Assembly: GCA_025358115.1 (NCBI GenBank)
Contig: JANYKQ010000014.1
Coordinates: 1 to 52,003, forward strand
DNA from: Methanomicrobiales archaeon
GTDB lineage: Archaea; Halobacteriota; Methanomicrobia; Methanomicrobiales; Methanospirillaceae
Length of the DNA: 52,003 bases
Reading direction: 5' to 3'
The translations under genes and the position numbers were made by a program. The notes under the pieces are model-generated. The model saw only the letters and a list, made by a program, of their open reading frames with translations, was not told where the DNA came from and made no database searches. This document shows, piece after piece, positions 1 through 52,003 of the stretch (positions are counted from its first letter, which is position 1; each line of letters opens with the position of its first letter).

Positions 1-132
1 GCTGCTGCATTCTGCCGGATTCGGGGATATCTCTCAACGGTTAAGAAAAATGACCGGCCGGTTCTCATATCGCTTGTCGGCGCATTTCAGGGAAATCCAT
101 TCACACCTACTTGCGCTCACAGGACCGGCTGA
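1..132 (+). CDS. IS66-family transposase, C-terminal end (cut by window start)
   Basis: The frame open from base 1 to the TGA at 130-132 encodes 43 residues that include FCRIRGYLSTVKKNDRPVL and GNPF. This is the usual extreme C-terminus of IS66-type transposases (a 'FxRIRGYxSTxRK' block followed by a 'GxPF/L' block). The rest of the protein, including the DDE catalytic core, lies outside the window, so completeness of the element cannot be judged. No terminal inverted repeat was identified in the following 60 bases. Family assignment is from recalled motif similarity over a short stretch. Confidence 0.72.
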   Translation, partial: AAAFCRIRGYLSTVKKNDRPVLISLVGAFQGNPFTPTCAHRTG

Positions 133-198
133 ATAGTTACAAAATATTTATGAATTAAATGCACTCTACAATAAACTAGATGGTGATTTGATTCCTTT

Positions 199-600
199 TT
201 GGATTCCATTCCAAGACGAGTGAAAAAATTAATTCACTCACCCCCTCAATATTCTCAGCCATATTTAACCACAGATTTTGCGGAATTTGATTTTAAAAAG
301 ATATTAAAACATACCCTAATTCAACAAGATTATCAGCAATATCATCCTCAAATTATTCCTGGAAAACAGGAAGAATTACCTCGATTTATTTCCGAAAATA
401 GAGAAAAATTGTATGCATGGTTTATACATAATCCTACATTGAAATTGGATCTTGAAAATATCGACATTAGAAAAAAGATGCTCATTGGAGACGTAGATGA
501 AATGTTAGGTCATATTAATTTTCTATTGTCTACATGGAAGATGACCTATTATTTAACCGAAGAAGATTTGCAAATACCTGAATGGGGAAATGTAATCTAA
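199..600 (+). CDS. AT-rich hypothetical protein
   Basis: Unrecognised 133-residue protein. The frame opens just after a stop at 184-186 and the only early start is TTG at 199; no convincing ribosome site precedes it. Base composition and codon use (many AAA, ATT, TTA) differ sharply from the GC-rich genes nearby, which suggests recent acquisition. It lies about 65 bases from the end of an IS66 transposase. The protein is hydrophilic, mixed charge, with no membrane segment or signal peptide and no catalytic motif I can name. The odd start leaves open that it is a 3' remnant of a longer gene. A stop-free 133 codons in AT-rich DNA supports real coding. Confidence 0.55.
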   Translation: MDSIPRRVKKLIHSPPQYSQPYLTTDFAEFDFKKILKHTLIQQDYQQYHPQIIPGKQEELPRFISENREKLYAWFIHNPTLKLDLENIDIRKKMLIGDVDEMLGHINFLLSTWKMTYYLTEEDLQIPEWGNVI

Positions 601-627
601 AGAATTACTCGAAAATTTTTTTTAAAT

Positions 628-846
628 TTAATCGTATTTTTTTGATGACACATTGTTGACAGAAAAAATAGTATAAATATTCCGTAAGCCATGCCGGCCC
701 GGGCTCGCGATCCCGAACGTCATACCGACACCCGGGCTTTCGTCAATTGGTACAATCATAACCGTCACGTCCAGCAGCGAGACAATGTTTCCTGATGCAA
801 GCTCGCTCTTCGCTGAATCGTTTGCAGCTTCATATACAGTTGTCAT
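628..846 (-). CDS. Small hypothetical protein downstream of primase
   Basis: 72-residue protein of unknown function. The start is well supported: GGAGG lies five bases upstream of the ATG at 844-846. The sequence has a hydrophobic centre (SLLDVTVMIVPIDE) and a Gly/Pro stretch, with no known motif. It is the last gene of a minus-strand run of small genes and a primase, 142 bases after the primase stop, and probably belongs to the same integrated element. Its last dozen codons run into AT-rich sequence, so the natural C-terminus may have been altered by insertion of the AT-rich DNA to the left. Confidence 0.6.
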   Translation of the reverse strand: MTTVYEAANDSAKSELASGNIVSLLDVTVMIVPIDESPGVGMTFGIASPGRHGLRNIYTIFSVNNVSSKKYD

Positions 847-988
847 AGAATCCTCCAGAATCTTCCGGGCAAAAAGGCAAAATTTTCATGATTTCCGTAA
901 TCTTTTTTCTGTACAATTTTCTCGTAAGACTTTCCCGGAAACAGGGTACTTTTTGTCTTTTTGCCCCATCCATTGCTCAACATATTGC

Positions 989-3652
989 TCAAACTCCTGA
1001 CAGGGATGCCTGTCCAATCCGCCGGTTCTCGGCTGCAATCCGCTCTTCTTCATTCTTCGGCCTGACCCCGGACCACACGCGTTCATGCCCGGACTTCCCT
1101 CCGTCAACGACATCACGTTCCCGCAGGGCATTCCAGAGTTTGGTGGATGATATCCGGTATCGCACCCCTTCTTCCTCGCACCATTTTTCAAACATTTCCT
1201 TTAGGGCAAGGCGGGTCATCTTTGCGTCTTTCTGGAATTCACATTCCGTCACCAGGAACAACCCCACCGTATCGCTCACCGTCCGGAGATTCGCCGTTGC
1301 CTGCGAAACCTTCCGGGGCTGCACCAGCCGGTGCCCGTTCGCGTAATACCGCTGCAGCCCGGCAAGGCACCAGTTCAGGATCCCAGGAGACTCAGCCAGC
1401 AGTTTTGCCGCAATATCGGGGTCGCACTTCTCCTCCGGGATCTGGACCGAGAACGGCACCATCCAGAGCCGGCGCCAGATGCCGTCATCGGTGCCCGGGA
1501 TGACCGGCTCGTGATTCGTGGTCATCCAGATCTTGGCTACAGGCGTAAACTCGAACTCGTTCTCGTACAGTTTCCGGACCGTGATCGCGTACTCGCCGGT
1601 GATCTGCTTGATGATGGACTCGTCCATCCGTGCGCCCTCCGCACCTTCGGCCGCTGTTGCAAACCGTGCCCCCGCCAGCCGGGCCAGGTCCGACCGGGTG
1701 GTCTCGAAGCGCTTTGCCATGAGGGAATCGGATGCGATGTTGACCGCGTAGTCGGCGAAGATTCGCGCAAGGACCTCGATCGTTTTGGACTTCCCGTTCC
1801 GGCCCCGGCCGTACAGGATGAACATGATCTGCTGGGGATTGGTGCCGAGCAGGGTGTAGCCGCACATGGACTGGAACCCCGCCAGGTAATCCGCATCGCC
1901 CCCGAAAATCAGGTCCAGGTGACTGAGCCACCGGGGACAGGCGGCTTCGCGGTCGTACTCAACTGCCGCCATCCGGGTGAGCATATCCCCGCGCCGGTGT
2001 TCGCGGAAGTTCATGGCCGGAAGTTCCAGCGTGCCGTTCCGGCAGTTGAAGAGTTCCGGCTGTGCATCGAACTCACCCGGCAGGACCGGGCAGAGCGGTG
2101 CAGCGGAATCGATCATCGCCTTCCTTGCGTGGAGGCTCTCGGAGAGGATCGCCCACCGGGAGAGTGCCCGGGACCGGTCGGCAGTCGTGGCACTGGCTGC
2201 CTCGCGGTGGATCGAGCGGGCAACGCCGGTTGCAATGATGAGCATCCGGCCGGCAGCGTCGCGCTCCCAGCACTTGCCGTTCCAGAGGAACCATGCACCA
2301 AAGCTTGCACAGTACCGGACCGAATCGCCGTGCATCGCGATGAGCCGCTCGGCATTCCCGGCATCGGTAAGGGCATATTCCTGCGGGGCTGCCGGCCCGG
2401 CATCCGGCCGGGCTGGATCGTTATTGTTCCCGCCCGGGGAAACGGCGGGTTCGCCCGGGCCAGCGGCGGCAGTGCCTTCCGGAACCCCGTCCCTTAAGCG
2501 TAAACCTGCCGGTGGTTTATTGGCACATTTCTGCACGATGCCGGCCTGCTCTGCTGCAACTTTTGCCCTCGCACGCTCGCGTTTCCCGTCCTGGAGCCGT
2601 AATTCCTGCCCGGACAACCGCTCCTCCTGTGTCTCGTACCGCTCCCGGAGTTCCTGCCACCGCTGTTTTCCACCGCCGCAGGAGGCGTGGTGGCAACCCG
2701 CATGGATGGCGCCGTTCTCGAACTGGATCGCGTAGGCCCCGTCCGTATGGGCGGAGGAGAACGGGCACGATGCAAGGAGATAGATCCTGCCGCCCAGGTA
2801 GGGTTTTTCGGATCGTACCGGAATGCTGTGGCACTGTAGCCAGTCCGGCAGGTTCACCCCCCTCTTAATCCCCCGTGCTTCCACGGGAGAAACCGCCGGG
2901 GAACTGATCCCGGCCGGCAGTGCCATCCCCAGGTTCTCCAGCAGTTCCCCGCTCACCACCTCAAGCCGCTCCGGCACCGAGATGACCCGGCTTCTCCGGT
3001 GCGGGCGCTCAGCGGTGTTGTCACCCTTCCGGGCGATCGTGCCATACAGTTTCCAGATCCGGCCGGCGTTCGAGTTTGCCTTATCCACGGTCGCGGACTC
3101 GTCCGAGAAGATCGCGTCCAGCACCGCGAGCCCCCGCTTCACCAGGGCGAGCGAGGCTGCGTCATTGGGGAGATCGATCCGGTACAGCAGGTGTGCCCCG
3201 TTGCCGGAATCCGCCCGGACCGGTTCAGGAAACCCGAGATTCCCGAGCCAGAGAGCAACCCGTTCTGCCATTGCAAACGCGGCCTCGTGTTCGGCATCAG
3301 AAGAAGAAACCCCGCCCGGCCGGACCGGGTCGATATCGACCGGGAACCACCGGCGCCGGATGATCTCGGCATCCGATGTCGTGGTATCGGTCCTGGTCAG
3401 CCGCATCTTGATCCGGTTCGCCCGCCGGGAGAGGAGCGACGGGTTCACCCGGTTTAAGGTCACGTAGGTCCCGTGCACTGCCGGGTCCGCGTCAAGCGCC
3501 CCGGCAAACTGGGCGAGTGCTGCATAATCCGTGAAGTACCCGCTGTGCGTTGCATTCTCCGCCAGTGCACGGATCTCCACAACCTGCCCCGGTCCCGCGA
3601 GGAGTTCAATGACTGACGCTACATTCCCGGTATAGTCAGCCGTTCCGGCCAT
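989..3652 (-). CDS. Virus/plasmid-type primase with SF3 helicase (D5/P4-like)
   Basis: An 887-residue replication protein. The N-terminal part (about 60-240) looks like an archaeal-type primase domain, with the acidic FPVDIDPVRP and the SGNGAHLLYRIDLP block. A Cys/His cluster (ASCPFSSAH..., then GCHHASC) near 290-335 is probably a zinc site. The C-terminal half is a D5_N plus superfamily 3 helicase: Walker A in LYGRGRNGKSKT near residue 620, then a sensor-like MTTNHEPVIPGTDDGIWRR and a winged-helix tail. GGTGAT lies five bases before the ATG. It overlaps the upstream gene by 17 bases, so translation is probably coupled. Such proteins drive replication of plasmids and proviruses; no integrase is visible here. 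Decayed pieces of a second copy lie at 10,195-10,262 and 12,290-12,830. Confidence 0.9.
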   Translation of the reverse strand: MAGTADYTGNVASVIELLAGPGQVVEIRALAENATHSGYFTDYAALAQFAGALDADPAVHGTYVTLNRVNPSLLSRRANRIKMRLTRTDTTTSDAEIIRRRWFPVDIDPVRPGGVSSSDAEHEAAFAMAERVALWLGNLGFPEPVRADSGNGAHLLYRIDLPNDAASLALVKRGLAVLDAIFSDESATVDKANSNAGRIWKLYGTIARKGDNTAERPHRRSRVISVPERLEVVSGELLENLGMALPAGISSPAVSPVEARGIKRGVNLPDWLQCHSIPVRSEKPYLGGRIYLLASCPFSSAHTDGAYAIQFENGAIHAGCHHASCGGGKQRWQELRERYETQEERLSGQELRLQDGKRERARAKVAAEQAGIVQKCANKPPAGLRLRDGVPEGTAAAGPGEPAVSPGGNNNDPARPDAGPAAPQEYALTDAGNAERLIAMHGDSVRYCASFGAWFLWNGKCWERDAAGRMLIIATGVARSIHREAASATTADRSRALSRWAILSESLHARKAMIDSAAPLCPVLPGEFDAQPELFNCRNGTLELPAMNFREHRRGDMLTRMAAVEYDREAACPRWLSHLDLIFGGDADYLAGFQSMCGYTLLGTNPQQIMFILYGRGRNGKSKTIEVLARIFADYAVNIASDSLMAKRFETTRSDLARLAGARFATAAEGAEGARMDESIIKQITGEYAITVRKLYENEFEFTPVAKIWMTTNHEPVIPGTDDGIWRRLWMVPFSVQIPEEKCDPDIAAKLLAESPGILNWCLAGLQRYYANGHRLVQPRKVSQATANLRTVSDTVGLFLVTECEFQKDAKMTRLALKEMFEKWCEEEGVRYRISSTKLWNALRERDVVDGGKSGHERVWSGVRPKNEEERIAAENRRIGQASLSGV

Positions 3653-3947
3653 TGCCCATCACCCCGCAGTCCACGGTCACGGGTTGTTTACCGGCATCTT
3701 CCGGGTCTCTTGCGGTATTGGTGGTAAAGGTCCACTGTTTCCCGGCGGTTTCGCGCCATTCCGATACAAACCCCGGCTCCGGCTCACCTTTTACCCGGCA
3801 CTTGTACTTGATGCGGTACGCGTGCGAGTGCGTCCGGACCACCGAGATCCGGTACAGTTTTCCGCCCCGCTTCCGGATCCCGTCCGCAACTGCGGTCGCG
3901 ATGAGGAAGAGCGGGACGACCGGGTCGTACCTCTTTGGCCGGGTCAT
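3636..3947 (-). CDS. Small hypothetical protein of the primase operon
   Basis: 103 residues, basic and hydrophilic, rich in Arg, Lys and Thr. It has no recognised domain. The segment RISVVRTHSHAYRIKYKCR looks beta-rich. Its start overlaps the stop of the preceding gene by one base and its end overlaps the primase start by 17 bases, a tight arrangement typical of co-translated genes. A role alongside the primase in replication of an integrated element is an inference from position only. Confidence 0.68.
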   Translation of the reverse strand: MTRPKRYDPVVPLFLIATAVADGIRKRGGKLYRISVVRTHSHAYRIKYKCRVKGEPEPGFVSEWRETAGKQWTFTTNTARDPEDAGKQPVTVDCGVMGNGRNG

Positions 3948-4507
3948 CAGGTCCGCCCCCGCTCTTCAAGTTCGGCAACGCGCCGGCTGATACGCTCGAT
4001 CTTCCGGTCCTGGCGTGCAGTTGTCCGGTCCATCCGGTCAACAAGGAAGAAGATCAGGTCCCCGTGGTTCTCCAGCATTTCCGGCGGGAGTGAGATGGCT
4101 AAGTTTCCCATCCTCTCTTCTGCGGAAGGGATCTTTTTCTTCCGGTGCGGCAGACCGCAGCCGGCAATCTCCGTTTTGCGTTCCACAGTCACGGGCTCTT
4201 TGATGTGCCGTTTTGCCCATGCGAGTTCATTGTTCTCCAGTCCATTCTCGTCTTTGGGGGATGCTGCTCCATCCCTTTGGGACACCTCGCGGGAAGGTCC
4301 GGCAATGCCATCGCTTCTCCGTCCCGGGATCGTCCCGGCCCCGTCTGTTGGTTTGTCTGTGGTTTCCATGGCAATCTCTGCTGAAATTTTTGTGTTCTCC
4401 CCTCTATCCCCCCGGACCGCGAGAGCATCTGCTCTCCGGTCATAACCTCCAGCGCCGGTTCCGGCCAGAGCCGCAGCTCTTCGCAGTGACTCAAACGTTC
4501 CTGTCAC
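3947..4507 (-). CDS. Hypothetical coiled-coil protein of the primase operon
   Basis: 186 residues if the GTG at 4505-4507 is used; an ATG at 4367-4369 would give a 140-residue form, and neither has a clear ribosome site. The first 100 residues are low-complexity, charged and probably disordered. The last 60 (LPPEMLENHGDLIFFLVDRM and the Arg/Glu-rich tail) look helical and may form a coiled coil. No enzyme motif is seen. The stop overlaps the next gene's start by one base. Function unknown; it sits in the same minus-strand operon as the primase. Confidence 0.6.
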   Translation of the reverse strand: MTGTFESLRRAAALAGTGAGGYDRRADALAVRGDRGENTKISAEIAMETTDKPTDGAGTIPGRRSDGIAGPSREVSQRDGAASPKDENGLENNELAWAKRHIKEPVTVERKTEIAGCGLPHRKKKIPSAEERMGNLAISLPPEMLENHGDLIFFLVDRMDRTTARQDRKIERISRRVAELEERGRT

Positions 4508-4569
4508 CGATTGATACGGCAGGCTAACCGTACGGGTGAATCAGGAACTTTAACGACCGGAACCGGCGG

Positions 4570-4875
4570 TCAATTCCTACGTAAACGAGAAGAGGCGGGC
4601 ACCATAATTTCCGCAGCGGGTCCCGCAATAGTGTACCCGGTGCCGGTGTTCCTTCCGGGCAGTGCGATAAGGCCGGCAAGCGTGTGCAGGAGAGGGCGGG
4701 GTGTCTCTTCACCGATCACCTTCATTCCTTTCCTGCGGCGCTGGCCGTTGATGATGATTCCGCTCACGGACAGCATCGCGAGGTAGAAGAACCGGGAGTA
4801 GAAGCTCGCGGCCCTGGGGGCGGCTCCGAGCGCACGGATCTTCCTCGCTGTTTGTGTGCAGAATTCGTTTGACAT
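4570..4875 (-). CDS. Small hypothetical protein, first gene of the primase operon
   Basis: 101 residues with no known motif. An AGAGGAA ribosome site precedes the ATG at 4873-4875 by a normal distance. The protein begins with a basic helix (TARKIRALG) followed by a moderately hydrophobic segment (FFYLAMLSVSGIIING) that could insert in a membrane or form a buried helix. It is the most upstream gene of the minus-strand replication module. The sequence GCCTTTTTAACC upstream on the minus strand could be its TATA region. Confidence 0.58.
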   Translation of the reverse strand: MSNEFCTQTARKIRALGAAPRAASFYSRFFYLAMLSVSGIIINGQRRRKGMKVIGEETPRPLLHTLAGLIALPGRNTGTGYTIAGPAAEIMVPASSRLRRN

Positions 4876-5204
4876 GCTCTATTCCTCTGTTCTGAAATAG
4901 TGGTTAAAAAGGCTAGCGGTCGCTGCGAATTTTTTCGCGGGTATTTCGGATTTTTAGTGGAATCCGGGCGTGGATTGCAGTTTGTTTTGTGCGGTTTGTC
5001 AGATAAAATTCCGGGGACACTGAGCGCGGCAACGGCGTGGACCGGTGGATGTTTTTACGGGGTAATTTCCCGGATTCTTTGCGGGAATCCGGGGGGGTGC
5101 CGCATTGATCTGGTAACCGGGCGGTCGGATAAATAAAAAAAATGGGGCTGTAAATCCGGATGAATCGGATTAAAAAAAGATACGGGTTGGTGCCGTACCG
5201 GGAA
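4876..5204. other. Intergenic stretch with one strong inverted repeat
   Basis: About 330 bases with no gene I can support. It should hold the promoter of the minus-strand replication operon on its left side. It also contains a perfect inverted repeat, CCCGGATTC at 5069-5077 and GAATCCGGG at 5085-5093, separated by seven bases. A run of seven A follows near 5139-5149, so on the minus strand this would read as a T run beyond the gene at 5205. No direct repeat suggestive of an attachment site was found by eye. Confidence 0.5.
5069..5093. repeat. Perfect 9-bp inverted repeat
   Basis: Arms CCCGGATTC and GAATCCGGG flank the loop TTTGCGG. It lies between the start of the replication module and the 3' end of the lipoprotein gene at 5205. 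It could be a transcription terminator stem for the minus-strand lipoprotein gene, although it is about 110 bases beyond the stop, or a protein binding site at the edge of the element. Confidence 0.45.
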
Positions 5205-5654
5205 TTACCCTCTCTTGAGCGTATCGAGTGCCGCACTGTAGGGATCGGCATCATCGATGTGCGTCAGTTCCATGGTATCGGTTCCGGTGATTTCGCCACT
5301 TGTGTAGCCGTTGGCATTCTCAACAATGGCAAGTGTCCTGCCATCGCGGCTGATAACCCCGGCCATCGGCATTGTTTCGGTGCTGTTGACCCCGAACTTC
5401 AGGTGGCCGGAGAAGAGGCGTCCCTGTTGTTCCGTAACGACCATGGTTATGGGCATTTTGCCATAATCGGTATATCCGATTCTCTCTTCGTAGCCCTGCA
5501 TCTGCCCGGTCCAGGTGCCGATGAGGTTCGGGGTTGCTGCTGCTGCTGCGGGCGTGGTGGCAACCGGTACTGGTACTGCGTTCGGGGCGGTGGAGGTGCA
5601 TCCGCAGGCAAGAGCTGCGAGGATTACCAGAAGGATAACAATTGCGATCTTCAT
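5205..5654 (-). CDS. Predicted lipoprotein
   Basis: 149 residues counted from the ATG at 5652-5654. This start gives a clean export signal: MKIAIVILLVILAALACGC, with a lipobox-like ALAC|G, so the mature protein would be anchored outside the membrane by a lipidated Cys. An in-frame extension of 43 codons upstream is rejected because it is hydrophilic and would bury the signal. A short Pro/Ala/Thr linker is followed by a domain with repeated beta-type patterns (LIGTWTGQMQGYEE..., LFSGHLKFG, ISRDGRTLAIVENANGYTSGEI). This resembles small lipocalin-like beta-barrel proteins, but I cannot name a family. Confidence 0.78.
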   Translation of the reverse strand: MKIAIVILLVILAALACGCTSTAPNAVPVPVATTPAAAAATPNLIGTWTGQMQGYEERIGYTDYGKMPITMVVTEQQGRLFSGHLKFGVNSTETMPMAGVISRDGRTLAIVENANGYTSGEITGTDTMELTHIDDADPYSAALDTLKRG

Positions 5655-5792
5655 GATGAAGGGAGTGGTAGCAGGTGCCTGATAAAACTGGTGGTTAATG
5701 GACGGGGATTTTTCCGGATTTTTTGTGGGAACAGGGGGGAAACCGGTGCTGCAGCGATCCTCGCGAACACAGCCCTCTCTCAAAAAAAACTC

Positions 5793-6287
5793 CTACTCCT
5801 CTTCCCCATCCCCCAGACACTCCTTCATCACCCGTTTCAAAATCGCCTTTGCCTTCTTCGCCCGGTGGGCCACATGGGGATCCGCCCGGAGAAGCACGGG
5901 ATCAATCCAGTCCGTGATCCGGTCATGGGTCACGCCCTTCTCATCATTCTTCAGGGTTATCCGGATCCAGTACCAGCACCGGTCAGCCCCGCCGCTCTTG
6001 CGTAACGCCGTGTGAAACCGTGCGTAGCCATTGTCGGGAAAGGCCGTGATGAATCTGGTGCACAGCTCCTCGAGGATCGAGTTGTATTCCATCATCGCTT
6101 CGGGAACTTCACGGTCCCGGACAATGGGCAGGTATGTAAACCGGATCTTCTGGTTCGCGCCGTCCTGGACGATCCCTGCATGGAGCTCGATGCCCCCGAT
6201 CATGGGTTCATCACCCACCAGGGGGAAATCCAGCTCTTCGGGTTTGGGTTCGGGTTCTGGCTCACATCCGGTCATGCGTGATCTCAT
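5793..6287 (-). CDS. Hypothetical protein
   Basis: 164 residues, not recognised. The first 25 residues are an acidic Glu/Pro stretch (EPEPEPKPEE), followed by a folded region with alternating hydrophobic residues and several Trp (CWYWIRITL, TDWIDPV), and a Lys-rich helical tail that ends in DGEEE. GGGAG lies about 11 bases before the ATG, a slightly long spacing. No membrane segment. It stands alone between a lipoprotein gene and the small-gene tandem array. Consistent GC-rich codon use across the frame supports coding. Confidence 0.65.
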   Translation of the reverse strand: MRSRMTGCEPEPEPKPEELDFPLVGDEPMIGGIELHAGIVQDGANQKIRFTYLPIVRDREVPEAMMEYNSILEELCTRFITAFPDNGYARFHTALRKSGGADRCWYWIRITLKNDEKGVTHDRITDWIDPVLLRADPHVAHRAKKAKAILKRVMKECLGDGEEE

Positions 6288-6533
6288 CTTTCGATCTGCT
6301 CCCTTGAATGCATTCCCTTAAAGCGCTTTTTTCGTGCGGCAGGATTCCGGCAAAAGGTGTGAACATGCCCATCTCCTCAAATACTCCGGCGCGTTTTATG
6401 TCCCCGGTCCAGAAAAATAACCATGTAAAAGCGTTTAAATTCCTGCACAGGGAGAAAGCGTATATCCCGGTACCAAGAGAACAGGAACAAGTGGCAAATA
6501 CTACGATGAAGGAAAACACACTGAAAAAAGGAA

Positions 6534-6641
6534 GTGATAACCACGTCGGATAAAGATAAGAAGGCAGTTGCCCCGGTATCAACTATCGCTCCAGCAGCGG
6601 CAAAGGCAGATGCCAAAAAATCAAACGGAAAGAGAGCATAA
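6534..6641 (+). CDS. Small Lys/Ala/Pro-rich protein, copy 1
   Basis: A 35-residue frame from GTG at 6534-6536 to TAA at 6639-6641: MITTS, then DKDKKAVAPVSTIAPAAAKA, ending KKSNGKRA. It is highly basic, low in complexity and probably disordered. The copy 493 bases downstream keeps the same frame and character despite many substitutions, which argues for selection on the protein. The start is odd: GGAAGTGAT resembles the archaeal ribosome site GGAGGTGAT, which overlaps the GTG and would point to the ACG four bases further on. Either the GTG or a non-standard ACG is used. Function unknown. Confidence 0.55.
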   Translation: MITTSDKDKKAVAPVSTIAPAAAKADAKKSNGKRA

Positions 6642-6760
6642 TTTCGTTCTCAATCTCATTTCTCATATTTTTCTTTACCACCCTCTCTTCTGGAAACGCG
6701 GGTTTTCATCCGGGCCGATCGGCAGCCCGCTCTGTAGAGTTTGTCCATCTAAAAGAACAG

Positions 6761-6907
6761 ATGAGCTTCTTTTCGGGTAACCGGACTAAAAAACCCGGTA
6801 CGGAAATAAACAAAAAATGCCCGGGTGCTAATGCAGCTGCAACTCAAAACGCAGTCAATGAGCCCGCGTCCTCCTCTCCTCCGGAACGTTTCCTCCCCGC
6901 CCCATAA
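6761..6907 (+). CDS. Small protein beginning MSFFSGNR, copy 1
   Basis: A 48-residue frame from ATG 6761 to TAA 6905-6907. It starts MSFFSGNRTKKPG and ends in a Ser/Pro-rich tail. The first eight codons are nearly identical to those of the second copy at 7254 (MSIFSGNR), after which the two diverge in frame and length. No ribosome site is evident, so it would need leaderless or coupled translation. Only the duplicated N-terminus supports coding, so this is less certain than the Lys-rich partner upstream. Confidence 0.35.
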   Translation: MSFFSGNRTKKPGTEINKKCPGANAAATQNAVNEPASSSPPERFLPAP

Positions 6908-7026
6908 AAATATCCAATAAAATTGTCTAAATTCCTGCAACAGGGAGAAAGGTGTATATCCCGGCGCCGGAAGAATATGCATACGTGGAAAAACCACAAT
7001 TATAAAAAAACCCACAGAAAAAGGAA

Positions 7027-7140
7027 GTGATAACCACGTCAAATAAAGCAAAGAAAGTAGTTGCCCCCGCAGCAAAGACCGCTCCCGTAAGCGGAAAGAC
7101 CGTAGCCGGAGCAAAGAAAGGCAGCCCAAAGCGAGGATAA
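7027..7140 (+). CDS. Small Lys/Ala/Pro-rich protein, copy 2
   Basis: 37 residues from GTG 7027-7029 to TAA 7138-7140: MITTSNKAKKVVAPAAKTAP, then a GK-rich tail ending SPKRG. It is the paralogue of the gene at 6534, with the same unusual GGAAGTGATAACCACG start context. The sequence is strongly basic with regularly spaced Lys, like histone-tail or nucleic-acid-binding peptides; that comparison is by composition only. The two copies differ at about half their residues yet keep length, charge and the KKxVAP core. Confidence 0.55.
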   Translation: MITTSNKAKKVVAPAAKTAPVSGKTVAGAKKGSPKRG

Positions 7141-7253
7141 TCCCATTTTTCATTTCTCACATTTTTCTTGAACAATTTCTCTTCTCAGGCACTGTTTTTT
7201 AGTTTGGGCCAAATCGGCTGTGGGATCGGTTTGCTAGGTCTTGAAGAAAATCC

Positions 7254-7331
7254 ATGAGCATCTTTTCGGGTAACCGGATGGATCTGGCACAGAATAAACA
7301 AAAAATGCCAGGATGTTACGAGCAGCTGTGA
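7254..7331 (+). CDS. Small protein beginning MSIFSGNR, copy 2 (possibly truncated)
   Basis: A 25-residue frame from ATG 7254 to TGA 7329-7331, sharing MS(F/I)FSGNR with the frame at 6761. It is shorter than copy 1 because its frame drifts after GNR and stops early, so it may be a decaying copy. No ribosome site is seen. Kept because the start region is one of the best conserved parts of the duplication. Confidence 0.28.
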   Translation: MSIFSGNRMDLAQNKQKMPGCYEQL

Positions 7332-7448
7332 ATGAGAATTGTTGCGGCTGGCTGGGGATGCGAGCGGTTGTAAGCAAGAGGATACCGTAAAAGGGGTTTG
7401 CGGGGGAAGATGTGAAGAAAATAGGTGAAACGATACAATGCCAGAATT

Positions 7449-7814
7449 TTATTTTCCGGACTGCCGTTCTTTCTGCTGTTCGGTTTTCCGGATTTTTGTT
7501 ACTTCAGCCTTAAATTTTGGCAGCGTATTGGTGATGATCCCCCAGAGGATCTCGTAATCGATATGGAAGTACCCGTGAAAAATCACGTCCCGCAACCCGG
7601 CAACCTGTTTCCATGCGACCGATGGATACAGGATTTTGAGATCATCGGGAAGTTTCTTTGTCGCTTCGCCAATTATTTCAAAATTCCGGATAACAGCGTC
7701 CCTCCGTCTCCGGTCAGCAATAAATTCAGTATATAACAACCCTTCGGTGTCTTCCCCGATATTCCGAGCTGCCTCCAATATATCATCGAGATACTGGAGT
7801 GCCGTCCTATGCAT
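7449..7814 (-). CDS. hepT: HepT-family toxin (HEPN ribonuclease, DUF86)
   Basis: 121-residue all-helical HEPN protein. The diagnostic RX4HXY motif is present as R75-DVIF-H80-G-Y82. In this family the HEPN protein is the toxin and cleaves RNA; the partner MntA silences it by adding AMP groups to a tyrosine near the active site. The gene overlaps the mntA gene by eight bases, with the antitoxin first, the usual order. It lies in accessory DNA next to two tandem duplications, consistent with a mobile or stabilising toxin-antitoxin unit. Confidence 0.9.
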   Translation of the reverse strand: MHRTALQYLDDILEAARNIGEDTEGLLYTEFIADRRRRDAVIRNFEIIGEATKKLPDDLKILYPSVAWKQVAGLRDVIFHGYFHIDYEILWGIITNTLPKFKAEVTKIRKTEQQKERQSGK

Positions 7815-8091
7815 AGACGACCTCCCCGAGAATATAGGGCTTGAGACGGGTTTTTATCGTATTTTTCAGGACAAGATCAACTTTTCTCTGGAACAGGTTT
7901 TCCAGGTAGAATTTACATTCCATATAATTTTCAAAGGTCTTCTGCCCTTTCCGGAAGGTTACGAGTACGTCGACGTCACTCTCCGTTCGTTCTTCCCCGC
8001 GTACGAAGGAACCGAAGATGCCGATTTTTGCCACCCCGAACTGTTTTTTGAGTACCGGTTCGGCCTGCCGGAGGAGTGCGAGTGCGTCCAT
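7807..8091 (-). CDS. mntA: MntA-family nucleotidyltransferase antitoxin
   Basis: 94 residues with a minimal nucleotidyltransferase fold. The GSX10DXD signature is intact: G27-S28 and D39-x-D41. A third acidic residue is likely D72 in KVDLVLK. Members transfer AMP to HepT and neutralise it. The ATG has no ribosome site, so it is probably translated leaderless or from a short leader; the sequence upstream on the minus strand is AT-containing (ACTATTAACC). Confidence 0.9.
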   Translation of the reverse strand: MDALALLRQAEPVLKKQFGVAKIGIFGSFVRGEERTESDVDVLVTFRKGQKTFENYMECKFYLENLFQRKVDLVLKNTIKTRLKPYILGEVVYA

Positions 8092-8247
8092 GGTTAATAG
8101 TCTGGTATGATCGTGGATGCACTTAACTTTGCGGTCATAAGGATTACCCGTACGGTAATGTTGTGAAAGTTGAGCCAGCCACCCTCATCACTTTCACCCC
8201 CCGAGCCCCGGCATTATCCCGACCGGTGCCAGATTCCTCCATACACA

Positions 8248-8760
8248 ATGATCCGCCGCGAACCCCGCCGGTACACCAACACCCCCGAAGAGCAGGAACG
8301 CCTTGCCCGGAGAGCCTGCCCCAACTGTGGCCGCGAGCGGGCAGACTTCAACTTCTGGAACCTGGACGCCGTCTGCTGCCGGCCTTCCTGCACCACCGAG
8401 TACTGGGGCCGGCAGCCCACCATAGGTGAGATGAAGCAGCGGGTCCTATCAGAGCAGGACGGGAAGTGTGCTCACTGCGGGGAGGAGATCCCGGAACGCA
8501 GCATCCCACAGGATCCCGGTTCATCCCATCACTGTGTCATGGATCACATTCGGCCTCTCGCCATGGGAGGGGACCAGTGGGCCCGGGAGAATCTCCAGGT
8601 CCTCTGCCGGCGCTGCAACCGAATCAAGACCGCCCGCGACATGGGAAATATCGCACGCTGGAAAAAATATTTTGGCCGGGGCCTGGCCCTCCGGGAGGAT
8701 CCCCGGCAGGTCCTGCTCGTTGGTGAAGATTCCACGGGCTGGCAACAGGACTATGGTTAA
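8248..8760 (+). CDS. HNH endonuclease-like protein with zinc knuckles
   Basis: 170 residues from ATG 8248. It has a CPNC pair (C24, C27) and further Cys near 43-48 forming a probable zinc ribbon. A typical HNH module follows: CAHC (C74, C77), D99-H100, N115 in ARENLQ, and CRRC (C120, C123). This metal-binding beta-beta-alpha fold cuts DNA in homing endonucleases, phage terminases and restriction systems. A longer start (TTG 8170) would add a Pro-rich tail with no support. No ribosome site is seen. The 3' end and downstream DNA were duplicated: a frameshifted remnant lies at 9375-9541. The partner or target is unknown. Confidence 0.82.
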   Translation: MIRREPRRYTNTPEEQERLARRACPNCGRERADFNFWNLDAVCCRPSCTTEYWGRQPTIGEMKQRVLSEQDGKCAHCGEEIPERSIPQDPGSSHHCVMDHIRPLAMGGDQWARENLQVLCRRCNRIKTARDMGNIARWKKYFGRGLALREDPRQVLLVGEDSTGWQQDYG

Positions 8761-8826
8761 AAAAATGGATTGACCGGGGGCCGGGTAGTATGACCGGCAT
8801 CCGGAATATGCAGGTGTGACCGGGTT

Positions 8827-9222
8827 TCAATAATAAATAACGGGTCCTATGGGGGTCTGATTCTCCGAGGAATGGATTCTACACTGGGTCATGGGCGTGG
8901 CAAGCGAAATTGCGGTCCCGTAATGCTGTACACATACCTCGAGATCTTTTGCCGGATCAAAGCCATTCACCCCTTCAAAGGGGCACCCGACTACAACATG
9001 ACCGAATATCCTGTTGTCCGATGAACACCTCACAAGGTGTTCGCTGGGACCATCGTCTTTCATGGAGTCGCATGCCGGTACATTATTGTTGCCTGCTCCC
9101 TGCCCAAAGCCGACGACCAGGAAAGCCATGATCAGGGTTATGCCCATCAGGGAGAGGATGGTTTTCCGGTGGGACTTACGTCCTTTTGCGGCGGTTGGGG
9201 GTGTTGTCTTGTTTGCGGTCAT
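8827..9222 (-). CDS. Secreted or membrane-anchored Cys-rich protein, copy A
   Basis: 131 residues from ATG 9220-9222, chosen because GGAGACTATC precedes it at a good distance, as in copy B; an upstream GTG would add nine residues. The layout is a basic Thr/Lys N-tail (ending GRKSHRKT), one hydrophobic segment (ILSLMGITLIMAFLVVGFG), then an exported domain with Cys at ACDS, RCSS, GCPF, VCVQ and QCRI. The Cys pattern with CPF.GVNGFD is shared with copy B, which suggests disulfides outside the cell. No known family. Confidence 0.72.
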   Translation of the reverse strand: MTANKTTPPTAAKGRKSHRKTILSLMGITLIMAFLVVGFGQGAGNNNVPACDSMKDDGPSEHLVRCSSDNRIFGHVVVGCPFEGVNGFDPAKDLEVCVQHYGTAISLATPMTQCRIHSSENQTPIGPVIYY

Positions 9223-9374
9223 GATAGTCTCCTTCTTTGCCCGTACCATTCGGGGCGTAAGTGATGACTACACACGCGATCATAAGAGGGGAGGTAAATT
9301 GGAAAATAATCCATGGTTTTTTTCCGCACTCCCGGCCGGGCACCGTTAAAGCTCCCGGTACCCGCGTCTCCCGG

Positions 9375-9541
9375 CAGGTCCTCTGCCGGCGCTGTAACCG
9401 GATCAGGACCGCCCGCGACAGGGAGATATCGCACGCTGGAAAAAATAGTATGGCCGGGGACTGGTCCCTGAGGAGGATCGTTTCCGGCTGGTGCTGCCCG
9501 TTGACGGAGATTCCCCTGGCTGGCAACAGAACGATGGTTAA
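9375..9541 (+). pseudogene. Frameshifted remnant of the HNH gene's 3' end
   Basis: Matches 8596-8760 at about 80% or better by eye. It begins inside the CRRC-N helix (QVLCRRCNRI.TARD), loses one base soon after (CGCGACAGGGAG against CGCGACATGGGAA), and so shifts frame before the stop. It lacks the 5' three quarters of the gene and any start. It is a by-product of the tandem duplication and marks its left joint. Confidence 0.82.
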
Positions 9542-9623
9542 AAAAAGGGTTTACCGGGAGCCGGGTATTCTGGCCGGCATCCGGAGTATACAGGTGTGAC
9601 CGGGTCTCGATAACGAGACCGGG

Positions 9624-10010
9624 TTACATGGGGGGAAGATAGTCCACGGGTTTGATTCCACATGGGGTCATGGGCACGGTATGAGTAACTGCAGTCCCGT
9701 GTAACTGTTGACATGCTCTGAGATCATTTGCCTTATCAAAGCCATTCACTCCACTGAATGGGCACTCGGTTAACACATAGCCCAGTACCGTTCCATCAGC
9801 AGAATTACAACTGATAATGTGGTTGCTGGGAATTTCACAGGTCGGGGTGTCGCAACCCTGTGCTTTATCATTGCCGGCTCCGTAAGCAAAGCCTACGAAC
9901 ATACATGTCATGAGCAGGGTGATGCCCATGAGGGAGAAGATGGTTTTCCGGTGGGATTTCCGCTCCTTTGTCGTTGCTTCGGTTGGGGGTTTTGTCTTGT
10001 TTGTTGTCAT
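9624..10010 (-). CDS. Secreted or membrane-anchored Cys-rich protein, copy B
   Basis: 128 residues, paralogue of the protein at 8827-9222. The ATG at 10,008-10,010 follows GGAAACTATC. It has the same plan: MTTNKTKPPTEATTKERKS basic tail, a hydrophobic segment (IFSLMGITLLMTCMFVGFAYG), then an external domain with CDTPTC, SCNS, ECPFSGVNGFD, ACQQ and PCGI. The hydrophobic core and the CPF.GVNGFD motif are kept, while the loops have changed freely. This suggests both copies are expressed and diverging. Function unknown. Confidence 0.72.
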   Translation of the reverse strand: MTTNKTKPPTEATTKERKSHRKTIFSLMGITLLMTCMFVGFAYGAGNDKAQGCDTPTCEIPSNHIISCNSADGTVLGYVLTECPFSGVNGFDKANDLRACQQLHGTAVTHTVPMTPCGIKPVDYLPPM

Positions 10011-10392
10011 GATAGTTTCCTTCTTTTGCCCGTATCATTCGGGGCGTAAGTGATGGTGGCACCCGCGACTATATGAGCCAGGGTAAGTTGGAAAATAATC
10101 CGCGGTTTTTTTCCACACCCGCGGTTGAAGCACGCCGTGGCCCCATCCGGTATCCGGCCTATGCCGTGTCTTTCCGGCCGGGCACCATGGACACCCTTTT
10201 CACGATTTCCGAATATTTTTTCTGTACCATTTTCTCATTGTACTTTTCCGAAAAACCCTGCATGGTGTCCATGGTGTCAAAAAAGTACGGACACCCGGCA
10301 TATCTTTCAGCGATTGCGCTCTGCGCCTCGCCAACCCGGTGCTGCCAAAGGCCCCGGCAGAAATCCTTGCACCGGGTATCGTCCCCACCCGG
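10011..10392. other. Gene-free stretch with a trace of the primase 3' flank
   Basis: About 380 bases without a supported gene. The left part is the promoter region of copy B. Bases 10,195-10,262 closely match 885-955, the sequence just downstream of the intact primase gene: both contain GATTTCCG, TTTTTTCTGTAC, ATTTTCTC and an ACTTTTCCGAAA-like block. The right part holds ATGGTGTC repeated twice and a GTGTCC/GGACAC inverted pair near 10,265-10,295. Confidence 0.55.
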
Positions 10393-10959
10393 TCAGACAT
10401 ACCGCCGTACGCGATGATAATAATCCCGGTAATCCGGGCCAAACGCGTTCTGCATTTGTTCCTCCTCCGCCAGCACGATGGTATGGTGGACCGCAATCAC
10501 GAATACTCCCAACAGGATAACGAGCGGGTTTACGGTGTAGAGGGCAGATGCAGCAATGGTTGCGTACATGCCCACATACATCGGGTTCCTGCTAAACCGG
10601 AATAATCCGTCCACCTTAAGGCTGGTATCTTCCCGGGCGGTCCCGAGACGAAACGAATCCCCCAGCGTGAATCGTCCGAGATACAGGAGAGTGAACCCTG
10701 CGATCCAGAAGAGCAGCGCTGTGATCTGGAGAGACCGGGGGACTTCAACCAGGGATATGCTGATGCCCCAGCTCTGGATGACCATAGCTCCCCAGAGGAT
10801 GAGGATTGAGTACTTGCTGGCGTAAAACAGCGTCCTGTTGATCGGCGCCTCCCCGTCCTGCGCGATATTCCTGCGCTGGAACAGCGCTCCCCCGCCAAAC
10901 AGGACAACCAGGAAACCCGCCGGGAGCAAGATTACAAGAGCAGTCTCGATTATACTCAT
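10393..10959 (-). CDS. Isoprenylcysteine carboxyl methyltransferase-family membrane protein
   Basis: 188 residues with about five membrane segments. The C-terminal half carries the ICMT/PEMT-type signature: a FSRNPMYVGMY block (near 120-130) and a final GPDYRDYYHRVRRY block after a Glu-Glu pair (AEEEQMQ). These form the SAM-binding and catalytic region. Archaeal and bacterial members methylate unknown lipids or small molecules. GGTGAT lies six bases before the ATG and contains the stop codon of the gene upstream, so translation is coupled. Confidence 0.83.
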   Translation of the reverse strand: MSIIETALVILLPAGFLVVLFGGGALFQRRNIAQDGEAPINRTLFYASKYSILILWGAMVIQSWGISISLVEVPRSLQITALLFWIAGFTLLYLGRFTLGDSFRLGTAREDTSLKVDGLFRFSRNPMYVGMYATIAASALYTVNPLVILLGVFVIAVHHTIVLAEEEQMQNAFGPDYRDYYHRVRRYV

Positions 10960-10966
10960 CCACCCA

Positions 10967-11377
10967 TCACCTTTGCGTCCATCCCCGGACCAGGAGCCAT
11001 ACCCCGGCGAGGATCAATAATCCGGCAATCGCATACGGCCAGATTGCAGCGGCCGGCACCCAGACAAAACTGATCCCGGTGAGGATCAGGAAGGCTCCGA
11101 TAACGAGTGTTGTTATGTTCGCCTCTCCCGGATGGGTGGATTCCCTCACGGAAGATCTCCTGGCAAGGGGAAACAATCCCGAACCAACAAATCCGAGCCC
11201 GAGCCCGATAAGGAAGCCGGATCCCAGGTGATCGGTGATCAGTCCCGCGCCAAGGCCCATCAGGATAAATGCCGGAAGGATAAATCCTGCATTCCGGTCT
11301 TCCCCGGGTTCTGCAAGCCCGCTCTTTATTTCTATCCGCTTTGCATCTGTGATTTCTGAACAACTGTCTGTTTTCAT
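10967..11377 (-). CDS. Membrane protein co-transcribed with the methyltransferase
   Basis: 136 residues from ATG 11,375-11,377, selected because GGTGA lies five bases upstream; a longer frame would begin in the promoter region. After a 35-residue hydrophilic N-terminus there are four hydrophobic segments, arranged as two pairs (LPAFILMGLGAGLITDHLG, FLIGLGLGFVGSG; then TTLVIGAFLILTGISFVWV, WPYAIAGLLILAGVWLLV). No known family. It ends seven bases before the methyltransferase start, so both form an operon facing away from the HTH-10 gene at 11,488. Confidence 0.72.
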   Translation of the reverse strand: MKTDSCSEITDAKRIEIKSGLAEPGEDRNAGFILPAFILMGLGAGLITDHLGSGFLIGLGLGFVGSGLFPLARRSSVRESTHPGEANITTLVIGAFLILTGISFVWVPAAAIWPYAIAGLLILAGVWLLVRGWTQR

Positions 11378-11450
11378 GGTATTCACCACATGAATTGTAA
11401 TTAAGAAAAGGAAGGCGGAGGTGTTAGGAATTGAGCCATACATGTATGGC

Positions 11451-11464
11451 CATATATTATATCA
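11451..11464 (+). promoter_or_regulatory. TATA box of the HTH-10 gene
   Basis: CATATATTATATCA lies 24-37 bases before the ATG at 11,488, the spacing expected for a leaderless archaeal transcript. It supports the shorter start of the regulator. The divergent operon starts only 74 bases to the left, so the two promoters are close or overlapping. Confidence 0.55.
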
Positions 11465-11487
11465 TCTTCCGGATACCAGATCGGCTC

Positions 11488-12123
11488 ATGAAGAAGATGA
11501 CGGTCAGGCTTTCTGCAGATATCTTCGATTACTGTAAATCCTATGGCCAGATCATCGAACGGTTCGAGGTGATATCGCTCTTTAACCTGGATGGCGATGC
11601 ACACAGCGAAGTGTGCAGATTCACTATCAGGGAAGGCGTCCCGGTCGATCAGATCCAGTGCAATTATGTCTCGAATCTCATCGTGCTCCAGCACAGGGGC
11701 CGTGAATTTACCTGCCTTGTCAAGGGAACCTTTTCAGACGACATTACAAAATTCCTCCGCACCTATGGATCAAAGTTCGAACCCCCGGTTGTCTTTGAGA
11801 ATGACTGCCTGATGTTCAGCATGGTCGGGGACCCGGAGGACTTCAGCACGTTTGTCAAAGATGCAAAGGAGAAAGGCTGGGGGCTCGATATCCTCTCGGT
11901 CTGCGAATACAATCCCCATGTCAGCGGGATCTTTGACATCCTCACGCCAAAACAAAAAGAGATCCTGCTCGAATCGTACCGATCCGGATTTTTCGAGCAT
12001 CCCCGGAGGATTAACGCCGGTGAACTGGCAGAGAAGATGGGCATGCACAAGACCACGCTGCTCGAGCACATCCATAAAGCAGAGAAACGGCTGATCGGGC
12101 ATATCCTTGGACAGGTTGCATGA
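11488..12123 (+). CDS. HTH-10 (bacterio-opsin activator-like) transcriptional regulator
   Basis: 211 residues from the ATG at 11,488; an in-frame TTG at 11,431 lies upstream of the TATA box and is rejected. The last 60 residues are the classic archaeal HTH_10 domain: LTPKQKEILLESYRSGFF, then INAGELAEKMGMHKTTLLEH with the recognition helix and EKRLIGHIL. The N-terminal 150 residues form a sensory region of unknown ligand, with CRFTI and FTCLVKG beta segments. Divergent placement beside the membrane methyltransferase operon suggests it controls that operon, by analogy with other regulators transcribed away from their targets. Confidence 0.86.
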   Translation: MKKMTVRLSADIFDYCKSYGQIIERFEVISLFNLDGDAHSEVCRFTIREGVPVDQIQCNYVSNLIVLQHRGREFTCLVKGTFSDDITKFLRTYGSKFEPPVVFENDCLMFSMVGDPEDFSTFVKDAKEKGWGLDILSVCEYNPHVSGIFDILTPKQKEILLESYRSGFFEHPRRINAGELAEKMGMHKTTLLEHIHKAEKRLIGHILGQVA

Positions 12124-12289
12124 GCGGTCCGGTTTGCTCTTCTTCTTCCTGTATTCAGCCGGAATAGCCGGTCATTCATACCGCACCCTGCCGTATATGT
12201 TTCCGCTAACCCTGGAGAACATGGAGTGAGGGATAATCAGGTTTAAAAAATATGAACCGCCCGCTATTCCGCGTTCAGCCGGGATACCT

Positions 12290-12830
12290 GCCGCTCTTCC
12301 TTCCCTTCCTGCGTCTCTCACAGGTCCCGCAGTTCCCGCCACCGCTGCTTCCCGCCGCCATACGATACAGGGTGGCAACTGGCATGGACCGCCCCGTTCC
12401 CGAACCGAATCGCGTATGACTGTCCTTGTGAGCAGAAAAAAAAGGGCACGTATCGGGCAGATAAATTTTCCCGTTTTGACAGGGCTTTTCGGATTTCGCC
12501 AGAATATTATGCAGAGCAAGTCAATCCGGCGATTTCACAATCTTCATATACCCCTTTGTTTCCACTGGAGATACCGTCGGTAAAGTGGCAATCGCGGGTA
12601 ATGCCGTGCACAGGTTTTCCGGCAGATCCGGACTCACGGGATCGGGCCGGTCCGGCACCGGGATAATCCGGATTCTCCGGTCCGGGCGTTCGTAAGGGTT
12701 GTCGCCTTTCCGGGTAATGGTCGCGCACAGTTTCCCGGTGTGGCCGGCATCCGGGTTCGCTTATGTCCCGTGTTGCCATGCTGTCCGAAAAGACTGCATC
12801 AGGCACCGCGAGCCCCCGCTTCACCAGCGC
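12290..12830 (-). pseudogene. Decayed fragment of a second primase gene
   Basis: Matches the middle of the intact primase gene (about 2640-3150) along its length. Shared blocks include the GCGAGCCCCCGCTTCACCAG sequence at 12,807-12,826, the region encoding VKRGLAV.DA.FSD, and the zinc-cluster area where CCACCGCTG(C/T)TTCC is followed by GGTGGCAAC. The reading frame is broken by stops and indels, and the primase N-terminus and helicase domain are missing. Same strand as the intact gene. A remnant of a related element or of a duplication of this one. Confidence 0.8.
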
Positions 12831-12926
12831 GTTCCCTCAGAGAAGGTGAAGTGAGACTGAGCAATTTCCCGGAAATTTCATGACCCGTTCGCAGAGTTCT
12901 GTAAAATAATTACGTCTGATACTATC

Positions 12927-12975
12927 CTGAGAGTTTGATGGGCCTGATTGTATACTGATCAGGATAAACTTTCAG
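12927..12975. repeat. Nested inverted repeat upstream of the 13,050 gene
   Basis: Outer arms CTGAGAGTTT (12,927-12,936) and AAACTTTCAG (12,966-12,975) pair at nine of ten positions. Inside, CCTGAT and ATCAGG pair perfectly around TGTATACTG. The element lies about 75 bases before the ATG at 13,050, upstream of a TATA-like AATTTTTTTAAACC. It could be a regulator binding site; if transcribed it would fold into a stable hairpin. The rest of 12,831-13,049 shows nothing else I can name. Confidence 0.45.
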
Positions 12976-13049
12976 AACAAAATAAGAAGATTAATTAATC
13001 CTGTTACTATAATTTTTTTAAACCATTAAAAACAGCCTTGTGGGGTGTT

Positions 13050-13280
13050 ATGAACTGCACTATCGGCAATCTGAGAATATTGCTCATTGCGGGCGATATC
13101 GATAAAGAGAAGTGGGATCAGCATTTTGCCACGGTCCCCGAAACACTAATCCCTTCGTGCAGGGATTGCCTCGATTGGAAAAATGGTACCTGCCGTGAGG
13201 AAGGAGACCCGGTTGAGTGTTTCCTCTATGGAACCCATTCCCGGCCGGAGGGAATGTTATTCGATAAAACTACCCGGTAA
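13050..13280 (+). CDS. Small Cys-containing hypothetical protein
   Basis: 76 residues from ATG 13,050, preceded by GGGGTG; a GTG 12 bases upstream is less likely. The C-terminal half has a Cys cluster, CRDCLDW....TCREEGDPVEC, that could bind zinc or an iron-sulfur centre. The start (MNCTIGNLRILLIAGDIDKEKW) looks like a beta strand and helix. No family recognised. It follows the nested hairpin and a clear AT-rich promoter. Confidence 0.66.
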   Translation: MNCTIGNLRILLIAGDIDKEKWDQHFATVPETLIPSCRDCLDWKNGTCREEGDPVECFLYGTHSRPEGMLFDKTTR

Positions 13281-13319
13281 ATAATTTTATCAACGGATTT
13301 TCTTAATCAAAAGGCCCGC

Positions 13320-14303
13320 TCACCGGGATTGCTGTTTCTTCAACGCCTTTTCAATCGCCCAGCGTCCCCGCCCGAACTCCTCTCCCAGTGCGGCAATGGT
13401 CTCTTTTTTGTTCCTGCCACCTGCCCGGAGGTTCACGAAACGCTCCATGAGCCGGGTACAGTCTTCCTCCGTCCACGGCTTGCCGAGATTCCGGGTCCCG
13501 TTGATGACGGGGGACCGCAGGGTGGGGATGAGATACCCGGGGGTGATGGCTGCCATCTCGGGAATCTGTGTCCCGTACATCCGCTCCGAGATCTCAAACC
13601 CGATCGCCCGGCGGTTCAGACCAATCGCGACTTTGGCAGTTGAAAATCCCCCGAGGAAAAAGTCTGCCACAAGGTCGCCTTCATTGCTGCTGTACTGGAT
13701 CATCTTGGTGAGGAGGGCGAACGGCAGTTCATTCTTGTTCTTGATCCGGCCGGGTTTGTTCTCCCGGTTGATGATCCAGAGATCCTCCCGGTCGGTGTTA
13801 TTGCAGGAGCGCCCGTCCCCGCTCTTCTCTACAAGGCCGTACCGGGATTCGAGATTAAAAGTCCGTCTGCCACCCGGTTTTTCATAGAAAAGGATGTGGT
13901 AGTGGGACGAGACATATTTCCGGCGGGTAAAGACGCCGAAATTATATTTCCAGATGATGTGGTTGATCTCCTTGAGCCGGGTCTGCCGGAGGGCGTTGAG
14001 GATATCGACCAGGTTGGTATAGCCGGAAATGATGTAGATCGAACCCCCCGGGCGGAGCACCCGCTCGGCCTCTTTGATCCAGTTCACGCTGAAGGCCGCA
14101 TACTCCTCCTGCGGAATTTCAACGTACCCCTCAACTACGAACTTCTCGTCCCGGTTGTAGTGCAGGTGGAGTTTATCCCCGTTGATCCCGTACGGGGGAT
14201 CGGTGATGATGAGATCCACGGAATTATCGGGAAGGTTGTGGGCAGCCCCGCTGATGCAGTCGCCCAGGTAGAATATACTGTCGTGGAGGGTTGTGGATTT
14301 CAT
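13320..14303 (-). CDS. Site-specific DNA methyltransferase (beta-type, N4/N6)
   Basis: 327 residues. Motif IV is D35-PPY in DLIITDPPYGIN, and motif I comes later as the DFFLGGFSTAKVA block near 220, the order of beta-class amino-methyltransferases. The linked motif GFEISERMYG (near 240) contacts SAM. Such enzymes methylate exocyclic amino groups of A or C at short DNA sites. The last 60 residues (WTEEDCTRLMERFVNL...) resemble a Myb/SANT-type helical tail that may read DNA. No restriction endonuclease gene is adjacent, so it is an orphan in this window. Confidence 0.88.
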   Translation of the reverse strand: MKSTTLHDSIFYLGDCISGAAHNLPDNSVDLIITDPPYGINGDKLHLHYNRDEKFVVEGYVEIPQEEYAAFSVNWIKEAERVLRPGGSIYIISGYTNLVDILNALRQTRLKEINHIIWKYNFGVFTRRKYVSSHYHILFYEKPGGRRTFNLESRYGLVEKSGDGRSCNNTDREDLWIINRENKPGRIKNKNELPFALLTKMIQYSSNEGDLVADFFLGGFSTAKVAIGLNRRAIGFEISERMYGTQIPEMAAITPGYLIPTLRSPVINGTRNLGKPWTEEDCTRLMERFVNLRAGGRNKKETIAALGEEFGRGRWAIEKALKKQQSR

Positions 14304-14523
14304 GATCAGTCGGGATTACCGGGGAGTTATGGGTAGTGTACATTGAGAGATTATGGTATTTGAGCGCGAGGTTCAAGGGAGAGTGAACGGCAGGGCAATG
14401 GAAAAACCGCAGCCGGTTCCTGTTCGTTCATTCCCCGACAGCACCCACAGGAACGCTCCGAAATAAAAAATGAAATCTCCGGCATGTGCCAATAAAAAAC
14501 CCGGGAAAAAAACGGTAAAGAAA

Positions 14524-14832
14524 TTATTCTTCAAGGGGAGCATTGTCATCGAACCGGATGATCATCTCAATAATTTCCTGGTAACTGATCGATCTGGATT
14601 CATCATACACTGCCATGATATCACCGATCAGTTTCTGGACTTTTTCCTTGTTCCGGGAAATTCCCATCTTTTTTAATGCAGCCGGGGTTGTCCGGTGCAG
14701 GAGAAATTTATGACCATTATACACGGCAAAAACATCGACTTCATCCATATTGGCATAGCAGGGAACAAGGCTGATGGAAGAGATCTTTTTTGGATCCAGT
14801 AATTCTCCGCTGATACACCTGATCCATACCAT
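14524..14832 (-). CDS. Hypothetical protein
   Basis: 102 residues from ATG 14,830-14,832; a TTG three codons upstream is possible. It starts with a beta-rich part (MVWIRCISGELLDPKKISSI) that includes a CYANMDEVDVFAVYNGHKFLL stretch, followed by a helical basic/acidic half (NKEKVQKLIGDIMAVYDE) and an acidic end. No catalytic motif. The pattern suggests a small two-layer fold of unknown function. It is convergent with no gene and is followed by an A/T-rich stretch. Confidence 0.6.
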   Translation of the reverse strand: MVWIRCISGELLDPKKISSISLVPCYANMDEVDVFAVYNGHKFLLHRTTPAALKKMGISRNKEKVQKLIGDIMAVYDESRSISYQEIIEMIIRFDDNAPLEE

Positions 14833-14968
14833 ACAATTCAACTCATTTTTTCTGCTTTTCCGCTATTCAATCTTTTTATTCTTTCACCAACGGAACTGGT
14901 GGCAGGACGGCTCGCAGCCGGTAAAAAAGTATGGCGGGATCGGGGAATTGTCCCTGTCCCTCCCGGGC

Positions 14969-15868
14969 TTATCCGTCGATAGCGCCCTGTATCGTGATGG
15001 TCTTATCAGTCACCGGAATCTTCTTTCCCGATTTTTCGAGTGCCTTCTCCACCACGTACCCGACGCCCCCGCAGCACGGAACTTCCATGTGGGCAACCGT
15101 GATGGACTTTATCGTATGAAGGGTGAAGATGGAGGCCAGTTTTTCGATATACCCGTCGATATCCGCATCCAGTTTGGGGCAGAAGATGACCAGGATTTTA
15201 TCCCGCAGGAGTTCGTCATGGAACCCTGCATACGCAAACGGTACGCAGTCTGCCGAAACGAGCAGGTCCGCGTTCTCGAAGTACTGGGCACCGGGGTTGA
15301 GGAGGGCGAGCTGGACCGGCCACTGCCGGAGCTCGGAACCGGTTCCCGCCAGAGGCTGGCGTGCCCCGGTGTGCGGGCCGCGGGGAATACTCCGGGCCGC
15401 CGACCCCGGGCAGGAGGCGAACGGGTGGTGGCCGGACGGTGCGGGCGGGCAGGTGGCAGCCGGTTTTCCTGCAACGGGAGCGGGGGCCGGTTTTCGCAGA
15501 GCTGCGGTATTGTCATGCTCCGGGATGGGAATGGTATGCTCGATAAGGTACTCGACTGCCCCGTTGTAGAGATCCATTTGACCGTGCCCGAGGAGATGTT
15601 CGAGATGGGCCCGGATGACCGGCCTTCCCTGCGGTACGATCGTTGCCATCACGGCCCGCTCATCGTACGGTGCTGCCTCCCGTTCGATGACACTGATCGC
15701 GCCTTCCGGGCAGGTCCCTATACAGGCACCCAGACCGTCGCAGAAGAGGTCGCTGACAAGACGGGCCTTGTTCTCAATAATCTGGAGCGCTCCCTCCGGG
15801 CAGTCGGGAATACACTGGCCGCACCCCGTGCATTTTGTCTCGTCAATGCTGATGATCTTTCGTTTCAT
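14969..15868 (-). CDS. 4Fe-4S ferredoxin-domain protein with Pro/Ala linker
   Basis: 299 residues from the ATG at 15,866-15,868, preceded by GGGAGAT; a GTG five codons upstream is possible. The N-terminal 60 residues bind iron-sulfur: CTGCGQCIPDCP forms a standard 4Fe-4S site, and CDGLGACIGTCP is the variant second site usual in this group. A Pro/Ala-rich stretch (about 125-175) joins it to a C-terminal domain that contains VPCCGGVGYV, a probable further cluster or thiol site. Related proteins in methanogens and anaerobes are thought to move electrons; substrate unknown. Confidence 0.83.
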   Translation of the reverse strand: MKRKIISIDETKCTGCGQCIPDCPEGALQIIENKARLVSDLFCDGLGACIGTCPEGAISVIEREAAPYDERAVMATIVPQGRPVIRAHLEHLLGHGQMDLYNGAVEYLIEHTIPIPEHDNTAALRKPAPAPVAGKPAATCPPAPSGHHPFASCPGSAARSIPRGPHTGARQPLAGTGSELRQWPVQLALLNPGAQYFENADLLVSADCVPFAYAGFHDELLRDKILVIFCPKLDADIDGYIEKLASIFTLHTIKSITVAHMEVPCCGGVGYVVEKALEKSGKKIPVTDKTITIQGAIDG

Positions 15869-16126
15869 CGGGTTATCTCCCACCCTGATCCCCCGGGATC
15901 CTGGTACAACCGTTCTGGCGGGCTGTGCTCTTATACCATTTCCTCCGGGCAGGGGCGCCGGGATTCTTTACAGGTTTCGGGGGTTGGATAATTGCATGGC
16001 GGTCCCCACTCCAAATTCCCTGCATTCCCCGGGACTAAAAAAAAAATATCCTGATGGAAGAATTGAAAAAAAACAGAAATGGTTTTTAGCTGCGGGATCC
16101 CGCGGCGTTATACCGGCTGGATGTCG

Positions 16127-16498
16127 TTATGGCACGAAACGCAGGCCGGGATAGACGTCGCCCCGGAAACCATTGCCAACGATCTCTATACCGAACGTTT
16201 CCATCATGACACTGCGGCACTCTTTTTCAAGGAGCAGTTTCGGGAACTGGTGTGTCTGGCGCCGGAACGTCCGGACCCACTCATTCCAGAGCAGCATGCA
16301 CTGGACATGCCCCGTCCCTTCGGGTTGGATGTGATCTGCCAGAAATTCGGAAAAGAGCGTGAGCTCGCAAAACTCCTCAAGGCGGATGTCGATACCGGTC
16401 AACCGGATCTGTTCGTAAAACCGATTCATCACGCAGATATTTGCATTGTCCAGAAAACCGGTAAAGAAGCCGTCTCCCGCACTCATGGGTCTGCCCAT
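16127..16498 (-). CDS. Hypothetical protein, possible primase-type winged-helix domain
   Basis: 123 residues from the ATG at 16,496-16,498; a second ATG four codons on is also possible, and neither has a ribosome site. The C-terminal 75 residues (FLADHIQPEG, then LLWNEWVRTF, FPKLLLEKECRSVM, and VYPGLRFVP) follow the pattern of the winged-helix domain that ends D5/P4-type primases: a helix pair with Trp, then a wing closing on a (V)YxGxRF strand. It may be a solitary relative or a remnant of such a protein. This is inferred from the pattern only. Confidence 0.5.
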   Translation of the reverse strand: MGRPMSAGDGFFTGFLDNANICVMNRFYEQIRLTGIDIRLEEFCELTLFSEFLADHIQPEGTGHVQCMLLWNEWVRTFRRQTHQFPKLLLEKECRSVMMETFGIEIVGNGFRGDVYPGLRFVP

Positions 16499-16636
16499 GG
16501 CCGGGTGGAATTGCTCCGGCTGGGCGGTCCTCAAGGCACTGCAGGTTCCTGGGCTCGGGGTTATGGGGGACATGGACGATTACCAACCAGACCTCTGAAG
16601 GGGGGTATATATGGTGTTTCCTGAAAAGCAAAATTT

Positions 16637-16766
16637 GAAACATGGGTTACAACAACCCCATAAGTCATGTTTCCGTCAGGAGACTGGTGAATTTCCCGGG
16701 ATGTGAGATCCCGTGCAACCCGTTCATAAGAGACTGCCGGGGTTGTGCAGGGTGCGCTCTTTTTTT
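16637..16766 (+). ncRNA. Candidate structured RNA ending in a T run
   Basis: Three consecutive inverted repeats are followed by T7. The first has outer arms GAAACATG (16,637-16,644) and CATGTTTC (16,666-16,673) with GGTT/AACC inside. The second is CGGGAT/ATCCCG at 16,697-16,713 with a five-base loop. The third pairs CAACCC (16,717 onward) with GGGTTG near 16,740. The T run is at 16,760-16,766. This is what a small RNA with a terminator would look like. No known riboswitch class was recognised. The remainder of 16,574-17,018 has no supported gene. Confidence 0.35.
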
Positions 16767-16938
16767 CTGAAATGATAAGGAGTAACGTCCGGCGATAAGG
16801 ACGAACCGGAAGGGGGGGTTTTTTGGGAAGTCATCGGGTCTTTAAAACGCCCCTTACCATCAGAAATTATGAAAAAGACCGGCCACGTAAAGATTGTCAG
16901 GCACCCGGCCCGGAAAATGACCCGGTTTTACAGAAAAA

Positions 16939-16952
16939 ATTTAATTTAAAAC
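16939..16952 (+). promoter_or_regulatory. Likely promoter of the VWA-phosphatase-kinase operon
   Basis: An AT-rich block, AATTTAATTTAAAA, ends about 65 bases before the ATG at 17,019 and is the best TATA candidate upstream of the operon. It is well separated from the T run of the candidate RNA at 16,760, which suggests that the operon has its own start of transcription. Confidence 0.4.
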
Positions 16953-17018
16953 AGAAGAACGCTAAATAAGCATATACAGCGGAATAGTTCTGCTACCGAC
17001 ATTTTACGGTGAACCCAT

Positions 17019-17702
17019 ATGGATGACAATACCAATGATATGCTCCCCGACCAGCAGCCGCTCGGGGCAGTGACCTTTGCAGAGAACCCCGAGCCGCGGT
17101 GCCCCTGCCTCTTATTGCTCGATACTTCCGGATCCATGGCGGGACAACCCATCACCGAACTCAATGCCGGCATCCGCGAATTTTACAGTGAACTGCAGAA
17201 CGACTCGCTCGCGATAAAGCGCGTTGAAGTTGCCCTGATGTCGTTTGGCCCGGTCCGGCTCATCTCGGAGTTCAATACTGCCGACTGTTTCTTCGATCCC
17301 CAGCTCGTAGCTGAGGGCGACACGCCCATGGGCGAAGCGATCCGGAAAGGCATCGACCTCATCAAGACCCGCAAGGAACAGTACCGGGCAAACGGCATCT
17401 CGTTCTACCGTCCCTGGATCTTCCTCATCACTGACGGCGCCCCGACCGATGAGTGGCAGAGTGCGGCCGCCATGGTCCGGGAAGGCGAGAGCGCAAAATC
17501 CTTTGCATTCTTTACCATCGGCGTCCACAAGGCCGACATGAAGATCCTAAAACAGATATCGGTACGTGACCCGGTCAAGCTCCAGGGGTTGAAGTTCCGC
17601 GAATTTTTCCAGTGGCTCTCCAACTCGATGAAATCAGCCTCGCGGAGCAATCCCGGCGACCGCATCCAGCTCGCTCCACCTCTCGGCTGGAGTGAGATAT
17701 GA
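17019..17702 (+). CDS. TerY-type von Willebrand factor A (VWA) protein
   Basis: 227 residues. The metal-dependent adhesion (MIDAS) site is intact: D35-T-S-G-S in LLLLDTSGSM, T102 in GDTPMGEA and D139 in ITDGAPTDEW. Length and layout match TerY/YegL proteins, which are nearly all VWA domain. GGTGA precedes the ATG. It is the first gene of a three-gene operon with a PP2C phosphatase (four-base overlap) and a kinase. In the known TerY-P triads and E. coli yegL-yegK-yegI the three act together in phosphorylation-linked signalling; the VWA protein is thought to be a scaffold or target. Cytoplasmic: no signal or membrane segment. Confidence 0.9.
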   Translation: MDDNTNDMLPDQQPLGAVTFAENPEPRCPCLLLLDTSGSMAGQPITELNAGIREFYSELQNDSLAIKRVEVALMSFGPVRLISEFNTADCFFDPQLVAEGDTPMGEAIRKGIDLIKTRKEQYRANGISFYRPWIFLITDGAPTDEWQSAAAMVREGESAKSFAFFTIGVHKADMKILKQISVRDPVKLQGLKFREFFQWLSNSMKSASRSNPGDRIQLAPPLGWSEI

Positions 17703-18463
17703 GATGGAAGTACACCTGCGCATCTGTTACCGGAAAAGCCCATACCCAGCGCGGTGAGAACGGCCAGGACAAGTCCCGGGCCGGCACCATCCAGCTCTCG
17801 GATTCTGAATTTTTTATCGGGATTGCCGCCGATGGTGCAGGAAGTACCACGGAAGGGGGTCGTGGCGCAGAGATCGCGTGCGAAACCCTGTACACGCGGA
17901 TCGCTGAAACGGTCCGCACAAAGGGCGACCTTTCAGGAATCACTGACGAGGACGTGAAGGCCTGGATCACCTCCGCCCGGGAAGCGATTATTGCCGAAAT
18001 ACCGCCGGACGGGAAACGGCTGCGGGAATATGCGTGTACGATCCTTGGCGCGGTAGCGGGGGTCGGGGGTTCGATTTTTTTCCAGATCGGCGATGGTGCG
18101 ATCGTGACCGGTACCGGCACGGACTACCAGACCATCTTCTGGCCCGAGCAGGGCGAGTACGCCAATACTACCTATTTCATCACGGATGAGCAGTATCTCG
18201 ATCACCTGCACATTCTCCACGCGGCATTACCTGACGAGATCGCGCTGTTCACCGACGGGCTCCAGAACCTTGTCCTTTCCTTTGCGCTCCGGAAAGCCCA
18301 TCCCGGTTTTTTCCTGCCGCTCTTCTCCGCACTCAGGCAGCACCCGGAGAACGGGTTTTTGCCCTTCTCTACGCAACTCGAAACCTTCCTCTGCCGGGAC
18401 GATATCTGCGCACGCAGCGATGATGACAAGACGCTCGTCCTTGCGGTCCGATTAACGGGTTGA
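17699..18463 (+). CDS. PP2C-type protein phosphatase (YegK-like)
   Basis: 254 residues. PP2C motifs are seen in order: RGENGQD near 18-24, AADGAGS with D45-G46, an IGDGAI block with D133, and LFTDGLQ with D187-G188; a DDKT stretch near the end supplies the last metal ligand. These Asp residues hold the two Mn/Mg ions that remove phosphate from Ser/Thr. It is short for the family and is closest in layout to YegK/TerY-P phosphatases, which remove phosphate placed by the adjacent kinase. The start overlaps the VWA stop as ATGA, and the kinase starts four bases after its stop, so all three are made together. Confidence 0.9.
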   Translation: MRWKYTCASVTGKAHTQRGENGQDKSRAGTIQLSDSEFFIGIAADGAGSTTEGGRGAEIACETLYTRIAETVRTKGDLSGITDEDVKAWITSAREAIIAEIPPDGKRLREYACTILGAVAGVGGSIFFQIGDGAIVTGTGTDYQTIFWPEQGEYANTTYFITDEQYLDHLHILHAALPDEIALFTDGLQNLVLSFALRKAHPGFFLPLFSALRQHPENGFLPFSTQLETFLCRDDICARSDDDKTLVLAVRLTG

Positions 18464-18467
18464 TTTT

Positions 18468-20492
18468 ATGGCGTCCGTTCCCCTCAAACCATTCCTGGAT
18501 CGTTCCGGCAACCGGATTCATCTCGGGAAGAAACTCGGCAGTGGCGGGGAAGGGGACGTGTACGAGATCCTCCCGGCCCATTCGAACGTGGTTGCCAAGA
18601 TCTATCACAAGCCGCTCGATGTACAGAAGCAGGAGAAGTTACTCCTGATGGCGCGGGGCTGCAATGATGAGCTCAAGAGCATCTCGGCCTGGCCAACCGA
18701 TGTGCTCCACGCCAGGGAGGGAGGGCCGGTCGTCGGGTTCCTGATGCCGAAGATCAGCGATTACGAACCGGTGCACAAGGTGTACGGGCCCAGCCACCGG
18801 AAAGAGCACTTCCCCCATGCGGACTGGCGCTTTCTCGTGCGCACGGCCAAGAACCTTGCCGCTGCGTTCTTTGTCATCCACAAGTTCGGGTACGTGATCG
18901 GGGATGTCAACGAGGGAAACATTCTCGTCAACAACGAGGCCTGTGTCCGGCTCATCGACTGCGACTCGTTCCAGGTCCGGGCCGGCGACCGGCTCTATTA
19001 CTGCGAAGTCGGCGTGGCCCAGTTCACCCCGCCCGAGATCCTAAGCTCGAAACATTTTAAGATGGAGCGGACCGCCAACCACGACAATTTCGGGCTCTCG
19101 ATCCTCTCCTTCCAGCTCCTCTTCTTTGGCCGGCACCCCTACTCGGGAGTGTACTCGGGAAAGGAGGATATGCCGCTCGAGAAGTCAATTGCTGAATTCC
19201 GGTTTGCGTATGGGAAAAATTCCGCCTTCAAATCCATTGCTCCCCCGCCCAACTCGGTAGGCCTCTCCGTTGTCCCGGCCCAGGTGGCCGCACTTTTCGA
19301 GCATGCATTTGCAGAAGCCGGGGCCCGGCCCAATGGTCGCCCCGGGGCCGGGGAGTGGTGGGATGCACTCGAATCCCTTGAATCGAAGATGCGGCGGTGC
19401 AGTGCGGACTCCGTGCACAGCTACTACTCGGGACTTGCAAGTTGCCCGTGGTGCAGGCTCGAAGAGAGCTCGGGTCTCCTGCTGTTCTTAAGCGCCGACC
19501 GGATCACCAAGATCGATCTCCCCCGGGAGTGGCAGAAGGTCGAGGCCACCGCCCGCCCGGGCCCGATCCCCTTGATCAGCCCCTCTAATTTCCTCCACCG
19601 TGCAGCACCCCTCCCCCCGGGTATCGGGCATGCCATCGACCTGAGAAATTTCCGACATTTCGTGGGGATCTCGATCATCGTGATCCTGGCCGTGCTCGTT
19701 CTCTTCGGGATGATCACCGAAGATCTCGCGATTCCGTTCCTGATAGTCATCGTTATTGTGGCAGTCCTCTTCCTGTACCCGGGGGCCGCAGCCGCTGAGA
19801 AACGACGGCGACGGGGAAACCTGGAGAGTGCCCGCTACCTCTGGGATCTCTGGAACAAGAAGTGGATTGCCGAGGCCGGCGATGCAGCCTTTTTGGCCCA
19901 GCTGAACCTTCTGCGGGACCTCAGGGGGAAGTACGAGAAGATCGACCGGGATTACCGGGCCAGTCTTCTTGCGCTGGAACGCTCGATCAAGGACCGGCAG
20001 CAGAAAAAATTCCTGGAGCGCTGTAGTATTGACTCCTGCACGGTTCCCCGGGTCACGGGCGGGCTTAAAAATATCTTAAAGTCCGTGGGGATCGGGACTG
20101 CGGCTGATATCACGCGGGGCAAACTGCTCGGCATTCCCCAGCTTGACAATACTCTTACCAATGAACTCCTCGCGTGGCGTGAGAAGATGGAGAAGAATTT
20201 CCTCTTCGATCCCACGCAGGGAATTGACCGGGCCGATGTGCAGGCCCTCATCCACAAGTACCAGCCGATGCTCAAACCCGTTGAGCGGGACCTGGTGCAG
20301 GGTATCCTGAAACTCCAGCGGATACAGGGCGATATCTTAAAAAAACGGATCACACTCAGGCCGGCCGTGGAGAAACGGGCCCGGGAGCTTGCGCAGGCTG
20401 AGGTGGATTACGAAGTGTTCAGCCGGACTCCGGAAGAATTGATCTCGCGGGAGATTGAGGGAATTCTCTTTCCCCGGAAGAATACCCGATAG
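18468..20492 (+). CDS. Membrane Ser/Thr protein kinase with helix-hairpin-helix region (YegI-like, COG4248)
   Basis: 674 residues. Kinase domain about 18-310: Gly loop LGSGGEGDVYE (24-33), K44 in VVAKIY, catalytic loop IGDVNEGN with D146 and N151, metal site DCD (164-166) instead of DFG, and GVAQFTPPE as activation segment. The HRD histidine is absent, as usual in this family. Two membrane segments follow (about 398-445). The cytoplasmic tail has a coiled helix and a helix-hairpin-helix-like GGLKNILKSVGIGTAADITR with GIPQL. A CPWC pair near 325 may bind zinc. GGTTGAT precedes the ATG. It is the effector of the triad, with its phosphatase and VWA partner upstream. Confidence 0.9.
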   Translation: MASVPLKPFLDRSGNRIHLGKKLGSGGEGDVYEILPAHSNVVAKIYHKPLDVQKQEKLLLMARGCNDELKSISAWPTDVLHAREGGPVVGFLMPKISDYEPVHKVYGPSHRKEHFPHADWRFLVRTAKNLAAAFFVIHKFGYVIGDVNEGNILVNNEACVRLIDCDSFQVRAGDRLYYCEVGVAQFTPPEILSSKHFKMERTANHDNFGLSILSFQLLFFGRHPYSGVYSGKEDMPLEKSIAEFRFAYGKNSAFKSIAPPPNSVGLSVVPAQVAALFEHAFAEAGARPNGRPGAGEWWDALESLESKMRRCSADSVHSYYSGLASCPWCRLEESSGLLLFLSADRITKIDLPREWQKVEATARPGPIPLISPSNFLHRAAPLPPGIGHAIDLRNFRHFVGISIIVILAVLVLFGMITEDLAIPFLIVIVIVAVLFLYPGAAAAEKRRRRGNLESARYLWDLWNKKWIAEAGDAAFLAQLNLLRDLRGKYEKIDRDYRASLLALERSIKDRQQKKFLERCSIDSCTVPRVTGGLKNILKSVGIGTAADITRGKLLGIPQLDNTLTNELLAWREKMEKNFLFDPTQGIDRADVQALIHKYQPMLKPVERDLVQGILKLQRIQGDILKKRITLRPAVEKRARELAQAEVDYEVFSRTPEELISREIEGILFPRKNTR

Positions 20493-20548
20493 TTTTTATA
20501 AATTCCCGGGTGGACCGGAAAAACTAAAAAAAGAACGATGGGGAATAT

Positions 20549-20698
20549 TTATTTCCCGCCCGTTTTCTGCTTCTGAATAATTACAAATTCACAATGGTCC
20601 GGACCTTCGCTGTGCTTATGGGTACCCCCGGAAATGTGTATGTCACAGCAGATCAAAAACCGGCATTTCGAGCAATCGGAAAACGTTTTCAGGGTCAT
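20549..20698 (-). CDS. Small Cys/His-rich protein
   Basis: 49 residues from ATG 20,696-20,698 to TAA 20,549-20,551. The sequence carries DCSKCRFLICCDIHI, then GGTHKHSEGPDHCEF, so four Cys plus three His could hold one or two metal ions. There is no ribosome site; an AT-rich region on the minus strand upstream (TTTTAATACAATTTTTATC) would serve a leaderless transcript. The frame is short, but its coherent metal-site pattern argues against chance. No family known to me. The other parts of 20,493-20,978 show only AT-rich promoter-like sequence. Confidence 0.55.
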   Translation of the reverse strand: MTLKTFSDCSKCRFLICCDIHISGGTHKHSEGPDHCEFVIIQKQKTGGK

Positions 20699-20978
20699 TA
20701 TGGTATTGTTTGATACAATAATGGTGCTTACTTGATAAAAATTGTATTAAAATTTGCAATTTTTGATAGATGTTTTCCCTTTTTCGCGTGGTTTTTATGT
20801 TTTATGGGGATTTTATGTTCATAAAATTTTCATGGTCGGATGAACATTGTTCCGGATGTTCCCGTTCTGCCGCTCCCTTACAACCCGTACGTTGAACCAG
20901 CAAAGAGCAAAAAATGAAAGATTTATCTGAAATCTCTCATAACTCATCACAATTAACCATACACAACAGGGTACCAGA

Positions 20979-21734
20979 ATGATCGACCACGAGATCAGGG
21001 ATGCCGTCCGGAAGAGCTGGGACCAGTCATCAGTCCGGTATGACAGCTGCTCAGGCCACGGTATCGGGAGCGGGGAAGAGAAAGCCGCATGGGAACGGGA
21101 ACTGGCCCGGAACCTGCCCGGGCCGTCTCTTAAGGTACTCGATGCCGGGTGCGGAACGGGGGCCATGGGCCTCCTCTTTGCCGGGATGGGACACGAGGTC
21201 ACCGGCATCGATCTCTCGGAAGGGATGATGGCAAAGGCACGCGGGAAAGCGGATGCAGAAAATCTTTCCATTGAGTTAATGACGGGGGATGCCGAACACC
21301 TTCCTTTCCATGGTGAATCTTTTGACGTGGTTGTCAACCGGCATCTCGTCTGGACACTTCCTCACCCGGAAGTTGCCTTAAAGGAATGGCACCGGGTCTT
21401 AAAGTCGGGGGGCGTGGTGCTCATCATCGAGGGCGTCTGGACGAACAGGAGTTTTCTCACCCGGGCGAAACGGTGGATGAGTGACGGGCTGGTCCGGGTC
21501 TTTGGCCATGCGCATGGCGGCCATTATGATGAAAAACTCCGGAGTCATCTTCCCCGGGATGGGGGAGTTGCTGAAGAGGCGATGGCAGCTGACCTGGAGC
21601 ACGCAGGATTCACCGGTATCTGCGTCCGGGATTTGATGTACATCCGCGGGATACAGAAACGCGGGCAGCCCTGGTACCTGAGATTTGCACCGGCCAGGAC
21701 GTACTACCTTGTTGCTGCGACAAAAAAGATTTGA
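20979..21734 (+). CDS. SAM-dependent methyltransferase (class I, UbiE-like)
   Basis: 251 residues. Motif I is VLDAGCGTGAMG near 53-64, motif II GIDLSEGM near 76, then GDAEHLPF and the RVLKSGGVVLIIEG block (motif III) near 142-155. This is a Rossmann-type methyltransferase of Methyltransf_11. Archaeal relatives act on small molecules, lipids, quinones or arsenic. The substrate cannot be told: the expected Cys of arsenite enzymes is missing. It stands alone, with AT-rich promoter sequence before it. Confidence 0.85.
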   Translation: MIDHEIRDAVRKSWDQSSVRYDSCSGHGIGSGEEKAAWERELARNLPGPSLKVLDAGCGTGAMGLLFAGMGHEVTGIDLSEGMMAKARGKADAENLSIELMTGDAEHLPFHGESFDVVVNRHLVWTLPHPEVALKEWHRVLKSGGVVLIIEGVWTNRSFLTRAKRWMSDGLVRVFGHAHGGHYDEKLRSHLPRDGGVAEEAMAADLEHAGFTGICVRDLMYIRGIQKRGQPWYLRFAPARTYYLVAATKKI

Positions 21735-21783
21735 ACCGGATTTCATCCGGGTAATGCTCCAAAAAAATTCCGGTATTGCTTTT

Positions 21784-22716
21784 TTAGAACACGTACGTTG
21801 TCCCGACCGTATTGAGGATGCACCTGCCCGGCATCTCCTTAAAAAACCGGTTGATCGCGTTCCACCCGGTGCAGTGCATGGGCACAACATACTCCGGGTT
21901 TATCCGTTTCATGCCGTCAATCGTCGGCTGGATTATCGGTTCGAAGACCGGTCCGGTGAGGTGGAACCCGCCCATGACCGTGTGGACCTTTTCAACTCCG
22001 GTGATCTTCTTTGCGTACTCCACCGTGTTGATGATGCCGGCATGGGCGCACCCGCTGATCACGACAAGATCCTTGTCTTTCACGTTGATTACCAGCGCCT
22101 GGTCGTCATGGATCGGGTCGGCTTCCCAGTGGTTTTCCACCATTGCTTCCATGCCCGGCATCCCTTTTTCGAAAGATGTTGTGCGCTCCACTTCTCCCGT
22201 TACGAGCAGGTGACCGGCGGCAAGGGTCGAGGGCTCTTTCCGCATTTTTATGTCTGCGCCGGCTTTCTTCAACGCAACCGCATCGAGCTGCGGGAGACTG
22301 ACCGGGCCCGTAGCCGGGTTGTTCAGCCTCCGCTGGAGAAATACGTCCGGGTGGACGATGAAGGGAACCTGGTGCGTGGCTCCCGGGAAGAGTGCCAGGA
22401 GCGCTCCGGTATGATCAAAGTGCCCGTGGCTCAGGACAATGGCTTCTGCAGCGTGAAGATCGATACCCAGTTCGCGGGCATTATTCAGGAGGCAGTCCCG
22501 GGAGAGCCCGGCATCGAGCAGGATCGTGTGCTCCCTGTTCCCGGCAAAGACCCGGACGAGACACGAAAGGCCGTGCTCGGCGAGGAGATGTCGTCCCGTG
22601 GCGAAGGGCAGCCGGCGATCAACGGGAGTCGAGGGCGTTACAAAAATATCGATATAATTATCGACAAGGACGGTTATTTCCACCCGGTCGGCGGGTTTTA
22701 ACGTAATTTCGGTCAT
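21784..22716 (-). CDS. MBL-fold metallohydrolase (COG1237 type)
   Basis: 310 residues with a metallo-beta-lactamase fold. The metal motif is H97-G-H99-F-D101-H102 in LSHGHFDHTG; GCAHAG (near 218-223) and the late HCTG are the other ligands. This layout fits the COG1237 group related to archaeal RFAP-synthase-like annotations, which are often annotated in pterin biosynthesis without proof. GGAGG precedes the ATG. It ends 67 bases before its opposite-strand neighbour and starts 14 bases after the DUF2284 gene, so the two are probably one operon. Confidence 0.85.
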   Translation of the reverse strand: MTEITLKPADRVEITVLVDNYIDIFVTPSTPVDRRLPFATGRHLLAEHGLSCLVRVFAGNREHTILLDAGLSRDCLLNNARELGIDLHAAEAIVLSHGHFDHTGALLALFPGATHQVPFIVHPDVFLQRRLNNPATGPVSLPQLDAVALKKAGADIKMRKEPSTLAAGHLLVTGEVERTTSFEKGMPGMEAMVENHWEADPIHDDQALVINVKDKDLVVISGCAHAGIINTVEYAKKITGVEKVHTVMGGFHLTGPVFEPIIQPTIDGMKRINPEYVVPMHCTGWNAINRFFKEMPGRCILNTVGTTYVF

Positions 22717-22730
22717 GACCCCGGCCTCCG

Positions 22731-23366
22731 TTAATCGATCAACAGGAGTGCCATGAGTTCCGGGTGTCCCTGCACCGGGAACCGGATCGGCATCCCGGCC
22801 ATCTCTGCGGTCTTTACCATGTTGACACCAACGGCATGCTCGGGAATCCGGGCCTGCGTGGGGTGAATGCAGAGGCCCGCCTTAACGTTGCAGCTCTCGC
22901 AGAGCCGGCACGAGCCGTTGATGAACGAGAGAGCAAAGGGGTTGCCGGCATTGAACGCAATTCGTTCGAGTTCGAGCATCATGGGGGCAAAGGTACCGGT
23001 GCCGTTGAAATGATCCTGCCAGAACTGCGCAGCCTGTGCTTTTTTATCCGCCGGGGCTTCCGGGTCAAGCCAGTACCTGTAGATCGAACAGATCACGTCC
23101 GGGTCGGCCTGTGCCGGTGAGATAAACTTCACGAGCAGGGCGTACCGGTACTCCGCAAGAATCTTCCGGAACTCATCCGGGGTCGGGACATGGGGCGGGC
23201 AGGTCAGTTTCTTCCCGTAGCCAATGCAGGAGCGGCACTTGAGCGGCACGCGGTTCTCGACGATAACATCCTGAGCGGGAATTACTTTTGATTCGGCTGC
23301 GCCAAGCGTGCGGGCAGCTTCTATGAGGAATGTATACTTGTCATTCGCCTTTTTATCAGTAACCAT
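22731..23366 (-). CDS. DUF2284 metal-binding protein
   Basis: 211 residues from the ATG at 23,364-23,366. GGTGAT lies four bases upstream and overlaps two GTG codons that could be read as an earlier start. The conserved Cys set of DUF2284 is present: CRSCIGYGKKLTCPPH near 44-60 and SCRLCESCNVKAGLCIHP near 168-185. These probably bind iron-sulfur or zinc. The family is common in methanogens and has no proven function. It is the first gene of a pair with the MBL hydrolase. Confidence 0.87.
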   Translation of the reverse strand: MVTDKKANDKYTFLIEAARTLGAAESKVIPAQDVIVENRVPLKCRSCIGYGKKLTCPPHVPTPDEFRKILAEYRYALLVKFISPAQADPDVICSIYRYWLDPEAPADKKAQAAQFWQDHFNGTGTFAPMMLELERIAFNAGNPFALSFINGSCRLCESCNVKAGLCIHPTQARIPEHAVGVNMVKTAEMAGMPIRFPVQGHPELMALLLID

Positions 23367-23519
23367 TGCGATCACCACATTCTTTATTATTCATGTAAAT
23401 TTTCCCGGATGTCCCGGTTTTTTTAGTTCTGTTGAGGGTATGTTCATTCTCTGTCCGGATATTTCCCATTGCATATCGGCTGTTTTTCCCCGGCCCCATC
23501 AAGAAACCTGACGGAAAAA

Positions 23520-24467
23520 CTACCGTGTTCCGGATACCGGATAATTCGTGATAATAAGTTCGTTGACATCCCCGCGACAGAGACCATTGCAGTTGATCCG
23601 GCGCCGTGCGGGAATTCGCTCAATGGAAAAACCGTCAAAGAGATCGTCAAAGAAACAATCCTCCGGGTTCTCGTTCTGCGGATCGGAATTGCTCAGCATG
23701 CATTTTGCCCCTTTCGCATCCAGTTCCCGGAAAAATTCCGCGAGCCGGACCTGGTCTGCGTCAGAAAAACCCTTCTTTGAATAGGAGGTGAAAGAGGACG
23801 TAGGGTTGAGCGGCCGGTACGGGGGATCGAAGTACACAAAGGTCTGGTCATCGGCAAATTTCCTGACCGTTTCAAAATCGCCGTGAAGGATCCGCGTGGT
23901 CTTTAACAAACGGGAAACATCCCTGATATTCTCCGCATTCAGGATCTCCGGCTTCTTGTATCTCCCGAACGGGACATTGAACCCGCCTTTCCTGTTCACC
24001 CGGAAGAGACCATTGTAACAGGTGCGGTTGAGAAAGATGATCTGGGCGGCCCGTTCGGTCCAGTCAGCGCTGTACCGGGTGAAATCGATTGCCGGTAATT
24101 TCCGGTTGAAGGCGTTCCGGATCTCATAGTAAAACTCTTCTCTCTCCGTCTCATTGCCGGAGAGGTAGGAAGATTCCAGCTCTCCGAGCAGGGCGATGAG
24201 ATTATCTGTGGATCTCCGGATTGCCTTGTAGGAGAGGACGAGCTCTTCATTGACATCGCAGATGAGCGAATGCTCAAAAGAGAACCGGTTATTGAGCCAG
24301 AAGAAGACCGCACCCCCGCCAATAAAGGGCTCGGCATATTTTGTGATCGTTCCGTTTCTCAGTTCTTCCGGCAGGCGCTTTTCGAACTCGCCGAGTAATT
24401 GTGTCTTGCCGCCTGCCCATTTGAGAAACGGTCGCGCGTATGAACCGGGTTTTGCTGGTATTGCCAT
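23520..24467 (-). CDS. dam: Dam-family DNA adenine methyltransferase
   Basis: 315 residues, the usual length of alpha-class N6-adenine methyltransferases (D12 class). Motif X FLKWAGGK (14-21), motif I EPFIGGGAVFF near 48, and motif IV D214-PPY are intact, followed by SKKGFSDADQVRLAEF, a typical Dam element. It methylates adenine in a short palindrome, commonly GATC in close relatives, though the target cannot be read from sequence alone. No endonuclease gene is beside it. No ribosome site before the ATG. Confidence 0.92.
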   Translation of the reverse strand: MAIPAKPGSYARPFLKWAGGKTQLLGEFEKRLPEELRNGTITKYAEPFIGGGAVFFWLNNRFSFEHSLICDVNEELVLSYKAIRRSTDNLIALLGELESSYLSGNETEREEFYYEIRNAFNRKLPAIDFTRYSADWTERAAQIIFLNRTCYNGLFRVNRKGGFNVPFGRYKKPEILNAENIRDVSRLLKTTRILHGDFETVRKFADDQTFVYFDPPYRPLNPTSSFTSYSKKGFSDADQVRLAEFFRELDAKGAKCMLSNSDPQNENPEDCFFDDLFDGFSIERIPARRRINCNGLCRGDVNELIITNYPVSGTR

Positions 24468-24642
24468 AAAGCGGATAGGATCTTTGTAATCAATGTCAGC
24501 GTTCAGGCATTATAGGATATTGAATTGTTTTAAAAAAAGCCGGCCCCGGCACAACATCTGCACATAAAAATTCCTGGTTCCCGGTTTTACGGATGGGCAG
24601 CCGGAGTGTTTCTCAAGACAATAAAAAAGTGGGTATTTCCGC

Positions 24643-25131
24643 TTAAGGGCTTGCTACCGCATGTTTGAAGGAGGGGATCACGGTGAGATCCTGATATTCG
24701 ACAGTCTTACCATCGGGAAACCGGATCGTCAGGGACCCCAAGGACCCGTCAAGCGTGATCATGTCGCCAAACCAGAGCTTGTCGAGTTCTTTCTGTGCAT
24801 TTGCAAGGGATATGGCCGGGGTTTCGTACATGGTAGTGCCCTGTTTTTGCCGCACCCATACGAGATTCTTAACCGTGAGCTGAACGTTATCGGGAGTAAC
24901 GGAATGGACCTGGAAATTTTTCCCCAGCATTCCTGAAAGGAGGGGAAGTGCTGCAGGGTATACGATTGCCTCTTCTGTCCAGTCCAGGGAATAATCTGCA
25001 ACAATCAGCATATCCCCGTTTTCTATAACAGTGGCATCAATATGCCGGATAGTGGCCGCTCCTGCGGGGATAACAACGAGTAACATGAGACATATTGCCA
25101 CAATAACTGGCAGAGCAGAGCGGTAAAACAT
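24643..25131 (-). CDS. Secreted hypothetical protein
   Basis: 162 residues from ATG 25,129-25,131. This start gives a clean signal peptide (MFYRSALPVIVAICLMLLVV, then IPAGAA as cleavage site); a 36-residue upstream extension is rejected. The exported part has beta-type repeats (VIENGDMLIVADYSLDW, QLTVKNLVWVRQK) and no catalytic motif. Reading of the domain as an all-beta extracellular protein is an inference. No ribosome site is seen. It faces the lipoprotein gene at 25,274 across 142 bases. Confidence 0.72.
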   Translation of the reverse strand: MFYRSALPVIVAICLMLLVVIPAGAATIRHIDATVIENGDMLIVADYSLDWTEEAIVYPAALPLLSGMLGKNFQVHSVTPDNVQLTVKNLVWVRQKQGTTMYETPAISLANAQKELDKLWFGDMITLDGSLGSLTIRFPDGKTVEYQDLTVIPSFKHAVASP

Positions 25132-25273
25132 AGTGGGAGGTGCATTTCCATTGTTCACTATAAAGAATAATGGTGTGAAAGCAATTTTTAGACATACGGA
25201 TTTGTTTTTGGCATCTTTCCCAATCTGAAAGATACACAAGAGTTTATTGGTTTACAATTTTTAATCAGTACTT

Positions 25274-25999
25274 ATGAAAAAAAGCACAATCTTCCTGATA
25301 TTTTTTTTAATCGCGATTCTTGTGACGAGTGGATGTACACGCCCTGAATCAGCGGGTGCCGGAGAACCGGTGACCACCGTACAACCTGCGCTTTCCCCTG
25401 CCCTTCCCCAGACTACCGGGACTACAAAGGTTCCTGATACTCTTGTCACGTTCAGGCAGGTCGTTCCCCCTGAACTTACTCCCATTACGGTGACCACGAC
25501 CCGGATCGCAACCGATAACCCGTATCTCGAATATCTCCAGGTCCGGAAAAAAACCTTTGATTACAGTATTCCCAACTGCCCCATGGAGAATGCCTTCCCG
25601 GCCATTGTAAAAGATCCCAGCTACGGCATTAAACAGATCGAACCAAAACTCACTGCCCTTTCAGAGGATGAATACCAGGTATTTCTCTGGAAATACACCG
25701 AAGACAAGGCAGAAAACACCGCGATAAAAACACTTCTCCAATGCCAGGGGGCCGATGGAAATCCCTATTGGAATTTTGTCGAAACGCGGGTGATCTTAAA
25801 CCCGACGAACTTAAGGCCTGCCGATTATACCATCTCCATAAATGCACGATCCAATGGTAAGATCATTGCACAGTTCAAGACCACGAGGACGTTAAACCAG
25901 GATCAGAAAGTCACCCTGACCAATTACATCCCGGTGCGGGCGGATGAAGTCGATCTCTTTGACGATATCCAGATAACATACACGAGATTGTCAAAGTAA
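25274..25999 (+). CDS. Predicted lipoprotein
   Basis: 241 residues with an N-terminal signal (MKKSTIFLIFFLIAILVTSGC) ending in a lipobox-like LVTSG|C. A Thr/Pro/Ala linker of about 45 residues leads to a folded domain of about 150 residues that begins with a YSIPNCPMENAFPAIV segment and has a second Cys (LLQCQGADGNPYW), so a disulfide is possible. It has no recognised family. A TATA-like ACAATTTTTAATC about 20 bases before the ATG suggests leaderless translation. Confidence 0.78.
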   Translation: MKKSTIFLIFFLIAILVTSGCTRPESAGAGEPVTTVQPALSPALPQTTGTTKVPDTLVTFRQVVPPELTPITVTTTRIATDNPYLEYLQVRKKTFDYSIPNCPMENAFPAIVKDPSYGIKQIEPKLTALSEDEYQVFLWKYTEDKAENTAIKTLLQCQGADGNPYWNFVETRVILNPTNLRPADYTISINARSNGKIIAQFKTTRTLNQDQKVTLTNYIPVRADEVDLFDDIQITYTRLSK

Positions 26000-26164
26000 C
26001 TTTTTTTAAATTTTTCAGAGAATTATCTTCATTTAAAAAAAAAGAAATAACCGGGCACCTGTGAAGTGAAGCACCGGTCAGAACATTTTTTGTACCCGAA
26101 AAAAGGATTGCGGTATTTTTTAATGATCGATACCCGTGACGCCCGCGTATTTGAGCTTAAAAAA

Positions 26165-26557
26165 TTACGAACCGGGTTTTTTTGCCGGTAACAGTTCCGG
26201 AAACTGCTCATCTTCGGGATTCTGTTCAATCCAGAGGAATGCAAAGATGTTGATGCAGCCGGCAACGGCATACATGAACAGGCTGACAATAATCATGGCT
26301 CCCTGCATGAGAAGGAATGTCGCCCAGAGAATGGCGGCAAAGATGATCAGGTTCAGGTAGATATACCGCTTGAACCGTGTCGTAAACATGAAGGCAAACG
26401 ATGACATAAACGTCGCGATGATGGCAAGTGCGACACTGGTGTATATCATCTCACCCCGGGTCAGGAGAAACGTTGCCCACAGGAGTGCGACGAGCACAAT
26501 CAGGAAAAAAAAGACCCAGGTCCGGAGTTCTTTCTGGCGTTCAACCGTGCGATCCAT
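26165..26557 (-). CDS. Four-segment membrane protein with internal repeat
   Basis: 130 residues with four hydrophobic segments. It is an internal duplication: ALLWATFLLTRGEMI (about 24-38) and AILWATFLLMQGAMI (about 74-88) open the two halves, each followed by a second helix. A short charged tail (EQNPEDEQFPELLPAKKPGS) is cytoplasmic or external. Two-fold pseudo-symmetry is common in small transporters and pore formers; no substrate can be named. It stands alone. Confidence 0.75.
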   Translation of the reverse strand: MDRTVERQKELRTWVFFFLIVLVALLWATFLLTRGEMIYTSVALAIIATFMSSFAFMFTTRFKRYIYLNLIIFAAILWATFLLMQGAMIIVSLFMYAVAGCINIFAFLWIEQNPEDEQFPELLPAKKPGS

Positions 26558-26758
26558 TAATTCATACTGTTATCTCAGATAATAAGTAATATGCCCCCGG
26601 ACATAGTCGGGAGCATGGAATTTCCTGACCTGAAATTTTCTCCCCTTTCCCCCGGCAAAACAATAATCCGGTGGAGGGAATGTTCTCTTATATTGGCCGG
26701 AATACTATGCTGAACTACAAAAAAGGCGCCAGCCGTTTTGTGCAGAAATAATACAATT

Positions 26759-26768
26759 CTTTATAAAT
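26759..26768 (+). promoter_or_regulatory. TATA box of the 26,801 gene
   Basis: CTTTATAAAT lies 32-42 bases before the ATG at 26,801, fitting a very short leader. It decides against the upstream in-frame start at 26,738, which lies ahead of this box. Confidence 0.55.
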
Positions 26769-26800
26769 CCGCTATTTTAAGAGATACTGAGGACTTCGGC

Positions 26801-27661
26801 ATGGAGGACAATAACGTTTCAGTTGAATCGGTTGAGCTTGCATTATTGTCTGATATCGAAGTGTCATCTGCATTGATGATGAAAGATGCCTACCAGGCGC
26901 AATCCGGAGATACACCGGATGGGGAACAGTGTGCACCCTCTCCAAAACCCCCCGTACCCCGGAATGAGGATGAAACGGCCGGGCCCAATGCCAAAGTCTA
27001 TGTAACAAAAGTATTCCACCGGACTCCACCTGAAGTGGTTGAAACAATTCTCAGGAAAGAATCTGACCATAAAACGGATCCCGCCACCCGGGACTTTTAC
27101 ACCCTCGTACTCTCCCTCAGTATGCGGCTTGGGGATCCCTGTACCACCCGCTTTCTCAACGGGAACGTAGACATTTCTTTTCCCCACGGGATGACAATTC
27201 ACGCATATTCCCCCAAAGACCGGGGCATTATTCCTGCGATTATTAAAAGCGGCAAGGATGCGATCTCCCTCTCACAGACCCTGGACATGGGGGCATCTGC
27301 ACATCAGGATACAAAAACCCGGCCGGAACCACAGGAAAAACACTTTACCATCCCGGTTGGCCCGGGCGAAAAGATTTCCGGCACGTATAGCACAAAAAAC
27401 GGGTACTCACTCGCAATACCTGCCGGGGTTCTGCTGGAATACCAGGGCATGCTCAAGAACCGGCGGGAAATGTTCTGGGAAATATTTCCCCCCATGCCCC
27501 TGCAGGATATTGAACCGACCGGAAAAGAGATGCAGGCGGTCTTTTCCTTTATTGTCCAGGCACCAAAAAACTCCCAGCCAAAAATCACTGCACGTATAGA
27601 AGGCAGGGTGAAGGGGAATCTCTGGGGAGTGGTTCCGGTAAAAGGTTCGGTGAACATATAA
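26801..27661 (+). CDS. Hypothetical protein
   Basis: 286 residues from ATG 26,801, chosen because the TATA box at 26,759 lies just upstream. It is not recognised. It has an acidic, probably disordered first 65 residues with Pro stretches, then a folded part (KVYVTKVFHRTPPEVVETIL and TTRFLNGNVDISFPHGMTIHAY), a variable middle, and a beta-rich end (FSFIVQAP, ITARIEGRVKGNLWGVVPV). There is no signal peptide or membrane segment, so it is likely cytoplasmic. It stands alone. Confidence 0.72.
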   Translation: MEDNNVSVESVELALLSDIEVSSALMMKDAYQAQSGDTPDGEQCAPSPKPPVPRNEDETAGPNAKVYVTKVFHRTPPEVVETILRKESDHKTDPATRDFYTLVLSLSMRLGDPCTTRFLNGNVDISFPHGMTIHAYSPKDRGIIPAIIKSGKDAISLSQTLDMGASAHQDTKTRPEPQEKHFTIPVGPGEKISGTYSTKNGYSLAIPAGVLLEYQGMLKNRREMFWEIFPPMPLQDIEPTGKEMQAVFSFIVQAPKNSQPKITARIEGRVKGNLWGVVPVKGSVNI

Positions 27662-27840
27662 CACCGCATGGCACCGGTCCGCTGACAACTTTTAAAAAAA
27701 ACGCGAATTTCCTCTTTTTAATTGGTCTCGATAAAAGTCCGTTCTGATGAAGGAAATGAACCTGCCTGATTTTGTGCGGGGGTGGGTTCCTGAGTGAACC
27801 GGAAGGATCCTTGTGGCACTGCTATCTCGAACCGTGCCCC

Positions 27841-28596
27841 CTAGCCCGGTTCACCGGTCTCATTGATGGTAATGCCGGTAATGGAGAGGATCTCCCGCGA
27901 GAGAAACAGGCCAAGCCCGGTATGTTTCCCAAAACCGCGTTCGAACAGGCGCTTTTTGTCTTCGGGAGCTATGCCGTTGCCATTGTCCTCAACGGTAATA
28001 GTAAGCCCCTTGCCGGCCTGATGGGCCGCTATGCAGATCTTCGTAACCGCCCCGCCATACTGACGGGCATTATCGAAGAGGTTGAAAAATACTTTTACCA
28101 GGAGCGGGTCAGCATATATTTCCAGGTTTTCATCGGGAATATCAATGGCAATGGTCCTGGATGCCAGCTGTAGTGTGGCGGCCCGGATAATGGCCGACGG
28201 GCGCTGCCACGCAGGTGCCTTGACCCCGAGTTCCTCATATTCCCGGGTGAAGGCGATCTGGTGCTGGATGGTTTTGGCTGCTTTTTGTGCCCGGTTGATA
28301 TGGGTAAGTCCTTCGGGATCTTTGATGTTTCCCAGGGAAAGTTCCAGAGAACCGGAGAGCACCGTCAGCTGGTTCATGATGTCATGGCGGGTGATGCCTG
28401 ACATCAGGTTGAGTTTCCTGCTGGCAAGGGCGAGTGCATCTTCAGCACGTTTCCGTTCGGTAATATCCCTGATATTGCACTGGATAATCTTTTTATCGCC
28501 AACAAGGTAGACGTTGCTGATGAACTCCACGCTCATGGATTTACCCTGTCTTGTCTCGAGGGGCAGGTTTTCATACCGGATATACCCTTCTTCCTT
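27841..28596 (-). pseudogene. Histidine kinase lacking its N-terminal sensor part
   Basis: Retains the end of a PAS domain (GYIRYENLPLETRQGKS, VYLVGDKKIIQCNIRDITERK), a dimerisation/H box (MSGITRHDIMNQL) and a GHKL ATPase (DNARQYGG, DNGNGIAPEDK, GLGLFLSREIL). Homology runs beyond the first ATG to about 28,596 and then stops with an in-frame TGA just upstream. The protein is therefore cut in the PAS domain with no sensor region. An ATG at 28,534-28,536 could give a 231-residue cytoplasmic fragment. It is a relative of the kinase at 36,973. Confidence 0.8.
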
Positions 28597-29166
28597 TCGC
28601 TCTCAATGATCCTGTATTATGGTGAAGAGATCTGGAAAACCCTGACGCGGGCACTTTCTCCAAAACTTTTTTCTACCGTAGAAAAAATGGCGGATATTTC
28701 CTCCAATACCATCTATGCCCTTATCATTGTCCAGATTTCCGCCGCAATTATCGCATTTCTTCTTGCTCTGCCGTTTTTTTTCACGATGGGTGTGGATGAT
28801 CCCTTACTGTTTGCCACCCTGATTGGTATTGCCACGCTGATTCCGCTCTTCGGATCCCAGATTATGATACTCTTCTTTGCACTTTATTTCATGAGTATCG
28901 GAGATACCTGGAGTGCAGCTATCACACTGGTGGTGGGATTCCCCCTTTTGAGCATCTGGATTGATTTCTATTATCGGCCCGTGATGATGGGCCAGAGAGT
29001 TGCAATTCCCCCCATCATGATGATGATTGGCATTTTAGCCGGTATCCCGTTTATGGGCATTGTGGGTTTCATTATTGGTCCCGTTCTTATTGCTCTTGCA
29101 GTAACCGGAACGAAAATACTTGGGGATATGGTGAATGATACGGGGTCAGAATCCCAAGAGAACTGA
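28582..29166 (+). pseudogene. AI-2E family transporter, N-terminal part missing
   Basis: About 190 residues of the C-terminal half of an AI-2E (PF01594) permease. Seen are a TM-like FFLSLSMILYYGEEIW start, LIPLFGSQIMI (the conserved Pro-Gly block), and the final IPPIMMMIGILAGIPFMGIVGF and IIGPVLIAL helices. Full family members have about 350 residues and eight helices; here the frame is open but joins directly to the truncated kinase at its left. An ATG at 28,606 could produce a partial protein, probably not a working carrier. Confidence 0.8.
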
Positions 29167-29255
29167 TTATTTTAAAGAGTTATGGGGTGTGACCCGCTTA
29201 AAAGAGGATCGGATTTTGTGTATTCGGTTGTCTCATACCTCCATTAAAAACACTG

Positions 29256-29263
29256 CTATATAT
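29256..29263 (+). promoter_or_regulatory. TATA box of the 29,308 gene
   Basis: CTATATAT lies about 45-52 bases before the ATG at 29,308 and would start a transcript with a leader of some 20 bases. Confidence 0.45.
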
Positions 29264-29307
29264 CCAACAAAATCTGTCTTTCTATAAACCGGAGTGTGAA
29301 GAACCTA

Positions 29308-29577
29308 ATGATAACACAGGATATTGTCAGGAAGCTCTGGGATGAAGCGGGGTACGGGAATCTCGCCATCTGGGAGAACGATACCATCACGGTAGTGCCT
29401 TCCGATTATTGTGGCGAAACTGCCGGAAAAAAGCCGCTGGTCATCTTAAAGCCTATCCCGCTGGTAAACCAGTTTGAACACCTTGCTTTTGCCCTCAATG
29501 ATGAAGAACTGCTCTTAAAAATTGAAGATGCGATCCGGTCTGCCGGCGGTAAGGTCGTCCGGGGTCCACGGGTATAG
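29308..29577 (+). CDS. Small hypothetical protein
   Basis: 89 residues from ATG 29,308; GTG at 29,296 would add four residues, but GGAG lies directly against it, so the ATG is preferred. The protein begins MITQDIVRKLWDEAGYGNLA, then beta segments (TITVVPSDYCG, KPLVILKPIPLV) and a helical end (ALNDEELLLKIEDAIRSAGG). It is a small alpha/beta fold with no motif I can name. Confidence 0.66.
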   Translation: MITQDIVRKLWDEAGYGNLAIWENDTITVVPSDYCGETAGKKPLVILKPIPLVNQFEHLAFALNDEELLLKIEDAIRSAGGKVVRGPRV

Positions 29578-29689
29578 TGCCGGCTGCCCATCCTAAAAAG
29601 TAGGGAAAACCGGGGAGGGTCGGGGTCTGATTACGGGACGAACCCCGTTTTTTCACGGATGAATGGGAGCGACCATTCTTTCACCATTA

Positions 29690-29824
29690 TCACCCGGTCC
29701 TAAGCACGAAAATCAGTTCTTTTGGATCATTGAACCGGAAGGGTTCATGGTTCAGCCCGATACCGTCCGGGGATGCAGGTATTTTTTCGGTCATCCAGAC
29801 CGTGCGTTCTCCAGTAATCTTCAT
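29690..29824 (-). CDS. Small protein divergent from the 29,937 gene
   Basis: 44 residues, ATG at 29,822-29,824, stop TGA at 29,690-29,692. A GGAGAT ribosome site lies just upstream, and a TATA-like GTTTTATATTC lies further up on the minus strand. Such start signals are strong for so short a frame. The peptide (MKITGERTVWMTEKIP ... NDPKELIFVLRTG) is hydrophilic with no motif recognised. The stretch 29,578-29,936 holds this gene and its promoter region. Confidence 0.55.
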   Translation of the reverse strand: MKITGERTVWMTEKIPASPDGIGLNHEPFRFNDPKELIFVLRTG

Positions 29825-29865
29825 CGAATCTCCTGCAGTATTAACCAATAATAACCGGGTCCACT

Positions 29866-29894
29866 GAATATAAAACACAAAATATTTGATATAG
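29866..29894. promoter_or_regulatory. Bidirectional TATA region
   Basis: Two TATA-like blocks lie side by side: GAATATAAAAC (29,866-29,876), read on the minus strand as GTTTTATATTC for the 44-residue gene, and AATATTTGATATAG (29,881-29,894), read on the plus strand for the gene at 29,937. The two small genes thus appear to be divergently controlled from a gap of 112 bases. Confidence 0.4.
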
Positions 29895-29936
29895 TACCAG
29901 AATCTTTTTTCATACAACAACCTTGAGGAGCATGGC

Positions 29937-30134
29937 ATGTACAGGATAACCGTTGATATCCCGGAACAATTCCTTCCGGTTCTGGATGAAATCGTAATAC
30001 GAACGCAGGCCGGCACACGCGAGAACTGGACAAAGAACCTGATTAAAAATATGCTTATCCAGGGACTGTGTGAAAAGGACCTGGCGTCCCAGTTCCAGCA
30101 GCGGGGAATGTATTATGCCGGCCTCTGGCCGTAA
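29937..30134 (+). CDS. Small ribbon-helix-helix-like protein
   Basis: 65 residues. GAGGAGC precedes the ATG. It begins YRITVDIPEQFLPVLDEIV, a short beta strand then helix, followed by a second helix with WTKNLIKNMLIQGLCEK. This is the layout of ribbon-helix-helix DNA-binding proteins, many of which control toxin-antitoxin or plasmid genes. The fold is inferred from the pattern; the family is not certain. It faces the small gene at 29,690. Confidence 0.6.
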   Translation: MYRITVDIPEQFLPVLDEIVIRTQAGTRENWTKNLIKNMLIQGLCEKDLASQFQQRGMYYAGLWP

Positions 30135-30163
30135 TTATTGTATATATGGCGGGGTGGCCTGAT

Positions 30164-30838
30164 ATGAGCAGGGAAGATATGTTTTCCGTTATTGGCAGGA
30201 GCAGGGCTGATATCGATTTCGGGAGCCGGCTCCCGGGAGATTTTGAACAGACCGTGAAAAATGAAGGATATCACCTGACAGAGGAGGAGATCATCCTTGC
30301 AAAACAGAATATGCTCTCTGCGCTGTCCTTGCCGCGGGGAGCAGTCCCTGATGAATTCCAGAAACAGCGGGCAGAGAAAACAACCAATGAGTTTGCCGAC
30401 CTCAACATCACCATTCACCGGAATACCTTTGAAAATGCTTCAACCACCTACCGGCATGTATCCCTCATGAGCTACGTCATGTTCGGCACCGGGATCGGTC
30501 TTTTTATTTTTGCCGCCCTCTACGGTGCGCTTTCCCAGCAGCTGACCTATACTTTTGTCTTTGCCGGTCTTGGGGCGGTGAATTTCATTGCCCTGTTCAT
30601 CTTAAAACCGATGGACAAGAGCCAGGAGGCACTCTCAAACCTGCTCCAGGCAGAGATTGCATTCATGAACCACAGCAACCAGCTCTGGCTCTGGAGCATG
30701 TACGCCGCTCCGAAAGGATTTCCGCCTCAACCGGATCCTGCCGGTATCAAGACTGCGAGTGAGGAACTCCAGAAACGGACCGCAGATACCATGGAACTGC
30801 TGCAGAAATACCTTGAGGTGCCCCTTCCCCCTCGCTAA
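30164..30838 (+). CDS. Membrane protein with NHLP/Os1348-like N-terminus
   Basis: 224 residues from ATG 30,164 (GGGGTGG is nine bases before it); an ATG 18 bases upstream is possible. Residues 1-40 (SREDMFSVIGRSRADIDFGS, then a gap and EGYHLTEEEI) resemble the leader-type helical domain of nitrile-hydratase-like leader peptides and Os1348-type proteins. Two membrane helices (YVMFGTGIGLFIFAALYGAL and YTFVFAGLGAVNFIALFIL) follow near residues 105-150, then a helical cytoplasmic tail. It may sense or anchor something at the membrane. No modification enzyme is nearby, so a peptide-maturation role is doubtful. Confidence 0.65.
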   Translation: MSREDMFSVIGRSRADIDFGSRLPGDFEQTVKNEGYHLTEEEIILAKQNMLSALSLPRGAVPDEFQKQRAEKTTNEFADLNITIHRNTFENASTTYRHVSLMSYVMFGTGIGLFIFAALYGALSQQLTYTFVFAGLGAVNFIALFILKPMDKSQEALSNLLQAEIAFMNHSNQLWLWSMYAAPKGFPPQPDPAGIKTASEELQKRTADTMELLQKYLEVPLPPR

Positions 30839-31002
30839 AAAAAGTACCGGCAGGGGTTATGAATACCGGCACACCCGGAACCGGGTAAAAGGCCGGATAT
30901 GGACAGCCGGTGATCGTTAAAGGATTCGATCACCGGGATACCATTTTCTTCAAGCCCTATCCCGGAAGGATGTACTGGGTTTAACTCACGTCTTTTCCCC
31001 GC

Positions 31003-31341
31003 TCACAACAATTTTGTCTCTTCCGTTGGCCGGGGCACCTTGACAACAAGCACCCGGAACACTGCTTTGCTCTCATTGATCCAGCGGTGCGGAATCCGGG
31101 CCGGGCTCTCGACCAGCTGATCTTTTGTCACGGTTTCCCGTTCGGCACCGATCTCCACAATGCCGGTGCCGTCCAGAACATAAAAAAAGACATCAACGGG
31201 CGTCATGTGCTTTTTCAATGATTCCCCTGGCTGGAGGGTGATCACGACGGCGATTCCCTGTGGCGTATCATAAATTTTCCGTGCATCCACATGGTGGGGG
31301 TTTGGTCCTGACTGGACCTTTGAGACATCAGTAATTTTCAT
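31003..31341 (-). CDS. Cupin-domain protein
   Basis: 112 residues of a single-domain cupin. The jelly-roll pattern is seen as GVVITLQPGESLKKHMT with a metal-type H45, and a second half FYVLDGTGIVEIG, then PARIPHRWINESKAVFRVLVV with His for the second motif. Function in this family ranges from enzymes to sensors. GGAGATG precedes the ATG. It follows the HxlR regulator at 35 bases, so both are probably one operon, facing away from hcp. Confidence 0.85.
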   Translation of the reverse strand: MKITDVSKVQSGPNPHHVDARKIYDTPQGIAVVITLQPGESLKKHMTPVDVFFYVLDGTGIVEIGAERETVTKDQLVESPARIPHRWINESKAVFRVLVVKVPRPTEETKLL

Positions 31342-31376
31342 GGTTTTTCATCTCCTTGGTCTTTTTTCTCTTCTTC

Positions 31377-31736
31377 TCACAGTACACAGACCTTACAGTC
31401 CTGTTTCCCGCAGGGAATGTTCTCGATCTTCCACTTCAGGGCCCAGCGCTTGATCTCCCGAATCACATCCACGATCTCAAGCCCGCTCGCGGTGAGCGTA
31501 TACTCGGCCCTGACCGGGAATGCGGTGGCATCCACGTTCCGCGTGAGAATTCCCTCTTCTTCGAGTTCCTTCAACCGCTCGGAGAGGACCTTGGGGGTAA
31601 TGCCATCCAGCGAATCCCGGAGATCGGAGAACCGGCGGGTATGAGCGCTGCCCTTGTAGAGTTCCAGGATGATCAGCAGCATCCATTTCTTGGTTAAGTA
31701 TCGTACAGTCAGGTTGACCGTGCACGCATCATCCAT
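31377..31736 (-). CDS. HxlR-family transcriptional regulator
   Basis: 119 residues with the MarR/HxlR winged-helix pattern: YLTKKWMLLIILELYKGS, RFSDLRDSLDGITPKVLSERLKELEEEGIL (recognition helix) and EYTLTASGLEI. Two Cys pairs near the end (CGKQDCKVC) suggest redox or metal sensing. It diverges from hcp across 85 bases with several dyads, so it probably controls hcp and itself under nitrosative or redox stress; this is inferred. The TATA at 31,761 would give a leaderless start. Confidence 0.88.
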   Translation of the reverse strand: MDDACTVNLTVRYLTKKWMLLIILELYKGSAHTRRFSDLRDSLDGITPKVLSERLKELEEEGILTRNVDATAFPVRAEYTLTASGLEIVDVIREIKRWALKWKIENIPCGKQDCKVCVL

Positions 31737-31738
31737 GG

Positions 31739-31805
31739 TATACTTTTGGAAACTCCCGGCTATTTATAATCTGGTATGTAATTGATATCTTGTATCAAAA
31801 GTATA
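31739..31805. promoter_or_regulatory. Dyad-rich control region between HxlR and hcp
   Basis: Contains a perfect inverted pair TATACTTTTG (31,739-31,748) and CAAAAGTATA (31,796-31,805), a shorter dyad TGATA-TCTTG-TATCA (31,783-31,797) and a central TATA block TATTTATAAT (31,761-31,770) that can serve both directions. The dyads sit where a regulator would block or recruit the basal factors. HxlR is the likely reader, by location. Confidence 0.55.
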
Positions 31806-31821
31806 TCAAAGGAGTAAAACG

Positions 31822-33441
31822 ATGTTCTGTAACCAGTGTGAAGAGACGGCAAGGGGAACGGGTTGTACCATAAAGGGCGTCTGCGGCAAGGAAGATGAAA
31901 TTGCTGCATACCAGGACGTGCTCGTCTACCTCTGCAAGGGAATTGCAGTCAGGAATCTTGCAGCAATGGAGAAGGGCACGGGCAATCCTGCGGTGGGAAT
32001 GTTCATCGCAGAATCGCTCTTTTCCACGCTGACCAATGTGAATTTTGACAAGCAGCGGTTTGCTGACCAGATCAAAAAGGCCGTTGCAATCCGTGATGCT
32101 CTTCCCGCAGCGGGCAGTGCGGAACCCGATGCCTGCACCTGGAAGCCAAAGGGCGACAGCGATATCCTGGATAAGGCAAAATCCGTAGGAACGCTTGCAA
32201 CCACAAATGGAGATGTCCGCTCGCTCCGCATGACCCTCATCTATGGGCTCAAGGGCATTTCCGCCTACTATACACATGCTGAGGTGCTGGGAAAGACCGA
32301 TGCCGCAATTGAGAAATTTCTCCAGAAGGGACTAGCCTCAACATTACAGGATCTCACGGTCCCTGAGATGGTTGCACTCGTGCTGGAATGCGGGAATGCC
32401 GGCGTCACCACCCTCGCGCTGCTGGACGGGGCAAATACGTCCTCGTATGGCAACCCGGAGATCACCAGTGTCAGGACCACGGTCGGAACCCGTCCGGGGA
32501 TCCTGATCACCGGCCATGACCTCAAGGACATGGCACAGTTACTGGAGCAGTCAAAAGATGCCGGCGTGGATGTGTACACGCACGGCGAGATGCTCCCCTC
32601 GCATGCATACCCCGCGTTCAAAAAATATTCTCATCTGTACGGCAACTACGGAGGTTCGTGGTACACCCAGCGCGATGAGTTCGAGAAGTTCAACGGCCCG
32701 GTACTGGTCACGACAAACTGTATTGTGCCGCCGAAGGACACCTATGCCGGTCGGATGTTTACCACCGGGCTCGCCGGGTATCCGGGTGTTACCCACATTG
32801 ACGCGTCAGCAGATGGCAGGAAAGATTTTTCGGCAGTCATCGCGCTCGCAAAAAAGAGCCAGCCCCCGCAGGAACTTAAAGCCGGCAGCACGGATCTCAT
32901 CACCGGCTGTTCCCACGGGGCGGTGCTCGCTCTCGCAGACAAAGTCGTTGCAGCGGTCAGGAGCGGCGCTATCAGGAAGTTCATTGTCATGGCCGGGTGC
33001 GATGGCAGGCATTCAGACCGGGATTATTACACCAAGTTTGCCCTGGCCCTGCCAAAAGATACGGTTATCCTCACGGCAGGCTGCGCCAAGTACCGCTACA
33101 ATCATCTCAATCTCGGCACGATTGGCGGTATCCCCCGCGTGCTCGATGCCGGGCAGTGCAATGACTGCTATTCGCTTGTCGTGATCGCCCAGGCGCTCGC
33201 CAAAGCGTTTGGGGTTGGCATCAACGAACTGCCGGTTTCGTACAACATCGCCTGGTACGAACAGAAAGCGGTCCTCGTCCTTCTCTCGCTCCTGTCGCTC
33301 GGCGTAAAGGATATCACGCTCGGCCCCAAACTCCCGGCCTTTGTCTCCCCCACGGTCCTCGATGTGCTGGTGAAAAATTTCGATCTCAAGCTAAATACAA
33401 CCGTGGAAGCAGACCTTGCACGCATGGTTCCGGCCGCGTAA
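31822..33441 (+). CDS. hcp: Hydroxylamine reductase / hybrid cluster protein
   Basis: 539 residues. The N-terminal cluster is C3-x2-C6-x8-C15-x5-C21 (FCNQCEETARGTGC, GVC). Hybrid-cluster ligand regions follow: a GKTD-rich region, EMLPSHAYP, GNYGGSW, NCI, AGCDGRHSDRDYYTKF, ILTAGCAKYRYN and DAGQCNDCYS. The cluster reduces hydroxylamine or NO in anaerobes, protecting iron-sulfur enzymes. GGAG lies seven bases before the ATG. An HxlR regulator and cupin gene diverge from it, suggesting one stress-response unit. No dedicated hcr electron donor gene is adjacent. Confidence 0.96.
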   Translation: MFCNQCEETARGTGCTIKGVCGKEDEIAAYQDVLVYLCKGIAVRNLAAMEKGTGNPAVGMFIAESLFSTLTNVNFDKQRFADQIKKAVAIRDALPAAGSAEPDACTWKPKGDSDILDKAKSVGTLATTNGDVRSLRMTLIYGLKGISAYYTHAEVLGKTDAAIEKFLQKGLASTLQDLTVPEMVALVLECGNAGVTTLALLDGANTSSYGNPEITSVRTTVGTRPGILITGHDLKDMAQLLEQSKDAGVDVYTHGEMLPSHAYPAFKKYSHLYGNYGGSWYTQRDEFEKFNGPVLVTTNCIVPPKDTYAGRMFTTGLAGYPGVTHIDASADGRKDFSAVIALAKKSQPPQELKAGSTDLITGCSHGAVLALADKVVAAVRSGAIRKFIVMAGCDGRHSDRDYYTKFALALPKDTVILTAGCAKYRYNHLNLGTIGGIPRVLDAGQCNDCYSLVVIAQALAKAFGVGINELPVSYNIAWYEQKAVLVLLSLLSLGVKDITLGPKLPAFVSPTVLDVLVKNFDLKLNTTVEADLARMVPAA

Positions 33442-33500
33442 CAACGAAGCGATCGCAGTGTACGAACGAGCCCCCGAAGATACCATAAAAATCCCATTCA

Positions 33501-33520
33501 ATCACCCTCTTTTTTTATTG
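33501..33520 (+). terminator. T run downstream of hcp
   Basis: T7 at 33,510-33,516 follows CCCTC, about 70 bases past the hcp stop, in a convergent gap of 232 bases. A T-rich tract is enough to end transcription in many archaea. The perfect palindrome at 33,623 lies further on. Confidence 0.4.
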
Positions 33521-33622
33521 CGCCCTGAATCTGGTGCGAAACATCCAGGGGCCAGAGAAATTACTCTATAATAAAAAATGATATGAAAAAATGATGGACC
33601 TGATTTTTCCCTCTGATGTTTG

Positions 33623-33648
33623 TGTAACATTACTTTTGTAATGTTACA
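33623..33648. repeat. Perfect 26-bp palindrome in a convergent gap
   Basis: TGTAACATTAC (33,623-33,633), a TTTT loop, then GTAATGTTACA (33,638-33,648). Both arms match at all eleven positions. It lies between the 3' ends of hcp and the minus-strand gene at 33,674, so it is not in a promoter. On the minus strand the loop reads AAAA and is followed by A/T. It could be a terminator hairpin or the binding site of a dimeric protein. Confidence 0.6.
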
Positions 33649-33673
33649 GTATCAGCGTGAATGTAAGGAGATC

Positions 33674-34753
33674 TTAGCTCTTTTTGAGATCAACGGTCAT
33701 GACTAATGTTCCCTTAGGCGTGATGATCGTCTTTTGCTGGAGCAGCCTTCCGCTATTGTATACCCCGATGGTCATAGGCAGGCCGGCAGTGTCAAGTTTC
33801 TGGATGGATACCTCCACGATATCGGTACTGGCTGCCGGTACCCGGTATAAACGTCCTCCGGTCCCGCTCACATCGACCAGTCTTCCCCCGGTTCCAACGG
33901 TTCCTGTATAATCCCCGTCGTACCCGATCCGTACCCATATACCCGTGGCAGGCACGTCGGTCTGGGGCGGGGTTGCAGTAACCGTAGCGGGCTGTGGACT
34001 GGCTGACTGCTCCGGCGCAAGTGTCGGGACTGGTGTTGGTTCTGCGGTAATTTCAGCGGTTGTAACCGGTACAGGAGTACCCGCAGTCGTTATCGCCGGT
34101 GTGACCGAAGGCAGGGGCACGGTGGTCTTTGGGGACAGGAAGGCAGGGTAGATGAATGCTGCACCGGCGATCAGCAGGATAATAATAACGATAGCGGCGA
34201 TTGCCGTGTACAGCTTTTTACCCGGCGCAGCGGATGAAGGGGGATGGAAACGGGAGGAGAGAGATGCTTTACCCTTTGGGCGGGATCCCGCGGGGACATT
34301 CCGGTCCTCGGCAGCGGCTGGTGCGCCATCCGATTTGTAACCGATCAGTTTTTTGAGATCTTCGGCCTCATCATCTTCAAAATCCACAAATTCCGGGGCA
34401 GTGCCGGCAGGCAGGAGAGCGATCTGCTCTTTTATCCTCTGCGCCCAGTCGTCCCTCTCACCGGTTCGTTGTGAACGCGGCTGCTGGCTAAAGACCAACT
34501 GCAAGGGAATAGTCCCGCCGTTTTTGTTCAGGACTGCAAGGGAGATCGCCGGATCGCCGGATCCACTCTCCATGGTTGTCACGGTCTCAATTGCAGCAAA
34601 TGGTATCTCCTTGTGCCGGGACAGGTTGTTATCGCTGTCCACGATGAGGAGGCGCCGGTTTGTCAGTATCGCTTCTGAAACTTCAGCATCGACAAGGATG
34701 TTGTGGGTTGACAGAAGTATAGATTCATCGCTGTTCAGGTACGGAATTCCCAT
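33674..34753 (-). CDS. Membrane-anchored protein with Thr/Pro-rich stalk
   Basis: 359 residues from ATG 34,751-34,753, preceded by GATGGTAAT; an in-frame start 11 codons upstream lacks a ribosome site. The N-terminal 130 residues (SDESILLSTHNILVDAEVSE, RRLLIVDSDNNL, KEIPFAAIETVTTME) look like a PH-like or bPH-type domain inside the cell. One membrane helix (LYTAIAAIVIIILLIAGAAF) is near 190. A Thr/Pro/Ala stalk leads to an external beta domain (GIWVRIGYDGDYTGTVGTGG, GRLYRVPAAS). This layout is common in methanogen sensors and adhesion proteins; the role is unknown. Confidence 0.78.
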   Translation of the reverse strand: MGIPYLNSDESILLSTHNILVDAEVSEAILTNRRLLIVDSDNNLSRHKEIPFAAIETVTTMESGSGDPAISLAVLNKNGGTIPLQLVFSQQPRSQRTGERDDWAQRIKEQIALLPAGTAPEFVDFEDDEAEDLKKLIGYKSDGAPAAAEDRNVPAGSRPKGKASLSSRFHPPSSAAPGKKLYTAIAAIVIIILLIAGAAFIYPAFLSPKTTVPLPSVTPAITTAGTPVPVTTAEITAEPTPVPTLAPEQSASPQPATVTATPPQTDVPATGIWVRIGYDGDYTGTVGTGGRLVDVSGTGGRLYRVPAASTDIVEVSIQKLDTAGLPMTIGVYNSGRLLQQKTIITPKGTLVMTVDLKKS

Positions 34754-34979
34754 ATTACCATCTCTCTTGGTTGCACTATGGAGCATGGTGCCTTTTTAAA
34801 TCATCGGTCTTTTTGCCATTTATTTGTGTAGCTTTGCAATATCCGTACGGAAACGTGCGATGGATAACTATCATGAAGGAAGAAGATCACTGTCCGGCTG
34901 CATGTTTTATTCCGGTGACGAAATCAGAAGAGTCAATTATCCGGCTAAAAAAAATTATTCAGGAAACGGGAGTGAACAT

Positions 34980-35474
34980 TTACGTCCCGCGCTCCTTCTG
35001 CCTCTCCAGCAGTTCCTTCTCAACTTCATCGGCGTGGCCCTTCACAGAGACTTTTCTCCAGACGACAAGAATGATTCCTGAAGGATCGATTAAGAAGGTA
35101 TCCCGCTGTGTGCCGAAAAAATCCTTCCCGAACATCGTCATGGGCTTCCATGAATCATATGCTGCGAGAACCTTGTGTTCCGTATCGCTCAGCAGCAGAA
35201 TGTTGAGGTTATGTTGCCCTGCAAATTTCTGGTGACTCTCCTCTGAATCTGTGCTCACACCAATGACCTGCGCTCCGAGTCCGGCAAACCTGCCAAGAGC
35301 CGCATTGAACTGCATTGCCTCAAGGGTACAGACCGGAGTATTGTCGCGGGGATAAAAATAGAGAACAATCCATCTGTTCCGGAACTGCTCAAGGCACACC
35401 TGCGTGCCCTGCGCATCCGGCAGGCAGAATGCCGGCGCGGTTTTTCCCACGAGGGGATCGGGTAACTGAACCAT
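34980..35474 (-). CDS. bcp: Peroxiredoxin (Bcp/AhpC family)
   Basis: 164 residues of the thioredoxin fold. Peroxidatic Cys is C49 in TPVC (the family's TPxCT motif), with Thr46 nearby and an Arg (R126 region, GTQRDTFLID). The second Cys usual at +5 in Bcp proteins is replaced by Met54, so it should work as a one-Cys type or use another partner. It reduces peroxides with thioredoxin as donor in the family. It stands alone; the ATG has no ribosome site. Confidence 0.9.
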   Translation of the reverse strand: MVQLPDPLVGKTAPAFCLPDAQGTQVCLEQFRNRWIVLYFYPRDNTPVCTLEAMQFNAALGRFAGLGAQVIGVSTDSEESHQKFAGQHNLNILLLSDTEHKVLAAYDSWKPMTMFGKDFFGTQRDTFLIDPSGIILVVWRKVSVKGHADEVEKELLERQKERGT

Positions 35475-35581
35475 AGATGATCATGAGTCTGATTGGTATG
35501 CGGACTCATCAATATATGTGCCGCAATGAATGCACCGGGCGAACCTTTGGATAATGAAAATCCCCGGAACCAGGCACGTTT

Positions 35582-35776
35582 TTATTTCTGGACAATGAGT
35601 TTGTGCGCTGCGGTATCGACCTTGTAATACTTCGGGCGTTCGAGCAGATCGAGAGCATTGATCTTCATATCGACAAGCTCGGAGAAATTAAAAGACTCGT
35701 ACTTCTTCTCACCCTTCTCGGCCCAGAAAACAACGATGCCATTCTCCATCTTTTTACTGGTCACGATGTCGTGCAT
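35582..35776 (-). CDS. Small hypothetical protein
   Basis: 64 residues from ATG 35,774-35,776; a TTG three codons upstream is possible. The protein has a beta segment (GIVVFWAEKGEKKYESF), then a helix (SELVDMKINALDLLERP) and a short strand end (YYKVDTAAHKLIVQK). It is a compact alpha/beta fold of unknown function. No ribosome site. It stands between the peroxiredoxin and the three-gene membrane operon. Confidence 0.6.
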   Translation of the reverse strand: MHDIVTSKKMENGIVVFWAEKGEKKYESFNFSELVDMKINALDLLERPKYYKVDTAAHKLIVQK

Positions 35777-35903
35777 GTTTTCCAATCGGGAATAGAAGAT
35801 GATGAAATTATCTGTTGGATCCCGCAGATCCCCTGCAATGGTTAAGAGTCACAGGATGATGGGAAAAGAGTTCCCGGTGTTGAGGGGCAAAATCAGTAAT
35901 ACA

Positions 35904-36140
35904 TTAAAAATGATTGTTAATCTTCCCGATCTTCAGGACAATATCCTGTGCCACCTGATCGCCGGCAAATATCTGCATAACCTTTTTGAAATGTTCGGAA
36001 AATGTCTCGATATTCTCTTCTGTCAGGTTCTCCGGCAGGATTCCCAGTTTCTTGCATTGCATATTGACGGCAGATGTTGCCAGACCTTTTCCTATAACCG
36101 GGGAAAGTATGATTACAATCTGATCTGCTATCTGGGTCAT
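35904..36140 (-). CDS. Small soluble protein, third gene of membrane operon
   Basis: 78 residues from ATG 36,138-36,140, chosen for the ATGA overlap with the upstream gene; a longer frame runs back into that gene. The protein (TQIADQIVIILSPVIGKGLA, GILPENLTEENIETFSEHFKK) is helical. Its last 40 residues look like an amphipathic bundle. No family recognised. Coupled translation with two membrane proteins suggests a complex. Confidence 0.68.
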   Translation of the reverse strand: MTQIADQIVIILSPVIGKGLATSAVNMQCKKLGILPENLTEENIETFSEHFKKVMQIFAGDQVAQDIVLKIGKINNHF

Positions 36141-36469
36141 GATCCATCCCCCGGAAAAAGGGTAAGAAGTTTTTTTGCAGCAAGGATATAGAAAACTCCT
36201 GCAACAAGATAACAGATACTCTGGAACCATTTCAGGGAGTAATCACGGGTAAAACCAAAATCTGTGCCATCCCCGAAATAGCGCAATAATGCTCCCAGTG
36301 CCATGAACAGGGCAAAAAGGCTGAGGAGATCAATAAATGATTTCACATTCCCGCCAAAATATCTCCGGGTTTCAAGATAGACAAGGAATGCTGCGGCAAA
36401 GAGCAGGAACCCCAGGATTTTCAGTTCCGGGGACAGAGGACTGGTAGCATAATCAAAAAGCCCGGTCAT
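36137..36469 (-). CDS. Small membrane protein, second gene of operon
   Basis: 110 residues with three hydrophobic segments (ILGFLLFAAAFLVYLE, SFIDLLSLFALFMALGALL, SICYLVAGVFYILAA). The pattern of short loops with charged residues (RRYFGG) is shared with its upstream neighbour, which suggests a pair from gene duplication. Overlaps both neighbours by four bases (ATGA). Confidence 0.72.
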   Translation of the reverse strand: MTGLFDYATSPLSPELKILGFLLFAAAFLVYLETRRYFGGNVKSFIDLLSLFALFMALGALLRYFGDGTDFGFTRDYSLKWFQSICYLVAGVFYILAAKKLLTLFPGDGS

Positions 36470-36813
36470 TTCTGCCCTCCTGTCGGATCAATCCCGAACA
36501 AGGCGAGCGCGTTTTTGAATTTCATCCTCACGATCAATGCAATTACAAGGGTGATTATTGCAAAAGCAATGAAAAAAATGCTTTCCGCCCATTTCATCGC
36601 TATATCATAATCCCCTGCGATACGGAACACCGATGCAAGGATTCCGGCACAACCCCCCAGCAGGAGGAGAGTAGCTACCAGATGTAATTTTCCGCCGTAG
36701 ATGGAGCGACTGCGATAAAAAAAGTATGTGGCCAAGGCAAACAGGACAAGGATTATCCACTTCAGCAGGGGATTGAAGATACTGTGCGTATAGGATAAAA
36801 GATCAAGAACCAT
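36466..36813 (-). CDS. Small membrane protein, first gene of operon
   Basis: 115 residues with three to four hydrophobic segments (LLKWIILVLFALATYFFYR, LVATLLLLGGCAGILASVF, SIFFIAFAIITLVIALIV). It resembles the next gene in length, spacing of helices and a Y/F-Y-x-R-x-x-x-Y/F-G-G motif (YRSRSIYGG here, ETRRYFGG there). GGGGTAAG precedes the ATG. First gene of a tight three-gene operon of unknown function. Confidence 0.72.
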   Translation of the reverse strand: MVLDLLSYTHSIFNPLLKWIILVLFALATYFFYRSRSIYGGKLHLVATLLLLGGCAGILASVFRIAGDYDIAMKWAESIFFIAFAIITLVIALIVRMKFKNALALFGIDPTGGQK

Positions 36814-36972
36814 GTTTTCTTACCCCTTTACATTCCATGACATTGTATCAGGTACCCTGTTATATAATCCCTTGGAGGGACCGTCCTCATAATCCACTAC
36901 CATTCCTGCCTTCATTCCCACCCCTCGTTCATCTCAGCATATCTTGTTTTTTCAGGGTGATCCAATAGCCGT

Positions 36973-39234
36973 TCAGCCGGGACCCCTGCGCCATGTGCCC
37001 GGCGGGAGCGGTATCTCAAACCGGGCTCCCTGACCCGCAGTTCCGGTCTCGGTAATGGATAAACCGGTTATGGCAAGGATCTCACGGATCAGGAAAAGGC
37101 CAAACCCGGTATTTATACCAAATCCCCGTTCGAATACCTGCTCCTTGAGATTGTCAGGGATTCCAACACCATTATCCTGAATGATCAGTGTCCCGGTATT
37201 TTCGTTTTCCATAAATCCGATAACAATCTCTGTCGCCTTTTCCCCGTGACGGTTAACATTTTCAAAAAGATTGTAAAAGACCAGCATGAGCATGGGATCG
37301 GCAAAAATTTCGCAATTTTCTGTATTCACGTTAAGAACAATATGCTCCGGAAGAAGATCGATCGCTGCCATTTGTGCTATCTTCCCGATATTCTGCCACA
37401 CCGGGTCGTTCATACCCAGTTCCTGGTAATCCTTGGTAAAACTGATTGTCTGCTGGATCTTTTTCGTGGCCTTTTTAATTTTCATCAGGAAATCCAGAGC
37501 CTTCTGGTTATCCTGCAGTATCCTTTCGGATTGAATACAATAGGCATTCACTACTAAAATCTGGTTCAGGATATCATGACGGGTGATACCGGAGAGCAAC
37601 TGCAGTTTTGAGTTTGCCATGTGCAATGCCTCCTTTGTACGTTTGGAATCGGTAATATCGAAGGTAATGCTGACTATATGGGGAATTTCCTGCAGCCGGA
37701 TTATCTTTCCGGATATATTCCCTATAATACGGGTGCCGTTTTTTTGCCAGAATTGCGCTTCAAAATTCTTGCAAAAGCCGTTTTTCCGGACTTCGCTGAC
37801 AAACATCTGGCACTCTTCCGGATGCACCCAGATATTGAACTCAGCGCTGGTTTTTCCAACGATCTCCTTGCGCAGAAAACCGGTCAGGTCGACAAAAGCC
37901 TCATTTACTTCGGTAATAATTCCGTCAGTCAGGCGCGTAATGAGGGCCGCATTGGGCGTGGTGTTGAAAAAAAGTTCAAAGCGTTCTTTTGCTTCTTTAA
38001 TCTCTGCTTCCGCCCGTTTGCGTTCGGAGATATCATGGATACACAGGATCATTGACGGCAATCCGCCAAAGGATATTTTCTTGCCAATGCATTCGATCCA
38101 GATCTCTTTCTTGTCCAGGGTCAGAATTTTATATTCAACCGGAAAACTGTCAGTTCCTGCGGCAACCTTTGAAAAATCACTGATGGCACGACCCCTGAAT
38201 TCCGGCGTGACAAACTCGATAATATTGCTCTTTCCAACCAGGTCCAGAACCTGTTTGTGACCGATAATTTCCCCGATACGGGGATTCGCAAAGAGAAGTG
38301 TGCCGGAAAAATCAGTAATAATCGTACCGTCAAGGGATTGTTCTACGAGTGCCCGGAATTTATCTTCACTCTCCCGCAGGTTCTGTTCACTGATCACCAG
38401 TTTGTCAAACTGGAAGCGCAACTCCTCTTCGGTTGCGGTCAGTTCTTCATAGGCCGCATGGAGATCCTCGGTTTTCTGGAGAAGATTATCCTCAGCCTGC
38501 TTGCGTTCGCGGTTGTCAATAAATGTCTCAAGCAGGCACTCACGAGTTTCGAGTGTTACCCGGGTCACATATTTTATGATGGGGATTTTCATCCCCTGTC
38601 CGGTAATAAGCACGCGCTCGGTGTTATCAATGGTTTTGTGGAGGTCGGATATCGGACACTGTCCTTCTTCTGCCGGGCAGATGAACCTGTGGCACCTGTT
38701 GCCGATAATCTGCTCTCTGGGTAATCCGATAAGATCCATTGCCGCAGGATTGATATCCACAATCTCATGGGTCACATAATCGACGATCATGATCCCGGCT
38801 TTAACCGAGGAGAAGATCTGGTTTAAGTATGCCTGACTCTGGATGAGCGCCTGCTCTGCCAGTTTTTTACCTGCTGCCTGGCGGACTTTATGGGCGAGTT
38901 CTGCGTACTGGGATTTTGGTTCCCCGCCTTTCTGCAGGTAGAAATCTGCACCCAGGTTGAGGGCGAGGATAACAATATCCTCGCGTCCCCTCCCGGTAAA
39001 AAGGATGAAGGGGATTTCCCGGTAGAGCAAACGGACCTGTTTGAGAAATTCCAGTCCGTCAATATCGGGCATCTGGTAATCAGAAATGATTGCATCGAAA
39101 TGATTCGTTTTGAGGACGTCGAATGCAGCAGAAACCGAATCAACTGTGGTGACGGAAAAATCCCCTGTTCCCTCAAGAAAAATCTTTCCGATTTCAAGAA
39201 GTTCCGGTTCATCATCTACATACAGGACCGTTAT
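36973..39234 (-). CDS. Response regulator-PAS-histidine kinase
   Basis: 753 residues from ATG 39,232-39,234, where the REC domain begins (ITVLYVDDEPELLE). The REC domain (1-120) has acidic pair D9-D10 and phospho-Asp in IISDYQMPD. Three PAS domains follow (about 150-270, 320-440, 445-560), with a coiled coil between the first two (VISEQNLRESEDKFRALVEQ). The H box is LSGITRHDILNQ, and the GHKL ATPase has DNGVGIP and GLFLIREIL. A soluble hybrid kinase with no membrane helix. Its kinase core is closely similar to the truncated kinase at 27,841. Input signal unknown. Confidence 0.9.
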   Translation of the reverse strand: MTVLYVDDEPELLEIGKIFLEGTGDFSVTTVDSVSAAFDVLKTNHFDAIISDYQMPDIDGLEFLKQVRLLYREIPFILFTGRGREDIVILALNLGADFYLQKGGEPKSQYAELAHKVRQAAGKKLAEQALIQSQAYLNQIFSSVKAGIMIVDYVTHEIVDINPAAMDLIGLPREQIIGNRCHRFICPAEEGQCPISDLHKTIDNTERVLITGQGMKIPIIKYVTRVTLETRECLLETFIDNRERKQAEDNLLQKTEDLHAAYEELTATEEELRFQFDKLVISEQNLRESEDKFRALVEQSLDGTIITDFSGTLLFANPRIGEIIGHKQVLDLVGKSNIIEFVTPEFRGRAISDFSKVAAGTDSFPVEYKILTLDKKEIWIECIGKKISFGGLPSMILCIHDISERKRAEAEIKEAKERFELFFNTTPNAALITRLTDGIITEVNEAFVDLTGFLRKEIVGKTSAEFNIWVHPEECQMFVSEVRKNGFCKNFEAQFWQKNGTRIIGNISGKIIRLQEIPHIVSITFDITDSKRTKEALHMANSKLQLLSGITRHDILNQILVVNAYCIQSERILQDNQKALDFLMKIKKATKKIQQTISFTKDYQELGMNDPVWQNIGKIAQMAAIDLLPEHIVLNVNTENCEIFADPMLMLVFYNLFENVNRHGEKATEIVIGFMENENTGTLIIQDNGVGIPDNLKEQVFERGFGINTGFGLFLIREILAITGLSITETGTAGQGARFEIPLPPGTWRRGPG

Positions 39235-39397
39235 CATCGCTTTGACCTGGATAATAGTATCAACAGAAGTCTGCCATGACACAAATAGATTCCTAAAAAT
39301 ACCGCGGGGGATTGATTGCCACTCCCCTTCCCTGAATTTCAGCGGGACAGATTATTGTTATTGCCTTTATCGGGATACCGGCAAAGGCTGCCCGGGC

Positions 39398-40690
39398 TTA
39401 CTTCGGTTTATAGTATCCCCATTTTTTCAGGGCTTCACCGAGCTCTTTTGATTTCTTTGCCTTCACATCGAGCGTGACGCCTTCCTGCCAGGCCTCGATC
39501 GCCTGCATGGTTGCCTTTGCCCCTGCCCGGGTACCCTTCGGGTGACCGTGGATGCCGCCGCTGACGAGCAGCACCAGTTCGCATCCGTAAATGTCCAGCA
39601 CTTCGGGGACAAGCCCCGGGTGCAGGCCACCCGACGAGACCGGGAAGGCGTTCCTGAGCGTGCCCCAGTTCTGGTCAAGCGACATATGCTCTATGCCGGT
39701 AGTCCTTCTCTCCCGCAGTGCATCGGCAAGCAGCAGGGCTTCCTTTTTGGTACCAACGAGTTTTCCTACTGCGGTCCCGGTATGGATCTGGCTGACCCCG
39801 ATAAGACGCATCAGTTTTGCCAGGAAGAGCATCGTGAGCCCGTGCTTCTTGTTCCGGTCAAAGCTTGCGTGCATGGCCCGGTGGGCGTGGATGGCAAGCC
39901 CGAGATCGGAGCAGTGGTCACGCATCGTCATGACGCTTGCCGTTCCTGCGACTACGACATCAATCATTGCAAAGTTCCAGCCATTGTCTGCCAGTAACTC
40001 TGCCCGTTTCTTCATGGTCTCGACATCAGCGGTGATGTTGAGGTACGCGGACTTCTGCTCGCCGGTCTCCTTAATCGCCTTGTCGCGGAGTTTTGTCATG
40101 AACTTCACCCGGTCATCGAAGCGGTTGAAGGATGTCGAGGTCAGGTTCTCATCGTCCTTGACAAAATCGAACCCGCCCATCCACGTCTCGTAGGCAATAT
40201 CCGCATGCTCCTTTGCCGAGAACCCGATCTTGGGTTTCGGTACAGCGCCGGTAAGCGGGCGGTCGTACACCTTCATCATCTCGCGGATGCCATCGTTGCC
40301 GAAATGCGGGCCCTTGAAATTTTTGATGTAGGCTGCCGGGAACGATACATCGATGAGCCGGAGGTTTTTGAGCGCCTTCATGCCAAAGATGTTGCCGGCA
40401 ATCCCGCTGAGCAGCTGCACCGCATTACCCTCTTCCCAGAGCGCAAGCGGGTACGCGATCTTTGTGTAGTTCCCGTCGATCTCAAAGACCGTTGCCTGGA
40501 GTTTTTTCATCCGCGGGGGCATGGTGAAGAGCGTTGTCCAGGTGCCCGTGGAACTCTCTGAGGCGATACGCCCGGCTGCCTCTTCGTGGCTGATGCCTGA
40601 AGCCGGTTCGAAATAAAAGAGGCAGATGAGTTCATCCTTTGCAGGAGTATACCCGAGATTTACAAATTCCCTGTACCAGTCAATTGCCAT
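39398..40690 (-). CDS. rbcL: Ribulose-bisphosphate carboxylase, form III
   Basis: 430 residues, the archaeal form III length. Key residues are kept: K152 and K154 (GAVPKPKIGFS), the carbamylated K178 with D180/E181 (GFDFVKDDEN), the HAHRAMHASFDRN loop and the flexible LVGTKKEA loop 6. GGAG is seven bases before the ATG. In methanogens form III works in recycling of nucleoside (AMP) phosphates or a reductive hexulose-phosphate route rather than in a full Calvin cycle. None of the partner genes (AMP phosphorylase, ribose-1,5-bisphosphate isomerase) is next to it. Confidence 0.96.
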   Translation of the reverse strand: MAIDWYREFVNLGYTPAKDELICLFYFEPASGISHEEAAGRIASESSTGTWTTLFTMPPRMKKLQATVFEIDGNYTKIAYPLALWEEGNAVQLLSGIAGNIFGMKALKNLRLIDVSFPAAYIKNFKGPHFGNDGIREMMKVYDRPLTGAVPKPKIGFSAKEHADIAYETWMGGFDFVKDDENLTSTSFNRFDDRVKFMTKLRDKAIKETGEQKSAYLNITADVETMKKRAELLADNGWNFAMIDVVVAGTASVMTMRDHCSDLGLAIHAHRAMHASFDRNKKHGLTMLFLAKLMRLIGVSQIHTGTAVGKLVGTKKEALLLADALRERRTTGIEHMSLDQNWGTLRNAFPVSSGGLHPGLVPEVLDIYGCELVLLVSGGIHGHPKGTRAGAKATMQAIEAWQEGVTLDVKAKKSKELGEALKKWGYYKPK

Positions 40691-40896
40691 ATAAGAACTC
40701 CATTAACAATCAAAGGAGAGGATGATTAATAATCTTGCAGGTGTGACAGGGTCATGAACCAACCGATTATCACCTTCCGGCGCACAGCTTCTTGTGACGA
40801 TTTAAAAAAAATGGTAAGCGGGTTTATCCCCTTTACCGGGATGATGTCCCTTATCACGGTCATGTTATTCCCGCATTTATCAGCAGGTCACTTAGT

Positions 40897-42912
40897 ATGT
40901 TGCACACAACCAAAATCCCATGGACCCGGCCGGACCTGGATCTGCCCGATCCAGAGGAGCCGGTCCGTTCCCGGTATGCTCCCGGCGAGATAACGCAACT
41001 CTGCGATGCCGCATTAGCCTCTGCCACTGCAGTGCTTGGTGCGATTACCGCGACTGCCCCGGAGGACCGGACCGTTGACAATACTCTGCTCCGGTTCGAA
41101 CAGGCCATGGGGGATATTTCCGATGCTCTTTTGCCGCTCTCAATGATGGGCTATGTCTGTCCTGATCCGTCCATCTCGGCCGAAGGTTCGGCCTGCGAAG
41201 AGAAGACTGCAATCTTTATGGTGGATGTCTACACCCGCCGTGACCTCTATAATGCGATTCATGGCGTAACACTCCGTACGCCGGAGGAGACACGGTTGTA
41301 CACCAAGACTATTCGTAAATTCGAGAAGAATGGCCTGAATCTTCCTGATGACCGGCTGGTTGAAATCCGGGATATGATGGCAAAACTCTCCCGGCTTGAG
41401 ACCCGGTTCTCGACAAACTTAAACAACGACACTACTACTCTTGAGTTTACCCCTTGGGAACTCAGTGGCGTGCCGGAGGGTGTCCTTGCCGGGTTTAAGA
41501 AAACTGATCACGGTACGTACCTTGTCACGACAAAAACCCCGGATTATTTACCCGTGATGCAGAATGCCGTCAGCAGCGGGACGCGAAAGCGGATGCAGTA
41601 TGCATTTGTAAACCGGCAGGCTGACGAGAACACTCGGCTTTTGGAGAAAGCCATTGTCCTGCGGGATCAGATTGCCCGGGAGCTCGGGTTTGAAAAGTGG
41701 GCGGGTTACCGGATTGACGGGCGGATGGCAGGTAAACCGGAACATGTACTTGCGTTCCTGGCTGCACTCAGAGAGCCGCTGAAGGAGAAGACAAAGGTGG
41801 AGATGGCCCATCTCCTTGCGGTAAAGAAGAGACTCGACCCGACCGCAACGGGAGTTGATTCGTGGGATATCCTCTTTCTCAAAGAAAAACTCCGTATTGA
41901 AAAATATGCTCTTGATGACGAGACAATCCGACAGTATTTTCCGCTCGATGCAACCCTGCAGGGTATTTTTGACCAGTTCTCCGGCCTGCTCGGGATCCGG
42001 TTTTCCGAAGTGAAAGATGTAAACGTCTGGGCAGATGGCGTGAAACTCTACCGGATTGAGAACGCTATTGCAGGAAATACGATTGCGTATCTCTATGCTG
42101 ACCTCTTCGCCCGCCCGGGAAAATACGGTCACATGATGATGTACCAGTTGAAGGCCGGCCGGGCAGGATCTGGTGGTTCGTACAGCATCCCGGTCTCTTC
42201 CCTCATCGGCAATGTGCGGGCCCCGGAAGGGAACAAGCCCTCCCTCCTCTCGCACGATGATCTCGAAGGACTCTTTCATGAACTCGGCCATGCACTCCAC
42301 CTGAGCCTGACCCGGGCACCGTATGCTACCCTGTCGGGCTACAATGTGGAATGGGACTTTGTCGAGACACCTTCGCAGGCGCTGGAAGAATGGGTATGGC
42401 AGCCGCAGGTGCTGGATGCAATCTCCGGCCTGTATACCGATCCCCGGCAGAAACTTCCTGCTGACCTGCGCACCCGGATGATTGAGGCGCGCGATATGGA
42501 CGCGGGGATGTCGTACTCCCGTATGCTGATGCTCTCGAGCGAGGACATGGTGTTCCATACCGCTCACGGACCTGTGGACGTTACAGGCATATCTGATGCA
42601 ATGTACGAAGAGCAGATGGGTATTCCTCCCATCGAAGGCGGCCATGAGCCCGCAACGATCGATCACTTCATGGGGGGATATGATGCCGGTTACTACAGTT
42701 ATCTCTGGTCGAAGGTCTATGCCCTCAATGTCTATGCCCGTTTCGAACGCGATGGCCTGACCAATACCACGACCGGCCAGGATTACCGCCGCTGGATTCT
42801 TGAGCCGGGGAATATGCAGGACGGCGATGTGCTGCTCCGGGGATTCCTGGGAAAAGAGCCCGGCATGGATGTCTTCTACGAGCGCCTCCATATTACTGTC
42901 CCCGAAAAATAA
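40897..42912 (+). CDS. M3-family oligopeptidase
   Basis: 671 residues. The zinc motif is H461-E-x-x-H465 in LFHELGHALHL, and the downstream Glu is in EWDFVETPSQALEEW, near residue 489; this is the thimet oligopeptidase layout. The enzyme cuts short peptides in the cytoplasm; no signal peptide is seen. AGGTCA lies before the ATG. It diverges from rbcL with 206 bases between them, holding promoters for both; a GATTTAAAAAAAA block near 40,798 is a likely TATA for this gene. Confidence 0.94.
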   Translation: MLHTTKIPWTRPDLDLPDPEEPVRSRYAPGEITQLCDAALASATAVLGAITATAPEDRTVDNTLLRFEQAMGDISDALLPLSMMGYVCPDPSISAEGSACEEKTAIFMVDVYTRRDLYNAIHGVTLRTPEETRLYTKTIRKFEKNGLNLPDDRLVEIRDMMAKLSRLETRFSTNLNNDTTTLEFTPWELSGVPEGVLAGFKKTDHGTYLVTTKTPDYLPVMQNAVSSGTRKRMQYAFVNRQADENTRLLEKAIVLRDQIARELGFEKWAGYRIDGRMAGKPEHVLAFLAALREPLKEKTKVEMAHLLAVKKRLDPTATGVDSWDILFLKEKLRIEKYALDDETIRQYFPLDATLQGIFDQFSGLLGIRFSEVKDVNVWADGVKLYRIENAIAGNTIAYLYADLFARPGKYGHMMMYQLKAGRAGSGGSYSIPVSSLIGNVRAPEGNKPSLLSHDDLEGLFHELGHALHLSLTRAPYATLSGYNVEWDFVETPSQALEEWVWQPQVLDAISGLYTDPRQKLPADLRTRMIEARDMDAGMSYSRMLMLSSEDMVFHTAHGPVDVTGISDAMYEEQMGIPPIEGGHEPATIDHFMGGYDAGYYSYLWSKVYALNVYARFERDGLTNTTTGQDYRRWILEPGNMQDGDVLLRGFLGKEPGMDVFYERLHITVPEK

Positions 42913-43014
42913 GCGCAGTACCGGTAATCCAGTCCCCCTATACAGGGAGGGCCGGTAACCCCCCCTCCATTATCCTTATCCGCTCCCCGCACCAATCTCC
43001 GGAAAGGAACCCCT

Positions 43015-44265
43015 ATGCTCTACCGAACCGTCCCGAAAACCGGTGATAAACTCTCCATCCTGGGCTTTGGCTACATGCGGCTGCCGAAGAAAGAAGGCGG
43101 CGGCATTGATGAAGAGCGGGCAATCAGCCAGCTCCGGTATGCCATCGATCACGGCGTCAACTATGTTGACACTGCGCCCATCTACCATTTCGGGAAGAGC
43201 GAACTGATCCTCGGGCGGGCGCTGGATGACGGCTACCGGGAGAAGGTGCGGATCGCAACCAAACTTCCGCCCTGGTCGGTCTTTTCCCGGGCTGACATGG
43301 ACCGGATCCTGGAAGAGCAACTCAAAAAACTCGACACCGATCATATCGATTACTACCTGCTTCACAGTCTCGGGAAAGAGTCGTGGGACAAACTCCGGCG
43401 TCTTGGCGTGCTGGAGTTTCTGGATGCGGCAAAGAAAGACGGCAGGATAAAAAACGCCGGCTTCTCGTTCCACAGCAACATTGCAACGTTTAAGGAGATC
43501 ATCGATGCGTACGCATGGGATTTCTGCCAGATCCAGTTCAATTATCTCGATGAGCATAACCAGGCAGGCATCGCGGGACTGGAGTACGCGGCTTCAAAAG
43601 AGATTGCCGTCATCGTGATGGAACCCCTCCGGGGCGGGAACCTGGCCGGGCATGTGCCGGACGATGTGCAGAAGTGCTTTGATGCTGCGCCGGTCAAGCG
43701 GAGTGCTGCGGAGTGGGGGCTGCGCTGGGTCTGGAACCATCCCGCCGTGACGGTCGTCCTCTCGGGCATGAACGAGGAGGCACATATCGAGGAGAACCTC
43801 CGGGTGGCAGAGACCGCGTTGCCGGGTTCACTCACGGATGCCGACCTTGCCGTGCTCGAAGAGGCCCGCCAGATCTACCGGGGGTTGATGAAAGTGGACT
43901 GCACCGGCTGCCGCTACTGTATGCCCTGTCCCGCTGGAGTCAATATCCCGGAGTGTTTTGCGTTCAACAACAACTCGGCATTCTTCCCCAAAAACCGGGA
44001 GAACCGGATGCTGTACATCATCCGCCTTGGCGGGATCATCGGCGATGTCCCCGCGTATGCCGGGTTGTGCAGGCACTGCGGGAAATGCGAACGGATCTGC
44101 CCCCAGCATATCCCGATCCAGGAGCGCCTTAAAGAGGTCTCGGAAAAATTTGAGGGCAGGGGAATGGGTGCCCGGCGGTTTTTGATGATGGGTGTTATGG
44201 GGGGGTTCCTCCGGCTCCAGAATATTGTGGGGAATATTAAGAGGATGGTTTCGGGAAGGAAGTAG
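43015..44265 (+). CDS. Aldo/keto reductase with C-terminal 4Fe-4S ferredoxin domain
   Basis: 416 residues. The AKR barrel (1-285) has the catalytic D52 and Y57 (VDTAPIYHFGKSE). A C-terminal extension binds two iron-sulfur clusters: CTGCRYCMPCPAGVNIP and CRHCGKCERICPQHIP. This is the COG1453 type of oxidoreductase, in which the ferredoxin part feeds or takes electrons. Substrate unknown. AGGAA precedes the ATG at normal distance. It stands alone, 102 bases after the M3 peptidase on the same strand. Confidence 0.93.
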   Translation: MLYRTVPKTGDKLSILGFGYMRLPKKEGGGIDEERAISQLRYAIDHGVNYVDTAPIYHFGKSELILGRALDDGYREKVRIATKLPPWSVFSRADMDRILEEQLKKLDTDHIDYYLLHSLGKESWDKLRRLGVLEFLDAAKKDGRIKNAGFSFHSNIATFKEIIDAYAWDFCQIQFNYLDEHNQAGIAGLEYAASKEIAVIVMEPLRGGNLAGHVPDDVQKCFDAAPVKRSAAEWGLRWVWNHPAVTVVLSGMNEEAHIEENLRVAETALPGSLTDADLAVLEEARQIYRGLMKVDCTGCRYCMPCPAGVNIPECFAFNNNSAFFPKNRENRMLYIIRLGGIIGDVPAYAGLCRHCGKCERICPQHIPIQERLKEVSEKFEGRGMGARRFLMMGVMGGFLRLQNIVGNIKRMVSGRK

Positions 44266-44321
44266 GGAAAGGAAGAATTTTTTTTAATGGCAAATTCTGT
44301 ATTAAAAGGATAAACAGATTC

Positions 44322-45095
44322 TTACATTATTTTGTAAGATTCACCGTTTTCCAGAACTTTCAGGTTTATTCCTTCTGATTTCATTAAATCTGAACGCAAT
44401 GTCCCAAAGTGGGAAAAATCATCCACATGAACCGGCAAGGTAAGGGTCGGCTTCAACTCGCTCATAAATTTTTTTAGCATCTCTCTGTTCATGGTAATGG
44501 GACCCCCGATTATTTTCAGGTGTGCCTGTCCCATGTTTGGAATGAAGAGATCAATGATCCGGTTATGTAATGCTGCAGGGATCTCCGGAACAAATACCGT
44601 GTCTGATGAGACATAGATAGTTTTTGTGTCCTTGTCGTGGCGAATTGTAACAAGGTAGCCATTCACCCCGCCCATGAGTGTTTTTGTTAAAAATGTCGTT
44701 CCGTGAACCGCCGGAACCGCTTCGATTTCAATGCGATAATTTTCAATTTCTATCCCTTTTTTCTGATGCCACGTCAGATAACTGATATTGAGGTTTTTGC
44801 GATTTTTGAGGAAGGCTGAACAGTTTTTGTGACTCACAACCGATGAGCCATCCTGTATTACCCCCAGACCTTTTTGATCGAGATGGTCAAAATGTCCATG
44901 GGTTAACAGCCATATTTTTACGTTGTCAAAGGTTCTCTCATCATAGACGGGTGTTTTTATTCGTTGAGGCATGAGACTTTCGGGGCCATACTTCGTACCT
45001 TGGGGAGATAATGCAGGGTCGCATCCGATCTTGAATTTCTTATCTACCTCAAGTACCCATGTGGCATTACCAACCAGCGAAAAATTCAGTTCCAT
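44322..45095 (-). CDS. MBL-fold hydrolase (UlaG-like)
   Basis: 257 residues. Metal motif T65-H66-G-H68-F-D70-H71 in LLTHGHFDHLD, followed by VHGTTFL and SSDTVF, and the late LPVHVDDFSHF. This layout fits the UlaG-like lactonase group (beta-lactamase superfamily II). Substrate unknown. It diverges from the HxlR regulator at 45,309, whose gap carries operator-like repeats, so control by that regulator is likely. Confidence 0.85.
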   Translation of the reverse strand: MELNFSLVGNATWVLEVDKKFKIGCDPALSPQGTKYGPESLMPQRIKTPVYDERTFDNVKIWLLTHGHFDHLDQKGLGVIQDGSSVVSHKNCSAFLKNRKNLNISYLTWHQKKGIEIENYRIEIEAVPAVHGTTFLTKTLMGGVNGYLVTIRHDKDTKTIYVSSDTVFVPEIPAALHNRIIDLFIPNMGQAHLKIIGGPITMNREMLKKFMSELKPTLTLPVHVDDFSHFGTLRSDLMKSEGINLKVLENGESYKIM

Positions 45096-45222
45096 ATCAG
45101 ATTTCCTCTGCTCTGAACGTTTTTTTCTGTCCAGAATTCACCCGCACCATTACATCGTCTATATTCATCAATCCGCCATTTTTGGTTGAAAATTGTTTTT
45201 CTTTATCCATTTTGATACCTGC

Positions 45223-45305
45223 TTTACTTTGTAAACTATATTTCACTGGTAAAGTATTAAAAAAACAAACGAACTAACAACTTACCAAGTTACCCGGAAG
45301 TTACC
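45223..45305. promoter_or_regulatory. Operator-like repeats between MBL hydrolase and HxlR
   Basis: TTTACTTTGTAAA (45,223-45,235) is a palindrome of five-base arms. AAGTTACC is repeated at 45,287-45,294 and 45,298-45,305, with starts eleven bases apart (one helical turn). ACTTACCAAGT (45,280-45,290) is a further short dyad. The repeats lie within 30 bases of the regulator's ATG, where a repressor could shut off its own gene. Confidence 0.45.
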
Positions 45306-45308
45306 GAG

Positions 45309-45638
45309 ATGTCCGAATCACTCGCAGATATTAAAAAAATCCCCTGCCCTGTCGAGCGCACCGTAACACTCATCGGAAGTAAATGGTGCCTGCTCATCCT
45401 GTGGAATATGTATCAGCCCGGACTGCCCGTACGCTACAACCAGCTCTTAAAATCTCTTAAACCAATGAGTTCGAAAACGCTTTCGTCAAAGTTAAAAGAT
45501 CTTGAAAGTTATCGGATCGTTTCAAAGAGGATTATCGAGTCCAGTCCTCCCGGTGTTGAATATTCACTGACCGAACAGGGACGGGAACTTTCAAAGCTGC
45601 TAATCGCGATGGGCGAATGGAGTGAAAAGTGGTATTAA
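45309..45638 (+). CDS. HxlR-family transcriptional regulator
   Basis: 109 residues with the HxlR winged helix: CPVERTVTLIGSKWCLLIL (with the first Cys conserved in this family), RYNQLLKSLKPMSSKTLSSK (recognition helix) and VEYSLTEQGREL. Members often sense electrophiles through the Cys. Divergent from the UlaG-like hydrolase, its likely target. It is a different protein from the HxlR gene at 31,377. Confidence 0.9.
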   Translation: MSESLADIKKIPCPVERTVTLIGSKWCLLILWNMYQPGLPVRYNQLLKSLKPMSSKTLSSKLKDLESYRIVSKRIIESSPPGVEYSLTEQGRELSKLLIAMGEWSEKWY

Positions 45639-45679
45639 TCCGAATAGCGCTTCAGGTTCAGACACCTTGAATACGGGTA

Positions 45680-45708
45680 ATCCCGTTCTGTGAATGAAAA
45701 AACGGGAT
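45680..45708 (+). terminator. Hairpin terminator after HxlR gene
   Basis: ATCCCGTT (45,680-45,687) pairs with AACGGGAT (45,701-45,708), and T-rich DNA (ATTATTTTTTAG) follows. It lies about 40 bases past the stop at 45,638. The rest of 45,639-45,940 has no supported gene; its right end carries the start region of the membrane gene at 45,941. Confidence 0.5.
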
Positions 45709-45940
45709 CTCTCTTCGTATTATTTTTTAGCCATTGACAGCGATTCGTTAAAAAAAATTCCATGCTTCTTCATGAGACCCTTATACGCTGCTTGTTATAC
45801 AATCTCCCGGTAATTTTTTTTTATCGGTGTTATCCGCAGGTAAGGTTATGAGAGATTCTCTTTGGTATGAGAACCGCTACGTAACTTAGTTTCATGCTCT
45901 TTATTTGCAGAACGCCAAAATACAACTAAGCCGGTGAATC

Positions 45941-46597
45941 ATGAAATCAACACTCATCCAGTTCCAGAAAGAGATCCGGCACTTCTTTCTTGTATCGCTC
46001 CTCAACCTCGTCTTTGCAGCCATTGCCATCGCGATTGGTGTGCAGTATATGGTTACCGCCACGCTAAGTCAGACCGTGGATCCGGTTATCCCCGGGTTTC
46101 CGGGGATGCTCGGATTAAGGATCTTCACGGGGGCGATGGCCATGATCTGTTTCGGGCTCGGTATCAGCTGGATTCTCTCAACGGTCAGGATCTTTGAAGG
46201 TATCGTCACAATCAAAGAGGATCTTGAAAACGCTGGCAATGCAATCACGGACGAGCGCCTTACCTGCCTTATCGTACGGATGCTCGCCCATTACCGGGAT
46301 AACTATAGGACCGTCCGGACCATGATCCTTGTCTGCACGCTGGGCGGGGGAGCCTTTTTCGTGCTCGGGATAGCAAACAGTCTCAAAGTCCTCTCTGTCA
46401 CATCAGGTGGCTTTGCCTTCACGCTCGATAATCTCCTTCTCATCCCGGCCATGCTTTTCACTCTCGGGATCTCACTGGCAAGCCTGCTCTCATCGTATTA
46501 TTTCCTGAACTTTGCACAGACCTGGGACCGGCGCCTCCAGGAGATCGATGAATCGGAGTGTGCATTAAAAAAGACGCTGGGGCTTGATGAGCCATGA
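45941..46597 (+). CDS. Four-helix membrane protein
   Basis: 218 residues, GGTGA three bases before the ATG. Hydrophobic segments lie near 16-40, 60-85, 125-150 and 163-190. The loop between 2 and 3 is long and charged (TIKEDLENAGNAITDERLTC). No family known. It overlaps the winged-helix gene by four bases (ATGA), so the two are made together: a membrane protein paired with a regulator, a set-up often used for sensing. Confidence 0.76.
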   Translation: MKSTLIQFQKEIRHFFLVSLLNLVFAAIAIAIGVQYMVTATLSQTVDPVIPGFPGMLGLRIFTGAMAMICFGLGISWILSTVRIFEGIVTIKEDLENAGNAITDERLTCLIVRMLAHYRDNYRTVRTMILVCTLGGGAFFVLGIANSLKVLSVTSGGFAFTLDNLLLIPAMLFTLGISLASLLSSYYFLNFAQTWDRRLQEIDESECALKKTLGLDEP

Positions 46598-46869
46598 GCG
46601 GACGGCGGACCGTGTACGAGATCTACTGGGAGATCCTCGTCTATTGCAGATCCCCGCGTTCGTTTACGGCTATCATCAACCGGTGTGACCTGAACTCAAA
46701 GACCGGGCAGGAGTACCTTGAATTCTTGGTGCGGCGGGGATACCTTGTTCCGGTAACGGAGGGGGAGAAGACCAGTTATCATGCGGCCCCGGCAGCGGCA
46801 GAGTACATCGCGATCTTTTCCTCGCTGTACCAGAAACTCTTCGATGCCACACCGGAATTCAAGCTGTAG
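46594..46869 (+). CDS. ArnR1-like winged-helix protein
   Basis: 91 residues. The fold is a single winged helix: TVYEIYWEILVYCRSPRSFT, then NRCDLNSKTGQEYLEFLVRRGYL (recognition helix and wing) and EKTSYHAAPAAAEYIAIF. This is the HTH_45/ArnR1-like type common in archaea. Such proteins bind DNA as dimers. Its overlap with the membrane gene upstream suggests joint function. Confidence 0.85.
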   Translation: MSGRRTVYEIYWEILVYCRSPRSFTAIINRCDLNSKTGQEYLEFLVRRGYLVPVTEGEKTSYHAAPAAAEYIAIFSSLYQKLFDATPEFKL

Positions 46870-46995
46870 TTATCCCGGGCCGGTTGTCGTGTTCCGGTAA
46901 TCGTGATGGGGGCTGATGCCCGCAATCCCTCGCATTGGTTCAGGGGCTGGAACGCCAACCCCTCTGGTAAACTTTCACCATCTGGCCGGGCGATT

Positions 46996-47330
46996 CCCTA
47001 TTGAGGGGGGGTGGGGGCCTGTCTTGCGGAGGACAGGGGGAGGGGGTGGGTACCCCTCCGGGCACATGAGGGGTCCCCACCCCCCCCTTATGGATAACCA
47101 ACCGTAAGACCCCCTCTTCGTCGTGACTCCACGCGAACCCTGGGTCGTGTGCGTGCAATCGGAGGGGGGGTGGGAGCCTGTCTTGCTGAGGACAGGGGGG
47201 TAGGGGGGGTCCCCCTCTTTTTTGGAGAGGGGAGGGGGTATCTCCCTGTCATGCGGAGGGAGGGGTACCCACCCCCTTTCAGCGGAACCGGTGTCCGGTA
47301 TTTCCGGATGAGTTCCTGGAGAGGTTACAA
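46996..47330. repeat. G-rich hairpin repeat array
   Basis: The element CCTGTC-TTGC(G/T)GAG-GACAGG occurs at 47,018-47,037 and 47,177-47,196, period 159, each set in long G runs (GGGGGGGTGGG before, GGGGG after). A third, altered copy pairs CTCCCT with AGGGAG at 47,242-47,262. The G runs could form four-stranded structures. The wider gene-free stretch is 46,870-47,484. The frames crossing it are compositional artefacts. Confidence 0.65.
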
Positions 47331-47484
47331 TCATTTCCGGTGTAGCGCCTGAAGAACTCCTTCTGGGTACACTCATCAAAAAAGAAATGTGAGGTACAGA
47401 ATCCTAGCTTCGCGATAAAATGGAAGGAAAAATTCCTTTCCCCCACGCATACCTTTTTCCCGTTTCTTTTCGAGACTGAATAGT

Positions 47485-48126
47485 ATGGAGGTGCACGACC
47501 GTATCGGGCCCGGCAGGGAATCGCCCGGCATTCCAGAGGAATACGCTGACGAGGCCGGCCTGATCTGTGAGGCTTCCCAGCGTATCCGCACGGCCCGGAC
47601 CCGGGGGGAACTCGGCCTGATTCTTGCCCATGAAGTCCAGCAGTACTCCCTCTTTGATCTCCAGATCATTGGCGGGCGCCTCTACAATGAGATAGAAAAA
47701 CTCCCGTCCCCGTACCGCGAGGCGATCCGCCCGTACTTCCACAAGCAGCTCTTCGGGGCGCATCACGAACTCCTGTCCTTTCATAGGCGCGGGGCATTTG
47801 ACCGGATGAATACGCCCCTTGCCGATCCCGAAACCTTCCTGAAGTTCTGTGATATGCTGCCGGAAGGATGTTTTGCCTGGGATGATGCCAGTGAGCGCAA
47901 CCCGTACTTCCGGAACCCGAAGAACCGGCTCTTCTATTACCTGATTGCAGCGTTTTCCATGTTTGTACTCGGTGAGCCGGGCCACCCGGTGGGCATGCCA
48001 TTTCCCGGGGGATTCAAAGTCGAACAGCGCGGCAGGGATTATTACTGCCTGATCCGGGACAAGGAAAAGGAACTCGTCCATTCCATCTGTAATTTCTGCC
48101 CGGCAAAACAGTCGGAAGAGTCCTGA
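47485..48126 (+). CDS. DUF2115 (UPF0305) family protein
   Basis: 213 residues. The closing part fits DUF2115 well: NPYFRNPKNRLFYYLIAAFS, GHPVGMPFPGGFKV, YYCLIRDKEKE and the final SICNFCPAKQSEE with its CxxC pair. The family occurs in methanogens and has no known role. The first 25 residues are not conserved in my recall, so the true start could lie some codons downstream. No ribosome site is seen. Confidence 0.86.
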   Translation: MEVHDRIGPGRESPGIPEEYADEAGLICEASQRIRTARTRGELGLILAHEVQQYSLFDLQIIGGRLYNEIEKLPSPYREAIRPYFHKQLFGAHHELLSFHRRGAFDRMNTPLADPETFLKFCDMLPEGCFAWDDASERNPYFRNPKNRLFYYLIAAFSMFVLGEPGHPVGMPFPGGFKVEQRGRDYYCLIRDKEKELVHSICNFCPAKQSEES

Positions 48127-48283
48127 ATGTAACGATTTACTTATTGCTTTCCTGCCTGCCTTACCGGAAAACGGGTGTTCTCCCAAGAAGGCAGAAATAA
48201 AAAGGGTTCCTGCCAGGTTCACGAAGATCAAATACTAAGGTAATTTACCGAGCGGCAAGATACTGAATATACGAGAAGAAACA

Positions 48284-48619
48284 ATGGCTCTTGAAATAAC
48301 TCCCGTGCAGGATTCCATGGTCGTGGCGATTCCGCGCCGGCTCGATGCAAATAATGCACCTGCTGTTGAAACGGAACTTAAATTGTTACTCAAAACCAAT
48401 CCGAAAAAAATTATCCTTGACTTTTCTGATACTGATTATCTGGCCAGTGCCGGGTTGCGCGTCATCCTGTTCATAAGCCGTGAATTTATGAAATCCGGGG
48501 GCCGGATCGCGCTCATTGAGCTCCACCCCTCGGTCCTAAGGATCTTTGATATGGCAGGTTTTTCCCGGCTCTTTACCATCTGCATATCCCGTGAAGAGGC
48601 CTTGAGAAAAATGGTATAA
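48284..48619 (+). CDS. STAS-domain protein (anti-sigma factor antagonist-like)
   Basis: 111 residues of one STAS domain: IPRRLDANNAPAVETEL, ILDFSDTDYLASAGLRVIL with the phosphorylatable S55 (SAGLR), and a final AGFSRLFTICISREEAL. In bacteria such proteins take part in partner-switching with kinases and PP2C phosphatases. Archaea lack sigma factors, so the partner here must be different. It may be a target of a PP2C/kinase pair, but none is adjacent. Confidence 0.9.
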   Translation: MALEITPVQDSMVVAIPRRLDANNAPAVETELKLLLKTNPKKIILDFSDTDYLASAGLRVILFISREFMKSGGRIALIELHPSVLRIFDMAGFSRLFTICISREEALRKMV

Positions 48620-48632
48620 ACAAAATGTTTTT

Positions 48633-49349
48633 TTATTGGTTAACGATCCTGTGCTCTTCGAGTGCCCCGTCATAATAAACCTTGACGGTGATCTCATCGC
48701 CTTTTAAAAATCCCCTCAGCCGGTCATCGTACACTTTCTGCACATGGCGGAGGTGGTGGCGGGTGAAATAGTGCTGCATATATTCGAGGAACTCTATCTC
48801 CTGCGTGAGAAATGCATTCTCATACTCCTTTGCCTCACGGGCGAGCTTCAGGCTTTCTTCATCAGCTATGGTGGCATCATATTCCCCGTGCTGGTCAAGC
48901 CCGGAGAACTGCCGCCAGTCCACCTTACCGTCTTCATCGGGTTCGCGGTGGAGCATATAGGGATAGACCCGGCAGATGGTAAACCGGTCATCATAGATGC
49001 GGCATCTGCCATCTTCCAGGAACCAGCAGGACCCGGCCTCATCGTCTTTTGTCCGCAGGGCATACCCGGAGACATAAAATGTCCCGTTCTGGTCGCAGAA
49101 TTCAGGAGACGGGGCGGGTTCCAGTGCATCGGGATCAATGGCTCTTACTGCCGTCACATCCCGGTCAAGCAGGAATACATGCCCGTTGAATCCCCGGGTG
49201 CAGCACTTTGCGCAGGATGTACAGCGAAAACCGATCTCCCGGATAATCTCAGCGAGACGTTCAATGGGATATTCAAAGAGGCCGTTGCGCTCCTGCGTCA
49301 GGGAAGCGATACGTAAGGGAATGGGAGTTAAGGAAATAAGGATCACCAC
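48633..49349 (-). CDS. YkgJ-type Cys-cluster protein
   Basis: 238 residues. The CxxCxxCC signature is CTSCAKCC near 43-50, followed by FCDQNG, CWFLEDGRCRIYDDRFTICRVYP, the typical further Cys set that binds zinc or iron-sulfur. The family (PF03692) is widespread with no proven enzyme role. The start is uncertain: GTG 49,347-49,349 has no support and a few codons may be trimmed. Its 3' end lies 13 bases from the STAS gene end (convergent). Confidence 0.86.
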   Translation of the reverse strand: MVILISLTPIPLRIASLTQERNGLFEYPIERLAEIIREIGFRCTSCAKCCTRGFNGHVFLLDRDVTAVRAIDPDALEPAPSPEFCDQNGTFYVSGYALRTKDDEAGSCWFLEDGRCRIYDDRFTICRVYPYMLHREPDEDGKVDWRQFSGLDQHGEYDATIADEESLKLAREAKEYENAFLTQEIEFLEYMQHYFTRHHLRHVQKVYDDRLRGFLKGDEITVKVYYDGALEEHRIVNQ

Positions 49350-49578
49350 ACAGGTTTTAAGGGAAACTGTGATGGCAGTGTTTATTGCTCTTTCGAGGGA
49401 TTTTCGTTCAACAACACCCGGAACCTGCCGGGTATTTTAGCCGGATGGTGTTAGAGTATCCCTTGTAATGTGTAACTGCTGCTGGTGTAACTGTCCGAAA
49501 AAATTCCCGTCTTTATCAGACAAGAGAGGAGTCCTTTTTTAGTAGCACTTCACATCCTATCGTAAGGAGCAAAGGATT

Positions 49579-49758
49579 GTGGAGACCATCATAAAAGTGA
49601 TATGCTTTTTTCTCGGATTGTTCGTAATAGCAAATGGTATCTGGGTCGCACTCTTGCCACCGCTTGGTGATGAACCTGTGGGGCTGGCAATTATTGCTGT
49701 GGGTATTTTTATCCCGATCATGACCATTTCTGTGGCAAAGATGAGTGAACCGCAGTAG
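49579..49758 (+). CDS. Small two-helix membrane protein
   Basis: 59 residues from GTG 49,579-49,581 to TAG 49,756-49,758. AAGGAG lies nine bases before the start. Two hydrophobic helices (IIKVICFFLGLFVIANGIWV and GLAIIAVGIFIPIMTISV) are joined by a short loop (LLPPLGDEPV). Similar small proteins with this loop are known to me from methanogens, without function. The opposite-strand frame over the same bases has no coherent features. Confidence 0.72.
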   Translation: METIIKVICFFLGLFVIANGIWVALLPPLGDEPVGLAIIAVGIFIPIMTISVAKMSEPQ

Positions 49759-49816
49759 GATTATCAGGGAGCAAGAGAATGTGCAGCCGGTAAGGCCCGG
49801 TACACCATAAAAAAAA

Positions 49817-50314
49817 TTAATTGTACGTCCTGAACGGGACGTAATCATCGAAGATCTTTACTTTGTCGCCCTGGGGATTGATCGCCCAGACTTCAACCCG
49901 GTTAACTTTTCCCATGGTGCTGGTGATGGGCAATGATATCGATTTTCCTTTGTACAGGGGTTTAGTGATGGAGCCGGTCTCTACCACGCCATCGGCACGG
50001 GTGATCTTCACATCAAGCTGTGGGACAACATTGAGCCCCTTTCCGCCCGCGCAGGTTACGGTAATCTCTGGATTGATTGCCTCACCATTGCCGGCTACCT
50101 GAACCTCAATGCTCCAGGCATCCGGAAGGGTCTGGACAGGCCCGGGTGTCGATGATGCAATGGTAGTTGCTACAGGAGTGGGTGTTGCAGTCGCGATGGT
50201 TTCAACAGCGGTAGGAGCCGGTGTTGCAGGGGGTGTTGCAGTCTGGTTGCATCCTGCTGCAAAGAGCAGGAGGATCAGGACAAATAAGAGGGAAAAGACC
50301 CATCTGGTGTTCAT
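49817..50314 (-). CDS. Predicted lipoprotein
   Basis: 165 residues. The signal (MNTRWVFSLLFVLILLLFAAGC) ends in a lipobox LFAAG|C. A Thr/Pro/Ala linker of about 45 residues follows, then a single beta-type domain (WSIEVQVAGNGEAINPEITV, CAGGKGLNVVPQLDVKITRA). Probably anchored outside. No family recognised. Confidence 0.8.
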   Translation of the reverse strand: MNTRWVFSLLFVLILLLFAAGCNQTATPPATPAPTAVETIATATPTPVATTIASSTPGPVQTLPDAWSIEVQVAGNGEAINPEITVTCAGGKGLNVVPQLDVKITRADGVVETGSITKPLYKGKSISLPITSTMGKVNRVEVWAINPQGDKVKIFDDYVPFRTYN

Positions 50315-50373
50315 ACAAACACATCTCTTTAAGAAATATTTGAGTGTTATGGGTCTTAAAAAAAACGGGGGCG

Positions 50374-51975
50374 TTAATAGGCCCGCTTGCCCGCTGCCGG
50401 TTCAATCCCGGTGGGCTGGTTGCGGATGGTCCGCTCTTTCATGATGGTGTAGACTTCGTTGGCATGATCCTTGGGAATCTCGACAAACGAGTAGGAGTCG
50501 AGGATCCTTATCGCGCCGATCGCTTTTCCGGGAATGCCGGTCTCACCGGCAATCGCACCGACGATATCTTTCGGGGCAACCTTATGCTGCCGGCCGACTG
50601 CCAGGAAGAACCTGACCATCCCAACTTCGGCACCGGTGTCGGCAAAGTCTACCTCTTCGCGCTTCTCTGCCGGGGCCTCAAGGCGTTCTTCCATCTGCAT
50701 CTTTAAGAGCGCTGCGGCGATATCAACCGTGTTGAGATCTCCTTCGGTCTCCTTTTCGATGACACGAACAAAGGTTTCGAGACCTCCTGCCTGGATGGTC
50801 TCGCGCACTGCTTCGAGCACTGCCTTGGTCCTGGTTTCTGCCACATCGCTCTGTGAGGGAACGGGCATGCGGGGAATCTGGACCTTTGCATAGTGCTGGA
50901 TCTCCCGGAGCTTGTTGAAGTCCTTGGGCGAGACGAAGGTGATGGCCTTGCCGCTCTTGCCTGCGCGCCCGGTCCTGCCGATACGGTGGACATAATACTC
51001 CACATCCTGCGGGATATCGAAGTTGATGACCATGTCGACATCATCGACATCGATACCACGCGCGGCAACATCGGTTGCAATCAGGATCTCAATTGAGCCT
51101 TTCCTGAATCCCTGCATTACACGGTCGCGCTGGGACTGCTTCATGTCGCCGTGCAGTTCTTCGGCACGGTAACCCCTCGCCTTGATCTTGCCGGCGAGTT
51201 CTTCAGCCCTGCGCTTGGTGTTGCAGAAGATGATGGACAGGTGGGGATCTGCGATATCGATCAACCTGCAGAGGATATCGATCTTTTCGCGTTCCTTGAC
51301 TTCGATGTAGCTTTGCTCGATCTGGGGGACGGTGAGTTCAGCGTACTGGACCTTGACAAACTCGGGTTTGTTCATAAACCGCTTCGAGATATCAATGATC
51401 GGCTGGGGCAGCGTTGCCGAGAAGAGCAGGGTCTGGCGATCCTGCGGGACTTTCTTTAAGATCAGTTCGATGTCGTCCCGGAATCCCATGTCGAGCATCT
51501 GGTCGGCTTCATCGAGTACAACGGTATGGACATCGTGGAGGCTGAGCGTCCTGCGGTCAAGGTGATCCATCACGCGCCCGGGAGTGCCGATGACGATGTG
51601 GACACCGGAATGAAGGGCCCGCAGCTGCCGGTCGATGGGCTGGCCGCCATAGACCGGAAGAACGAAGATCTTGGGAAGATGTGCGAGGAGGTGTGAGAAT
51701 TCCTCAGCGATCTGGATGCAAAGTTCACGCGTGGGGCAGAGCACAATGGCCTGGACTACACGTTTTGATGGATCGATCTTTCCAATAACTGGAATCCCAA
51801 ATGCGGCAGTTTTGCCGGTCCCGGTCTGTGCCTGGGCGGTAACGTCACGCCCGGCCTGTATGAGAGGAATGGCGAGTGCCTGGATAGGCGAGGGCTCTTC
51901 GAAGCCCATATCTTCAATGGCTTTTCCGAGTTCCTTGGATAGTTGGAAGTCGGAGAACTGTATACGAGTATTCAT
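50374..51975 (-). CDS. DEAD-box RNA helicase with DbpA-type RNA-binding tail
   Basis: 533 residues. Helicase motifs are seen in order: Q motif with GFEEPSPIQ, I AQTGTGKT, Ia PTRELCIQ, II DEAD, III SAT, IV IIFCNTKR, V ATDVAARGID and VI HRIGRTGRAG. The C-terminal 80 residues (MVRFFLAVGRQHKVAPKDIV, GEIGIP-like GETGIPGKAIG, SYSFVEIPKDHANEV) match the DbpA RNA-binding domain of CsdA/DeaD-type helicases. GAGGAGC precedes the ATG. It helps fold RNA or ribosomes, often in the cold. Confidence 0.95.
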   Translation of the reverse strand: MNTRIQFSDFQLSKELGKAIEDMGFEEPSPIQALAIPLIQAGRDVTAQAQTGTGKTAAFGIPVIGKIDPSKRVVQAIVLCPTRELCIQIAEEFSHLLAHLPKIFVLPVYGGQPIDRQLRALHSGVHIVIGTPGRVMDHLDRRTLSLHDVHTVVLDEADQMLDMGFRDDIELILKKVPQDRQTLLFSATLPQPIIDISKRFMNKPEFVKVQYAELTVPQIEQSYIEVKEREKIDILCRLIDIADPHLSIIFCNTKRRAEELAGKIKARGYRAEELHGDMKQSQRDRVMQGFRKGSIEILIATDVAARGIDVDDVDMVINFDIPQDVEYYVHRIGRTGRAGKSGKAITFVSPKDFNKLREIQHYAKVQIPRMPVPSQSDVAETRTKAVLEAVRETIQAGGLETFVRVIEKETEGDLNTVDIAAALLKMQMEERLEAPAEKREEVDFADTGAEVGMVRFFLAVGRQHKVAPKDIVGAIAGETGIPGKAIGAIRILDSYSFVEIPKDHANEVYTIMKERTIRNQPTGIEPAAGKRAY

Positions 51976-52003
51976 ATCGCTCCTCTATTTAGCGTGCAAG
52001 CTC

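Follow-up and report, generated by a model that had tools for sequence, protein, structure and literature searches.

Introduction

The closest described relatives of the locus analysed here are the E. coli genes yegL, pphC (yegK) and yegI, of which we take yegL to be COG4245 and yegI to be COG4248. Members of COG4248 have been described as kinases joined to helix-hairpin-helix (HhH) DNA-binding domains (PMC3861447). For YegI, autophosphorylation and removal of the phosphate by PphC have been reported in a 2026 paper on this eukaryote-like kinase-phosphatase pair, the accessible text of which gives no inducing condition and names no target (PMC13232886). TerY-P-like modules, on the other hand, have been connected with CoCoNuT type IV restriction and with stand-alone defence in the accessible text of another study (PMC11090510). 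Our literature search returned, among the matches listed, no publication on the Methanoregula version of such a triad; most subscription journals lie outside its coverage.

Locus organization and identity of the triad

The window, i.e., the whole analysed stretch of 52,003 nucleotides from a Methanomicrobiales archaeon (contig JANYKQ010000014.1), carries at positions 17019-20492 three overlapping or abutting genes on the forward strand, in the order VWA protein, PP2C phosphatase and kinase. The first (17019..17702, +) encodes 227 aa that match Pfam VWA at 38.3 bits and are 63% identical over 208 aa to E. coli YegL; the second (17699..18463, +), of 254 aa, matches PP2C_2 at 141.5 bits and is 33% identical over 252 aa to PphC; the third (18468..20492, +) is a predicted membrane-anchored kinase of 674 aa, 37% identical over 645 aligned positions to YegI, with a Pkinase match of 33.7 bits. 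All three proteins score above the Pfam cut-offs (23.8, 24 and 31.7 bits for VWA, PP2C_2 and Pkinase, respectively). The VWA and PP2C genes share 4 bp (stop of the first, start of the second), and 4 bp separate the PP2C and kinase genes. The acidic motifs of the phosphatase are all present (QD, DGAGS, TDG and DDDKT), and its dN/dS is 0.09-0.15 in five pairs. The PDB yielded no sequence match for the kinase or the VWA protein at E up to 0.01, and for PP2C nothing credible at E up to 1.

An earlier note on this DNA had proposed a YegL-YegK-YegI-type triad of VWA protein, phosphatase and kinase, and ORFs, Pfam matches and E. coli orthology agree on this. Gene order, strand and homology over the full length of each protein all correspond to E. 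coli, and we regard the three, as judged from their sequences, as full-length counterparts of YegL, PphC (YegK) and YegI rather than as TerY proper. The triad order and common strand are kept in 17/17 archaeal loci and in all 13 bacterial triad loci examined. Excluded before this count were a locus split at contig ends (G023), one whose contig begins inside the kinase gene (L010), a second E. coli locus (L062) and a Microvirga locus (L059), which has the kinase and within whose stretch neither VWA nor PP2C was found. The gene arrangement is not due to chance, as the same strand and order recur across archaeal and bacterial loci. GC content is 58.6% for the triad vs 52.6% for the window; the GC3 of the triad genes (0.69-0.75) falls inside the range of ten other window genes (0.54-0.76), and composition thus gives no sign of recent transfer.

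Distribution and origin in Methanoregula

That the three genes occur together in close relatives is borne out by 24 Methanoregula genomes, the same 15 of which hold VWA, PP2C and kinase, with none carrying a single intact triad gene alone. One further genome (G015) has a decayed copy: PP2C was not found, 46 residues are left of the VWA protein and the kinase is disrupted. The triad was not found in eight of the 24, including three with a completeness of 90% or more. In a sample of 392 genomes from the phylum, no other genus showed the complete kinase architecture. Owing to this restriction, it is likely that an ancestor of Methanoregula acquired the triad from bacteria and that it was kept as a unit.

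The trees do not settle the direction of transfer, and a bacterial origin rests on the distribution. With the AU test, monophyly of the bacteria could not be rejected (p 0.058 for the kinase and 0.23 for PP2C), and the VWA tree groups bacteria together; an initial VWA tree that included TerY and L080 did not recover the archaeal YegL rows as one clade. Trees held 12 of the 18 archaeal rows and, with Microvirga omitted, 13 of the 14 bacterial kinases; the bacterial sequences compared came from plasmid records and E. coli only. Because of their long branches, plasmid TerY-P and L080 were excluded from both the kinase and the PP2C tree, and L081 and L082 were also excluded from the kinase tree, whose input was the first 340 residues of the window kinase only.

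A proposed membrane-anchored phospho-switch

We consider it fairly probable that the triad is a YegL-PphC-YegI-type membrane-anchored phospho-switch in which PP2C reverses the kinase, the VWA protein is an adaptor and the kinase tip binds a partner. A two-helix hairpin would anchor the kinase in the cytoplasmic membrane, with both the kinase domain and the stalk-tip region facing the cytoplasm as the predicted topology suggests; the kinase would phosphorylate itself as well as at least one partner. The presumably co-transcribed PP2C would strip these phosphates, and the VWA protein would act as a MIDAS metal-dependent adaptor docking kinase, phosphatase and target, possibly being phosphorylated too, on conserved serines clustered in its C-terminal tail. 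The tip of the stalk would bind a partner that in Methanoregula is probably a protein and not DNA, given that the nucleic-acid-type hairpins have been lost. As the MIDAS, a Cys3His site and the VWA serine cluster are shared with bacteria, they are likely core to the switch; the HhH hairpins, lost in the archaeal kinases, would not be.

The VWA protein

The MIDAS of the VWA protein is intact, as the earlier note had described: DxSxS (D35-S37-S39; 17121..17135, +), T102 (17322-17324) and D139 (17433-17435) are invariant in 30/30 rows, i.e., aligned YegL-type proteins from archaea and bacteria. Mean archaeal-bacterial identity is 57% for VWA vs 33-34% for PP2C and kinase. Its dN/dS (0.02-0.05, five pairs) is the lowest in 4/5 pairs measured for all three proteins, the exception being L023/L024, where the kinase domain is more constrained. 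Overall, the VWA protein appears to be the most constrained member of the triad, and a role separate from the kinase could be the cause.

Four serines in its C-terminal tail (S201, S203, S208 and S210; 17619..17648, +), outside the Pfam VWA match (residues 32-181), are candidate phosphosites or helix caps. They are invariant in all 30 YegL-type rows and also in six of six more distant ones (five class-B archaeal VWA proteins and one plasmid TerY-family VWA), despite an overall identity to TerY of about 30%. The strongest contender to the phospho-switch with a VWA adaptor builds on them: VWA would be the main substrate, phosphorylated on these serines and reset by PP2C, and phospho-VWA would act on the real target. 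We think this unlikely, though worth keeping in view, as conservation of the WLSxS stretch is perhaps structural (helix caps) and by itself identifies no kinase. That the VWA protein is a kinase substrate at all, as the earlier note had suggested, is possible from its sequence, and the serine cluster offers a lead to the substrate.

The kinase stalk and its HhH-derived tip

Two hydrophobic segments (about residues 395-440; 19650..19787, +) form the predicted two-helix membrane hairpin, with hydropathy up to 3.07 and 2.88 in the best 19-residue windows (398-416 and 420-438) and modelled helices at 384-412 and 418-436. Behind it lies a predicted coiled-coil stalk (19785..20447, +; AlphaFold2 mean pLDDT 86.6), of which helices 33-79 and 149-213 of the modelled piece flank an HhH-derived tip domain (residues 512-580; 20001..20207, +). 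Of the two membrane helices and the HhH region noted earlier, the helices stand; the HhH region stands by homology, the kinase including this region being homologous to bacterial YegI (profile comparison, 640 columns, E 1.5e-164), and does not stand by hairpin glycines or Pfam match. The architecture of a YegI-type kinase (Cys3His, two membrane helices, HhH-type C-terminus) is thus recognizable by homology, with the hairpin motifs themselves degenerate: RVT and QLD occupy the positions at which most bacterial rows have GxG.

This degeneration bears on the idea that the HhH domain serves as a tether of the kinase to nucleic acid (DNA or RNA), with a nucleic-acid-bound protein as the phosphorylated target. 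Bacterial orthologues retain the motifs (HHH_5 matched by 5/14; GxG present in 10/14 at the first hairpin and 12/14 at the second, i.e., absent from four and two rows, respectively), and DNA binding is part of the published description of COG4248. In contrast, Pfam HhH models match none of the 18 archaeal kinases at E up to 0.1, neither Gly-x-Gly motif occurs in any of them (0/18 each), and at the second hairpin D560 is invariant where bacteria have G or S. The tip therefore has neither the Gly-hydrophobic-Gly hairpins nor the Pfam match of canonical nucleic-acid-binding HhH domains, and although HhH domains without perfect GxG may bind nucleic acid, such binding by the archaeal tip looks doubtful from its sequence; the DNA- or RNA-bound target of the earlier note is weakened and the tether improbable. 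The degenerate tip remains under purifying selection (dN/dS 0.07-0.15 in seven close pairs; zero amino-acid change in the eighth). We offer tentatively, and as something that may well prove otherwise, that after transfer the archaeal kinase diverged in the direction opposite to many bacterial ones, keeping the catalytic-loop Asn at one end and losing the HhH hairpins at the other; a membrane-tethered kinase linked to DNA would thereby have become one with a long stalk whose tip is repurposed for binding a new archaeal protein target.

Neighbouring genes

An anti-phage or DNA-processing module, i.e., a TerY-P-like defence in which the tip or the Cys3His site reads nucleic acid, would fit the published link of TerY-P-like modules to defence, the patchy distribution of the triad and its differing neighbours. 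The Pfam scan of the surroundings covered ten ORFs, and the PADLOC scan eight of these. DNA methyltransferases lie near the triad (13320-14303 and 23520-24467), and a methyltransferase at 20979-21734 matches PADLOC mad2 (E 1.5e-22, 160/492 profile positions), which, like mad6, matched by the triad kinase (E 1.4e-4), belongs to the MADS system. Against this, PADLOC gave no match for VWA or PP2C at E up to 1, and its kinase matches do not extend beyond the kinase domain (best E 3.6e-6, residues 124-227; STK_OB E 0.018); neither the full-length match nor the fused effector domain of the anti-phage kinase modules STK_OB and PD-T4-6 was found. The mad6 and PD-T4-6 matches look generic, since a plasmid tellurite kinase gives similar ones. 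Among the ten ORFs, four of which have no Pfam match, there was no nuclease or helicase family, no Hsp70 family and no ter family besides a generic methyltransferase match to TehB. With the HhH hairpins lost as well, we hold a defence or DNA-processing role to be improbable.

A methyltransferase was also considered as a conserved extra partner. By ORF clustering one adjoins the triad in 7/15 loci (6/14 genomes; L003 and L071 share a genome), and in G004 a close relative (73%) of the window's methyltransferase is on a different contig from the triad. This linkage is inconstant and the adjoining methyltransferases form two groups that are only 24-38% identical to one another over partial length, so this candidate was rejected. 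A defence island was likewise rejected: the ten ORFs scanned include two DNA methyltransferases and a methyltransferase with a partial mad2 match, yet no constant defence partner.

The kinase catalytic domain

The kinase domain (residues 18-332; 18519..19463, +; Pfam match 18-227) belongs to the protein kinase superfamily by its Pkinase score and catalytic residues. Over residues 11-332 the mean archaeal-bacterial identity is 45%, and dN/dS is 0.02-0.12 (eight pairs). K44, D146, N151 and D164 are kept in all 18 archaeal kinases, including D146 and N151 of the catalytic loop GDVNEGN (18900..18920, +); bacterial rows have the loop Asp in 13/14 and the Asn in 6/14. On account of this Asn, the archaeal kinase appears closer to canonical kinases than E. 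coli YegI. The predicted model of the domain is poor (pLDDT <50 in 20/33 of the first ten-residue blocks), and a bacterial-kinase profile has eukaryotic protein kinases among its 60 listed PDB matches.

At the HRD position the window kinase reads IGD (residues 144-146), and DCD (D164-D166; 18957..18965, +), found in 18/18 archaeal rows, replaces DFG. The missing HRD His and the DCD motif are present as the earlier note had reported, and were suggested there to make it a good test of unusual kinases; it is not a uniquely unusual case, because the oddities are shared across the family (GD at HRD and DxD for DFG in 31/32 rows each, 18 archaeal plus 14 bacterial) and YegI autophosphorylation has already been reported (PMC13232886); they are family-wide traits and not peculiar to the archaeal kinase. 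A pseudokinase scaffold, with the module acting via VWA alone, might be read from these deviations and from the Microvirga homologue without D146 and D164 equivalents, but is very improbable given the core catalytic residues and Pkinase match (E up to 0.1) in 18/18 archaeal kinases and the reported activity of YegI with fewer motifs (PMC13232886).

Behind the domain, C311-H317-C326-C329 (CPWC; 19398..19454, +) is a putative Cys3His site, invariant in the 18 archaeal and 14 bacterial rows, and C...H...CP[WF]C occurs also in 13/16 class-B/TerY-P kinases listed. It probably binds zinc.

Comparison with known systems

Class-B triads (other Methanomicrobiales and the wider phylum; family f2 and others) share the VWA-PP2C-kinase set, and at least 11/16 of their listed kinases have IDCD. 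Unlike the triad kinase, these kinases match the query only as far as about residue 350 and carry other C-termini, e.g., a BACON/Ig-like domain in L076. TerY-P triads (tellurite plasmids; CoCoNuT-associated) are similar in gene content (VWA, PP2C, kinase) and in that a Cys-rich motif follows their kinase domain. They differ in that plasmid TerY VWA is about 29-30% identical to the archaeal VWA, the plasmid kinase has a Cys-only motif instead of Cys3His, and the plasmid locus includes a TerY-C metal domain and TerD/TerW genes, none of which is among the neighbours scanned here. Of the double label given earlier, YegLKI therefore remains and TerY-P, which in the strict sense combines a TerY-type VWA with the ter neighbours TerD and TerY-C, does not, the generic methyltransferase match to TehB being the sole ter-family match among the ten neighbouring ORFs scanned.

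Plasmid YegLKI-type triads (Pseudomonadota, Deinococcus) have the same gene order, overlapping or abutting, and the VWA protein of Cupriavidus oxalaticus NZ_CP038639 is 68% identical; in contrast to the archaeal triad, they mostly retain the HhH glycines and have often lost the catalytic Asn. Those of three rhizobial plasmids differ further in having hxsABC nearby. Kinase-less stalk-HhH proteins occur in hxsBCA loci, and are a lead to the role of the C-terminal module.

E. coli yegL-pphC(yegK)-yegI agrees with the archaeal triad in gene number, order, domain architecture, MIDAS, DxD, Cys3His and two hydrophobic segments. In K-12, unlike here, yegJ is inserted, and pphC and yegI lie 725 bp apart; the YegI protein fails to match Pkinase at E up to 1, whereas the archaeal kinase exceeds the cut-off and has the catalytic-loop Asn, and the archaeal tip is without both GxG hairpins. 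The absence of an Hsp70 family from the ten neighbouring ORFs scanned is a further difference from E. coli. What appears new at the level of sequence is the invariance of Cys3His (32/32 rows), the archaeal loss of both hairpins and the serine cluster of the VWA tail. With its more canonical kinase and degenerate tip, the archaeal orthologue is a natural comparison for E. coli YegI-PphC.

Identity of the triad

Three plus-strand ORFs make up the triad, namely a VWA protein (17019-17702), a PP2C phosphatase (17699-18463) that overlaps it by 4 bp, and a kinase (18468-20492) that follows after a gap of 4 bp. As the earlier note had stated, these coordinates and domains are correct, Pfam placing VWA, PP2C_2 and Pkinase above cut-off, respectively. 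The genome (70% complete) has Methanoregula and other Methanomicrobiales as near relatives. BLASTP against E. coli K-12 gave 63% identity to YegL (208 residues), 33% to PphC (252 residues) and 37% to YegI (645 residues), and a profile comparison aligned 18 archaeal with 14 bacterial kinases over 640 columns. The gene order VWA-PP2C-kinase is kept in 17/17 archaeal and 13/13 bacterial loci; this count leaves aside G023 (a genome with the triad split at contig ends), L010 (a contig starting within the kinase), a second E. coli and Microvirga, where neither VWA nor PP2C was found in the stretch examined around the kinase gene. In E. coli K-12, yegJ breaks into the order. Given these identities, the alignment and the kept order, and the only ~29-30% identity of the VWA protein to plasmid TerY proteins among the matches listed, we call this a YegL-PphC-YegI-type triad; it is real and well defined, and belongs to a known family as an archaeal member whose tip is altered.

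Distribution and origin

In the genus survey (24 genomes, the window's own plus 23), the same 15 genomes carry full VWA, PP2C and kinase genes. One more (G015, L075 8136-10078) holds a decayed triad, with a VWA of 46 residues, kinase remnants interrupted by stops and no PP2C found (E up to 0.001), and the triad is absent from the remaining eight, three of which are at least 90% complete. The stalk-tip module was present in 9 of 392 sampled genomes of the phylum, all nine belonging to this genus and one being the decayed copy of G015. Outside the genus, 18 genomes match over the kinase domain only, and in 11 of these both VWA and PP2C genes lie in the stretch examined, i.e., class-B triads with other kinase C-termini. 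Loci L076-L078 and others of family f2, which belongs to the same taxonomic order, represent this second kind of triad, the L076 kinase ending, for example, in a BACON/Ig-like domain. At another locus (L081 4782-9047), a 1421-aa ORF with two kinase matches in a single frame adjoins VWA and PP2C genes.

Plasmids of Pseudomonadota and Deinococcus carry bacterial triads. When trees are rooted on class-B archaea, the kinases of Methanoregula (100/100) and likewise its PP2Cs (100/99) each form one clade, which falls among the bacterial rows. The AU test nevertheless did not reject bacteria as a single clade (p 0.058 for the kinase, 0.23 for PP2C), and the VWA tree groups bacteria together (67/78). 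Thus, transfer from bacteria to archaea is likely on the basis of distribution, the trees being no proof of it.

The VWA protein

The VWA protein is the most constrained member overall: across five pairs its dN/dS was 0.02-0.05, in four of these below the values of both PP2C and the kinase, and mean archaeal-bacterial identity is 57%, vs. 33% for PP2C and 34% for the kinase. Four serines outside the VWA domain match (S201, S203, S208 and S210) are invariant in 30/30 rows, and the same holds for the further rows included, five of class B and one from a plasmid TerY-family protein. This constraint, together with the invariant serines, suggests either a docking hub or a substrate, and we favour a hub that may also be phosphorylated.

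The C-terminal stalk and tip

Beyond two hydrophobic segments, the kinase is predicted to continue as an antiparallel coiled-coil stalk tipped by a small domain (pLDDT 86.6), the latter aligning with the tandem HhH of bacterial YegI. GxG hairpins are seen in 10/14 (first) and 12/14 (second) bacterial rows and at neither position in any of the 18 archaeal kinases, where D560 is invariant at the second hairpin. Pfam HHH_5 matched 5/14 bacterial rows, and Pfam HhH models matched 0/18 archaeal rows. The tip (residues 512-580) is not decaying, since dN/dS was 0.07-0.15 in 7/8 close pairs and the eighth pair had no amino-acid change. We infer that it was re-purposed; binding of DNA or RNA by the archaeal tip appears doubtful.

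In 5/5 Agrobacterium/Rhizobium plasmid stretches examined (L083 6713-7594, L084 6707-7588, L097 4707-5588, L098 4707-5588 and L099 4713-5594), hxsA and a gene with an SH3 domain flank a 293-aa relative of the C-terminal module that lacks the kinase, its hydrophobic segment and HhH motifs having been read in two sequences. In two Sinorhizobium plasmids (L060 and L090), a full VWA-PP2C-kinase triad occupies the same slot. The kinase is therefore not needed for the module to exist nor, presumably, for it to work.

Genomic neighbourhood

No constant partner gene accompanies the triad, whose neighbours vary between relatives. Here they include DNA methyltransferases, a ferredoxin-type protein, a metallo-beta-lactamase fold protein and DUF2284. 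An N6_N4-type DNA methyltransferase (13320-14303, minus strand; best PADLOC match MTase_II, 508 bits) and a D12-class one (23520-24467, minus strand) lie ~3 kb away on either flank. A class I methyltransferase downstream (20979-21734, plus strand) gave a partial PADLOC mad2 match (E 1.5e-22), and its 73% relative in genome G004 is sited apart from the triad. PADLOC matches of the triad itself are confined to the kinase domain.

A J-domain gene near the triad in Cupriavidus (L055 7865-10251) and the Hsp70 gene yegD adjoining yegI in E. coli (L001 5675-7027) hint at a chaperone link in bacteria; neither gene was present among ten archaeal neighbours scanned. An E. coli "plasmid" record (L062) has yegI in its chromosomal setting, with yegD, alkA and mdtA beside it, and the other E. 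coli rows of the plasmid-record search have lengths resembling chromosomes.

Proposed mechanism and comparison with known systems

The triad would most likely constitute a membrane-anchored phospho-switch, turned on by the kinase and off by PP2C, in which VWA could serve as a MIDAS-dependent adaptor or substrate and the stalk tip might bind a partner. Behind the kinase domain, C311-x5-H317-x8-C326-PW-C329, unmentioned in the earlier note, is invariant in 32/32 rows, and C...H...CP[WF]C is visible in 13/16 class-B/TerY-P kinases among those listed; this Cys3His motif is likely a zinc site.

Elsewhere, TerY-P modules have been connected with phage defence as well as with CoCoNuT systems and tellurite loci (PMC11090510, PMC4978471), and for E. 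coli YegI serine autophosphorylation is reported, with PphC dephosphorylating YegI (PMC13232886). All 18 archaeal kinases retain the Gly-rich loop, K44, D146, N151, D164 and the PPE motif. The missing HRD His and the DCD motif, which had been held to make this a good test of unusual kinases, are indeed present (HRD to [IV]GD and DFG to DCD in 18/18 archaeal rows) but not peculiar to it: among the 14 bacterial rows (E. coli K-12 and 13 plasmid kinases, a near-copy second E. coli being dropped), 13 retain GD, 13 have D[CSTA]D and six the catalytic Asn. Pkinase matched 18/18 archaeal and 12/14 bacterial rows and failed to match E. coli YegI (E up to 0.1). By these counts the oddities are family-wide and, in its Pkinase match and catalytic Asn, the archaeal enzyme is closer to canonical kinases than E. 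coli YegI.
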